Shown piece after piece: positions 1-64,000 of a stretch of DNA of 64,000 nucleotides. Under the pieces are notes generated by a model that searched no databases, was not told where the DNA came from, and saw only the letters and a list, made by a program, of their open reading frames with translations. The stretch comes from Paraphaeosphaeria minitans (taxonomy: Eukaryota; Ascomycota; Dothideomycetes; Pleosporales; Didymosphaeriaceae): positions 1,116,001 through 1,180,000 of the forward strand of contig WJXW01000011.1 of NCBI GenBank assembly GCA_015832175.1, written 5' to 3'. The position numbers were made by a program, and so were the translations under genes. Every line of letters starts with the position of its first letter. Position 1 is the stretch's first letter.

Positions 1-3000
1 CGGCAATAGATAGGTTAAATATTACTTCTAGTTAGTAAACTAAAGAGATATATACACCTCTTACTTATTATGCAATATATTAGTGTACAGCGTCTTTGTC
101 CTAGGGATTAATTATGCGAAGGCTTTTAGCCTATTCCTTCTATTCTAGGGTAATAACACCCTAGATAAGTTAAATTTTACTTCTATTAAACTTAATTACC
201 TTATCTTATATTAAGACGCTTTTATCCTTTGTACAAAACTTTATAGTATAGAGCTACTCCTCTTCTTATTATATAAAGCTTTCTATAACTACACTAAGGG
301 TGTTATTAGTCTAAAGTCTAGTAATACTAAACATCTTAGGTCCTTTATCTATAATAAGTAGGTATAGGTTGTATGTTAATATATGCATCCTTAGTTTCTT
401 TTTATAGTAGTTGTAGTATGTCTTAAACTAGTAGAGATCTAATTCTACTGCGCTATATAGAGGTTGTATAACTTATAGAATTGTATTTAGTAGGAAGAAA
501 TTGCGTATTTCTACTAGTAGTTAGGCGTATAATATGCGAAGAAGTTTGTTAATAGACTATATATAGGCCTAAGTAATGTCCCTAAGCTTAATGTGTATAT
601 TATATAACTAAATTAGTGTTATAAAAAGAGCTAATAGTAACCTCTAGCTTATGCGCTAGATAGTAGGGGATTATATAAAGATCTCCTCTTTTTCTTTGTC
701 TAAATAGCTAGCAAAGACAAGTCTTAATTTCTTATATAGTTAGGTTATCTTACCTTTAATCTCTTGTACAAGACGTAGATTAAAGATATAGCTAGGTTAT
801 TTATTAGGGTTATACGACAAGATTTTAAAAGTGCTATTAGTAATAAGGATATTTATTTTTGCTATATCTAATTCTTTAAAGGGCTAGCTAGGTGTAGTAA
901 TAACACTATCCGCATAAAGCTTTAGTGTAAGCTTAAAATTATTTTTTTCTTTTTAGGTAATAAACTAGGTGTTTAGTCTTCTTAATCTTTATTAAGCTTT
1001 ACCTAATTATGTGACTATAGTAGTTTAGTCCTTTCTAAGTCTTCTCTTTAGCCTTAGCTTTAGAGCTTTAATTTGTGCAGTTATAAAAGTATCTATATTC
1101 TATAGTTCCTGTGTGCTGTCTTTAGTTGCGTAATAGTATAGTTTAACCTATATATAGCGTAGTTTTAGAGGTCTATTTTTAAGCTCTAGGATAATGTCTC
1201 TTCCTTTAATACTCTTAATCTTATATAGTCTTTACTATCCTTTTTTTTCTCTCTAGGCTATAACTTTAGAGCCTAGTAGGAGTGTAAGGGTTTTGTGCGA
1301 TAATAGGCTGTTCTTAGTGTTAATTATATAAGTAATTTTAACTTTAGCTCTATCCTTTTTAAGCATTTTTATTGCTTTCTAAACTATATTAGCTTAGGTA
1401 ATTAGTTCTAGTAAGGGTAGAGAGTCCTTATTAATCCTTAAGTAGGCACTAAAGACTAGGAGGGTAGGTACTATACTATTAGGCCTAGCTGTGTTATTTA
1501 GTGCCTTTACTGCTATCTATAGCACTGTTTTATTATTTATATAACTATTAATCTTAGCTCTTAGGATATTATACACTTAGTGTAGTAGTGTATATGCTCT
1601 TTTAATCTTACCTACAGCCTAGTGTACCTCTACTAGTATTTACCTATATTCTGCCCTAACTATCTTCGCATAATTCTAAAACTTATTAGAAGTAAAGTTA
1701 GTTCCTAGGTTATAGATAATATAATCTAGTAGGCCTTAGTATATATTAATCTAGCATCTTATTAAGGCATCCTAGGTGTCTTATATAGTTATTAATTTTA
1801 GGAATTAGGCTGCCTAAAAGGATGTGTCTATATTAATAATATATAAGACATCCCTTTTACTAATTTATATAATATTAATAATAATTTTATAGTTAAAGTA
1901 TAAGTTATCTTAGATAGAGAACTTAAAGTGTCTTAGCGCTTAGTTATATAACTAGTAGTAGTAATAGAACTTTTTTATTTCTTTTAGTATAGAGCTCTCT
2001 ATTTTATGCCCTACCTAAGTAAGAAGCTTATATAGTCTTTCTGTCTAAGGGTGTCTAAAATAGTAGTGTAGGCGTTAGAGTTCTATCTCTATAAAGAAGA
2101 GAGCTAATTCCTTATTACTAAAGTTAAAAAAGGGGTAACCCTACTTTTATATAACTAGGACTATTATACTGTCCCTTTATATAATAACATCTAGAATATT
2201 ATTAAAGTATGCCCTAAGTCTATTAGCATTTACTAGCGATAGTAGGAATAGTGTTAGGGAGTTAAGGATATAGTAGGTTACTATTCCTATAAGATTAGTA
2301 ATTTATATAGTGTCTAGAGATGTCTAGGAACCCTATCCTCTAAAGCTAATATTAGTAAATCCTAGTAACTAGTCTACTTTAGTAGTTAGGTTTTTATATA
2401 AGTAGGTAGTAAGCTAGTCCTTTTTTACTATAGACACTTATATAGCGCCTATGTCCTAGAGTTCTTCTTAGTACTTTGTATAATACTAACTAGCTAGAGT
2501 AAACAGTTATATAGGTTCCTCTATATTCTTATTATCCTTGCTATGTTAGATGTCTTCGCTAGTTATGTGATAAAGGTAGATAGTAGAAGTAAAGTATAAG
2601 GTAGCTTTCTATGCTTCTTCTTTATTACTTTATTAGTCTTGTTTATCTTCCTCCTCTTTTATGTAATAGTCTTCTTCCTCTAACTCTCCTTTAAAGTTAA
2701 GAATGTATGCTTATATATTTATAGCAAAGGGTTTATATTTATAAAAGTTAGTGTACAATAATATATATTACCTTCTAGCTTACTAGTTATCCCTTAGTAG
2801 ATAGTTAGTAGACTAGTATTCTTTTTTATAGTATATAAAGCATTTCTACTTTATATAAGAGCTTAAACTTCTAAAGTTACCTCTTCTTTTTAGTCTAAAG
2901 GTTAATCTGCCTCTAGAGAGGCTAGATCCTCTTATATAATTAGGATTATTATATTATTAATTAGTGTAGTACACCTCTTTACTATCTTAGAGGAACTATA

Positions 3001-4749
3001 ACTTCTTTCTATTTTTAGTAACTTAAAGTAACGTATAAAGGTCGCTAAGTAAGCCTTTTACTATATTTTTAGAGTTAAATATAGCTTATTTAAGGTTAGG
3101 ATAGCTATAGCATGCTTATATAATAGTAGTGTATAGTTGTAGTTTACTACTAAAGCCTTATCTAAGAGCCCTTTAGGCTAAAGTAAGCTTATTAATTATT
3201 ACTTCTAGGGCCTTATGTGATATAGTAGTTAGATTATCCCTTTTATAGCGTTTAAAAGTAAGAGTAGTCTAGTCTATCTAGTACTAATTATAATTAATAC
3301 TAGTGTTAAAGTGCCTATTTAGTCTATTATATAATTTATCCTATAGAAGTCCTAGTCTAATATTGTGTAGGTAGTAGGTACTTACACAATTAGAAAGTAT
3401 TCCTAGAAAGATGTTTATATACTAGTTCTATAGTATACCTAGCCTATAGTATAGTTCTCTAAAGACTTTTACCTTATCTACTAGAATATTATATAGCCTA
3501 CTAGTGTAGTTATTCTCTTTACTCTAAGCCTTCTAAAAGAGAATAATCTTATTTAGCTAGATATAAGTATAATCTCCTAGTTATTAAAGAGACTAGGAGT
3601 GTCTAGTCTCTTTATACAATATAGTTTGTTAGGCAAAAGTAGTCTAGGTTTTAGGCTACTACTACTAGTGTAGCTCTATATATAGTGTCTCTGTCCTTGT
3701 ATGTGTAGGGATAGGCCCTAGCTATGCTCTATATATATATATATTACCTATAGATAGTGTAGGTTACATTATTAGGATTATGTAAAACAGTTTAGGTTAT
3801 AGTTACAGCGTTATTATATAAAAGGTCTATAGCTTATAATTAAGCTATAACAGTTTAAAGAGTTTCTTTGTATAGGTGTCCTTTATTATAGAATTAGTAG
3901 TAATAAAGCCTTCCTTTATAAGAAAAGCAATAAGCTCTCTTCTTACTATATAACTAATCTTATTAAAGGTTCTCTCCTTCTAGTTATTAAAATCTTTAGT
4001 AAAAGAAGAGATTACCTCTTTATCTTTAAGGCTGCTTACGCGATATTGCGCGATTATATATACTATATAAGTGTTTAGCTATTTTAGAGAAGGGGGTAGG
4101 TGGCTATATAGATCTACTCTATCTATCTAGTACTTTTGTGCAATCTCTCCTCTTAAGGTAATAGCTTTAATGTTTATTACTTCCTCTACTTATTAAAGCT
4201 ATATTGCTTTATTTTCTTACTAAGGAGGTAGTATTAATTATTGCGCAACGTCCTTAGGTTATAGTTCCTTTAGGAAGTCTCCTAGTCTTAAGGCTATATT
4301 ATTATTATCTTTCTTAGTTATGCAACGTGTCTATGTTTAGTTATTACTAGTTTAATTGTGCGACGTGTTTACGTTTAGTTATCGCTAGTTTAATTATACG
4401 ACGTATTTTTTAGGGTTGTGAATATACTTACTATCTCTTTTCTTTTCTGTAGAATAGCTTAGACTAGATTGTGTAATTCTTTATAGATGTATGCGCTTTG
4501 TTTCTGCTTATTATATAATTTAAAATTTAATCTCTAGTAAAGGTATTATCTCCTTTTTTTTCTGTAGAATAGCTTAGACTAGATTATACAACTCTTTACA
4601 GATATACGCGCTTTATTTCTGCTTATTATATAATCTAAAATTTAATCTCTAGTAAAGGTAATAATATAGAGCCTATATATCTAGCTTATAGGGCGCTCTG
4701 TCTTTAGACCTTACTAGTTTACAGTTAATTAGAATTAACTACTAATTAG
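1..4749 (-). pseudogene. Copia-1 gag-integrase-RT polyprotein remnant
   Basis: Order on the minus strand: gag-like N-terminus (about 4700-2600), integrase (about 2300-1500), reverse transcriptase (about 1000-200), then the start of RNase H cut by the window edge. Seen after reading TAG/TAA as converted Gln/Trp: an integrase core with GTNF and VEAH near 1640-1700, an SPTIQ-like segment near 670, and an LQTDDTL-type RT catalytic motif near 300-315 now reading QTNNTL. Gene order integrase before RT marks the Ty1/copia superfamily. Stops occur throughout, so no protein can be made. The same protein is seen in element H. Confidence 0.8.
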
Positions 4750-4987
4750 TGTTAGTTTAGCTTAATTTGCAATTAAGCATTTAAGGGTTAATAGTATACT
4801 ATTATGTAAAGGGTAAGAAGTAGGTTTAATTAATTACGTCTAGTCTATTGTACAAAGGGGCACTGAGGGCTTTATGAAGTCTCTGCCTCTTAGCGCTGAC
4901 CTAAGTAGTGGGTCCTTGTGCGGGTCCCTATAGGTAGGCAGGCCCCTACTTCACTCAGTGCTACTTGTACAATAAACTGTACGGACA
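4750..4987 (-). repeat. Copia-1 5-prime LTR of H-prime (238 bp)
   Basis: Starts TGTTAG and ends GGACA. The same sequence occurs at 56602-56839 and 63556-63794. The end bordering flanking DNA keeps CTGTACGGACA, while the inward LTR of element H has CTATATAGACA at the same bases. Confidence 0.9.
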
Positions 4988-4992
4988 TAAAT

Positions 4993-7896
4993 AGTTTATA
5001 GTATAATTAAAACGCTGTTTTCTATTCTTTACCTTTCTTAATTTATATAAGGTGGTAACTATCCCTTAGATCTATTATTATAAATATTTTAGTTTAAGAT
5101 AGTTAATCTTGTAACTCTATAATATTTAGTAGTAGATATTAATTCTTTATTATTATATTATTAAGTTATTAGTAGTTAACGCATAGTCTATCTAATCTAT
5201 CCTTTTTCTAAATAAACATAAAAGGGCTTACTACTAGTAACTTTAATAATTATATATATCCTTTCTTAAGGTTTATCTTAATAAAATTACGTTCTTTAAA
5301 GAGTTCTTCTCCTGTCTTACTATATAGTAGTCTAAAGGGTGGCGTTTTCCTTTCTTCTAGGTCTATTATAAGATCCTAGGGTTAATATTTAAGTAGGTTT
5401 ACTTTTCCTTCTTTTTCTGTAAATATATATATCTATTTCCTATACTCTCTTAATAGAGTAAGAAATATACTATTATCCTTCTTTTCGCGCTTCTTAACCT
5501 AGTAGTTCCTACTAGCGTCTACTAAGGTGTGCTTCTATTTTTTAACTATCTATTGTAGTATTTTATTATTAATAACTCCCTTATTTACTATTATTTTTAG
5601 TTAATGCGTAGGCTTTACTTATAATGTATAATTATAGCATTTAAATAATATTTTCTTTATATTCTAGTTAATCTACAAGTTGTATATTATTAACTAAGGT
5701 AATTCTAAGACTAACTTATACTTAGATTCTAGTAAGATATCTAAGGTAAGTTCCTCTCTATATCCTTAGACTATTATTATAGTAGTAACCTCCTAGTATA
5801 TCTAAGGTGTCTTAGGCATTAGGAATCTATTCGCAATATAGATAATATAGGGTACTTCTTTCTCTAATATTATAAGTCCTACTAATCTTACTATTTAATA
5901 AGATATAAAGTTCCTTTCTACTTCTAAGTCTATAAGAGCTTAAGCCTATATTCCTTTAAGCTATACTAGTAGCTTAACTAATACTATACTTACTATAGTA
6001 TTTAATTTAATAAAGGCGTTTTCTTATCTAAGTTTAGGCCTAAAAAAGACATCTATTTGTATAGGTCGTAATTAAGTTTAGGTGCCTAGTATGCGTTTCT
6101 AAGCATCTACTTCTATTATTATTCTTAAGTATATAGCTTATATAGATTGTCTTCTTTTTCCTATAAAGATGTTCTACTATTTTTTCTCCTATAGTCTTTA
6201 CTATTCCTATATACTAGTTAAATTAGTAGTTCTATTGTTACTTCTTACATAGGGCAGTTTACAAAGCTGTCTAAATGTTTAGTTATATAGTAGTATTTAC
6301 AGTCTTAGTTTAGATACGTGTACTAGTATAGTTTTATACAGTCTCTGTTAATAAGTATATTATAGCATTTATTACCCTTTAGCGTAGGGTAAGGAAAGTA
6401 TTTTACTTATTATTTATTCTAGAGGTATTTATTACAGGCTGTAATAGGGTAGTCTATCTATATCTATCTATAGCGTAGTTTCCTTCTAGGTTGTTCCTTA
6501 TTTTTATCTTTCTCTATTTTATATTATGTGTATATTAGTTCTTTGCAATACATCTATATACAGAATTAGTATATAGGATTTTAGTAGTCTAGGTAGTACT
6601 TTAGTACGTAGTCTAATTCCTTATTTTTATAGGGTCGCATTCCTTTTAGTGCCTAGTAGGGTTCTATATAGTCCTAAACATTTAGTTTATACTTAGGTAA
6701 TATAGAGTTGTCATCTTTCTACTTACTTTATAGGTAAGGAGTAGGAGATCTTAGTATCTCTTCTACATCTTTTGCGTTATAGTATATATTAGAGTTGTCT
6801 TCTAGATCTTTATATAATTATAAGTTAGGTAAATCTAATTACTTACTTTGCTCTAGTGTAACGCGTTAGTAACTAAATAGCGTTATAATAACTTCCTATT
6901 CTTTATTAGGTTCTTAGTCCTTAATAATTAGTATATTTAACTTAGTTTAATAGACTTTATTCTTTAATCTATAGTTCCTAGCTATATAGCCTAGTTTACT
7001 ACATGTAAAGCATTTATAGGTCTTAGTTATTAGTTATTAACTTCTATTAGAAACGCGTTTATTAGGCTACTTAAGGCCTATCTTTTCTCCTTTTCTTTTG
7101 CCTATGTAGTTAAACTAGACATCTTCTATTAGTTTATATCTCTAGTAGTTCCTTAGCTATTGCTTTTACACAATTCTAACAGGGTTTTTATAAACTACTT
7201 TTACTAGTTATCTAAAGCTTATTACTCTAGGGTTTTAGTAGAGCTCTTATTATAGTGAAAACTATTCTCTATTAATTGTAATAGTTTCTTTATATAGTTC
7301 TTTAAAGTTAGTAATTTATATACTACTATGTAAGAGTTCCTTACGTAGTTTCTATTTAAGTTCTTATTTATATATATTCTAAAGAGATTTATTGTCCTAG
7401 TTAAGCTGCATAGTATATTTATAAAACTTAGCTATATATTTAGCTGCTAATTATTTCTACGTTATAGTCTAAATCTTTACTTTTGTAATAGAGTTCTTAT
7501 TAGTAATCCTAAAGAGTTATTTAAGGTATTTCTTAAAGTTATTATAATCTTTAATAATATTAACTATATTAGCGTGTTTATTTGCGTAATTGTTGTTATT
7601 ATTATTATAGTCTATTCCTAGGTACTTTTTAAGATAGAGATAGATCTATAATTCTATATCTCTTTGCATATATATTGCTACGAAGATAACCTTTTTCTTA
7701 TCTTTAAGAGGTTTGTCTAAGTTAAAGAAGTAGAGGTCTAACTAGAGAATCTAGATATTAGTTTAAAAGTGTTTACTAAAGTAGAGATTAGGTTTATACG
7801 CCTTACTACTATCTTTTATAGAAGTAATCTTAGCGGCACCTAAAGCTATAGAAGAGGTAGGAGTTTATAAAGTACTTATATTAAAGGTGTTTAAGA
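4993..7896 (-). pseudogene. Gypsy-1 gag, protease and start of RT (element A)
   Basis: Matches 26950-29859 of element D on the same strand. The gag zinc knuckle is at about 6985-7020: the first two Cys survive (CFTC), His reads Tyr and the last Cys reads Tyr, as expected for RIP. RT begins around 5350 and is cut at 4988 by H-prime. This is among the more heavily mutated Gypsy-1 copies; a 300-base sample (5041-5340) has only three TG and two CA. Confidence 0.75.
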
Positions 7897-8360
7897 TATT
7901 AAATCTAAAAGGGTAGCTAGTCCTAAAAGGTTAAGGTTAGTTCTTAGATAGGAGTACTTATAGAAGGTAGAAAGTCTTATTAATATAATAGTATCTTACA
8001 AAGTGTAATAAGTTAATAATTTAGTCTACTAGAATTTAAATAATAGATTAATAAATAGATTAAATATAAGTATAAGAAGCTTATTCTTACGTTCTTATAT
8101 ACTACGTAATCCCACACGTCCTAGAGTCCTATATATCCTAGAGTCCTATATGTCCTAGAGTCCTATATATCCTAGAGCCCTATGCGGGCAAGTCCTATGT
8201 GTCCTAGAGCTCCTGTATAGGCAAGGCCTATATAGTCTTTAGGACCCCTAGGACCTATAACCTGTTACCTAACTGCTTAGTTAGCTAACTCTAGCGGACT
8301 AGTAGTCTAGAAGTATAATAAGCTTATGCCCTACTGCTTACGTGTAGCTAGATCCTAACA
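7897..8360 (-). repeat. Variant Gypsy-1 5-prime LTR with different U3 (464 bp)
   Basis: Starts TATTAAATC (RIP form of TGTTAAATC) and ends CCTAACA. Bases 7897-8103 align with 29860-30065 of the standard Gypsy-1 LTR. From about 8104 to 8360 the sequence is unrelated to the standard U3. On the minus strand this outer half is U3, which carries the promoter. The standard U3 dyad repeats are absent and a 17-bp tandem array is present instead. Confidence 0.85.
8119..8186. repeat. Four-unit 17-bp tandem repeat in variant U3
   Basis: Four consecutive 17-base units beginning TCCTAGAG start at 8119, 8136, 8153 and 8170. The fourth is diverged (TCCTAGAGCCCTATGCG), and a degenerate partial copy follows near 8192-8220. 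The position in U3 suggests reiterated regulatory sites; that is inference. Confidence 0.85.
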
Positions 8361-8365
8361 AGAGT

Positions 8366-9919
8366 ATACTAGCTTAGAATTATTTCTTCTAGGGGTTTTA
8401 TAAATAACTAGTATAAGCTTAGAGTACCTAGTATATATTAATAAAGCGCGTATAGCGTAAGTACTGTGTATTTGTAATATAGTGCGCGAATATAGTAATA
8501 TATTTAATAAAAAAGTAGTATTTACCCTACTAAATTTTAAGGAATCTAATTATACTATCCCTATTATAGAGGGAAACGAACCTCTTTATAGACTACTCTA
8601 TAATTTATTAGAGCAGGAACTTAAGGTACTTTAAAAGTATCTAGAAAATAGTATAAAAAAGGGATAGATTAGGTATAGCACTAGTCTAACTAGAGCACTA
8701 ATTCTATTTGCCCCTAAGAAAGATAGCACACTATAGCTTTACGTAAATTATTAGGGCTTTAACGTAATTACTATTAAAGATTATTACCTACTACTTTTAG
8801 TTAGAAAGACGCTTAACCGCCTATTAGGCGTATACTACTATACAACCCTTAATCTTTATAACGCCTACTATAGAATTTAGATCTAAATAGGAGACAAGAA
8901 GAAAACTATATTCTAAACTCGCTATAGCTACTTTAAATACCTAGTAATGCTATTTAGCTTAACTAATACCCCTATAAGCTTCTAGGTATATATTAATAAG
9001 GCACTAGTACTACACTTAGATTATATATATATTATATATTTAGATAATATACTTATTTATACCTATAATAAGAACCTTAAGCTTTATTAGTGCGTTATTT
9101 ATACTATGCTTAAATTACTGCGTAAAGCTAAACTTTTTATTAATTTAACTAAGTGTATATTTACTTTAGGCGAAGTCTACTTCTTTAGTTTTATTATAAC
9201 TATATAAGGAATCTGCGCTAATTCTACGCGTATAGTAACTATTATAGAATAGCTATAGTTAACTAGTATCTAAGAGCTCTAGTTATTTCTAAGCTTTAGA
9301 AACTTTTATAGGCAATTTATTAAAGTATATACGTAAGAAACTACTCTTCTCTTAGATTTACTTAAGAAGAACTAAGTGTTCTAATAGTTAGTAAAGGCTA
9401 ATACTACTTTTAAAATACTTAAAACATGCTTTTTAAGTGTAGCTATCCTACGCTACTTTAACTCTACGCTACTAATTTAATTAGAGACTAACATCTTTAT
9501 TTTTATAATATATAGTATTCTTTTATAGCTATTTAAGGACTAGAAGTGGCACCTAGTTACTTTTATATTAAGGAAACTTTAAGCTATAGAGCTAAATTAT
9601 AAAGTATATAACCTTAAGCTCCTTACTATTATCTACTACTTTAAGCAATAGAGATATTATCTAGATAGTATATAGTATATAATTTAAGTACTAAGTAACT
9701 ATAATAACTTACGCAGTATGTGCGCTGTACAGAAGCTAAACCTATAATAAGTATAATAGGTAATATACCTAGTAGCTTTTAATTTTAAAGTAGAATACTG
9801 CCTAAGGAAAATAAACCTAGTAGATAGACTATTAAGTAGGGTAGATTACGCATAGGAGAGCCTATTACTAACCTATTTGTTACTTACCCTATAGAACAAA
9901 ATACTATAGAGGACTAAGT
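8366..9919 (+). pseudogene. Gypsy-2 reverse transcriptase and RNase H (element C)
   Basis: Plus-strand RT of Ty3/gypsy type: a FAPKKD-like fingers segment near 8710, an LRLYVNYR-type segment near 8735, a YRIRI segment near 8880, and the catalytic box reading YLDNIL (ancestral YLDD) near 9030-9055. RNase H/connection sequence follows to about 9900. TAA/TAG interrupt throughout. The piece stops at the TAAGT target site (9915-9919) of element D and resumes at 30275. The reverse complement of the same region is in element B at about 13640-15290. Confidence 0.82.
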
Positions 9920-10329
9920 TGTTAAATCTAAGGGGGTAGCTAGTCCTAAAGGGTTAAGGTTGGTTCTTAGGCAGTAGTACTTATAGAAGGTGGAAGGTCT
10001 TGTTAATATAATAGTATTTTATAAAGTGTAATAAGTTTATAATATAGTCTACTAGAATCTAAATAATAGATTAATAAACAGATTAAACACAAGTATAAAG
10101 GTTTATACTTACGTTCCTATATACTAAGGCTACTCTGCTACTTAGTGCTCCTAAGCAACTAAGCGTATTACGTAACCTACTTAGCTACTTAGGGCTCCTA
10201 AGCAGCTAAGCGTATTACATAATCTAATTTAAGCCTCTTAGTATCTCGTTATTACGTCTATAACCCTATTATTACTTTATTATACCTTTATAAGCGCCTA
10301 ACTCTTATATTACTATCTAGTTTATAATA
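9920..10329 (-). repeat. Gypsy-1 3-prime LTR of element D
   Basis: Begins TGTTAAATC and ends TATAATA (RIP form of GTAACA). Its outer end keeps TG/CA that are lost in the inward-facing start of the partner LTR at 29860. U3 dyad repeats of the CTTAG-N5-CTAAG type are near 10141-10210. The purine-rich tract (read on minus) borders it at 10330-10345. Confidence 0.9.
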
Positions 10330-10366
10330 TTATCCCCTCCCTTCCTATTTTTTGTTCTAAAGAATT

Positions 10367-10469
10367 ATGCCTACTAGTCGCAATAGTATAAAGCGTTATT
10401 ACAACTTTATCTTTAGTATTAAGAATTACAGTACTATTATAGTATCTAAGTGTTCTTTTTATAAGGCGT
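10367..10469 (+). pseudogene. Antisense Zn2Cys6-like ORF, N-terminal part (element D)
   Basis: Starts at an intact ATG (10367-10369), 37 bases inside the LTR edge, on the strand opposite to pol. It encodes 34 complete codons before element B interrupts codon 35 at the GGCGT target site. Codon 29 is TGT (first cluster Cys) and codon 32 is TAT (TGT after RIP). The frame resumes in phase at 17414. The same frame in element E starts with ATA (24620-24622), the RIP form of ATG. See the entries at 17414 and 24104. Confidence 0.6.
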
Positions 10470-10685
10470 TGTAAGGTCTAGTTATAGGCAATAGTACTTG
10501 CTTCACACTAGGAAGGACAGTGAAAGGACGACTCTAGTAATATTAATAGAATAATACTTGTCTTGTGTAGAGTTGGCATATAGCGTAGGTTTTACGCAGC
10601 TAGCTTACTTAGCGCATAGACTTTCTATAAGGCCTTAGCGCTAGATACTATAACACTATAATAATATTGTAATTTACCTATTATA
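10470..10685 (-). repeat. Gypsy-2 3-prime LTR of element B (216 bp)
   Basis: TGTAAGG to TTATA (ancestrally TGT to ACA). Its outer start retains CA and TG (for example CTTGCTTCACACTAGG), which the partner LTR at 17193 has lost. Other copies are 54098-54312 and the split solo LTR 18278-18486/25076-25082. Confidence 0.9.
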
Positions 10686-10763
10686 GAACCTCCCCCTCTA
10701 GTGATAGTCCTCTGCAGTATACTATAGCTTTAATAAAAACCTCACCCTATAAGAAAGGAAAAG

Positions 10764-11880
10764 AGTATTTATAGGTGTATATATTACGTACGTAATAATA
10801 GCGCGTTATAAGTAAATAGTGTATGTCGCAAATATATTATGTATATTATTTATTATAAGGCTCTTACGCCTTCTGTTTGCTGTAGTCTTCTATAATATAA
10901 GGTAGTAGAGCTATATAGTCTTAATGTTATCTTAATCTTTATGTACTTTCTACTTATATAATATATAAATAATATATTCTTAGCGTAGATAAAGCGCTTA
11001 ATTTTTAAATAACCTTCTTAATTATCTAAGATACTATACTACTTAGTGTCTAAGTATATTAAGAAGTCTAACCTATATAGTGCTACTACCTTTGCATTTA
11101 GTAGAGATACTAAGTGCGTAGACTATAATATAGTACTTACAACTTATATACGCTATATATAGAACTTAGTAAAGCTCTCTAAAAACTGTGTAAAAGATAA
11201 TAATAAGCGCTGTAACTATTATATTAAGGGTAATTGTAGAAGCTACAACTTAGTATATCTAAAGTTGTGCGCTATATATACGCTTTAGCTAATACTTATA
11301 GATACTAAAGGCAATAAATAGGCGCCTTAATCACCTCTACGCCCTTTACAACTGCTACTATATTATAGTTATAGAGACCCTAGGTAGGTAGCGCAAAATA
11401 GATAAGTATATAAAGGTAGTAGACCTAAAGCTAGCTTATTACTAAAAGTAATTTAACTTAGAGCTAGCTAACTACTAGTATATTACAGCTTATATTAGTA
11501 CACCTATAGGTGTAGTAACCTAGGCGCCTACTACTAGCCCTTAGTATCTAGGCTTAATCCTAGTAGAGTAGTGTTAGATTACTAATACTCTTAAGGTAGT
11601 TATTCCCTTTATATAGTAGATAGTAAGTTTACACCTTTCTTACACTTAAAATATATACTAATAACTTATTCTAGGTTAATCTAGCGTCTACTCCTTACTA
11701 TAATAAGGGTAATTTAAATAATAGTAATAAAGAGAGCAAAGAGGAGGTTACTACTAAAGGTATAGTAGGTAAAAATAGTAAGAATAGTAAAGATAATAAA
11801 AATAATAAGTAGTACAGGCGTAGATAGCGTGTAGTTTAGTTAGATCACTTCTTAGAAGCTAGCCTATAGGCCTTAAGTAA
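10764..11880 (+). pseudogene. Antisense frame in Gypsy-2 3-prime region (element B)
   Basis: On the strand opposite to pol, one frame from 10764 to about 11330 has roughly nine stops (all TAA/TAG) in about 190 codons; the next frame I compared carries about three times as many. In element C (minus, 54021 to 53456) the same frame is in register over 441 bases. Element C reads RCLRNNSAL then VNSAC, a C-x2-C-x12-C arrangement when combined with the Cys retained in B. Near 11205 it reads KRCNYY, then KGNC. A Lys/Glu/Asn/Ser-rich tail (11688-11880) in another frame matches element C at about 45600-45790, so a frameshift or intron may separate the parts. Function unknown. Confidence 0.45.
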
Positions 11881-11999
11881 ATACCCCTAATAAGCTATAA
11901 GTGCTCTATAAGCTATAGTACTCTATAATAATATATATTATATCTACGTTCTATGTGCTCTTATTATATCGTTTATTTTTTTTTTATATATACAGCTTT

Positions 12000-14900
12000 T
12001 TTCCCTTTAAAGGTTTAGACTAGGTTATCTATATCTTTAAAGTCTAACTCTAGAATCTAGGTATTCTAAGTGTTATTATAGCCTTTCTAGTAGAGTAGGT
12101 ATTACTTTTACCCCTTTTTTATTTACTTAGCTAGGATTTCTTCTACTTCCTAGGCTTCTCCTTTTTTAGGTATAACTTTTAGTAGCTAGGTGTTAATATC
12201 TTCTACTTCTAGCCTTAGTTTCTATTATTTAAAAAGGGAAATGTGAAACACGTTATAGATATAAAAGTGTAGTAAGAGGAGTAAGTAGTATGCCTATGTT
12301 CTAACTGCGTCCTATACTTAGAAGGGCCTAATAAATTTTCCTAATAGCTTTTTGCTTAGTTATTAAGATATATGTATATTCTTTATACTAAGTAGGACTA
12401 AGTTGTCTCTCTAGAATAACTCTTATTTATACTTCTTATTATAGTACTAGCTCTAATACTCTTATACTAAGTATAGGTGCTCTGTAAGTAATACGCGTAC
12501 GCTATGTATACGTTTTACTCTTTTAACTACATCTAGTAGCTTCCCCTCTAGCCTACTGTCTATAGGAGGCGTAGTAAGGATAGGGTACTTACTATATACT
12601 ATATAGAAAAGCGTTATTTTTGTTAAATTATAGATAGAGTTGTTATATATAAATTAAGCTATTAGGAGTAGTTTAATCTAGTTTATTTATAGAGGTGTAA
12701 TAAACATGTAAAGGTATTATTTAAGTATCTAATTCTAGCGCTCTGTTTACCTGTCTATTTAAGGGTAGAAAGCACTGCTAAGCCTACGCTTTACTTATAG
12801 TTAGTAGTATATTTCTGCCCAAAAAGTAGAGGTGAAGGTAGAGCCCTTATTAGATATAATACCTTTCTAAATACTAAACTTTAAGATAACCTCTTAGAAG
12901 TAGGCTTCTGCAAATTCCTTTACATCCTATATTTTTTATATAAAAATATAAATAGCTATCTTAGAGAAGTAGTATATAATTATAAATATTATATTAAAAG
13001 CGCAGCTGCCTTAATTCTTTACTAGTAGGAATCTAGTTATAAAGTCTAGTAAGACTTCCTTAAAGATATCCTTTAGCGTTAAAAGAGGTAATAGCTAGCT
13101 ATACTTACTATACCTTAGAGCTTTACTCTTTTAGTAAATAGTATAAGTTTTTACGTACTTCTAAACATCTTAACCTATAAGAGGCTAATAGTAGGTCCTC
13201 TTAATAGCCTTAAGCGTTCTATATACACTAAAGTAGCCTACTATGTATATATTATAGTGCTAGAACAAAATCTCTTACCTAATTACTAGTTTATCTAGGA
13301 TGTATAATCTGCTATTTTACTTTAGGACTACTATTTTATTAAGGCGCTATACTTACGCCTTACTACTACTTTAAGTGCTGCTTTTATACCTTAAGCTAGT
13401 AATACGCTTAATAGTAAAGGCGTCCCTTTACTAAAGCTACTAAACTTTAGTAATAAGGTTAGACTCTTTTATTATAAGTTTACTACTAACTAATACTTTA
13501 GTTAATAAGCGTAGTATATATAGCGTGCACACTATAGCACTAGTAGTAGTAATCTTTATAGCTTTATAAATATTAGTAATATATGTCTTACATACGCCTA
13601 ATAAGCTTAGCTTATTTATGGATTTGCTTACTCCACTATACTTAGTCCTTTACAGTCTTTTATTCTATAGGGTAGGTAATAAATAGGTTAGTAATAGGTT
13701 CTCTTATATATAATCTACCCTTCTTAATAGTCTATCCGCTAGGTTTGTTTTCCCTAGGTAGTGTTTCACTTTAAAATTAAAAGCTACTAGGTATATCGCC
13801 TATTATATTTATTATAGGTTTAGCTTTTATATAGCGCGTATACTGCGTAAGTTATTATAGTTACTTAGCACTTAAATTATATGCTACGTGCTCTCTAGAT
13901 AATATTTCTATTACTTAAAGTAGTAGATAATAGTAAGGAGCTTAAAGTTATATATTTTATAATTTAGCTCTATAGCTTAAAGCTTCCTTAATATAAAAGT
14001 AACTAGGTACTACTTTTAGTTCTTAAATAGCTATAAAAAGATACTATAAATTATAAAAGTAGATATATTAGTCTTTAATTAGATTAGTAGTGTAAGGTTA
14101 AAGTAGCGTAAAATAGGCGCACTTAAGAAGCGCGTTTTAAGTATTTTAAAAGTATTATTAGCTTTTACTAACTATTAGAACACTTAGTTCTTCTTAAGTA
14201 AGTCTAAAAGAGGAGCGGTTTCTTGCGTATATGCCTTAATAAATCGCCTATAAAAGTTTATAAAGCCTAGAAATAACTAGAGCTCTTAGATACTAGTTAG
14301 CTATAGCTATTCTATAATAGTTACTATGCGCGCAGGATTAGCGCGGATTCTTTATATAGTTATAATAAAACTAAGGAAGTAGACTTTACTCAATGCGAAT
14401 ATACACTTAGTTAAATTAATAAAACGTTTTGTCTTACGTAGTAATTTAAGCACAGCGTAGACAGCGCGCTAATAAAGTGTAAGATCCTTATTATAGGTAT
14501 AAATAAGTATATTATCTAGATACACAATGTATATGTAATTTAGGTATAGTGCTAGTGCCTTATTAATATATATCTAGAAGCTTATAAGGGTACTAGTTAA
14601 GCTAAATAGTATTACTAAGTATTTAAAGTGGCTATAGTAAGTTTAGAATATAGTTTTCTACTTATCTTTTACCTAGATCTAAATTCTGTAGTAGGCGTTG
14701 TAAAGTTTAAAGGTTATATAGTAGTATATACTTAATAGGCGGTTAAGCGTCTCTCTAACTAAGGGTAGTAAGTAATAATCCTTAATTATAATTGCGTTAA
14801 GGCCCTAATAATCTACGTAAAGCTGTAGTGTGCTATCTTTTATAGGGGTAAATAGAACTAGTGCTCTAGCTAGGCTAGTGCTATGCCTAATCTATCTTTT

Positions 14901-15292
14901 TTTTAAGGTATCTTCTAGATACTCCTAAAGTACCTTAAGCTCCTACTCTAAGAGATTATAGAGTAGTTTATAAAGAGGTTCCTTTCCCTCTATAATAGGG
15001 ATAGCATAATTAGATTCTTTAAAATTTAGTAGGGTAGACGCTGCTTTTTGTTAAATATATTACTATATTTGCGTAATATGTTAGGAATGTGTAGTACCTA
15101 CGCTGCGCGCGCTTTATTAATACACACTAGGTGCTCTAAGCTTACACTAGTTATTTATAAGACCTCTAGAAGAAATAAATTTAAGCTAGTATACTCTATG
15201 TTATCTTTAAAGTCCCTTGTAGTAACAAGCTATATTAAAGCTATAGTATAGCCCTAGCGCTATGTTTGTAAGCTATAATTAAGGTAGATATT
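12000..15292 (-). pseudogene. Gypsy-2 RT, RNase H, integrase and chromodomain (element B)
   Basis: Minus-strand pol remnant. The RT catalytic box reads YLDNILIY at about 14505-14530 (ancestral YLDD). Integrase lies about 12780-13660, with a GHFSVRRT-like zinc-binding segment and, toward its end, a TDGQTER-type block (intact reading in element C near 44700 is IDRQIER). A chromodomain lies about 12010-12180. RT is interrupted near its N-terminus by the solo LTR at 15293. Stops are at converted Gln/Trp codons. Confidence 0.78.
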
Positions 15293-15703
15293 TATTACAA
15301 ACCAGATAGTAATGTAGGAGTCGGGCGCTTATAAAGGTATAATAAAGCGACAATAGGGTTACAGGCGTAACAAAGAAATGCTAAGAGGCTTAGATTAGAT
15401 TACGTAATACGCTTAGCCGCTTAGGAGTCCTAAGTAGCTAAGTAGGTTACGTAATACGCTTAGTTACTTAGGAGTACTAAGTAGTAGAGTAGCCTTAGTA
15501 TATAGAAACGTAAGGATAGACCTCTATACTTATATTTAATCTATTTATTAATCTATTGTTTGGATTCTAGTAGACTAAATTGTTAACTTATTACACTTTA
15601 TTAAGATACTAACGTATTAATAAGACCTTCTACCTCCTGTAAGTACTCCTGCCTAAGAACTAACCTTAATCCTTTAGGACTAGCTACCCTCCTAGATTTA
15701 ACA
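15293..15703 (+). repeat. Solo Gypsy-1 LTR (411 bp)
   Basis: A complete LTR with no internal sequence, flanked by ATATT at 15288-15292 and 15704-15708, inserted in element B. U3 holds two dyads (CTTAGGAGTCCTAAG and a decayed second copy). It is the product of LTR-LTR recombination of a full element that had inserted here. Confidence 0.93.
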
Positions 15704-15708
15704 ATATT

Positions 15709-17192
15709 ACCTTCTTATAAGAAGGGGTTACTAAGTAAGAGAGGGATCCCTTCCTTATTAACGCTATAGATAGTAGTCTTTATCCTGCGCTCTACCCCTA
15801 TATTATTTATAATGCGCACTTAGAGCGTATAGGTAGCGTAGGTGCTTTACCTTTAGGCCCTAATCTATCTTAGTTTAGGGAGCTTAGCCCTTTTAATAGG
15901 CTTTAGATTTATTTTAATAGTAATAATCTAGCTAATTAGGCTAATATTAGCTTATAGGTTAAGAATTATTTAGAGTTCCCTCTTTAAGCCTATATCTCTA
16001 GCTACGCTACACGTGCGCTTTATGCCTAGTAAGATATAAATTAGTAGGCGCCTTACTATACTTAGGTTATAGGTAAGGCTTAGCCTTTTCCTATATAGTT
16101 TACTTATATAGGAATCTAGTTAGGATTACTACCTCTGTATTTATTAGTATAGTGGCTAGTTTTATAGCATTTATAGTAGGTAACACTTTTCTTATTTTAG
16201 GTCTTACTATTACTTTTAGATATTTAGTAGTTTAGCGTAGTATCCTTAGATTTCTTTAATATATAACGTAGGCTTAACTCCTACATTATAGGTGCGTAGT
16301 GTAGGTTTTACTTAAGCGTAGAGCCTAAAGTAATAAGGTCTTTCCTAGTTATAGGCACCTAATAGTAGTTAGTAATAGCCCTTTATAGCTTAGGTTTAAG
16401 CTTAGAAAAAAGGTACTACACCCTTTACTCTTTAGTATAAGGTGTAAGTTAATTTTTAAGAATATTAAAATAGGTTATAAAAGAGTAAATAGTTTAGTCT
16501 TTTTAATATATTACTTAAGTATACGCTATAGCTGCTTCTAGGCTGTAATTTACTAGGTCTAAAAGTAAGTTAAGTATATACTACTTAAAGGACTTCTAGG
16601 TAGGTGTTTCTCCTTTAGCTTTAAAGGTGCGCTTATAGTATATATACTATAGTTCTCTTAGGTCGCCTATAAGGTACTATATTATCTAGATAACTTTATT
16701 TCTATCCTACACAAATTCTTATAGTAAGAGGCGAAAGGCCACTTTATAAAAATAAAAGAATTTATAATGCTTTTTAAGGTTCTTACCTCTATATTTAGTA
16801 GGGTCTTTAGGTTAAAGCGCATGCTTAACGTATATTACTATATATACTATAGGCGCGTCCTACTTATATATATTAGTAGATAGAATTTTAATATGCTTAG
16901 TAGTAGCTGCTACGCTAGGGGTTTAGCTTATACTTTTAAGTTAGGAGATTTTATTTTCTAAAGTATAAAGTTAATATATAGCGTAAAGCTTATTACACTT
17001 CTTTTTAGTAACTAGGATATACTACTTAAATATTAAAAGTAGGCTTAAGTTACGTGTTACTAGCTCTCCTCCTATATACTAAGTAAAAGGGTCTTTACTA
17101 TCTTTAGGGGCTTTAAGTAAGGTCTACCCCCTACTAGTAGCTTATGTAACTCTAGGAGCTATTCTTAGACTATTATAGATAAAGTATTATTA
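15709..17192 (-). pseudogene. Gypsy-2 gag and protease region (element B)
   Basis: The reverse complement of 16100-16700 matches the plus-strand gag fragment of element G at 54313-54857. The zinc-knuckle region lies at about 16140-16200, and in G it reads a decayed C-x2-C-x4-H-x4-C. The remaining stretch toward 15709 should hold protease and the start of RT; I saw no preserved protease motif. Bases 17160-17192 next to the 5-prime LTR contain the primer site, whose primer I did not recognise. Confidence 0.65.
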
Positions 17193-17408
17193 TGTAAGGT
17201 CTAGTTATAGGCAATAGTACTTACTTTACACTAGAAAGGATAGTAAAAGAATAACTCTAGTAATATTAATAGAATAATACTTATCTTGTGTAGAGTTAGC
17301 ACGTAGCGTAGGTTTTACGCAGCTGGCTTACTTAGCGCATAGACCCTCTATAAGGCCTTGGCGCTAGATACCACAACACCACAACAATATTATAATCTAC
17401 CTGTTATA
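17193..17408 (-). repeat. Gypsy-2 5-prime LTR of element B (216 bp)
   Basis: Direct repeat of 10470-10685. The outer end keeps CCACAACACCACAACAATA where the inward partner has a fully TA-converted version. Confidence 0.92.
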
Positions 17409-17413
17409 GGCGT

Positions 17414-17823
17414 ATTCTTATGTGTGTAAGATCTATATTAGCTTAGGAAAGTGTAGTAAGTGTTAGAAATAAAAATTAAAGTGCGATATAGCTATTACTT
17501 AAAATAAGTTCTTATAGTTAGTATTTAAAAAAAAGAAGTTAGAGGCGTAAATATTAAAAGTGTGTAAAAAATAGGGTACTGGGTTTAAGGCACTACGTAT
17601 AGTATATATAAAAGAAAAGCGGTTATTAAAATAGTTAGCGCAGAATAAAAAGTGTACTAGAGAGGTAATTGTAGTAAAAAGTGCTACACTAATAGAGTTA
17701 GAGGAGGATCTAGTTTAGCCTACTTAGCCTATAGATCTTGTAGAGCTTAGTACATCTATTTAGTTAATAATAAATAATCTTTCTCTAGAGTTCTAGGATA
17801 ACTCTGTAACTCTACCTTCTTAG
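17414..17823 (+). pseudogene. Antisense Zn2Cys6-like ORF, main part (element D)
   Basis: Continues the frame begun at 10367. The joined length is 513 nt, 171 codons with stop. Cluster positions here: codon 39 TGT, 48 TGT, 51 TGT, 58 TGC; with codons 29 (TGT) and 32 (TAT) upstream this gives C-x2-C-x6-C-x8-C-x2-C-x6-C, one position decayed. A Lys/Glu-rich segment follows (KKKKLEA), then an acidic ELEEDL. Relative to element E it lacks exactly two codons, so the frame is kept. It ends TAG at 17821-17823. Stops inside the frame are TAA/TAG as left by RIP. Confidence 0.62.
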
Positions 17824-18277
17824 GTAAAAATAATATTATATTATGTTAGGTATTTACAAAATTCCTTAATCTTTTATTAATAGTTTCTTAAGTAGGCTAC
17901 TAGTTTCTAAGTGTTTTCGCTTTATAAGTAACCTTTCTATTTAATAAGATATATTTTGTTTTACTAATTATAGTCTAGAATTTTTTTAATTTTAAATTTA
18001 TTTTCTTCCTTAGCTTAGTAGTAGAAGGTTGTCTTAATTAGAGTATTAGGGTCTGCTAGTTCTAGTAATAATATATAGAATACTAGGTGTATCTTCGCGT
18101 TAGCTAGTAGTTCTAGTTTATAGTTTACTAGTAAGATTTATTTAGAAATATAAAATAGTCTAACTTTAATATAATCTAGTTTCTTGTGTTTCTTCTTCTA
18201 AGTTTAAAGGTTCTTTATAAGTAGATATACTTTATCCCCCTTCTTTAGCTAAGGTGCTATTTTTTGTTTTTAGTTTT
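17824..18277 (-). pseudogene. Gypsy-1 integrase C-terminus and chromodomain (element D)
   Basis: Reverse complement of element E 23660-24110. Clear shared stretches include the one reading ATAGCACCTTAGCTAAAGAA on the sense strand. It is cut at the GTTTT target site (18273-18277) by the split solo Gypsy-2 LTR and continues at 25088. Confidence 0.8.
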
Positions 18278-18486
18278 AGTAACGGGTAGATCACGATATT
18301 GTTGTGGTGTTGTGGTATCTAGCGCTAAGGCCTTATAGAGGGTCTGTGCGCTAAGCGAGCTAGCTGCGCAAAACCTACGCTGCGCGTTAACTCGATATAA
18401 GACAAGTATTATTCTATTAATATTACTAGAGTTATCCTTTTACTGTCCTTCCTGGTGTAAAGTAAATACTATTGCCTATAACTAGA

Positions 18487-18897
18487 TGTTACGTACCAGA
18501 TAACAATGTGGGACTCGGGCGCTTATAAAGGTGTGATGGAATAGCAACAGGGTTATAAACGTAATAAAGAGACGCCAAGCAACTTAGATTAGGTTACGTA
18601 ATGTGCTTAGTTACTTAGTAGCACTAAGTAGTAGAGCAGGTCACGTAAAGTGCTTAGTTACTTAGTGGCACTAAGCAGCGGAGCAGCCTTAGTATATAGG
18701 AACGTAAGAATAGGCTCTCTATACTTATGTTTAATCTATTTATTAATCTATTGTTTAGATTCTAGTAGACCAAATTGTTAACTTATTACACTTTACAAGA
18801 TACTATTGTATTAACAAGACCTTCTACCTTCTATAAGTACTCCTGCCTAAGAACTAACCTTAACTCTTTAGGACTAGCTACCCTCTTAGATTTAACA
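18487..18897 (+). repeat. Gypsy-1 5-prime LTR of element E
   Basis: TGTTACG to TTTAACA. U3 carries two copies of a dyad about 47 bp apart: CTTAGTAGCACTAAG at 18614-18628 and CTTAGTGGCACTAAG at 18661-18675. The first 70 bases keep GTGGGACTCGGG, which reads ATAGAACTTAGG in the inward LTR at 24660. Confidence 0.95.
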
Positions 18898-20500
18898 TCT
18901 TAAACACCTTTAATATAAGTACTTCACAAACTCCTACCTCTTCTACAGCTTTAGGTGCCGCTAAGATTACTCCTATAAAGGATAGTAGTAAGGCGCATAA
19001 ACCTAATCTCTACTTTAGTAAACGATCTTAAACTAACGTCTAGATTCTCTAGTTAGACCTCTACTTCTTTAACTTAGACAAACTTCTTAAAGACAAAAAG
19101 AAAGTTATCTTTACAGCAATATACATGCGAGAAGATAAAGGATTATAGATCTATCCTTACCTTAAAAAGTACCTAGGAATAGACTACAACAACAATAATA
19201 ACAATTACGCAAATAAGCACGCTAATACAGTTAATATTATTAAGGATTATAATAACTTTAAGAAATGCCTTAAACAACGCTTTAGGATTACTAACAAGAA
19301 CTCTATTACAAAAGTAAAGATTTAGACTATAACTTAGAAATAATTAGTAGCTAAGTATATAGCTAAGTTTCGCAGATACGCTGTGCAACTTAACTAGGAC
19401 AATAAATCTCTTTAGGACATGTATAAACAAGGACTTAAATAGAAACTATGTAAGGAACTTCTGCGTAGTAGTGCGCTAATTACTAACCTTAAAGAACTAT
19501 ATAAAGAAACTATTAGGATTAACAGAGAGTGGTTTTTATTATAATAGGAACTCCACTAAAACCCTAAGGCGATAAGCTTTAGATAACCAGTAAAAGTAGT
19601 TTATAAGAACTCTGTCAGAATTGTCTAAAAGTAATAGCTAAGGAACTACTAGAAATACAAACTAATAGAAGATGTCTAGTTTAACTACTTAGGCAAAGGA
19701 AAAGGAGGAAAAATAGGCCCTAAGTAGCCTAATAAACGCGTTTCTAATAGAAGTTAATAACTAATAACTAAGACCTGTAAATGCTTTATATGTGGCAAAC
19801 TAGGCCACATAGCCAGGAACTATAGATTAAAGAACAAAGTCTATTAAACTAAGTTAAATGTACTAACTATTAAGGACTAAGAACCTAATAAGGAATAGGA
19901 AGTTATTATAACACTATTTAGTTACTAATACGTTACACTAGAGCAAAGTGAGCAATTAGATTTACCTAACTTATAACTATATAAAGATCTAGAAAACGAC
20001 TCTAACGTATACCACAACGCAGAAAACGTAGAAGAGATACTAAAATCTCCTACTCCTTACCTACAAAGTAGGCGGGAAGAAGACAACCCTATGTCACCTA
20101 AGTATAAACTAAATGTTTAGGACTATATAGAACCCTACTAGGCACTAAAAGGAATACAACCCTATAAAAATAAGAAGTTAGACTACGTACTAAAGTACTA
20201 CCTAGACTACTAAAATCCTACACACTAATTCTGTATATAGACGCATTGCGAAGAACCAACATGCATATAACACAAGATAGAGAAAAAGGAGAACAAGAAA
20301 TAACCTAAAAGGAAACTACGCTATAGATAGATATAGATAGACTACCCTATTGCAGCTTACAACAAACACCTCTAGGATAAATAATAAGTAAAATACTTTC
20401 CTTACCTTACGCTAAAGGGCAATAAATGCTATAATATACTTATTAATAGAGACTATATGTAATTATACTAGTACATATGTCTAAACTAAGACTATAAATA
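18898..20500 (+). pseudogene. Gypsy-1 gag with CCHC zinc knuckle (element E)
   Basis: Begins just inside the LTR; bases 18898-18908 (TCTTAAACACC) occupy the primer-binding position and are conserved in D. The zinc knuckle at about 19780-19830 reads CFICGKLGHIARNY: Cys, Cys and His are present and the final Cys is Tyr (TGT to TAT). Upstream, Lys/Leu/Gln-rich capsid-like sequence is interrupted by TAG/TAA only at likely Gln or Trp codons. Nucleocapsid packaging of element RNA is the family role. Confidence 0.8.
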
Positions 20501-23500
20501 CTACTATATAGCTAAACACTTAAACGGCTTTGCAAACTGCCCTATATAAGAAGTAATAACAGAACTACTAATTTAACTAGTACACAGAAACAGTGAAGAC
20601 TATAGGAGAAAAAACAGAAGAACATTCTTATAGAAAGAAGAAAAAGACAATCTATATAAGCTACATACTTAAGAATAATAATAGAAGCGGATACTTAGAA
20701 ACGCATACTAGGCACTAGAACTTAACTATAACCTACACAAATAGATGTCTTTTTTAGGCCTAAACTTAGACAAGAAAACGCCTTTATTAAATTAAATACT
20801 ATAGTAAGTATAGTATTAGTTAAGCTACTAGTACAGCTTAAAGGAATATAAGCTTAAGCTCTTATAGACTTAGGAGTAGGAAGGAACTTTATATTTTATT
20901 AGACAGTAAGATAAGTAGGACTTATAATATTAGAGAAAGAAGTACCCTATATTGTCTATATTGCGAATAGATCCCTAATGCCTAAGACACCTTAAATATA
21001 CTAGGAGGTTACTACCACAATAATAGTCTAAGAATATAGAGAGGAACTTACCTTAGATGTCTTACTAGAATCTAAGTATAAGTTAGTCTTAGGATTACCT
21101 TAGTTAATAATACACAACCCACAGATTAACTAGGGTACAAAGAAAATATTATTTAAACGCTATAATTATGCATTATAAGCAAAGCCTACGCATTAACTAA
21201 AAATAATAGTAGATAAGGGAGTTATTAACAATATAATACTGCGACAGATAGTTAAAAAATAGAAATACACCTTAGCAGACGCTAGTAGGAACTACTAGAT
21301 TAAGAAGCGCAAGAAGGAGGACAACAGTACACCTCTCACCTTACTAAGAGAGTACAGGAAATAGATACACATATTTACAGAAAAAGAAGGAAAAGCAAAC
21401 CTACTAGAATATTAACCCTAGGATCTTATAATAGACTTAGAAGAAGGGAAAACGCCACCCTTTAAACTACTATATAGTAAGATAGGAGAAGAACTCCTTA
21501 AAGAACATGATTTTATTAAGACAAACCTTAAGAAAGGATATATATAACTATTAAAGTTACTAGCAGTAAGCCCTTTTATATTTGTTAAGAAAAAGGATAG
21601 ATTAGACAGACTATGTATTAACTACTAATAACTTAATAATATAACAATAAAGAACTAATATCTACTACTAAACATTATAGAGTTACAAGATTAACTATCT
21701 TAAGCTAAGATATTTATAATAATAGATCTAAGAGACAGTTACCACCTTATATAAATTAAGAAAAGTAAAGAATAGAAAACAGCGTTTTAATCACGCTATA
21801 GACTATTTAAGTATAAGGTTATACTATTTAGACTTACAAATACACTAGTAGCTTTTATAGCACTTATTAACAACGTACTCTATAAACATCTAGATATATT
21901 TATTATCGCGTATATAAACAATATCCTCGTCTTTTTTAAAAACAAATTAGACTACACTAAGCATATATAGACAGTGCTAGAAGCACTAGATAAAGCATGC
22001 CTTTGCATTAAACTTAAGAAATGTAAGTTTAACGTTAAATAACTCAAATTCCTAGGACATATTATTACTACAGAAGGAATTAAGATAGCACTAAGTAAAG
22101 TTAAATACATTAAGAACTAGCTAATACTAAAGACAGCTAAGAATATCTAAGAATTTTTAGGATTCTATGGATTTAACTAACAATTTATCCAAGATTACGC
22201 AAAGGTTATAATACCTTTAATAAATTTTATAAAGAAGGACGTACCCTTTAAATAGACAGATAAGTGCAGAATGTTATTCTAACTCCTTAAGACAGTATAT
22301 ATTATAGAACCTGTCCTTATTTATTTTAGAAGCAATAAACCACTGCGCTTTAAAACAGACGCTAGTAATCTTACGCTAGGCGCCTACGCTAAATAAGAAT
22401 ATAACAGTAAATAGCACCTAATTGCCTATTACTTATACAAATTTAATAACGCCAAAACATAATATAATATATATAATAAAGAACTTTACGCTATTATTAA
22501 AGCCTTAAAGCACTAAAGGATCTACGCGCTTAGTTACTTAACGCTAGAAATCTACACAGATTATAAGAACCTTCTAAAGTTCACAATAACAAAAGAACTT
22601 ACGCCACAATAACAAAGATGGTTATAAACTACTAGGCAGTATAAGTGTAAAATCATCTATATAGCTAGGAAAGAAAATAGCAGAGCAGACGCTCTTAGCT
22701 AACAAAGTAATCTAGTAAAAGAAAAGGCAAAAACCTTCTTTTTAATCCTTTGTAAAGCTAAAGATAGATCTCTAGAGCCAATAGTAGAACTAAATTAACT
22801 TTTAGTAATTAACTAAGAAGTTTTAGAACATCTACAGACTAAGATCATCCGATAATACCACAATAACCCTATATATAGACACCTAGGTATCACAAAAACA
22901 ATAGAACTTATCTAGAGGAATTACACCTTTAAAAGAATTAAGGAAGCTATAACAACTTACATCCACAAATATATAGAATACTAGAGAAACAAATATAGCA
23001 CACATCTTAAATATAGAGAGATATAAGTAATTAGAATACTAATAGCACTATAGGAAGACATCGCTATAGATTTTGTTATAGGAATTCTAAACTCTAAGGA
23101 TCTAACAACAGGAATTAAATACAACAGTATACTAGTAATAGTCTACTAACTAACTAAGTATGTTAAGCTCATTCTATGTCTTAGAAGAATAATAGTAAAA
23201 GAACTTGCTTTTTTTATCCTAGACTAACTAGTTAGACACTATAGAATCCTAAAAATAATTATTAGCGACAGAGACAAGCTCTTTACGTTAAATTATTAAA
23301 CAACGCTTATAGCACTACTTAGAATAAAACAAAAACTATTAACAGCTTACTATCTATAAACAGACAGATAGATAGAACGTACAAACTAAACTATAGAAAC
23401 GTACCTACGCATCTACTACAACAGTTAGAAAAATAACTAGGTTTTATTACTACCTATAGTATAGTTAGCCTATAATAATAAAGTATTAGCAGCATTAAGA

Positions 23501-24115
23501 CATACACCGTTCTATACAAACTATAGAAAACACCCACATCTCTTTAATTAACAATTTCCTACAATAATTAAAGCAAAAGAAGCTATAGATATAGCAGAAA
23601 ATATAAAGAAAATACACTAACAACTCTAAAAGAATCTTAAGAAAGCTTAGTAGTAATTAATTTTATACTAAAACTAAAAACAAAAAATAGCACCTTAGCT
23701 AAAGAAGGGGGATAAAGCATATCTACTTACAAAGAACCTTTAAACTTAGAAGAAGAAACACAAGAAACTAAATTATATTAAGGTTAGACTATTTTACATT
23801 TCTAAGCAAATATTACTAGTAAACTATAAGTTAGAACTACCGCTAAATGCAAAGATACACCTAGTATTCTATGTATCACTACTAGAACTAGCAGACCCTA
23901 ATACACTAGTTAAAACCACCTTCTACCACTAGACTAAGGAAGAAAATAAATTTAAGGTTAAAAGAATTCTAGAATATAATTAGCATAACAACACGTACCT
24001 TATTAAGTAGAAAGGTTACCCACACAGCGAAAATACTTAGGAACTAAGGAACTACCTAGGAAACTATTAATAAAAGATTAAAGAATTCTATTAATAGACT
24101 TACCTAAGACAGTAA
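20501..24115 (+). pseudogene. Gypsy-1 pol: protease, RT, RNase H, integrase, chromodomain
   Basis: Protease: ALIDLGV near 20859-20880 (active-site DSG now DLG). RT: VKKKDRLDRLCINY from about 21580, catalytic YLDD now YINN at 21911-21922, so both metal-binding Asp are lost. RNase H: FKTDASNLTLGAYA near 22350-22395, catalytic Asp kept. Integrase: HLGITK zinc-binding start near 22877, AIDFVIGIL near 23062, SDRDKLF near 23265, TDRQIERTN near 23360-23385. Chromodomain about 23940-24100 (FKVKRILEYN, then KGYPHSENT), which in chromoviruses steers integration to heterochromatin. It ends CAG-TAA (stop 24113-24115), overlapping the tail of the antisense ORF by 12 bases. Confidence 0.88.
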
Positions 24116-24622
24116 TACTAAAGAATTATCCTAGAACTTAGGAGGTAGGTTGTTCATCGCTAACTATATAGACGTACTAAGTTTAGCTAGACTAGTAGGC
24201 TAAGTAGGATAAGCTAGATCCTCCTCTAACTCTAGCTCTGCTAGAGTAGCACTCTCTACTATAATAACCTTACTAGCACGCTTCTTATTCTATACTAACT
24301 ATTTTGCTAACTAATCCTCTTTTGCACGCGCTACATATAGGGCCTTAAATACTATATCCTATTCCTTTTACGCCTTTAATATTTGCGCCTCTAACTTCTT
24401 CTTCTTAGTAATTAACTGCGAGAACTTATTCCTAGTAACAGCTATATTACACTTTAAGCCTTGTTTCTAACACTTACTACACTTCCCTAAGCTAATGTAG
24501 ACTTTGTAAACGCAAAAGTGTAACTTATAGAAAAAGTACTTTAACACTATAACTACTCTATAGTTTTTAATAGTAAAGATAAGGTTGTAATAACGCTTTG
24601 TAGAATTATAGTTAGCAGGTAT
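24104..24622 (-). pseudogene. Antisense Zn2Cys6-like ORF (element E, 172 codons)
   Basis: Read on the strand opposite to pol, from ATA (24620-24622; ATG in element D) to a stop at 24104-24106, exactly 173 codons with no frameshift. Cluster positions are codons 29, 32, 39, 48, 51 and 58: TAC, TAT, TAC, TGT, TGT, TGT. With element D this gives C-x2-C-x6-C-x8-C-x2-C-x6-C, the spacing of Gal4-type Zn(II)2Cys6 DNA-binding domains. Residues about 60-135 are Lys/Glu/Leu-rich and probably coiled coil; then an acidic LAELELEEDL. About nine in-frame TAA/TAG remain from RIP. It starts 38 bases from the 3-prime LTR, so antisense transcription from the LTR could reach it (inference). Alternative: another cysteine-pair protein, not a DNA binder. 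Confidence 0.65.
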
Positions 24623-24659
24623 AATTCTTTAGAACAAAGAATAGAAAGAGAGGGGATAA

Positions 24660-25070
24660 TATTACGTACTAGATAACAATATAGAACTTAGGCGCTTATA
24701 AAGGTGTGATAGAACAGCGACAGGGTTATAAATGTAATAAAGAGACGCTAAGCAACTTAGATTAGGTTACGTAATGTGCTTAGTTACTTAGTAGCACTAA
24801 GTAGTAGAGTAGGTTACGTAAAGTACTCAGTTACTTAGTAGCACTAAGTAGCGGAGTAGCCTTAGTATATAGGAACGCAAGGATAGGCTCTCTATACTTG
24901 TGTTTAATCTATTTATTAATCTATTGTTTAGATTCTAGCAGACTAAATTGTTAACTTATTACACTTTGCAAGATACTATTATATTAACAAGACTTTCTAC
25001 CTTCTATAAGTACTCCTGCCTAAGAACCAACCTTAACCCTTTAGGACTAGCTACCCTCTTGGATTTAACA
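24660..25070 (+). repeat. Gypsy-1 3-prime LTR of element E
   Basis: 411-bp direct repeat of 18487-18897. The inward start is more mutated (TATTACG) and the outward end less mutated (CTTGGATTTAACA) than the partner. Preceded by a purine-rich tract at 24645-24659. Confidence 0.95.
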
Positions 25071-25087
25071 CTAGACCTTACAGTTTT

Positions 25088-28000
25088 AGTATAAAATTAA
25101 TTACTGCTAAGTTTTTTTAAGGTTCTCTTAGAGTTGTTAGTGTATTTTCTTTATATTTTCTACTATATCTATAGCTTCTTTTGCTTTAATTGTTGTAGAA
25201 AATTATTAATTAAAGAGATGTAGGTGTTTTCTATAGTTTATATAGAATAGTGTATGTCCTAATACTGCTAATACTTTGTTATTATAGGCTAACTATGCTA
25301 TAGGTAGTAATAAATTCTAGTTATTCTTTTAACTATTATAGTAGATGCGTAGGTACGTTTCTATAGTTTAGTTCGTACGTTCTATCTGTCTACCTATTTA
25401 TAGATAGTAAGCTATTAATAGCTTTTATTTTATTCTAAGTAGGGCTATAAGTATTGTCTAGTAATTTAACGTAAAGAGCTTGTCTCTGTTACTAATAATT
25501 ATTTTTAGAATTTTATAATATCTAATTAGTTAGTCTAAAATAAAAAAAGCGAGGTCTTTTACTTTTATTCTTTAAAGGTATAGAATAAGCTTAATATACT
25601 TAGTTAGTTAGTAGACTATTACTAGTATACTATTATATTTAATTCCTGTTATTAGATGCTTAGAGTTTAGAATTCCTATAATAAAATCTTTAGTAATGTC
25701 TTTTTATAGTGCTGTTAGTATTCTAATTGCTTATATCTCTCTATATCTAAAATATGTACTGTGTTTATTTCTCTAGCATTCTACACATTTATAGATATAA
25801 GTTGTTACAGCTTCTTTAATTCCTTTAAAGATGTAATGTCTTTAAATAAGTTCTATTGTCTTTGTAATACCTAGGTGTTTATATATAGGGTTATTATAGT
25901 ATTATTGCATAATCTTAGTCTGTAGGTGTTCTAGAACTTCTTAATTAATTACTAAAAGTTAATTTAGTTCTACTATTAGTTCTAGAGATCTATCTTTAGC
26001 TTTGCAAAGGATTATAAAGAAGGTTTTTACTTTTTCTTCTACTAGATTACTTTATTAGCTAAGAGCATTTGCTCTACTATTTTCTTTTCTAGCTATATAG
26101 ATAATTTTAAACTTATACTACCTAGTAGTCTACAACTATCTTTATTGTTATAGGGTAAGTTCTTTTGTTATTGTGAACCTTAGAAGGCTTTTATAATCTA
26201 TATAGATTTCTAGCGTTAAGTAACTAAGTGTATAAATCCTCTAGTGCTTTAAGGCTTTAATAATAGCGTAGAGTTCTTTTTTATATATATTATATTGTGT
26301 TTTAGCGTTATTAAACTTATATAAGTAGTAGGTAATTAAGTGCTATTTACTATTACGTTCTTATTTAGCGTAGGCGCCTAGCGTAAGATCACTAGCGTCT
26401 GTTTTAAAGCGTAGTAGTTTATTATTTCTAAAATAAACAAAGATAGGTTTTATAATATAGGCTATCTTAAGGAGTTGGAATAACATTCTACACTTATTTG
26501 TCTATTTAAAAGGTACGTTCTTCTTTATAAGATTTATTAAAGGTATTATAACCTTTATGTAATTTTAGATAAACTATTAGTTAAATCTATAGAATTCTAA
26601 GAATTCTTAGATATTCTTAGCTGTCTTTAGTATTGGCTAGTTCTTAATATATTTAACTTTACTTAGTGCTATTTTAATTCCTTCTATAGTAATAATGTGT
26701 CCTAGGAATTTAAGTTATTTAACGTTAAAATTACATTTCTTAAGTTTAATATAAAGGCATACTTTATCTAGTGCTTCTAATACTATCTGTACGTGTTTAG
26801 TGTAGTTAGATTTGTTTTTAGAAAAGATAAGGATATTATTTATATATATAATAATAAATATGTCTAGATGTTTGCAGAGTATATTATTAATAAGTGCTAT
26901 AAAAGCTGCTAGTGCATTTGTGAGTCTGAATAGCATAACCTTATATTTAAATAGTCTATAGTGTAATTAAAACGCTATTTTCTATTCTTTACCTTTCTTA
27001 ATTTGTATAAGGTAATAACCGTCCCTTAGATCTATTATTATAAATATCTTAGCTTAAGATAGTTAGTCTTGTAACTTTATAATATTTAGTAGTAGATATT
27101 AGTGCTTTATTATTATATTATTAAGTTGTTAGTAGTTAACGTATAGTCTATCTAATCTATCCTTTTTCTTAATAAACATAAAAGGGCTTACTACTAGTAA
27201 CTTTAATAGTTATATATATTCTTTCTTAAGGTTTATCTTAATAAAATTACGTTCTTTAAGGAGTTCTTCTCTTATTTTACTATATAGTAGTCTAAAGGGT
27301 AGCGTCTTCCCTTCTTCTAGGTCTATCGTAAGATCCTAGGGGCAATATTCTAGTAGGTTTACTTTTCCTTCCTTCTCTATAAATATATATATCTATTTCC
27401 TATACTTTCTTAGTAAGGTAAGGAGTATACTATTATCCTCTTTTTTACGCTTCTTAACCTAGTAGTTTCTACTAGCGTCTACTAAGGTGTACTTCTATTT
27501 TTTAATTATCTATTGTAGTATTCTATTATTAATAACTCCCTTATCTACTATTATTTTTAGTTAATACGTAGGCTTTACTTATAATATATAATTATAGTGT
27601 TTAAATAATATTTTCTTTGTACCCTAGTTAATTTGCGGGTTATATATTATTAACTAAAGTAATTCTAAGACTAACTTATACTTAGATTCTAGTAAGATAT
27701 CTAAGGTAAGTTCCTCTCTATATTCTTAAATTATTATTGTAGTAGTAACCTCTTAGTATATCTAAGGTCTCTTAGGCATTAGGGATCTATTCGCAATATA
27801 GATAATATAGAGTACTTTTTTCTCTAGTATTATAAGTCTTACTTGTCTTACTATCTAATAAGATATAAAGTTCTTTCCTACTTTTAAGTCTATAAGAGTT
27901 TAAGCCTATATTCCTTTAAGCTGTACTAGTAGCTTAACTAATACTATACTTACTATAGTATTTAATTTAATAAAGGCGTTTTCTTATCTAAGTTTAGGCC

Positions 28001-28100
28001 TAGAAAAGACTTCTATTTATATAAGTTATAATTAAGTTTAAGTGCCTAGTATAAGTTTCTAAGCATCTGCTTCTGTTATTATTCTTAAGTATATAGCTTA
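25088..28100 (-). pseudogene. Gypsy-1 pol (element D)
   Basis: Continues D after the split solo LTR. Integrase 25088-26000, RNase H about 26050-26450, RT about 26600-27300, protease about 27880-27910. A run of 73 codons without a stop (26936 to 26715) is the RT core, with LFRLTN and YINNILIF, the latter being YLDD converted to YINN. A 300-base sample, 25141-25440, holds 13 TG and no CA on the plus strand, so nearly all surviving target dinucleotides are CA on the element sense strand. Not functional. Confidence 0.85.
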
Positions 28101-29859
28101 TATAGATCGTCCTTTTCTTCTTCTTACGAAAATATTCTGCTATTTTTCCTCTTACAGTCTTTACTATTCCTATATACTAGTTAGATTAGTAGTTCTATTA
28201 TTACTTCTTACATAGGGCAGTTTACAAAGCTATTTAAATGTTTAGCTATATAGTAGTATTTATAGTCTTAGTTTAAACATATATACTAGTATAGTTATAT
28301 ATAGTCTCTATTAATAAGTATATTACAGTATTTATTGCCCTTTAGCGTAAGGTAAGGAAAGTCTTTTACTTATTATTTATCTTAGAGGTGTTTATTATAA
28401 GCTGCGATAGAGTAGTCTATCTATATTTATCTATAGCACAGTTTCTTTTTAGGTTATTTCTTATTCTCTTTTTTCTCTATTTTATATTATATGTATATTG
28501 GTTCTTCGCAGTGCGTTCACTTATAGAATTAGTGTATAGGATTTTAGTAGTCTAGGTAGTACTTTAGTATGTAGTCTAATTCCTTATTTTTATAGGGTCG
28601 CATTCCTTTTAGTGCCTAGTGGGGTTCTATATAGTCCTAAATATTTAGTTTATACTTAGGTAACATAGGGTTATCTTCTTCCCGCCTACTTTGTAGGTAA
28701 GAAGTAGGAGATCTTAGTATCTCTTCTATACCTTTAGCGTTATAGTATGTATTAGAGTTATCTTCTAGATCTTTGTATAATTGTAAGTTAGGTAAATCTA
28801 ATTACTTACTTTATTCTAGTATAACGCGTTAGTAACTAAATAGCGTTATAATAACTTTTTATTCCTTATTAGGTTTCTAGTCCTTAATAGTTAGTACATT
28901 TAACTTAGTTTAATAGACTTTATTCTTTAATCTATAGTTCCTAGCTATATAGCCTAGTTTGCTATATGTAAAGCATTTATAGGTCTTAGTTGTTAGTTAT
29001 TAACTTTTATTAAAAATGCGTTTATTAGACTATTTAGGGCCTATCCTTCCTCCTTTTCCTTTACTTATATAGTTAAACTAGATATCTTCTATTAGTTTAT
29101 ATCTCTAGTAGTTCCTTAGCTATTACTTTTAAATAATTCTAATAGGGTTCTTCTAAACCACTTTTGCTACTTATCTAAAGCTTATTACTTTAGGGTTTTA
29201 GTAAAGCTCTTATTACAGTAAAAACTATTCTTTATTAATCCTAATAGTTTCTTTATATAGTTCTTTAAGATTAGTAATTAGCGCACTACTATATAGGAGT
29301 TCCTTACGTAGTTTCTATTTAAGTTCTTATTTGTATATATCCTAAAGAGATTTATTGTCCTAGTTAAGTTACACAGCGTATCTATAAAACTTAACTATAT
29401 ACTTAGCTACTAATTATTTTTAAGTTATAGTCTAAATCTTTACTGTTGTAATAGAGTCCTTATTAGCAATTTAAAAGAGTTATTTAAGGCATTTCTTAAA
29501 GTTATTATAATCCTTAATAACATTAACTATATTAGCGTGCTTATTTACGTAATTATTGTTATTATTATTATAGTCTATTCCTAGATACTTTTTAAGGTAA
29601 AGATAGATCTATAATCCTACATCTCCTCATATATATATTACTACAAAGTAACCTTTTTCTTATCTTTAAGGAATTTGTCTTAAGTTAAAGAAGTAGAGGT
29701 CTAACTAGAGAATCTAGACATTAGTTTAAGATTATTCGCTAAAGTAGAGATTAGGTTTATACACTTTACTACTATCCTTTATAGGAGTAATTTTAGCGGC
29801 ACCTAAAGCTGTAGAAGAGGTAGAAGTTTATAAAGTACTTATATTAAGGGTGTTTAAGA
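28101..29859 (-). pseudogene. Gypsy-1 gag (element D)
   Basis: Matches element E 18898-20600 in reverse complement. The zinc knuckle lies at about 28945-28990, with Cys positions decayed. Heavily interrupted by RIP stops. It ends at the 5-prime LTR, next to the conserved primer-position sequence. Confidence 0.75.
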
Positions 29860-30269
29860 TATTAAATCTAAAAGGGTAGCTAGTCCTAAAGGGTTAAAGT
29901 TAGTTCTTAGGCAGGAGTACTTACAAAAGGTAGAAAGTCTTATTAATATAATAGTATCTTGCAAAGTGTAATAAGTTAATAATATAGTCTACTAGAATCT
30001 AAATAATAGATTAATAAACAGATTAAATATAAGTATAGAGGTTTATGCTCGCGTTCCTATATACTAAGGCTACTCTACTACTTAGTGCTCTTAAGTAACT
30101 AAGCGCATTACGTAACCTACTTAGCTACTTAGGGCTCCTAAGCGGCTAAGCGTATTACGTGATCTAATCTAAGCCTCTTAGCATCTCTTTGTTACGTCTA
30201 TAACCCTGTCGTCGCTTTATTATACCTTCATAAGCGCCCGACTCCTAGATTGCTATCTAGTTCGTAACA
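29860..30269 (-). repeat. Gypsy-1 5-prime LTR of element D
   Basis: 410-bp direct repeat of 9920-10329. Outer end (30185-30269) retains GTCGTCGC and GCGCCCGACTCC, which are AT-converted in the inward partner. Dyads CTTAGTGCTCTTAAG and CTTAGGGCTCCTAAG lie near 30080-30150. Confidence 0.92.
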
Positions 30270-30274
30270 TAAGT

Positions 30275-31053
30275 ATAGTAGAGTAAGTAGATCTATAAAT
30301 AAGCTAAGCTTATTAGGCGTATATAAAACGCATATTACTAATACTTATAAAGCTATAAGGGTCCCTACTACTAGTGCTATAGTATATACGCTATACGTAC
30401 TATACTTACTAGCTAAAGTATTCGTTAGTAGTAAACCTATAATAAAAGAGCCTAACCTTATTACTATAATTTAGTAGCTTTAGTAAAGGAACGCCTTTAC
30501 TATTAAGCGTATTACTAGCTAAAGACGTAAAAAAAGCACTTAAAGTAGTAGTAAAGTGTAAGTATAGCGCCTAAATAAAATAGAAGTTCTAAGGTATAAT
30601 AGTAGATTATACATCCTAGATAAACTAGTAATTAGGTAGAAGATTTTGTTCTAGCACTATAACATATATATAGTAGGCCACTTTAGTGTACGTAGAACAC
30701 TTAAGGCTATTAAAAAGACCTACTATTAGCCTCTTATAAATTAAGATATTTAGAAGTACATAAGAACTTATACTATTTACTAAAAGAGTAAAGCTCTAAA
30801 GTATAGTAAGTATAGCTAGCTATTACCTCTTCTAATACTAAAGGATATTTTTAAAGAAGTCTTACTAGACTTTATAACTAGATTCCTACTAGTAAAGGAT
30901 TAAGGCAGCTACACTTTTAATGTAATTCTTATAATTATATACTACTTCTCTAAGATAGCTATCTATATCCTTATATAGAAAATATAGGATATAAAGGAAT
31001 TTATAGAAGCCTACTTCTAAAAGGTTATCTTAAAGTTTAGTATTTAGAAAAGT
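30275..31053 (+). pseudogene. Gypsy-2 integrase, N-terminal and core part (element C)
   Basis: Resumes C after element D. It includes a zinc-binding-like segment reading GHFSVRRT after RIP correction (about 30670-30700), TYYQPLINQD, and a catalytic-core start LLDFITRFL near 30865 with the first Asp present. It is cut by F1 at AAAGT and continues at 44601. The preceding stretch corresponds to the RNase H/integrase linker. Confidence 0.78.
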
Positions 31054-31248
31054 TGTTGTGGTAAAAAGGGCTCGAACTATTACAGGATATTTAGGAGCAG
31101 AGTTGTAAAGAATACAAATAGCTAATTGTAGGAAAGGATGCCGAAAGGGTAAACTATATACAAAAGAAATAAGCCTCTTAGCAAGAATCCTGTAATATGA
31201 ATTAGTAGATCTAGAAAGAATTACAGAAGTAAGTGTTTTACTTTAATA
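31054..31248 (-). repeat. Copia-2 3-prime LTR of F1 (195 bp)
   Basis: Plus-strand TGTTGTGG to CTTTAATA. The outer end keeps GTGGTAAAAAGGGCTCG while the partner at 44401 reads ATAGTAAAAAGGGCTTA. The inner half is the reverse: here mutated, there intact. Confidence 0.93.
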
Positions 31249-31303
31249 TACCTCTTAGGTAATTACTTAAAGCAGATTACCTATTCTAAGAAGTAATCTT
31301 TAA

Positions 31304-31519
31304 TTGTCTAAATCTTTTCTAAAGATCTTTAAAAAACTATTTAAAGGCTATTTAAAGATTAAAAAACTATTAAGAATTGTTCTTCTAAATCTCTTTATCT
31401 TAAGAATAGCAATTCTATTACCTCCTATTTATTATAATAGCAAAACAATTGCTATTTATTTTTTAAGTTACAAATTCTATTGTGAATTATGTCTAGAATC
31501 TCTTCTTTTAGTAGGTTAG
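31304..31519 (+). other. 71-codon open frame antisense to Copia-2 (F1)
   Basis: TTG-initiated open frame of 71 sense codons plus stop between the 3-prime LTR and the antisense TATA-like box. The protein is Lys/Leu/Ile-rich (SFLKIFKK near the start, LESL near the end) with no recognised domain. The same 216 bases are open in F3 (46382-46597), F4 (55107-55322) and, without the TTG, F2 (minus 40796-40581). A stop codon lies immediately upstream in F1. It may be chance in a 3-prime noncoding region; persistence in four RIP-treated copies is the only reason to note it. Confidence 0.3.
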
Positions 31520-31698
31520 GAGCTTATAAGCGTGGCACAAAGGCCTAGAGTGTAAACACTTTTGTTCTACTACTCTTTTCGCTTACTTCCTATTAACTAT
31601 AAGGTAATTTCCCCGCTCTTACTAGCTAGCAAGTATAATAGGTAGGCGCGTTTTAATTAGGAAGGAGTAGTAGTAAGAAAAATAAGTAGTAAGGAAGG

Positions 31699-31744
31699 AG
31701 CGCATTTAGCGCTTAATAATTAAATAAGTAGTAGAGTATATAAG
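31699..31744 (+). promoter_or_regulatory. Candidate antisense promoter of Copia-2 (F1)
   Basis: A dyad AGCGCATTTAGCGCT (31699-31713) precedes TATATAAG (31737-31744), with a CT-rich stretch after it. The pair recurs at 46777-46822 (F3) and 55540-55547 (F4, TATA part), and in F2 (CATATAAG on minus, 40362-40355). It points into the antisense frame starting near 31910. Inference from position and sequence only. Confidence 0.45.
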
Positions 31745-31909
31745 CCTTTTACTAGCGCTTAATTTTCTTTCTTTAATCTTTTACTTTTAACGCTTTAACT
31801 TCCTATCTAATTTAAGCCTATAAATTCTACTACCTTATAGTAGGTTCTCTTTTTCTAATTATTACCTTGCGCTCTTTCTATTATTTTAGAGCTTTACTAA
31901 CTCTTTTAG

Positions 31910-32821
31910 ATATCTAATAACCTAGCTAAAGCACGTATAGGAAAGGCTGCAAAAGCTGCTAAATAAAGCTTCTAATCCTCCCGCTAAGATTCTCTTACTC
32001 CTTCTACTCTACTAGCTCCTCTTACCCTAGCTCTAGGCCCCTAGTAATCGCTTAGTGCTTTTAGATAAGTAAGCTACTTAGGCTGCTTAAATAGAGCTCT
32101 AGTAGAAAAAAGTAATAGACGCTGCTATAATAATACTTTAAGCTTAGGTAAGTGCTACTATACCTACTTTACCTACTTTTACACTATTATATATAAAATT
32201 ATTTTATTACTTTAGCTAATTTTGCTAATCGTTTTTATAGCTAGCTGTATATTTAGACTCTAGCTATAGATTTTATTTACTATTAACTATTAGAGGGTAC
32301 TAATATAAGCTTTTATTCTAAAAATTTTTCTAGATTTAGCTAATACTTTTTATAAGAGAGGCTAATTACTAAGCTACATAAAAGGGTTAAAGTAGCCTTA
32401 TAAGCTCCTTTTCTTACTAGTAGTTAGGAGGAGTAAGCTTAGTATATAGTTACTATCCTACTCTCTCTCTTATAGCTAATCTTTAGTAGAGGATAAAGTA
32501 ATTGTCCTTTTACTCTACCTATTAAGGAGTAGCGCAGTCGCAGCTAATATACTAATTAAAATAGCTAGATAAGTGGCCTATTAGCTCTAAAGTAGGATAG
32601 AGGCTAGGCAAGTGCTTTTTCTCCTACTAATTAAAAAAGGGGAGGCTAGGGTAAGAAATTACCTATTACTAATTAAAGGAGGGGAGGCTAGGGTAAGCTA
32701 TTACCTACTATAGAGAGGAGGAGAGAAAGAAGATAGAGAAAATCTCCTACTACTAATTATAAAGGAGATTCTCGCACCTCTATAATTAAGTAGAGGAGGA
32801 AGAGGGTCTATAAGCTTATAG
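31910..32821 (+). pseudogene. Antisense frame in Copia-2 long form (F1)
   Basis: Plus-strand frame of about 300 codons opposite to pol, with roughly 7 percent stops, all TAA/TAG, fewer than the neighbouring frame. It starts ISNNLAKAR; then about 65-85 codons in it reads CLNRALVEKSNRRCYNN (F3: CLGYLKGALV), giving a C-x2-C-x12-C pattern, then further CxxC-like positions decayed to Tyr. Later sections are Leu-rich with repeated GEARV. F3 carries the same frame (47001-47911), in phase over 891 bases although it has a 9-base gap near the start. F2 lacks the whole section. F4 has a net length change that breaks phase. No function recognised. Confidence 0.48.
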
Positions 32822-32829
32822 ATAAGCTT

Positions 32830-34815
32830 TTTAATTTCCTTTTTCTCTAATTCCTATTCTCCCTCTAATTTTTTCTTTCTTTTTTTTTTCTTTTCTTATT
32901 CCCTAGCTCTAAATTAATAATTCTAAGTAGTTAATAGATTAATTCTCTACTTACCTACTCTTGTTCTATAATTATTATGCTTATATTTTATAGATTTAAT
33001 AGCCTTTTAAATCTATTAAACTGCTAATAAGTAAAAGCCTTAGTAAGGCTATCTACTAGTATGTCTCTAGTTAGAAGATATTCTACTTAAAACAATCCTT
33101 TTGTATACTTTTACCACAACTATATATTCTAAATATCTACATAGCGTAGTTAAGTAGTAATTCTTTTGTTCTTTCTAATTACTAAACAAATAGTTTAAAG
33201 ATTGTTATAATAGACCTTCTATAAAGGTCCTAGATCTAGAGTAAGCTTAGTAAAGAATCTCTTAATCGCTATAGCTTCTTTACTTATATATTTAAGCGCT
33301 AGAAGCTCTACTTCTATTATTAAAGTAGTAATTATGTTCTATTAAGCTACTTTCTATAGGATAGCTCCTCTAAATAATAGGATAATATATCTATAGAAAG
33401 ATTGCTGTAATATTAAATTATTAGTAAAAGAGGCATCTCTACATATTAGAAAATTAGGTCTATTATAGCCACTAAAGACTATAGCCTGCTATCTAGTTTA
33501 ATAGAGGTAAAGGATTATATAGTTAATAGTAGTAAAGTGTTCTTTACTTAACTTTATTAGAAAGTGTGATAGCTTTAACACTATAAAGGCTATATTTAGG
33601 CGTAGTATAATTACTATGTAGAGAGCTAATTCTACCTCTTCTTAAAAGAGCTTTATTTCTTAAGAAGTAGTTTCTCCTATACTTAGAATAAAATCTTCTA
33701 CTAATAGAGGTATAGGAGAGAAGCTCCTAGAGTTTAAAAGGTTAAACTTTTTCGTAATTTTATTAATATAGGTATTATAGACTAGAGAAATTAATCTTAC
33801 TTCTCTGTCCTTAATTACTTAAACACCTAGGAACTACTCTACTAGTCTTTTTAATTTAATCTTATATTTATTTATAATCTTCTTCTAAAAGTCTAGGGCT
33901 TCTTTCTCTTTACTCTTATAATAGAGAAGAAGAATGTTGTTAATATAAAATAGAATAATAATACTTTAATTACTATTAAAGAAAAGGCATAGCTCTTTTA
34001 ATAAAGCTAAGAGTCTATAAGATTAAAGTAATCCTATAAATTCTTTATACTAAAGAAGTAGTAAATCTCTTAAGCTATATAAAGCTTAATTTAATCTTAC
34101 ACACTTTCCTAGCTTTTTAAAACTATTAAGTAATTTATAAGTTACTAGATTAGTGGCTATAATAAGAGTATTTAGAAACACTCCTACTATATTAAATTAT
34201 AAGATTTCTAGATCGAATTCTGCTACTAGAGCTATAGCTAATTAGAAAGATCTTACTACTAGGGTAGTAGTATAAGTAGAGTAGAGAGTATTTTTTTTCT
34301 AAAAATCTCCTCTTATAACAATTTAAGCTTTACACTTTTTAAAGTATTTATTTTAATTAAATTTATAAGTAAAGACCTACTTTAAAGGGAGTAGGTGCTC
34401 TAATACCTCTAATTATTTAATCTCTATCTAGGTACCTTTATTTTATAAAGTTAAGATTTCCTTGTAAGCGGTAAGGAGGAATAGCTTCCTATATAGATAA
34501 TTATAAAGGTGTTTCTATAGGGTTAGCTCTAGTATAAGCTTATCTTTATAAGTCTAAGCTGTATAAGACGCTCTAGGCGCCTTTCTAAGTTTAGAAGTAA
34601 ATACTATTATATTTAGTGTAATATATTTTTCTTACTTAGACTAGGCCTCTACTACTTCTAGTATAAACGTGTGCTCTAATATTATATTAAGATTACTTTA
34701 AAAATAATTAGTAATTAGTGTATAAGCACCTAGCTTCTACCTACCCTTTAGCTAATTGTTCTAATTATTTTGCTTCCTTAATTTTTATAATAGCAGATAG
34801 CGATTTATTAGTTAG
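32830..34815 (-). pseudogene. Copia-2 RT and RNase H (F1, 3-prime half of pol)
   Basis: Minus strand. RNase H about 33020-33620, RT about 33700-34340; F2 carries the same on plus at 38840-40190. RT catalytic YVDDIL-type box reads as YINNIL. Pol ends near 33000. Bases 32830-32950 are a pyrimidine-rich stretch, as in F2. At 34811-34815 the sequence is split by F2 and continues at 41052. Confidence 0.8.
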
Positions 34816-35010
34816 TGTTAAAGTAAAACACTCACTTCCGTGATTCTTTCTAGATCCACTAATTTATATCACGGGATTCTTACTAAGAGGCTTGTTTCTT
34901 TTGTATATAGTCTGCCCTTTCAGCATCCTTTCCTATAATTAGCTATTTGTATTCTTTACAACTCTGCTCCTAAATATCCTATAATAGTTTAAGCCCTTTT
35001 TACTATAACA
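34816..35010 (+). repeat. Copia-2 5-prime LTR of F2
   Basis: TGTTAAAG to ATAACA. The outer half keeps CACTCACTTCCGTGATTC and TCACGGG, while the inward 3-prime LTR has CACTTACTTCTGTGATTC and TTACAGG. Confidence 0.94.
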
Positions 35011-35034
35011 GTTATAAGCCTGGCGCTTAGAACG
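35011..35034 (+). promoter_or_regulatory. Primer-binding site, resembles half tRNA-Ile(UAU)
   Basis: Directly after the 5-prime LTR. The complement contains TTCTAAGCGCCAGGCTTATA, which looks like a tRNA D-arm followed by an anticodon stem CAGGC and loop TTATAAC, anticodon TAT. The site is nearly unchanged in F1 (44377-44400) and F3 (53232-53255, one change). Copia and Ty5 are known to prime from an internal half-tRNA cut in the anticodon loop; the tRNA identity here is my reading. Confidence 0.5.
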
Positions 35035-35129
35035 TAGGATAATTCTCCCTACCTACTTAGTAACGCTTAAATTATTATATAACACTCTTTTTAGAACCTC
35101 TCTACGATACAACCCCCCTATTTCTAATT

Positions 35130-38100
35130 ATAAAAAATTATTAAAATAGTAGAAGTATAGCTTATTAATTGCGCTAGCTAGCCCTACTAGTTTATTTAGC
35201 TTTAATTCTAAGTAAACTTAAAAGGAATCTAGAACTAAATTAATCTAGAGGCAATTAACGCTCTAGTAATTAATTACGTAAAGCTAGAACAACCTCTACT
35301 CTTATAGAAACTATTACTAATTGCGAATACAGCCTTTATAGTAAGTATTTAATTATATAAAGCAAAGCTTCCTAAGTATAAAATAGATAAAAAGAGCTTT
35401 CCTTTATAAATAGCAGAATATAGAGTAGTAGTTTTAGACTAGTAAGTAGACTATACTAAGATACAGAATCTCTAGACTTAGGTAAACGCTATAGTATCGC
35501 CTAATCTGCTTACTCCTGCCATAATTACTCTAGTTAATACACGCTATACTACGCTTTAGTCCCTAATTTAACTCTTAAAAGAAGATCTCGCACTAAATAA
35601 AAGAGCTATATAAAATAATGTTTAAACTTTATACTGCGCTTATCTTAAAAAGGCTAAATAGGCAAGATAAAGTCCTAAGACCTAGTTTAAAGAGTGGCAG
35701 CTCTTCTATTAAAAAGCAAAGACCTACTTAATTAGTAAAATTAGCAGACTACTTGCTACCTAAGATTTCCTAGATATAATTACTGTATGTATAGCACTAG
35801 ATTAGGCCTAGTTAATAAACTAATAGCTAATCTAGGATAAGACGCTAGGACAGAATTAGATTACGCTAGATAATCTAAGGAAAGTCTTTTTAGCGCTTAT
35901 CTAGGAGTATTTAATCTAATCTAGTTCTAATAAAATAAGTAGGGTATTCGCTACTTTTAATAGATTATTAAAACAATCTACTAACTCTAATAGTTCTAGT
36001 TCGTTTAATTAGATAAAGAAATAACTAAACTGTCCCTATAAGCCCTATACTTATAGGTAGAAACTAATAGAGTGCTAAAGACTTTAAACCGCGATAGCTA
36101 GATTACCTTAGGATAGAATATTGTTATTTAATCTCACTAATAAAGAAAAATTAGAGATTCTTAATTAACTTAAGCAGCCTAAGTAGTTAAACCTTTATAA
36201 TGCGATTATAAAGGTAGGATAAAATAAGAAATAATCCTCTACTAAGACTATTAAGTATTCTAGTAGTATTACTGCTACTCTACTAAACCTATTTAATCTG
36301 CCTATAGACAATAGAGCATTAGGTGTCTACTCTACTCTATATTCTAACGCTTATCCTCTATTAGAATGTACAATACTAGACAGTGCTATAGCAGTTTATC
36401 TAGTTAATAATTGCAAAAGACTTATTCCTAGAACGTTTTAATTATTAAACAAGAGTGTAGAGGCAGGTACATAAAGCCTCCTAATTTTAAGAATTAGTAA
36501 TAAACTAATTAAGAACGCTTTATATAGGAAAAATAAGAGATTTATAGAAGATCTACTGCTTTAAGGAGTAAGAGTAGTAGAAGGCTTTTATATAAATATT
36601 ATATTAGAAGCTCTTTTAAAGAAAGTAAAAATTTAGTACTTTAGTTTAGATTACACTTTTAGGATTAGAAGTCTAGAATAAAGTGTTATTTTAGTAGACC
36701 TAAGATGCGAGTATTTACTTTTTTATAATATAAGCTAATCTGCTCTTATTTAACTATTATAAGTGTAACTACTAAAGGGCTATCCTAGGTTAATATTAAG
36801 AGATTAAATTCTAAGGACCTCTAGCACCTTTAAGTAGGGTATATAGGAAATAGAGCCCTATAAGCTCTAGTAACTACAGCCTAAGGTATAAAGATTACTA
36901 GAATATTAAGAAAGGATTGCAAGCACTATAATACTATATACATAACTTAGGTAATTTCTAGGAGACCTAGAGAATAATTATCTAGGCTATTTTACTTATT
37001 ATCCTAAGATCTATTTAATATGCCTACTACTTAAAATAAAGAAAACTAGGTTTTACTAATTAAAGAAGATTTTAGTAAGAAACCTTATATTTTTAATTTT
37101 AGAATAAAGACGCTTTCCAAAATAATAATAGTATAGTAGGATTTTTTAGCCTTTATTAATACAAAATATAAGCTTTAAATCACAAAAATCTACTAGGATA
37201 ATAATATAGTAACACTTCTATAGAAAGGGAAATCCTAGTACGAATTTTAGGCTAATTAGAAAGGGATAATAATTAGTAGACTACTACCTTATACACATAA
37301 GCCTAATAGCTCTATAGAAAGAGTAGGCTAGGAGCTTATAATAAAAGTAATTAAAATGTAAATAAATGCAAATCTACTATTAAATCTCTAGCTTAAGATT
37401 ATATAAGTAGTATACTAGCTCTAAAAAATAATTCCTAGCCTTATATTAGGCTATTAATTACCTAATACAACGTTAGATGCTTAGTTTAGATAATATTTTT
37501 ATTATTTTAAACTAGTAAAAATATAATATAGGATAGCTAATCTTTGTCTAAACTAGAGTCCTGTCTACGCCTATAGCTACTAAGCTTACCTTTTAGATTA
37601 GGAGCGTGTAGCTAGGCAAAATAGAAAAGGATTTAAAGTAAATCCTAGGGGCTATATTAGATACCTAGTAGGTTATAAAGCTTTTAATATCTACTAAATA
37701 TAGATTCTCTAGCTTAATTAGGTAATTACTACATAAAATGTAAGGTTTAATAAGTCCTTATTCTATAAAGGATTAGAGGAATAATCTATTCTAAAAATAA
37801 AAGTGTTAAAAATAGTGGAAAGCCTCTAAAAAGGAGAGCTAAATAATTTAGGAGAAGCGTATAAAGACGCGCTTAATATTCTTTCTAAAATAAATAAGTA
37901 TATAAGAACTGCTACTAGACCTATAAGTGACTTTTAGGTAATTAAAAGTAAAGTAGGCTAGCTAAATAATTAGGAACCTAAAGTACTTACTACTAAGTAA
38001 GCTATAGGCTTAGCTAGCTAGTAGCTAAGAATTTGCTTAAGTAGGAAAAGAAGTATAGGACTTATAACCCCTAATTAGACACTAGAGCTAGGTAATCTTA

Positions 38101-40210
38101 GGGGTAATCTATTAAGCGATTAAGAGATATTTAGTAGCTACTAGAACACTACTAAAAGAGCTAGCCCGCTAGAATCTAGGGATTTAATACCCTATTTATT
38201 AGTAGAAACTAATTAGGTTACTAATTAACCTAGCGTAGATAACTTAATTACGCTAAATAAAGTAAATAACCTACTAGCGCGCTAAAGGCGAAGGCAGATC
38301 TATCTAGAGGCAAGTAGAATAAGTAGGCGAAATTATAATAAAGCACTAGAAATTAACTAACTAATAAATTGCTATTTACTATTATAAAGATTAAAGAAGT
38401 AAAATAATTAGGATAATTAGCTAGAGGGTAGGTAGAAGCTAGGTGCTTATACACTAATTACTAATTATCTTTAAAGTGATTTTAATACAATATTAGAGCA
38501 CACGTTTATACTAGAAGTAGTAGAGGCCTAGTCTAAGTAAGAAGAATATATTATACTAAATATAATAGTATTTACTTCTATACTTAGAAAGGCGCCTAGA
38601 GCGTCTTATATAGCTTAGACTTATAGAAATAAGCTTACACTAGAGCTAACCCTATAGAAACACTTTTATAATTATCTATATAGAAAGCTATTCCTTCTTA
38701 CCGCTTATAAGGAGATCTTAACTTTATAAAATAAAGGTACCTAGACAGAGATTAAATAATTAGAGGTGTTAGAGCGACTACTACTTTTAAAGTAGGTCTT
38801 TACCTATAAGTTTAATTAAAATAGATACTTTAAAAAGTGTAAAGCTTAAATTATTATAAAAAGAGATCTTTAGAAAAAGAATACTCTCTACTTTACCTAT
38901 ACCACTACTCTAGTAGTAAGATCTTTTTAATTAGCTATAGCTCTAGCAGCAGAATTTAATCTAGAAATCTTATAATTTAATATAGTAGGAGCGTTTCTAA
39001 ATACTCTTATTATAGCCGCTAATTTAGTAACTTATAAATTACCTAATAATTTTAAAAAGCTAGAAAAGTGTGTAAGATTAAATTAAGCTTTATATAGCTT
39101 AAGAGATTTACTACTTCTTTAGTATAAAGAATTTATAAGATTACTTTAATCTTATAAACTTTTAGCTTTGCTAGAAGACCTATACCTTTTCTTTAATAGT
39201 AATTAAAGTATTATTATTTTATTTTATATTAACAACATTCTTCTTCTCTATTATAAGAGTAAAGAGAAAGAAGCCCTAGATTTTTAGAAGAAGATTGTAA
39301 ACAAATATAAAATTAAATTAAAAGGACTAGTAGAGTAGTTCCTAGGTGTTTAAGTAATTAGGGATAGAGAAGTAAGATTAATTTCTCTAGTCTATAATAC
39401 CTACATTAATAAGATTATAAAAAAGTTTAACCTTTTAAACTTTAGGAGCTTTCTTCTTATATTTCTATTAGTAGAAGATCTTATTCTAAGCATAAGAGAA
39501 GCTACTCCTTAATAAATAAAGCTCTTTTAAGAAGAGGTAGGATTAGCTCTCTACACAGTAATTATACTACGCCTAAATATAGCCTTTATAGTGTTAAAGC
39601 TATCACACTTTCTAATAAAGTTAAGTAAAGAACACTTTACTACTATTAACTATATAATCCTTTACCTCTATTAAACTAGATAGTAGGCTATAGTCTTTAG
39701 TAGCTATAATAGACCTAATCTACTAATATGTAGAGATGCCTCTTTTGCTAATAATCTAATATTACAGCGATCTTTCTATAGATATATTATCCTATTATTT
39801 AGAGGAGCTATTCTATAGAAAGCAGCTTAATAGAACATAATTACTACTTTAATAATAGAAGCAGAGCTTCTAGCGCTTAAATATATAAGTAAAGAAGCTA
39901 TAGTAATTAAGAGATTCTTTACTAAGCTTACTCTAGATCTAGGACCTTTATAGAAGGTCTATTGTAATAATCTTTAAACTATTTGTTTAGTGATTAGAAA
40001 GAACAAAAGAATTACTACTTAACTGCGCTATGTAGATATTTAGAATATGTAGTTGCGGTAAGAGTATATACAAAGATTATTTTAAGTGGAATATCTTCTA
40101 ACTAGCTAAATGCTAGTAGAGAGCCTTACAAAGGCTCTTACTTATTAGTAGTTTAATAGATTTAAAAGGCTATTAAATCTGCAAGATGTGAGCATAATAA
40201 TTATAGAATA
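35130..40210 (+). pseudogene. Copia-2 gag-pol polyprotein remnant (F2)
   Basis: Gag 35130-36100 with a CPYKPY zinc-knuckle-like piece near 36030. Protease TILDSAIAVYLVNN at about 36383-36420 (DSG now DSA). Integrase about 36700-37400, with the terminal catalytic Glu block near 37310. RT about 38840-39420: YGLRD-type block reads LYSLRD, and the catalytic box reads YINNILLL near 39225. RNase H about 39700-40190: CRDASFANN near 39728 with Asp kept, and VEYLLTSQM near the end. Order integrase before RT defines Ty1/copia. All stops are TAA/TAG. Confidence 0.85.
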
Positions 40211-40580
40211 AGAGTAGGTGAGTAGAGAATTAATCTGTTAACTACTTAGAATTATTAATTTAGAGCTAGGAAACAAGAAAAGAAAAGAAAAGAAAGAAAA
40301 GATTAGAGGGAGAATAGGAATTAGAGGAAGAGAAGATTAAGCGCTAGCAAAGGGCTTATATGCTCTACCGCCTATCTAATTATTAAGCGCTGAATGCGCT
40401 CCTTTTTTACTGCTTATTTCTCTTACTACCGCTCCTTTCTAATTAAAACGCGCCTGCCTAATGTACTTACTGGCTAGTAAGAGCGGGGAAATTACCTTAC
40501 AGTTAATAGGAAGTGAGCGAAAAAAGTAGTAGAATAAAAAGCGTTTACGCTTTAGGCCTTTATACTACGCTTATAAGCTC

Positions 40581-40796
40581 CTAACCTACTAGAAGAAGAG
40601 ATTCTAGACACAATTTATGATAAGATTTGTAATTTAAAAGATAAATAGTAATTGTTTTACTATTATAATAAATAGGGGGTAATAGCATCGCTGTTCTTAA
40701 GATAAGGAGATTTAGAAGAATAATTTTTAATAGTTTTTTAATCTTTAAACAGCCTTTAGATAGTTTTTTAAAGATCTTTAGGAAAGATTTAAATAA
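40581..40796 (-). other. 72-codon antisense open frame (F2 copy)
   Basis: Same position and length as the open frames in F1, F3 and F4. The start TTG is TTA here, but the remaining 71 codons to the stop stay open. See the F1 entry for composition and doubts. Confidence 0.3.
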
Positions 40797-40838
40797 TTAC
40801 AAATTACTTTTTAGGATAGGTGATCTGCTTTAAGCGAT

Positions 40839-40851
40839 TACCTAGGGGGTG
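40839..40851 (+). promoter_or_regulatory. Copia-2 polypurine tract (F2)
   Basis: The G-rich run ACCTAGGGGGTG directly precedes the 3-prime LTR and is conserved as CACCCCCTAGGT on plus beside the LTRs of F3 and F4. It is the expected plus-strand DNA primer site. Confidence 0.65.
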
Positions 40852-41046
40852 TGTTAAAGTAAAACACTTACTTCTGTGATTCTTTCTAGATCTACTAATT
40901 TATATTACAGGATTCTTACTAAGAGGCTTATTTCTTTTATATATAGTCTGCCCTTTCAGCATCCTTTCCTACAATTAGCTATTTGTATTCTTTACAACTC
41001 TGCTCCTGAATATCCTGTGATAGTTCGAGCCCTTTTTACCACAATA
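40852..41046 (+). repeat. Copia-2 3-prime LTR of F2
   Basis: 195-bp direct repeat of 34816-35010. The outward end keeps GTTCGAGCCCTTTTTACCAC. Confidence 0.94.
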
Positions 41047-41051
41047 GTTAG

Positions 41052-44000
41052 TTAATTTCTAGTGCTTTACTATAATTTCGCCTACTTATTCTACTTACCT
41101 CTAGATAGATCTGCCTTCGCCTTTAGCGCGCTAGTAGGTTATCTGCGTTATTTAGCTTGATTAAGTTATCTGCGCTAGGTTAATTAGTAACCTAACTAGT
41201 TTCTACTAATATATAGGGTATTAAATCCCTAGAGTCTAGTAGGCTAGCTCTCCTAGTAGTATTCTAGTGGCTGCTAGATATCTCTTAATCGCTTAATAGA
41301 TTACCTCTAAAATTACTTAGCTCTAGTGTCTAATTAGGGGTTATAAGTCCTATACTTCTTTTTCTATTTAAGCAAATTCTTAGCTGCTCGCTAGCTAAGC
41401 TTATAGCTTACTTAGTAGTAGGTACCTTAGGTTCCTAATTACTTAGCTAGCCTACTTTGCTTTTAATTACCTAAAGGTTACTTATAAGTGTAGTAGTAGT
41501 TCTTATATACTTATTTGTTTTAGGAAAAATATTAAGCGCGTTTTTATACACTTTTCTTAGATTGTTTAGCTCTCCTTCTTAGAGGCTTTTTACTATTTTT
41601 AACGCTTCTATTTTTAGAATAGATTGTTCCTCTAATCCTTTATAGAATAAGGACTTATTAAACTTTACGTTTTATGTGGTAATTACCTAATTAAGTAGGG
41701 GAATCTATATTTAGTAGATATTAGAAGCTTTGTAGCCTACTAGGTATCTAATATAGCCTCTAGGATTTACTTTAAATCCTCTTCTATCTTGTCTAGCTAT
41801 ATGCTCTTAATCTAAAGGGTAAACTTAGTAGCTATAGGTATAGATAGTACTCTAGTTTAGATAAAGATTAGCTATCCTATATTATGTTTTTACTAGTTTA
41901 AAATAACAAAAATATTGTCTAAACTAAGCATCTAACGTTTTATTAGGTAATTAATAGCTTAATACTAGGCTAGAAATTATTCCTTAGAGCTAGTATAACG
42001 CTTATATAATTTTAGGCTAGAGATTTAATAGTAGATTTACGCTTATTTATATTTTAATTACTTTTGTTATAAGCTCTTAGCCTACTCTTTCTATAGCGCT
42101 ATTAGGTTTATGTGTATAGGGCAGTAGTCTACTAATTGTTATCCTTTCCTAATTAGCCCAAAATTCGTACTAGGATTTCCCTCTTTATAGAAGTGTTGCT
42201 GTATTATTATTCTAGTAGATTTTTATAATTTAAAGCTTATATTTTGTATTAATAAGAGCTAAGAAATCCTACTATACTATTATTATTTTAGAAAGCGTCT
42301 TTATTCTAAGATTAAAAATATAAGGTTTTTTACTAAAATCTTCTTTAATTAGCAAAACCTAGTTTTCTCTATTTTAAGTAGTGGGTATATTAAATAGATC
42401 CTAGGATAATAAGTAAAATAGCCTAAGTAATTATTCTTTAGGTCTCTTAGAGATTACCTAAATTATGTATATAGTAGTATAGTGCTTACAATCCTTTTTT
42501 AATATTCTAGTAATTTTTACACCTTAGGCTATAGTTACTAGAGCTTATAGGGCTCTACTTCCTATATACCCTACTTAAAGGTGCTAGAGGTCCTTAGAAT
42601 CTAATCTCTTTATATTAACCTAGGATAATCCTTTAGTAGTTATACTTATAATAATTAGATAAGAGCAGATTAGCTTATATTATAGGAAAGTAAGATTATA
42701 CTCGCATTTTAGGTCTGCTAGGATAACACTTTATTCTAGGCTTTTAATCCTAAGAGTGTAATCTAAACTAAGGTACTAAATTTTTACTTTCTTTAAAAGA
42801 GCTTCTAATATAATATTTATATAAAAGCCTTCTACTACTTTTATTCCTTAGAGTAGTAGATTTTCTATAAATCTCCTATTCTTCCTATATAAAGCGTTCT
42901 TAATTAGTCTATTACTAATTGCTAAAATTAGGAGGCTCTATATACCTACATCTACACTCTTGTTTAATAATTAAAATATCCTAGAAATAAGTCTTTTGCA
43001 ATTGTTAACTAGGTAAACTGCTATAGCACTATTTAGTATTATACATTCTAATAGAGAATAAGTGTTAGAATGTAAAGTAGAGTAAACACCTAATACTTTA
43101 TTATTTGTAGGTAGATTAAATAGGTTTAGTGGAGTAGTAGTAATACTACTAAGATATTTAATAGTTTTAGTAGAGGATTATTTCTTATTCTATCCTACCT
43201 TTGTAATTGTATTACAAAGGTTTAACTACTTAGGTTACTTAAGTTAATTAAGAATCTCTAATTTTTCTTTATTAGTGAGATTAAATAATAATATTCTATT
43301 CTAGGGTAATCTAGCTATCGCGGTTTAAAGTCTTTAGCACTCTATTAGTTTCTACCTATAAGTATAGGGCTTATAGGGACAGTTTAGTTATTTCTTTATC
43401 TAATTAGATAAACTAGAACTATTAGAGTTAGTAGATTGTTTTAATAATCTATTAAAAGTGGCGAATACCTTACTTGTTTTATTAGAACTAGATTAGATTA
43501 AATACTTCTAGATAAGCGCTAAAAATACCTTCCTTAGATTGTCTAGCGTAATCTAATTCTGTCCTAGCGTCTTATCCTAGATTAGCTGTTAGTTTATGAA
43601 TTAGGCCTAATCTAGTGCTATACGCGCAGCAATTATATCTAGGAAATCTTAGGTAGTAAGTAGTCTACTAATTTTACTAATTAAGTAGGTTTTTGCTTTT
43701 TAATAGAGGAGCTACCACTCTTTAAACTAGGTCTTAGGACTTTGTCTTACCTACTTAGCCTTCTTAAGATAAGCATAGTATAAAGCTTAAACATTATTCT
43801 ATATAGCTCCTTTATTTAGTGCGCGATCTTCCTTTAAGAGTTAAATTAGGGACTAAAGCATAGTATAGCGTGTATTAACTAGAGTAATTATGGCAGGAGT
43901 AAGCAGATTAGGCAATACTATAGTATTTACTTAAGTCTAGAAATTCTATATCTTAGTATAGTCTACTTGCTAGTCTAAAACTACTGCTCTATATTCTACT

Positions 44001-44376
44001 ATTTATAAAGGAAAGCTCTTTTTATCTATTTTATACTTAGTAAGCTCTACTTTGTATAATTAAATACTTACTATAGAGGCTATATCCGCAATTAGTAATA
44101 GTTTCTATAGGAGTAGAGGTTGTTCTAGCTTTGCGTAATTAATTGCTAGAGTGTTAATTACCTCTAGGTTAATTTAGTTCTAGATTCCTTTTAAGTTTAC
44201 TTAGAATTAAAGCTAGACAAACTAGTAGGGCTAGCTAGCGCGATTAATAAGCTATACTTCTGCTATTTTAATAATTTTTATAATTAGAAATAGAGAGGTT
44301 GTATTATAAAGAGGTTCTAAATAAAGTATTATATAATACTTTAAGCGTTACTAAGTAGGCAGGGAGAATTATCCTA
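41052..44376 (-). pseudogene. Copia-2 gag, protease, integrase and start of RT (F1)
   Basis: Continues F1 after F2. It matches F2 35030-38420 in reverse complement and F3 49900-53230. Gag is at the right (about 43300-44300), protease near 43020, integrase about 42000-42700. Frames are broken throughout by RIP stops. Confidence 0.8.
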
Positions 44377-44400
44377 CGTTCTAAGCGCCAGGCTTATAAC

Positions 44401-44595
44401 TGTTATAGTAAAAAGGGCTTAAACTATTATAGGATATTTAGGAGCAGAGTTGTAAAGAATATAAATAGCTAATTGTAGGAAAGGATGCTGAAAGGGCAGA
44501 CTATATATAAAAGAAACGAGCCTCTTGGCAAGAATCCCGTGATATGAATCAGTGGATCCAGAAAGAATCACGGAAGTGAGTGTTTTACTTCAACA
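44401..44595 (-). repeat. Copia-2 5-prime LTR of F1
   Basis: Outer half retains CACGGAAGTGAGTG and CAGTGGATCC, showing almost no RIP, while the same bases in the 3-prime LTR read TACAGAAGTAAGTG and TAGTAGATCT. Confidence 0.94.
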
Positions 44596-44600
44596 AAAGT

Positions 44601-46131
44601 ATTATATCTAATAGGGGCTCTACCTTTACTTCTACTTTTTAGGGAGAAATATACTACTAACTATAGGTAAAGCGTAGGCTTAGCACTACTTTCTACTCTT
44701 AAATAGACAGGTAAATAGAGCGCTAGAATTAGACACTTAAATAATACCTTTATATATTTATTACACCTATATAAATAAACTTGATAAAACTACTCCTAAT
44801 AGCTTAATTTGTATATAATAACTCTATTTATAATTTAATAAAAATAACACCTTTCTATACTATATATAGTAAGCACCCTATTCTCACTACGCCTCCTATA
44901 GATAGTAGGCTAGAGGGGGAGCTACTAGATATAGTTAAGAGAGTAAAATGTATATATAGCGTACACGTATTGCTTACAGAGCACCTATACTTAGTATAAA
45001 AGTATTAGAGGTAGTACTATAATAAAAAGTATAAGTAAGAGTTATTCTAGAGAGGTAACTTAGTCCTACTTAGTATAAAAATTATATATATGCTTTAATA
45101 ACTAAGTAAGAAGCTATTAGAAAAACTTATTAGGCCCTTCTAAGTATAGAACGTAGTTAGAATGTAGGTATACTACCTACTCCTCCTACTATACTATAAC
45201 ATTTATAACGTGTTTTATATTCCCCTTCTTAAATAATAGAAACTAAAGCTAGGAGTAAAAGACATTAACACCTAGCTACTAGAGGTTACACCTAAAAGAG
45301 GAGAATCCTAAAAAGTAGAAAAAATCCCAGCTAAATAAATAAGAAAAGAGTAAAAGTAATACCTACTTTACTAAAAAGGCTATAATAAGACTTAAAATAC
45401 CTTAATTTTAGAGTTAGACTTTAAAGATATAGATAATCTAGTCTAAATCTTTAAAGTGAAAAGAGCTGCGTATATAAAGAAAAAGTAAAGGATATAATAA
45501 GAGTATATAAAATGTAGATATAACGTATATTATAATAAAGCACTATAGCTTATAGAGCGCTTATAGCTTATTAGGAGTATTTACTTAAGGCCTATAGGCT
45601 AGCTTCTAAGAAGTAATCTAATTAAACTACGCGCTGCCTACGCCCTCCCTTTTTATTATTTTTATTATTTTTACTATTTTTACTATTCTTATTTACTACA
45701 CGTCTAGTAGTAACCTCTTCCTTACTTTCTTTATTACTATTATCTAAGTTACCCTTATTATAGTAAGGAGTAAACGCTAGATTAATCTAGAGTAAGCTAT
45801 TAGTATATATTTTAAGTTCAGAAAAAGTGTAAACTTACTATCTACTATATAAGAGAAATAACTACTTTAAGAGTACTAGTAATTTAACACTACTCTACTA
45901 GGATAAAGCCTAGATACTAAGGGCTAGTAGTAGGCACCTAAGTCGCTACACTTATAGGTATACTAATATAAGCTATAATACACTAGCAGTTAGCTAGCTT
46001 TAAGTTAAATTACTTTTAGTAATAAGCTAGTTTTAAGCCTACTGCCTTTACACACTTATCTATCTTATATTACCTACCTAGGGTCTCTATAACTATAATA
46101 TAGTAGCAGTTATAAAGGGCGTATAAGTAAT
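44601..46131 (+). pseudogene. Gypsy-2 integrase C-terminus, chromodomain, 3-prime region (C)
   Basis: Continues C after F1. Integrase block IDRQIER (ancestral TDGQTER) near 44700-44720. Chromodomain about 45308-45460, reading VEKILAK, then LLYQKGYN with the aromatic and KGY positions visible. From 45600 to 45790 the opposite strand carries the acidic, Ser/Asn/Lys-rich tail of the antisense frame (ANESKEEVTT-like), matching element B 11688-11880. Cut at GTAAT by F3. Confidence 0.75.
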
Positions 46132-46326
46132 TGTTGTGGTAAAAAGGGCTCGAACTATTATAGGATATTCAGGAGCAGAGTTATAAAGAATACAAAGAGC
46201 TAATTGTAGGAAAGGATGCCAAAAGGGCAGACTATATATAAAAGAAACGAGCCTCTTAGCAAGAATCCTGTAATCTAAATTAGTAGATCTAGAAAGAATT
46301 ACAGAAGTAAGTGTTTTACTTTAACA
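46132..46326 (-). repeat. Copia-2 3-prime LTR of F3
   Basis: 195 bp, TGTTGTGG to TTTAACA on plus. The outward end is little mutated; the inward half is converted. Confidence 0.94.
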
Positions 46327-46381
46327 CACCCCCTAGGTGATTGCTTAAAGCAGATTACCTATCCTAAGAAGTAGTCTATAA

Positions 46382-46597
46382 TTGTCTAAATCCTTCCTAA
46401 AGATCTTTAAAAAACCGTCTAAAGGCTATTTAAAGATTAAAAAACTATTAAGAATTGTTCTTCTAAATCTCTTTATCTTAAGAACAGTAATTCTATTACC
46501 CCCTACTTGTTGTGATAGCAAAACAATCACTATTTATCTTTTAAATTACAAATCCTATTATAAATCGTGTCTAGAATCTCTTTTTCTAGTAGGTTAG
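46382..46597 (+). other. 71-codon antisense open frame (F3 copy)
   Basis: Identical position and length to the F1 frame; differs by scattered C/T and G/A changes, and no stop has arisen. Confidence 0.3.
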
Positions 46598-47000
46598 GAG
46601 CTTATAAGCGTAGCACAAAGGCCTAGAGTGTAAACGCTTTTGTTCTACTACTCTTTTTGCTTACTTCCTATTAACTGTAAGGTAATTTCCCCGCTCTTAC
46701 TAGCTAATAAATATAATAGGTAGGTGTGTTTTAATTAGAAAGGAGTAGTAGTAAGAGAAATAAGCAGTAAGAAAGGAGCGCATTTAGCGTTTAATAATTA
46801 GATAGGTAGTAGAGTATATAAGCCTTTTACTAGCACTTAATTTTCTCTCTTTAATTCTTTACTTTTAACGCTTTAACCTCTTATCTAATTTAAGCCTACT
46901 AGTTTAAGCCTTTAAATTCTACTACCTTATAGTAGGTTCTCTTCTTTTAATTATTACTTTACACTTTTTCTATTATTTAGAGCTTTACTAACTCTTTTAA

Positions 47001-47911
47001 ATATCTAATAACTTAGCTAAAGCACGCGCAGTAAAGGCTGTAAAAGCTACTAAATAAAGCTTCTAATCTTCTTAATAAGATTCTCCTACTCTACTAGCTC
47101 CTCCTACCCTAGCTTTAGGCCCCTAGTAATTACTTAGTGCTTTTAGACAAGTAAGCTGCTTAGGCTACTTAAAAGGAGCTCTAGTAAGAAAAAGTAATAG
47201 ACGCTGCTATAATAACACTTTAAACTTAAGTAGGCGCTACTATATCTACTTTACCTACTTTTACACTACTATATATAAGGTTATCTTATTACTTTAGCTA
47301 ATTTTACTAATTATTTCTATAGCTAGCTGCATATTTAGACTCTAGCTATAGATTTTATCTACTATTAACTATTAGAGGGTGCTAATATAAGCTTTTATTT
47401 TAAGATTTATTCTAGATTTAGCAAATACTTTTTACAAGAGAGGCTAATTACTAAGCTATATAAAAAGGTTAAGGTAGCCTTATAAGCTCTTCCTTTTACT
47501 AGTAGTTAGGAAGAGTAAGCTTAGTATATAGCTACTATCCTACTCCCTCTTTTCTAGCTAATCTTTAGTAGAGGATAGGGTAATTACCTTTTTACCCTAC
47601 TTATTAAGGAGTAGCGCGGTTATAGCTAATACCCTAATTAAAATAGCTAGATAAGCGGCCTATTAGCTCTAAAGTAAAGTAAAAGCTAGATAAGTGCTTC
47701 TCCTCTTGCTAATTAAAGGAAAGGAGGCTAGGGTAAGCTATTACCTACTACTAATTAAAGGAGAGGTAGAGGAGGTAGATAGGGTAAGGAATTACCTACT
47801 ATAGAGAGGAGGAGAGGAGGAGAATAAGGAGAATCTCCTACTACTAATTATAGGGGAGATTCTTGCACCCCTATAATTAAGTAGAGGAGGAAGAGGGTTT
47901 ATATACTTATA
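47001..47911 (+). pseudogene. Antisense frame in Copia-2 long form (F3)
   Basis: Same frame as F1 31910-32821 and in phase over the same 891 bases, despite a 9-base gap near 47085 that must be offset by other insertions. Reads SNNLAKARAVKA at the start, then VSCLGYLKGALV and NRRCYNN. A dyad and TATATAAG lie upstream at 46777-46822. Confidence 0.48.
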
Positions 47912-47929
47912 GATAAGCTCTTTAATTTC

Positions 47930-50900
47930 TTTTTCCTCTAATTCCTATTCTCTTTTTAATCTTTTCTTTCTTTTCTTTTTCTTTTCTTATTTCCTAGCTC
48001 TAAATTAATAATTCTAGATAGTTAATAGATTATTTCTCTACTTACTTACTCTTATTTTATAATTATTATACTTACATTTTATAAATTTAATAGCTTTTTA
48101 AATCTATTAAACTGCTAATAAGTAAGAGCCTTTATAAGGCTATCTACTAGTATTTTACTAGTTAAAAGATATTCTACTTAAAATAATTCTTTTATATACT
48201 CTTACTGTAACTATATATTCTAAATATCTATATAGTGTAGTTAAGTAGTAATTCTTTTGTTCTTTTTAATTACTAAATAAATAGTTTAAAGATTATTGTA
48301 ATAGACCTTCTATAAAGGTCCTAGATCTAGAGTAAGCTTAGTAAAGAATCTCTTAATTGCTATAGCTTCTTTACTTATATATTTAAGCACTAGAAGCTCT
48401 ACTTCTGTTATTAAAGTAGTAATTATATTCTATTAAGCTGCTTTTTATAAGATAGCTCCTCTAAATAATAGGATAATATATCTATAGAAAGATCGCCGTA
48501 ATATTAGATTATAAGCGAATAAGGCATCTCTATATATTAGCAGATTAGGTCTATTGTAGCTACTAAAGACTATAGCCTACTATCTAGTTTAATAGAGGTA
48601 AAGGATCACACAATTAATAGTAGTAAAGTGTTCTTTACTTAGATTTATTAGAAAGTGTAATAGCTTTAACACTGCAAAGGCTATATCTAGGCGTAGCATA
48701 ATCGCTATATAGAGAGCTAATCCTACCTCTTCTTAAAAGAGCTTTATTTATTAAGGAGTAGCTTCTCCTATGCTTAGAACAAGATCTTCTACTAATAGAG
48801 GTGTAGGAGGGAAGCTCCTAGAGTTTAAAAAGTTAAACTTTTTCGTAATCTTATTAATATAGGTATTATAGACTAGAGAAATTAATCTTGCTTCTCTGTC
48901 CCTAATTACTTAAACACCTAGGAACTACTCTACTAGTCCTTTTAATTTAATTTTATATTTGTTCGCAATCTTTTTCTAAAAATCTAGGGCTTCTTTCTCT
49001 TTACTCTTATAATAGAGAAGAAGAATATTATTAATATAAAATAGAATAATAATACTTTAATTACTATTAAAGAAAAGGTATAGCTCTTCTAGTAAAGCTA
49101 AGAGTCTATAAAATTGCAGTAATTCTGCAAATTCTTTATACTAAAGAAGTAGTAAATCTCTTAAGCTATATAAAGCTTAATTTAATCTTACATACTTTCC
49201 TAGCTTTTTAAAACTATTAGGTAATTTATAAGTTACTAGATTAGCAGCTATAATAAGAGTATTTAGAAACGCTCCTACTATATTTAATTATAAGATTTCT
49301 AGATTAAATTCTGCTACTAGAGCTACAGCTAATTAAAAAGATCTTACTACTAGGGTAGTAGTATAGGTAGAGTAGAGAGTATTCTTTTTCTAAAGATCTC
49401 TTTTTATAATAATTTAAGTTTTACACTTTTTAAAGTATCTATTTTAATTAAACTTATAGATAAAGACCTACTTTAAAGGGAGTAGTTGCTCTAACACCTC
49501 TAATTATTTAATCTCTGTCTAGGTACCTTTATCTTATAAAGTCAAGATCTCCTTATAAGCGGCAAGAAGGAATAGCTTCTTATATAAATAATTATAAAAG
49601 TGTTTCTATAGGGTTAGCTTTAGTATAAGCTTATCTCTATAACTCTAAGCTATATAAAACGCTCTAGGCGCCTTTCTAAGCATAAAAGCGAATACTATTA
49701 TATTTAGTGTAATATATTCTTCTTACTTAGACTAGGCCTCTACTACTCCTAGTATAAACGTGTGCTCTAATATTATATTAAGATTACTTTAAAGATAATT
49801 AGTAATTAGTGCATAAGCACCTAGCTTCTACCTACCCCCTAGCTAATTGTCCTAATTATTTTGCTTCCTTAATCTTTATAATAGCAGATAGTAATTTATT
49901 AGTTAGTTAATTTCTAGTGCTTTACCACAATTTCGCCTACTTATTCTGCTTACCTCTAGATAGATCTGCCTTTGCCTTTAGCGCGCTAGTAGGTTATCTA
50001 CTTTATCTAGCGTAATTAAGTTATCTACGCTAGGTTAATTAGTAACCTAATTAGTTTCTACTAATAAATAGGGTATTAAATCCCTAGATTCTAGTGGGCT
50101 AGCTCTCCTAGTAGTATTCTAGTGGCTACTAGATATCTCTTAATTACTTAACAGATTACCCCTAAAATCACCTAGCTCTAGTATCTAATTAGGGGTTATA
50201 AGTCCTATGCTTCCTTTTCTACTTAAGTAAATTCTTAGCTGCTAACTAGCTAAGCCTATAGCTTACTTAGTAGTAGGTACCTTAGGTTCTTAATTACTTA
50301 GCTAGCCTACTTTGCTTTTAATTACCTAAGGGTTACTTATAGGTCTAGTAGTGGTTCTTATATACTTGTTTATTTTAGGAAGAATATTAAGCGCGTCTTT
50401 ATACACTTCTTCTAGATTATTTAGCTCTCCTTCTTAGAGGCTTTCTACTATTTTTAACGCTTCTATCTTCAGAATAAATTATTCTTCTAATCCTTTATAA
50501 AATAAGGACTTATTAAACTTTACGTTTCGTGTGGTAATTACCTAATTAAGCTAGAGAATCTATATTTAGTAAATATTAGAAGCTTTATAGCCTACTAAGT
50601 ATCTAATATAGCCCCTAGGATTTACTTTAAATTCTCTTCTGTCTCGCCTAGCTGCACGCTCCTAATCTAAAGGGTAAGCTTAGCAGCTATAGGCGTAGAC
50701 AGTACTCTAGTTTAGACAAAAATTAGCTGTCCTATATTATGTTTTTACTAGTTTAAAATAACAAAAATATTGTCTAAACTAAGTATCTAACGTTTTATTA
50801 GGTAATTAATAGCCTAATACTAGACTAGGAATTATTCCTTAGAGCTAGTATGCCGCTTATATAATTTTAGGCTAGAGATTTAATAGTAGATTTACGCTTA

Positions 50901-53230
50901 TTCGCATTTTAATTACTTTTATTATAAGCTCCTAGCCTACTCTTTCTACAGCGCTATTAGGCTTATATATATAGGGCAGTAGTCTGCTAATTATTATCCC
51001 TTCCTAATTAGCCTAAAATTCGTACTAGGATTTCCCTCTCTATAGAAGTGTTTCTGTATTATTGTCCTAGTAGAGTTTTATAATTTAAAGCTTATATTTT
51101 GTATTAATAAGAGCTAAGAAATCCTACTACACTTTTATTATCTTAGAAAGCGTTTTTATTTTAAGATTAAAAACATAAGGTTTCTTACTAACATCTTTTT
51201 TAATTAGTAAAACCTAGTTTTCTCTATTTTAAGTAGTAGGCATATTAAATAAATCCTAAGATAATAAGTAAAATAGCCTAGGTAATTATTCTCTAGGTCT
51301 CCTAGAGATTACCTAGGTTATATATATAGTAGTATAGTGCTTGTAATCCTTTCTTAACATTCTAGTAATTTTTATACCTTAGGCTACAGTTACTAGAGCT
51401 TATAGAGCTCTACTTCCTACATACCCTACTTAAAGGTGCTAGAGGTCCTTAGAATCTAATCTCTTAATATTAACCTAGGATAATCCTTTAGTAGTTATAC
51501 TTATAATAATTAGACAAGAGTAGATTAGCTTATATTATAGAAAAGTAAAGTTATACTTATATCTTAGGTCTACTAAAATAACGCTTTATTCTAGACTTCT
51601 AATCCTAAGAGTGTAATCTAAACTAAAGTACTAAATCTTTACTTTCTTTAAAAGAGCTTCTAATACAATATTTATATAAAAGCTTTCTACTACTTTTACT
51701 CCTTAGAGCAGTAGATCTTCTATAAATCTCTTATTTTTCCTATATAAAGCGTTCTTAATTAGTCTATTACTAATTCTTAAAATTAGGAGGCTTTATATAC
51801 CTACCTCCACACTCTTGTTTAATAATTAAAACGTCCTAGGAATAAGTCTTTTATAATTATTAACTAGGTAAACTGCTACAGCACTATCTAGTATCGTACA
51901 TTCTAACAGAGGATAAGTGTTAGAATATAGAGTAGAGTAGACACCTAATGCTCTATTATCTATAGGCAGATTAAATAGGTTTAGTAGAGTAGTAGCAATA
52001 CTACTAGGATACTTAATAGTCTTAGTAGAGGATTATTTCTTATTCTATTCTACCTTTATAATCGCATTACAAAGGTTTAACCACTTAGGCTACTTAAGTT
52101 AATTAAGAATCTCTAATTTTTCTTTATTAGTAGGATTAAATAACAATATTCTATTCTAGGGTAATCTAGCTATTACAGTTTAAAGTCTTTAGCACTCTAT
52201 TAGTTTCTACCTATAAGCATAGAGCTTATAGGGATAGTTTGGTTATTTCTTTGTCTAATTAGACAAACTAGAACTATTAGAGTTAGTAGATTATCTTAAT
52301 AATCTATTAAAAGTGGCGAATACCCTACTTGTTTTATTAGAACTAGATTAGATTAAATACTCCTAGATAAGCGCCAAAAATACCTTCCCTAGATTGTCTA
52401 GCGTGATCTAATTCTGTCCTAGCGTCTTATCCTAGATTAGCTGTTAGTTTATTAATTAGGCCTAATCTAGTGCTATACGCGCGGTAATTATATCTAGGAA
52501 ATCTTAGGTAGTAAGCAGTCTACTAATTTCGCTAATTAAATAGGTTTTCGCTTTTTAATAGAGGAGCTGCCACTCTTTAAACTAGGTCTTAGGACTTTGT
52601 CTTGCCTACTTAGCCTTCTTAAGATAAGTGTAGTATAAAACTTAAATATTATTCTATATAGCTCTTTTATTTAGTGCAAGATCTTCCTTTAAGAGTTAAA
52701 TTAGAGACTAAAGCGTAGTTTAGCGTGTATTAACTAGAGTAATTATAGCAGGAGTAAGCAGATTAGGCGATACTATAGCGTTTACCTAAGTCTAGAGATT
52801 CTGTATCTTAGTATAGTCTACTTGCTAGTCTAAAACTGCTACTCTATATTCTGCTATTTATAAAAAAAAGCTTTCCTTATTTATTTTATACTTAGTAAGC
52901 TCTGCTTTGTATAATTAAATACTTACTATAGAGGCTGTATCTATAATTAGTAATAGTTTCTATAGGAGCGGAGGTTATTCTAGCTTTACATAATTAATTG
53001 CTAGAGCGTTAATCGCCTCTAGGTTAATTTAGTTCTAGATTCCTTTTAAGTTTACTTAGAAATAAAGCTAGATAAACTAGTAGGGCTAGCTAGCGCAATT
53101 AATAAGCTATACTTCTACTATTTTAATAATTTTTGTAATTAGAAATAGAGGGGTTGTATTATAGAGAGGTTCTAAATAGAGTGTTGTATAATAATTCAAG
53201 TATTACTAAGTAGGTAGGGAGAATCGTCCT
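47930..53230 (-). pseudogene. Copia-2 gag-pol polyprotein remnant (F3)
   Basis: Collinear with F2 35030-40210 in reverse complement: RNase H about 48100-48700, RT about 48800-49440, integrase about 50800-51500, protease near 51890, gag about 52200-53150. RT catalytic Asp pair is lost as in F2. Primer-binding site at 53232-53255 beside the 5-prime LTR. Confidence 0.82.
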
Positions 53231-53255
53231 ACGTTCTAAGCGCTAGGCTTATAAC

Positions 53256-53450
53256 TATTGTAGTAAAAAGGGCTTAAACTATTATAGGATATTTAGGAGC
53301 AGAGTTGTAAAGAATATAAAGAGCTAATTGTAGGAAAGGATGCCAAAAGGGTAGACTATATACAAAAGAAACGAGCCTCTTGGCAAGAATCCTGTGATCT
53401 GAATTAGTGGATCCAGAAAGAATCACGGAAGTGAGTGTTTTACTTTAACA
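53256..53450 (-). repeat. Copia-2 5-prime LTR of F3
   Basis: Outer half near-unmutated (TCACGGAAGTGAGTG); inner half converted (TATTGTAG instead of TGTTGTGG). Confidence 0.95.
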
Positions 53451-53455
53451 GTAAT

Positions 53456-54097
53456 TAGGGCGCCTATTTATTACTTTTAGCACCTATAAGTATTAGCTAT
53501 AGCGTATATATAGTAGGCAACTCTAGATATACTAAGTTATAGTTTCTATAATTACTCTTAACATAATAGTTATAGCGCTTATTCTTATTTTTTATATAGT
53601 CCTTAAGGAGCTTTGCTAAGTTCTATACGCAGTGTATATAAGTTATAAGCACTATATTATAGTCTACGCGCTTAGTATCTTTACTAAATGCAAAGGTAGT
53701 AGCACTATATAAGTTAGACTTCTTAATATACTTAAGTACTAGGTAGCATAGTATCTTAAATAATTAAGGAGGTTATTTAAAGGTTAAGCGCTTTATTTAT
53801 ACTAAAAATATAGTAGTTATATATTATATAGGTAGAGAGCACATAAAGATTAAAATAATATTAAAACTATATAGCTCTACTACCCTATATTATAAAAGGC
53901 TACAGTAAATAGAAAGCGTAGAAGCCTTATAATACATAACACGCGCGATGCGTTTATAACACGCACTATTTACTTATAACGCGCTATTATTACGTAGGCA
54001 ACGCACACTTTAATAAATACTTTTTTTTTACTATAAAATAAGGTTCTTATGAAGGCTATAGCATACTGTAGAGGACTGTAGCTAGAGGGGGAGGTTC
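53456..54097 (-). pseudogene. Antisense frame in Gypsy-2 3-prime region (element C)
   Basis: Minus-strand counterpart of element B 10764-11330, opposite to C pol. From 54021 downward it stays in register with B over 441 bases. It reads RCLRNNSAL, VNSAC, later KRVDYNIVL and NKRYNYYVKSN. The last 76 bases before the LTR (54022-54097) are upstream of the frame. The rest of the frame lies beyond F3, at 46126 downward. Confidence 0.45.
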
Positions 54098-54312
54098 TGT
54101 AATAAGTAGATTACAATATTATTGTGGTGTTATAGTATCTAGCGCTAAGGCTTTATAGAGGGCCTGTGCGCTAAGTAAGCTAGCTACGTAAAACCTATAC
54201 TACGCCCTAACTCTACATAAGATAAGTATTATTCTATTAATATTACTAAGTTATCCTTTTACTGTTCTTCCTAGTGTGAAGTAAGTACTATTGCCTATAA
54301 CTAGACCTTACA
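54098..54312 (+). repeat. Gypsy-2 3-prime LTR of element C (215 bp)
   Basis: TGTAATA to CCTTACA; the direction is opposite to element B LTRs. TATAT follows at 54313-54317. Confidence 0.9.
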
Positions 54313-54857
54313 TATATACACTATAAGCGCACCTTTAAAACTAAAAGAAAAATACCTACCTAGAAGTACTTTAAGCAGTTTATATTTAACTTACTTTTAG
54401 AACTAGTAAATTACAGCTTAGAAGTAGCTACAGTGTATACTTAGGTAATATAAAAAAATAAACTATGTACTACTTTATAACCTACTTTAATATCTTTGAA
54501 AATTAGGTTACACTTTACACTAAAAAGTAAAAAGTATAGCACTTTTTTTCTAAGCTTAAAGCTAAGCTATAGAAGGTAATTACTAACTACTATTAGCTAC
54601 CTATAACTAGGAAAGACCTTATCACTTTAGCCTCTACGCTTAACCGAAACCGACGCTACACACCTACAACGTAGAAATTAAGCCTACGTTATATATTAAA
54701 AAAATCTAAGAATACTACGCTAAACTACTAATATCTAAAAATAGTAGCAAAACCTAGTCTAAAAAAAGTCCCACCTACTATAAGTGCTATAAAACTAGCT
54801 ACTATACTAATAAATATATAAGTAGTAATTATAATTAGATTCCTGTATAAGTAAATT
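54313..54857 (+). pseudogene. Gypsy-2 gag fragment (element G)
   Basis: Plus-strand gag matching reverse complement of element B 16100-16640. The zinc knuckle at about 54776-54822 reads YYKCYKTSYYTNKY, a C-x2-C-x4-H-x4-C box with one Cys left and the His and other Cys turned to Tyr. G is the outermost element seen: C is inserted at its left and F4 at AAATT (54853-54857) on its right. Its remaining parts are outside the window. Confidence 0.75.
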
Positions 54858-55051
54858 TGTTGTGGTAAAAAGGGCTTGAACTATTACAGGATATTCAGGA
54901 GCAGAGTTATAAAGAATACAAATAGCTAATTGTAGGAAAGGATACCGAAAGGGCAGACTATATACAAAAGAAACGAGCCTCTTAGTAAGAATCCTGTAAT
55001 ATAAATTAGTAGATCTAGAAAGAATTATAAAAGTAAGTATTTACTTTAACA
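54858..55051 (-). repeat. Copia-2 3-prime LTR of F4 (194 bp)
   Basis: One base shorter than the others (GTATTTAC for GTGTTTTAC). Outer end little mutated. Confidence 0.92.
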
Positions 55052-55106
55052 CACCCCCTAGGTAATCGCTTAAAGTAGATTACTTATCTTAAGAAGTAAT
55101 CTTTAA

Positions 55107-55322
55107 TTGTCTAAATCCTTCCTAAAGATCTTTAAAAAACTATCTAAAGGCTATTTAAAGATTAAAAAACTATTAAGAATTATTCTTCTAAATCTCTTTA
55201 TCTTAAGAACAGCGATTCTATCACCCCCTATTTATTATAATAGCAAAATAATTGCTATTTATGTTTTAAATTACAAATCCTATTATAAAATATGTCTAGA
55301 ATCTCTTCTTTTAGTAGGTTAG
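55107..55322 (+). other. 71-codon antisense open frame (F4 copy)
   Basis: Same frame as F1 and F3, open from TTG to stop. Confidence 0.3.
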
Positions 55323-55725
55323 GAGCTTATAAGCGTAGCATAAAGGCCTAGAGCGTAAACGCTTTTATTCTGCTACTCTTTTTACTTACTTCTTATTAAC
55401 TATAAGGTAATTTCCCCGCTCTTACTAGCCAGTAAGTACAATAGGCAGGCGCGTTTTAATTAGAAAGGAGCAGTAGTAAAAGAACTAAGTAATAAAAAAG
55501 GAGCGTATTTAGCGCTTAATAAGTAGATAGGTAGTAGAGTATATAAGCCCTTTACTAGCGCTTAATCTTCTCTTTTTAATCCTTTACTTTTAACGCTTTA
55601 ACTTCCTATCTAATTTAAGCCTACTAGTTTAAGCCTTTAAATTCTACTATTTTATAGTAGATTCTTTTCTTCTAATTATTACCTTACGCTCTTTCTATTA
55701 TTTAGAGCTTTACTAACTCTTTTAG

Positions 55726-56601
55726 ATATCTAATAACTTAGCTAAAGCATACACAGTAAAGGCTGTAAAAGCTACTAAATAAAGCTTTTAATTCTCTTGC
55801 TAAGATCCTCTTACTTTTTCTACTCTACTAGCTTCTTCTACCTTAGCTTTAGGCCCCTAGCGATTACTTAGTGCTTTTAGATAAGTAAGCTACTTAGGCT
55901 ACTTAAAGGGAGCTTTAGTAAAAAAGAGTAATAGATACTACTATAATAACGTTTTAAGCTTAGGTAGGCGCTACTATACCTACTTTACTTACTTTTACAC
56001 TACTATATATAGAATTATCCTATTACTTTAACTAATTTTACTAATTATTTCTATAGCTAGCTACATATTTAGACTCTAGCTATAGATTTTATTTACTATT
56101 AACTATTAGAGGGTGCTAATATAAGCTTTTATTCTAAGATTCTTTCTAGATTTAGCTAATACTTTTTATAGAAGAGGCTAATTACTAAGCTATATAAAAA
56201 GGTTAAAGTAGCCTTATAAGCTCTTCCTCCTACTAGTAGTTAGAAAGAGTAAGCTTAGTATATAGCTACTATTCTACTCCTTCTTTTATAGCTAATCCTT
56301 AGTAGAGGATAAAGTAATTACCTTTTTACTCTACCTATTAAGGAGCAGCGTAGTCGCAGCTAATATACTAATTAAAATAGCTAGATAAGTAGCTTATTAG
56401 CTCTAAAGTAGAGTAAAGGCTAGGTAAGTGCTTCTCTTTCTACTAATTAAAAAAGGGGAGAGTAGGGTAAGGAATTACCTATTACTAATTAAAGGAGGGG
56501 AGGCTAGAGTAAGCTATTACCTACTACTAACTAAAGTAGAGGTAGAGGAGGTAAATAGGGTAAGGAATTACCTACTATAAAGAAGAGGAAAAAAGGAGAA
56601 T
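55726..56601 (+). pseudogene. Antisense frame in Copia-2 long form (F4), broken
   Basis: Corresponds to F1 31910 onward; TATATAAG lies upstream at 55540-55547. H interrupts it at 56601 and it continues at 63800. Counting across the join, this copy is 50 bases longer than F1 and F3 to the same landmark, so phase is lost, probably through an extra short tandem unit near 56450-56580. Confidence 0.4.
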
Positions 56602-56839
56602 TATTAGTTTGGCTTAATCTGCAATTAAGCATTTAAGGGTTAATAGTATACTATTATACAAAGGGTAAGAAGTAGGTTTAATTAATTACGTCTAGTCTAT
56701 TGTACAAAGGGGCACTAAGGGCTTTATAAAGTCTCTGCCTCTTAGCGCTAACCTAAGTAGTAGGTCCTTATGCGGGTCCCTATAGGTAGGCAGGCCCCTA
56801 CTTCACCTAGTGCTACTTATACAATAAACTATATAGACA
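56602..56839 (-). repeat. Copia-1 3-prime LTR of H (238 bp)
   Basis: TATTAGTTT (ancestral TGTTAG) to TAGACA. Partner is 63556-63794. Confidence 0.94.
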
Positions 56840-57567
56840 CTAGTAACTTTTCTTTTGTGTAGTAGCCTATATCTATTATACGCTTCCCTTTCCTGTCCTT
56901 CTCTATTTATATAGTTAGCCTTCCCCCATTAAAACAGGTTATAGGGTAGGTGCGGTGTTACTATACAGTAGAGGTCCTATTTACACCTACTCTTATGCAA
57001 ATAGGTAGTAATAGCTAACCTACTTAGTTTTTACCTTACCCCTTTATATAGTAGCAGAGCTGCATTGCATAATAAGGCTCTTTCTAGACATGTGCCTTAT
57101 GCGTAAATAGAAAGTAGGGTGTTAAGTAATATAATGCTTAGCGCTAGGTCTTAGTAAGTAGATATAAAAGAATATTTTCTAGCTCCCCTAAACCCTCTCT
57201 CCTTTATCCTACTTTAATATATATATACCTTCCTCCCTTCTTACCTTATTCTTTTTAGTGTCCTAGTGTCTAGTAGCTAGTGCTCTATTACTAGTAAATG
57301 TGTATAGCTTTTTCGTATAATGCTAATTTTTAACAAGATACACATATACACACACACTTACTATTATATAATAGCTAATAATACTATTAGTCTATTAGGC
57401 ACTAGTGCCCTTACTGCTAGTGTCTTTGTGCTAGTTATTATAGGCTAGACTAGATCGCGTATCTAGATTAACCTCCCTACTAGTTCGCCTAGTATAAGGG
57501 CCTTTATATAGAGCCTAGCAGTAGATATATAATAAATCCTCTAAAGCATCTTTGTTTTTATTATACA
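56840..57567 (+). promoter_or_regulatory. Copia-1 3-prime region upstream of antisense frame
   Basis: No pol coding seen. A CT-rich stretch with TATATATATACC at about 57219-57230 lies about 340 bases before the antisense ATG, facing it. CA-rich and AC-repeat sequence (ACACATATACACACACAC) lies at about 57340-57358. The promoter role is inference. Confidence 0.35.
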
Positions 57568-57915
57568 ATGCTAACAAGTGTAGGACAAAGAGGCTAAGGT
57601 AGCCTAGATACTCTCCTAGGACATCGTCGTACAAATCCTAGTTAGCACGAACCTCTAGCAGTAGGCTGCTTACGTTGTACAACGTAAAGAATATTAGTAA
57701 GCAGTGCTTATCTAGTCGCGTAGCTAAGTTTAAAATAAACCTTATACTTACTTATATAGCACTACTAATGCTAGTAATTAGGTGTTCCTAGATTATCATG
57801 TAATCCCAGGTTACAAGTCTAGATTATACAGCGCCTACATATAAAAGTCGCACAGTGCTTATTATAAGCGTTATGTATAGGGGGGAGTAAATATCTTTAT
57901 CACACAAAAAGGTAG
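57568..57915 (+). pseudogene. Antisense CLRC-containing frame (Copia-1 element H)
   Basis: ATG at 57568-57570, TAG at 57913-57915, 116 codons opposite to pol, with about eleven internal TAA/TAG. It has fewer stops per codon than the neighbouring plus frame. Near codon 33 it reads AVGCLRCTT, a C-x2-C pair like those in the antisense frames of the other families; later possible Cys read Tyr. The last part (VPRLSCN, then CIGGSKYLYHTKR) has no known domain. H-prime does not cover this region, so there is no second copy to test phase. It could be a chance frame. Confidence 0.35.
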
Positions 57916-58120
57916 GTGGGCCTAGTCTTAAGATATCTAAATTATTAATATAGAAAATATATTCTTTAATATCTTTATACAATCTCCTGTAATATATTCC
58001 CTCTCTTATAATAAAACTATAATGTTAAATTAGTAGTAGGGCTTATACAGCCTAAAAATAAATGTGTCTGTGCGAAGTTGTAGCAAGTTAGACAGAAAAA
58101 AAAATTTTTTTTTTAAAAAT
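57916..58120. other. Copia-1 intervening sequence with A/T run
   Basis: Between the antisense frame and RNase H. It holds an A9-T10-A5-type run at about 58099-58116. Nothing else recognised. Confidence 0.5.
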
Positions 58121-58129
58121 AGTAAGTGA

Positions 58130-61100
58130 AATAATAAAAGAAATATTATATAGTAGAGTAGTTACTCTATTGTACAGTCCTTATTAATTCTGTCTACTAA
58201 AGCCTTAATAGCAATGTGTAGTTTATTTATTAAGATTAGTATTTAAAGTGCCTAGTTAGGTGCTTTCTTCGTATAAGTATTAGTAGGATTATCTTTGCTA
58301 TTAATCTACCTAATCTCTATAATTTCCTGTTTTTCGTACAACTCCCTAATTAACATAATATTAATTATAAGGCGTTTTTCGTTTATAGTGCCTAGTTGTA
58401 CGAGGCATTTATACAGGGATTTTAAGTTAGTATAGACTATAATAGGAATTAGGGGGATCTAAAGTATTTATATAATCTATTAGAGTATTGTGCTTAATGT
58501 AATTGCATTATTAAAACTGCCTACTAGACTATACAATTCGCTTACTAGAACACTTCTAGTTACTCTTTTACACTTTACTAAGTTCTAGTAAATAATGTTA
58601 CTATAGATCTTAAAGTCCTAAGTTATTGTGCGATATTTCTCTGCTAGCATAATAACAAAGCTAAGCTATAAGCTTAAGTCTCTATTATTAGCAAAAGAGC
58701 TATCTGTAAAGATGAATAGCTTTGTGCGACCTAGGTTAAGTAGAATAAATTTTAGTCCTCTTTGTATATTCTAAATTTGCCAGTTTAAACGCATGTTTAG
58801 TACTTTAATATCTTCTTCTATTAGTACTATTATTTACGCAGTAATAGATAGGTTAAATATTACTTCTAGTTAGCAAACTAAAGAGATATATACACCTCTT
58901 GCTTGTTATATAATATATTAGTATACAGCGTCTTTGTCCTAGGGATTAATTATACAAAGGCTTTTAGCCTATCCCTTCTATTCTAAGGTAACAACACTTT
59001 AGGTAAGTTAGATTTTGCCTCTATTAAACTTAATTACCCTATTTTATGTTAAAACGCTTTTGTCCTTCGCATAAAACTTTATAGCATAAAGCTACTCCTT
59101 TTCTTATTATATAAAGCTTTCTGTAACTACACTAAGGGTATTATTAGTCTAGAGTCTAGTAATGCCAAACATATTAGGTCCCTTATCTATAATAAGTAGG
59201 CATAGGTTGTACGTTAATACATATATCCTTAGTTTCTCTTTATAGTAGTTATAGTATGTCTTAAACTAGTAGAGACCTAATTCTACTACGCTATATAGAG
59301 GTCGTATAACTTATAGAATTGTGTTTAGTAGGAAGAAATCGCGTATTTCTACTAGTAGTTAGGCGTACAATATACAAAGGAGTTTGTTAGTAGACTATAT
59401 ATAGGCCTAAGTAATATCCCTAAGCTTAATATGCATGTTATATAACTAAATTAGTATTATAAAAAGAGCTAACAGTAACTTCTAGCTTATACACTAGATA
59501 GTAGGGGATTATATAAAGATTTCCTCTTTTTCTTTGTCTAAATAGCTAGCAAAGATAAGTTTTAATTTCTTATATAGTTAGATTATCTTGCCTTTAATCT
59601 CTCGTATAAGACGTAGGTTAAAGATACAGCTAGATTGTTTGTTAGGGTTATATAATAAGATTTTAAAAGTGCTATTAGTAATAAAGGTATTTATTTCTAC
59701 TATATCTAATTCTTTAAAGGGCTAGCTAGGTGTAGTAATAACGCTATCTATATAAAGCTTTAGTGTAAGCTTAAAGTTATCTTTTTCTTTTTAGGTAATA
59801 AACTAGGTATTTAGTCTTCCTAATCTTTATTAAGCTTTACCTAATTATGCAACTATAGTAGTTTAGTCCTTCCTAAGTCTTCCCTTTAGCCTTAGCTTTA
59901 GAGCTTTAATTTGTACAGCTACAAGAGCATCTATATCCTATAGTTCCTATATACTGTCTTTAGTTGCGCGATAGTATAGTTTAACCTATATATAGCGCAG
60001 TTTTAGAGGTCTATTTTTAAGTTCTAGGATAATATCTCTTTCTTTAATACTCTTAATTCTATACAGTCCTTACTATCCCTTCTTTTCTTTCTAGGCTATA
60101 ACTTTAGAGCCTAGTAGGAGTGTAAGAGTTTTATGTAATAATAGGCTATTCTTAGTGTTAATTATATAAGCAACTTTAACTTTAGCTCTATTTTTCTTAA
60201 GTATTTTTATTACTTTCTGCACTATATTAGCTTAGGTAATTAGTTCTAGTAAGAGTGGAGAGTCCTTATTAATCCTTAAGTAGGCACTAAAGACTAGGAG
60301 GGTAGGCACTATACTATTAGGCCTAGCTGTGTTATTTAGTACCTTTACTACTATCTATAGCACTATCTTATTATCTATACAACTATTAATCTTAGCTCTT
60401 AGGATATTATACGCTTAGCGTAGTAGTGTATATACTCTTTTAATCTTGCCTATAGCCTAGTGTGCCTCTACTAGCATTTGCCTATATTCTGCCCTAACTA
60501 TCTTCGCACGATTCTAAAACTCGTTAGAAGCGAAGTTAGTTCCTAGGTTATAGATAATATAATCTAGTGGGCCTTAGTATATATTAATCCAGCATTTTAT
60601 TAAGGCATCCTAGGTGTCTTATACAGTTATTAATCTTAAGAATTAGGCTACCTAAAAGAATGTGTCTATATTAATAACATGCAGGACATCCCTTTTACTA
60701 ATTTATATAATATTAATAATAATTTTATAGTTAAAGTATAAGTTATTTTAGATAGAGAACTTAAAGCGTCTTAGCACTTAGTTATATAACTAGTAGTAGT
60801 AATAGAACTTCTTTACTTCTTCTAGTATAGAGCTCTCTACTTTATACCCTACCTAAGTAAAAAGCTTATACAGTCTTTCTATCTAAGGGTATCTAAAACA
60901 GTAGTGTAGTTATTAGAGTTCTATCTCTATAAAGAAGAGAGCTAATTCCTTATTGCTAAAGTTAAAAAAGGGGTGACCCCACTTTTATATAACTAGCACT
61001 ATTATACTGTCCCTTTATATAATAACATCTAGAATATTATTAAAGTATGCCCTAAGTCTATTAGTATCTACTAGCAATAGTAGGAATAGTGTTAGGGAGT

Positions 61101-63555
61101 TAAGAATATAGTAGGTCACTGTTCCTATAGGGTTAGTAATTTGTATAGTGCCTAGAAATGTCTAAGAACCCTGTCCTCTAAAGCTAATATTAGTAGATCC
61201 TAGTAACTAGTCTACTTTAGTAGTTAGGTTTTTATATAAGTAGGCAGTAAGCTAGTTCTTTCCTACTATAGACACTTATACAGCGCCTATATTCTAGAGT
61301 TCTCCTTAGTACTTTATATAATACTAACTAGCTAGAGTAAATAGTTATATAGGTTCCTCTATATTCTTATTATCTTTACTATATTAGATGTCTTCGCTAG
61401 TTATATAATAAAGGTAGGCAGTAGAAGTAAAGTATAAAGTAGCCTTCTATGCTTCTTTTTTATTACTCTATTAGTCTTATTTATCTTCCTCCTCTTTTAT
61501 ATAATAGTCTTCTTCCTCTAGCTCTTCTTTAAAGTTAAAAATATATACTTATACATCTATAGCAAAGGGTTTATGTTTATAGAAGTTAGTGTATAATAAT
61601 ATGTATTGCCTTCTAGCTCACTAGGTATCCTTTAGTAGATAGTTAGTAGACTAGCATCTTTCTTTATAGTATATAAAGCATTTCTACTTTATATAAGAGC
61701 TTAAACTTCTAAAATTGCCCTTTCTTTTTAGTCTAAAGGTTAATCTACCTCTAGAGGGGCTAGATCCTTTTATATAATTAAGATTATTATATTATTAATT
61801 AGTATAGTACACCTTTTTACTATTTTAGAGGAACTATAACTTCTTCTTATTTTTAGTAACTTAGAGTAACGCATAAAGGTTACTAAGTAAGCCTTCTATT
61901 ATATTTTTAGGGTTAAATATAGCTTATTTAAGGTTAAGATAGCTATGGTATACTTATATAATAGTAGTGTGTAGTTATAATTCACTACTAAAGCCTTATC
62001 TAAGAGCCCTTTAGGCTAAGGTAAGCTTATTAATTATTACTTCTAAGGCCTTATACAATATAGTAGCTAGATTATCCCTTTTATAGCGTTTAAAGGTAAA
62101 AGTGATCTAGTCTATCTAGTACTAATTATAATTAACACTAGTGTTAAAGTGCCTATTTAGTCTATTGTATAATTTATCCTATAGAAGTCCTAGTCTAATG
62201 TTATATAGGTAGTAGGTACTCGCACAATTAGAAAGGATTCCTAAGAAGATATTTATATACTAGTCCTATAGTATACCTAGCCTATAGCATAGTTCTCTAA
62301 AGACTTTTACCTTATCTACTAGAATATTATATAGCCTACTAGTATAGTTATTCTCTTTACTCTAAGCCTTCTAAAAGAGAATAATCTTGTCTAGCTAGAT
62401 ATAAGCATAATCTCCTAGTTATTAAGGAGACTAGAAGTGTCTAGCCTCTGTATACAATATAGTTTGTTAGGCAAAAGCAGTCTAGGTTTTAGGCTACTAC
62501 TACTAGTGTGGCTCTATATATAGTGTCTCTGTCCTCGCATATATAAGGATAGGCCCTAGCTATACTCTATATATATATACATTACCTACAGATAGTATAG
62601 GTTACATTATTAAGATTATGCAAAGCAGTTTAGGTTACAGTTGTAGAGTTATTATGTAAAGGGTCTATAGCTTATAGTTAAGCTGTAACAGTTTAAAGAG
62701 TTTCTTTATATAAGTGTCCTTTATTATAGAATTAGTAGTGACAAAGTTTTCCTTTATAAGAAAAGTAATAAGCTCTCTTCTTACTATACAACTAATCTTA
62801 TTAAAGGTTCTCTCTTTCTAGTTATTAAAATCTTTAGTAAAAGAAGAGATTACCTCTTTACCTTTAAGGCTGCTTACGCGATATTACATAATTATATACA
62901 CTATATAAGTGTTTAGCTATTTTAGAGAAGGGGGTAGGTGGCTGTATAGATCTACTCTATCTATCTAGTACTTTCGTGCGATCTCTCCTCTTAAGGTAAT
63001 AGCCTTAATATTTATTACTTCCTCTACTTATTAAAGCTATATTACTTTAGCTTTATCTTTCTACTAAGGAGGCAGTATTAATTGTTACGCGACGTCCTTA
63101 GGTTATAGTTCCTCTAAGAAGTCTCCTAGTCTTAAGGCTATATTATTGTTGTCTTTTTTAGTCGTGCAACGTGTCTGCGTTTAGTTATTGCTAGTTTAAT
63201 TATGCGACGTATTTTTTAGGGTTATAAATATGCTCACTATCTCCTTTCTTTTCTATAGAATAGCTTAGACTAGATTGTGTAACTCTTTATAGATATGCGC
63301 ACTTTGTTTCTACTTATTATATAATCTAAAATTCAATCTCTAGTAAAGGTATTATCTCCTTTCTTTTCTATAGAATAGCTTAGACTAGATCGTGTAACTC
63401 TTTATAGATGTGCACGCTTTATTTCTGCTTATTATATAATCCAAAATTCAATCTCTAGTAAAAGTAATAATATAGAGCCTACGTATCTAGCTTATAGGGC
63501 GCTCTATCTTCAGATCTTACTAGTTTACAGTTAATTAGAATTAACTACTAATTAG
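58130..63555 (-). pseudogene. Copia-1 gag-integrase-RT-RNase H polyprotein remnant (H)
   Basis: RNase H about 58150-58760 is relatively well kept: FTDSSFANN with catalytic Asp, KCKRVTRSVL, SELYSLVG, later YTNLKSLYKCLVQLG. RT about 58900-59600: SPTIQ block near 59505, RPLYSVVELG near 59300, catalytic LQTDDTL now LQTNNTL near 59125. Integrase about 60350-61100: GTNFASNEF near 60540, VEAHQAVGKI near 60465. Gag-like N-terminal region to about 63500. The conserved blocks match fungal copia-type polyproteins I know. An 18-base palindrome, AGTTAATT-AG-AATTAACT, lies near 63530 beside the 5-prime LTR. Confidence 0.85.
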
Positions 63556-63794
63556 TGTTAGTTTAGCTTAATCTGCAATTAAGCATTTAAGGGTTAATAG
63601 TATACTATTGTGTAAAGGGTAAGAAGTAAGTTTAATTAATTACGTCTAGTCTATCGTACAAAGGGGCACTAAGGGCTTTATAAAGTCTCTGCCTCTTAGC
63701 GCTAACCTAAGTAGTGGGTCCTTGTGCGGGTCCCTATAGGTAGGCAGGCCCCCACTTCACCCAGTGCTACTTATACGATAAACTGTACGGACAA
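63556..63794 (-). repeat. Copia-1 5-prime LTR of H (239 bp)
   Basis: TGTTAGTTT to CTGTACGGACA; the outward end is unmutated relative to the partner. Confidence 0.95.
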
Positions 63795-63799
63795 GAATA

Positions 63800-64000
63800 G
63801 AGAGAATCTCCTACTACTAATTATAAGAGAGATTCTCGCACCCCTATAATTAAGCAAAGGAAGAAAAGGGTCTATAAGCTTATAGATAAGCTCTTTAATC
63901 TCTTTTTTTTCTAATTCCTATTTTCCCTTTAATCTTTTTTTTTTCTTTTTTTATTTCCTAGCTGTAAATTAATAATTCTAGGTAGTTAATAGATTAATTC
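63800..64000 (-). pseudogene. Copia-2 element F4 continuation
   Basis: Matches F1 from about 32735: an inverted repeat around GAGAATCTCC and GGAGATTCTCGC-like arms, then the pyrimidine-rich tract preceding the end of pol. Pol itself is beyond the window. Confidence 0.85.

What the first reader, a model, noticed from the sequence alone, without database searches (positions are those of the whole stretch)
24104..24622. Antisense Zn(II)2Cys6-like gene inside a chromovirus, tail-to-tail with pol
Seen: a frame of exactly 173 codons on the strand opposite to pol, starting 38 bases from the 3-prime LTR and overlapping the pol stop by 12 bases. Codons 29, 32, 39, 48, 51 and 58 are TAC, TAT, TAC, TGT, TGT, TGT; in element D they are TGT, TAT, TGT, TGT, TGT, TGC. 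This is C-x2-C-x6-C-x8-C-x2-C-x6-C, with each Tyr explained by TG-to-TA RIP. Known: this spacing defines fungal Gal4-type binuclear clusters, often followed by a coiled coil, as here. Inference: the element carried a small DNA-binding regulator expressed from the 3-prime LTR, analogous in layout to the antisense HBZ gene of HTLV-1.
Basis: partly seen in the sequence, partly recalled or inferred. Interest (0 to 1): 0.88.

Follow-up and report, generated by a model that had tools for sequence, protein, structure and literature searches.

The report
Jumping element's antisense zinc-cluster protein gene
A family of fungal jumping elements carries, written backwards behind its main gene, a real and selected small gene for a six-cysteine coiled-coil protein shaped like fungal gene switches, which suggests that these elements bring along a regulator of their own.

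Summary
Window 24104-24622 (-) is a 173-codon antisense frame in a complete 6.6-kb chromovirus of Paraphaeosphaeria minitans (LTRs 18487-18897 and 24660-25070, flanked by CTAGA), tail-to-tail with pol. RIP has put nine stops into this copy. One un-RIPed copy elsewhere in the genome has the frame open, is annotated, and UniRef names it Zn(2)-C6 fungal-type.

The spacing C-x2-C-x6-C-x8-C-x2-C-x6-C stands in 117 of 122 homologues aligned. Differences that RIP cannot make (purine/pyrimidine) fall at codon positions 14/4/34; excess synonymous change is strongest in this frame, and the LTR side is flat. A second, diverged element family, found with a homologue 47% identical to the open copy, has the same layout (19 of 20 loci). 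AlphaFold models of two distant members give a two-helix cluster plus a long coiled coil, and 10 of 11 Foldseek hits for one (all weak) are Gal4-type proteins.

Pfam Zn_clus is not reached (best 13.9 bits seen, cut-off 21), so I call it Zn2Cys6-like. DNA binding, expression from the 3' LTR and autoregulation are inferred. Antisense genes in this position are known (Boty brtn, Grande, Retand). My searches listed no Zn2Cys6-like one.

The parts
18487..25070 (+). complete chromovirus (Ty3/Gypsy) copy, 6584 bp, RIPed
   Evidence: LTR pair, 30 of 30 LTR differences are transitions, CTAGA on both sides (18482-18486, 25071-25075) (bases read)
18487..18897 (+). 5' LTR (411 bp)
20606..24115 (+). pol (decayed), ending in TAA 24113-24115; un-RIPed relative L031 has protease, RT, RNase H, integrase and chromodomain
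   Evidence: tblastn 68% over residues 4-1163; Pfam on L031 pol, Chromo E 2.9e-16; stop read
24104..24622 (-). antisense gene for the Zn2Cys6-like coiled-coil protein (decayed copy)
24449..24538 (-). codons 29-58, the six-cysteine cluster
24227..24433 (-). codons 64-132, predicted long helix (coiled coil); limits transferred from the P0001 model, so approximate
24640..24659 (+). polypurine tract; its complement is a pyrimidine-rich leader just before the antisense start
   Evidence: sequence read; same arrangement in L031
24660..25070 (+). 3' LTR, proposed source of the antisense transcript
   Evidence: boundaries; promoter activity not tested
24758..24859 (.). 47-bp tandem repeat in U3 (RIPed here; in the un-RIPed L031 LTR the repeat holds TCACGTGA and GCTCAG-type half-sites); same array at 18591-18686
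10367..10468 (+). second antisense-gene copy ('element D'), codons 1-34
17410..17820 (+). same copy, codons 34-170, after a nested insertion; tail-to-tail with pol at 17823-18290 (-)

Best explanation
It is a genuine accessory gene of a lineage of fungal chromoviruses, lying antisense between pol and the 3' LTR. It encodes a small protein (about 170-200 aa): N-terminal helix, Zn(II)2Cys6-like cluster, long coiled coil, and a short conserved tail with a nearly invariant Trp. SHOWN: the gene, its position in two element families of one genome, its six cysteines, and selection for the protein. STRONGLY SUGGESTED: binuclear-cluster fold and coiled-coil dimer. INFERRED: it is transcribed from the 3' LTR side through the pyrimidine-rich complement of the polypurine tract, enters the nucleus, binds inverted half-sites in the U3 part of the element's own LTR, and tunes sense transcription, as an autoregulator in the manner of a minimal Gal4-type factor. 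My estimates: real selected gene 0.97, Zn2Cys6-like fold 0.85, DNA-binding regulator 0.65, own LTR as main target 0.45.
For: Annotated open homologue P0001 in the same genome beside an open pol, stops overlapping by 4 nt. Opposite-strand pol ends beside the antisense frame in 29 of 30 family-1 loci and 19 of 20 family-2 loci examined. Exact spacing in 117 of 122 homologues; 94 of 122 have no other cysteine. RIP-blind R/Y sites 14/4/34 by codon position; synonymous fraction 0.471 against 0.165 expected for 52 sites and 0.683 for the 30 with minor count 2 or more, 0 of 20000 permutations each; LTR side flat at 31/33/32. Models: helices at 30-35 and 49-54, each starting within a C-x2-C, then helix 64-132; same pattern in P0016. 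Among PDB chains, 2 of 2 Foldseek hits for P0001 (both Pho7) and 10 of 11 for P0016 (Pho7, Hap1, Gal4, Ppr1) are Zn2Cys6 proteins; in the second look at Foldseek's 25 best chains, 12 of 14 and 9 of 10 listed rows. Weak Pfam Zn_clus matches, where shown, lie on the six-cysteine region. U3 of both un-RIPed LTR types at C15 holds TCACGTGA and clustered CTGAKC half-sites (5 and 8) just before a TATATA.
Confidence: 0.62

Rival explanations
1. The protein is real and zinc-structured but not a transcription factor: a nucleic-acid chaperone, nuclear-import adaptor or targeting partner of the element's own cDNA/integrase, dimerised by the coiled coil.
For: Weak sequence link to Zn_clus; retroviral and plant aORF proteins have been proposed to act in nuclear steps (PMC7264820, section 7).
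Against: The model's cluster superposes on the DNA-binding domains of Leu3, Put3, Ppr1 and Gal4 at 1.4-1.8 A over 33-35 residues; gag already has a CCHC knuckle.
Confidence: 0.22
2. The antisense RNA matters, not the protein: it forms double-stranded RNA with the sense transcript and damps the element.
For: The review of plant aORFs keeps this option open (PMC7264820, passage); fungi have RNA silencing (general knowledge).
Against: Selection acts on the amino acids: excess synonymous R/Y change is strongest in this frame; six cysteines are kept where the proteins are only 42-54% identical to P0001.
Confidence: 0.08
3. The protein mainly acts on host genes or on silencing of the element, as HBZ acts on host transcription.
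For: Zn2Cys6 proteins are a large class of host regulators here (144 matches to PF00172 among 150 candidates scored).
Against: Conservation within an element lineage and half-site clusters in its own U3 fit self-control at least as well.
Confidence: 0.12
4. Chance open frame or by-product of sense coding.
For: One sense frame that shares third positions also shows excess synonymous change (0.356 against 0.197, 45 of 20000).
Against: That sense frame has two stops in the un-RIPed copy; the antisense frame scores higher, is open there, and has 280 homologues at E <= 0.001, of which 120 were listed.
Confidence: 0.01

Closest known systems
Boty-like Gypsy elements of Botrytis cinerea with antisense gene brtn (Zhao et al. 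2011)
   Same: Fungal chromodomain Gypsy element with an additional antisense gene; the review places it between pol and 3' LTR (seen as citation and in passages: PMC7264820; PMC8365987; PMC4227169)
   Different: The original paper is not held; none of the passages I read mentions a zinc cluster in it, and whether BRTN is homologous could not be tested
Plant aORF-3R elements: Grande gene23, RIRE2, Retand (TRP28)
   Same: Antisense gene between pol and 3' LTR, kept in most copies; Grande product nuclear, Retand TRP28 predicted to bind DNA (PMC7264820, PMC11963269; passages)
   Different: Other protein domains; Retand is described as a non-chromovirus lineage with 2.9-6.6 kb between pol and 3' LTR, against about 0.54 kb here
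HBZ of HTLV-1
   Same: Antisense gene read from the 3' side of a retroelement; nuclear product (passage in PMC11963269)
   Different: HBZ is a bZIP protein (recalled); here a six-cysteine cluster; function here untested
Gal4-type Zn(II)2Cys6 transcription factors (Hap1, Leu3, Put3, Pho7)
   Same: Six-cysteine spacing, cluster followed by a helix/coiled coil, predicted fold
   Different: No profile-level similarity, eight-residue loop between the halves, no R-x-R-K-x-K module, much smaller, carried by a retroelement

Membership tests
Fungal Zn(II)2Cys6 (Gal4-type, PF00172) | C-x2-C-x6-C-x5-12-C-x2-C-x6-8-C (spacing recalled) | tested here: met
   C-x2-C-x6-C-x8-C-x2-C-x6-C in 117 of 122 homologues
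Fungal Zn(II)2Cys6 (Gal4-type, PF00172) | Match to Pfam Zn_clus above its cut-off | tested here: not met
   26 of 122 members at E <= 10, best E 0.06; of ten members re-scanned the best had 13.9 bits, cut-off 21; no precomputed Pfam domain in the listed homologues
Fungal Zn(II)2Cys6 (Gal4-type, PF00172) | Profile-profile similarity to host Zn_clus domains | tested here: not met
   hhalign 32% over 12 columns, not above cysteine-preserving shuffles; 0.3% in global mode
Fungal Zn(II)2Cys6 (Gal4-type, PF00172) | Two-helix cluster fold | tested here: met
Fungal Zn(II)2Cys6 (Gal4-type, PF00172) | Binds two zinc ions and DNA triplets such as CGG | not testable with these tools
   needs protein
Chromovirus (Ty3/Gypsy) | PR-RT-RH-IN pol order with C-terminal chromodomain, LTRs, target duplication | tested here: met
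   (domains found on the un-RIPed L031 pol, 68% identical to the window's)
[quoted passage not shown]
   antisense beside pol in 29 of 30 and 19 of 20 loci examined
Antisense aORF elements (aORF-3R) | Antisense transcription and nuclear product | not testable with these tools
   no RNA or cell data
BRTN family of Boty | Homology to BRTN | not testable with these tools
HBZ-like antisense retroviral genes | bZIP domain | tested here: inconclusive
   no bZIP among the 25 of 128 matched Pfam families that were shown; the other 103 were not seen

The most novel reading that the evidence does not exclude
A widespread family of fungal chromoviruses encodes its own dimeric Zn2Cys6 regulator from the antisense strand, which reads arrays of inverted half-sites in the U3 of its LTR: a self-contained retroelement control circuit that evolved in parallel to antisense regulators of retroviruses and uses the fungi's favourite type of transcription factor.
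Probability: 0.42. Interest if true: 0.82.

Novelty: new variant of a known kind. Interest (0 to 1): 0.64.

Why it matters
Antisense accessory genes of LTR elements are known in plants and in Boty, with no settled function in what I read. Here the product has a DNA-binding-like architecture, a strong selection signal and a candidate target, so the question of what these genes do becomes directly testable with one small protein. It also suggests that fungal genomes carry retroelement-borne regulators, and shows that purine/pyrimidine coding can read selection through heavy RIP.

Tried and rejected
PDB sequence searches gave only chance-level hits (E 0.33 and 0.11 at best). NCBIfam gave only weak hits, E 0.0049 at best and far below cut-off. 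hhalign to host Zn_clus domains failed to beat shuffles. Between-family R/Y differences are only mildly third-position biased (42/33/47 of 167 each) and family 2 alone has too few (4/1/1). tRNA scan of the window empty.

Literature: ten searches counted (one search found no paper). Among the titles and abstract starts listed (4 to 25 papers per search that found any, of up to several thousand) none names a Zn2Cys6 antisense gene in a retrotransposon. The library lacks most subscription journals.

Full report
WHERE. The window is contig C11:1116001-1180000 of a 47.45-Mb genome. An annotated protein of Paraphaeosphaeria minitans (P0001, PMIN01_12119) is found at 100% identity in the same genome (C15), so the host is P. 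minitans or very near it. GC is 25-35% in 1-kb steps of the window, against 41-54% in 500-base steps of the un-RIPed C15 stretch.

THE ELEMENT. Two LTRs of 411 bp (18487-18897, 24660-25070) differ at 30 sites, all transitions, and are flanked by CTAGA on both sides. Between them pol runs from 20606 to a stop at 24113-24115 (stop read). I did not map gag in the window. The un-RIPed relative at C15 (L031) has gag with a CCHC knuckle and pol with protease, RT, RNase H, integrase and a chromodomain (PF00385, E 2.9e-16). The antisense frame fills the space between pol and the polypurine tract.

THE FRAME. 173 codons including the terminal TAG, nine internal stops, first codon ATA. The un-RIPed copy belongs to another subfamily (R/Y distance 0.056 from the window copy), so it is a comparison, not the ancestor. 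Aligned to it, the nine stops stand at TGG (4), CAG (2), CGG, CAA and CGT; six need one RIP-type transition, one needs two, and two (CAA, CGT) need some other change as well. Over the 29 RIPed copies compared, 285 of 289 in-frame stops stand at CAR, CGN or TGG codons of the un-RIPed copy. In L031 the frame is open from stop to stop (183 aa), holds the start MPADR, and its stop overlaps the pol stop by 4 nt.

COPIES. The search with P0001 scored 150 of 338 candidate places in the own genome and all 150 matched; one, C15, has no stop inside. With the distant homologue P0016 (47% identical to P0001), 150 of 364 were scored and matched; by my count by eye 14 of these coincide with the first list. 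There are thus two families with many copies each; both counts are lower bounds. I examined the 30 best loci of the first list and 20 of the first 22 of the second (left out: the C15 row and one shorter match). Opposite-strand pol ends within 100 nt of the antisense end in 29 of 30, and 3 nt by hit ends in 19 of 20; L024 and L081 had no such pol match. At the six cysteine codons only TGY or TAY occur in 180 of 180 cells of family 1 and 119 of 120 of family 2, the exception being one TAA.

SELECTION. RIP makes only transitions, so purine/pyrimidine state is blind to it. In 30 family-1 copies, R/Y-variable sites fall 14/4/34 on antisense codon positions 1/2/3 (168 sites each). In the antisense frame such changes would be synonymous for 0.471 (all 52) or 0.683 (30 sites with minor count at least 2), against 0.165 expected; 0 of 20000 permutations reach either. 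Of the other five frames one sense frame, which shares third positions, is also enriched (0.356 against 0.197, 45 of 20000; 0.383, 148 of 20000 for the 30 sites), and it has two stops in the un-RIPed copy. Controls: the 500 nt on the LTR side are flat (31/33/32, 25 of 30 copies kept); pol shows a third-position excess (78 against 61 and 59; 17 against 8 and 7 with minor count at least 2; 26 of 30 kept). Sites share a family tree, so the permutation counts are a guide and not exact probabilities. Between the two families the bias is slight (42/33/47), and family 2 alone has too few such sites (4/1/1).

PROTEIN. Searches gave 22 homologues from P0001 and 280 from the alignment of these (120 listed). 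I aligned the 122 proteins P0001-P0122. All six cysteines are present in 118 of the 121 that cover them, the exact spacing in 117 of 122, and 94 of 122 have no further cysteine. After the cluster comes a long predicted helix, then a short tail with a nearly invariant Trp. Named sources are few: P. minitans and Hortaea werneckii (P0110); one UniRef name begins Zn(2)-C6 fungal-type. By eye, 31 of the 120 listed homologues have a longest contig of 6.0-7.9 kb, about the size of one element, a hint that they too sit in such elements.

TARGET. The two un-RIPed LTRs at C15 have different U3 parts, but each holds TCACGTGA and a cluster of CTGAKC half-sites in both orientations just before TATATA: 5 in 167 nt (1 of 500 shuffles as many) and 8 in 340 nt that include some flank outside the LTR (0 of 500). 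I chose the motif after seeing the sequences, so these counts are not a test. The window LTR keeps the 47-bp repeat in RIPed form. A dimer reading inverted half-sites in U3 is the simplest proposal; host factors could use the same sites.

KNOWN AND NEW. Antisense genes between pol and the 3' LTR are described for Grande, RIRE2, Retand and PvRetro13 in plants and for Boty in Botrytis and Sclerotinia (PMC7264820: passages and sections 5 and 7). Retand aORFs encode TRP28, predicted to bind DNA (PMC11963269: passages). Further brtn passages: PMC8365987, PMC4227169, PMC5987419. The review says that the function of these aORFs is not known. None of the passages I read mentions a zinc cluster in such a product; the brtn paper itself was not available. 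Hence: known layout, new kind of product as far as my searches go.

Two calls were added (102, 103).

Noticed in passing
L031:1-503 and 6278-7832 (C15:1224500-1234499): The un-RIPed C15 element has different U3 types in its two LTRs (the last 229 bases are 94% alike) and a roughly 1.1-kb insertion with a TGAT run inside the 3' LTR; it looks like a recombinant of two families.
   Followed up: partly
window 10469-17409: A nested element with 217-bp direct end repeats (10470-10686, 17193-17409) is inserted inside the antisense gene of the second copy.
   Followed up: partly
window 25077-28160 (-): A second pol copy, inverted, matching residues 1-1027 only, starts right after the 3' LTR.
   Followed up: no
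L008, L027: R/Y distances lie between the two subfamilies of family 1 (0.028/0.028 and 0.033/0.022), as in mosaics.
   Followed up: no
L031:8929-9999 (-): Open frame resembling a pogo/Tigger-type DDE transposase (recognised from memory, no search made).
   Followed up: no
P0024, P0057, P0063, P0069, P0070: Database entries of this family are named galactokinase by their source, apparently a false name.
   Followed up: no
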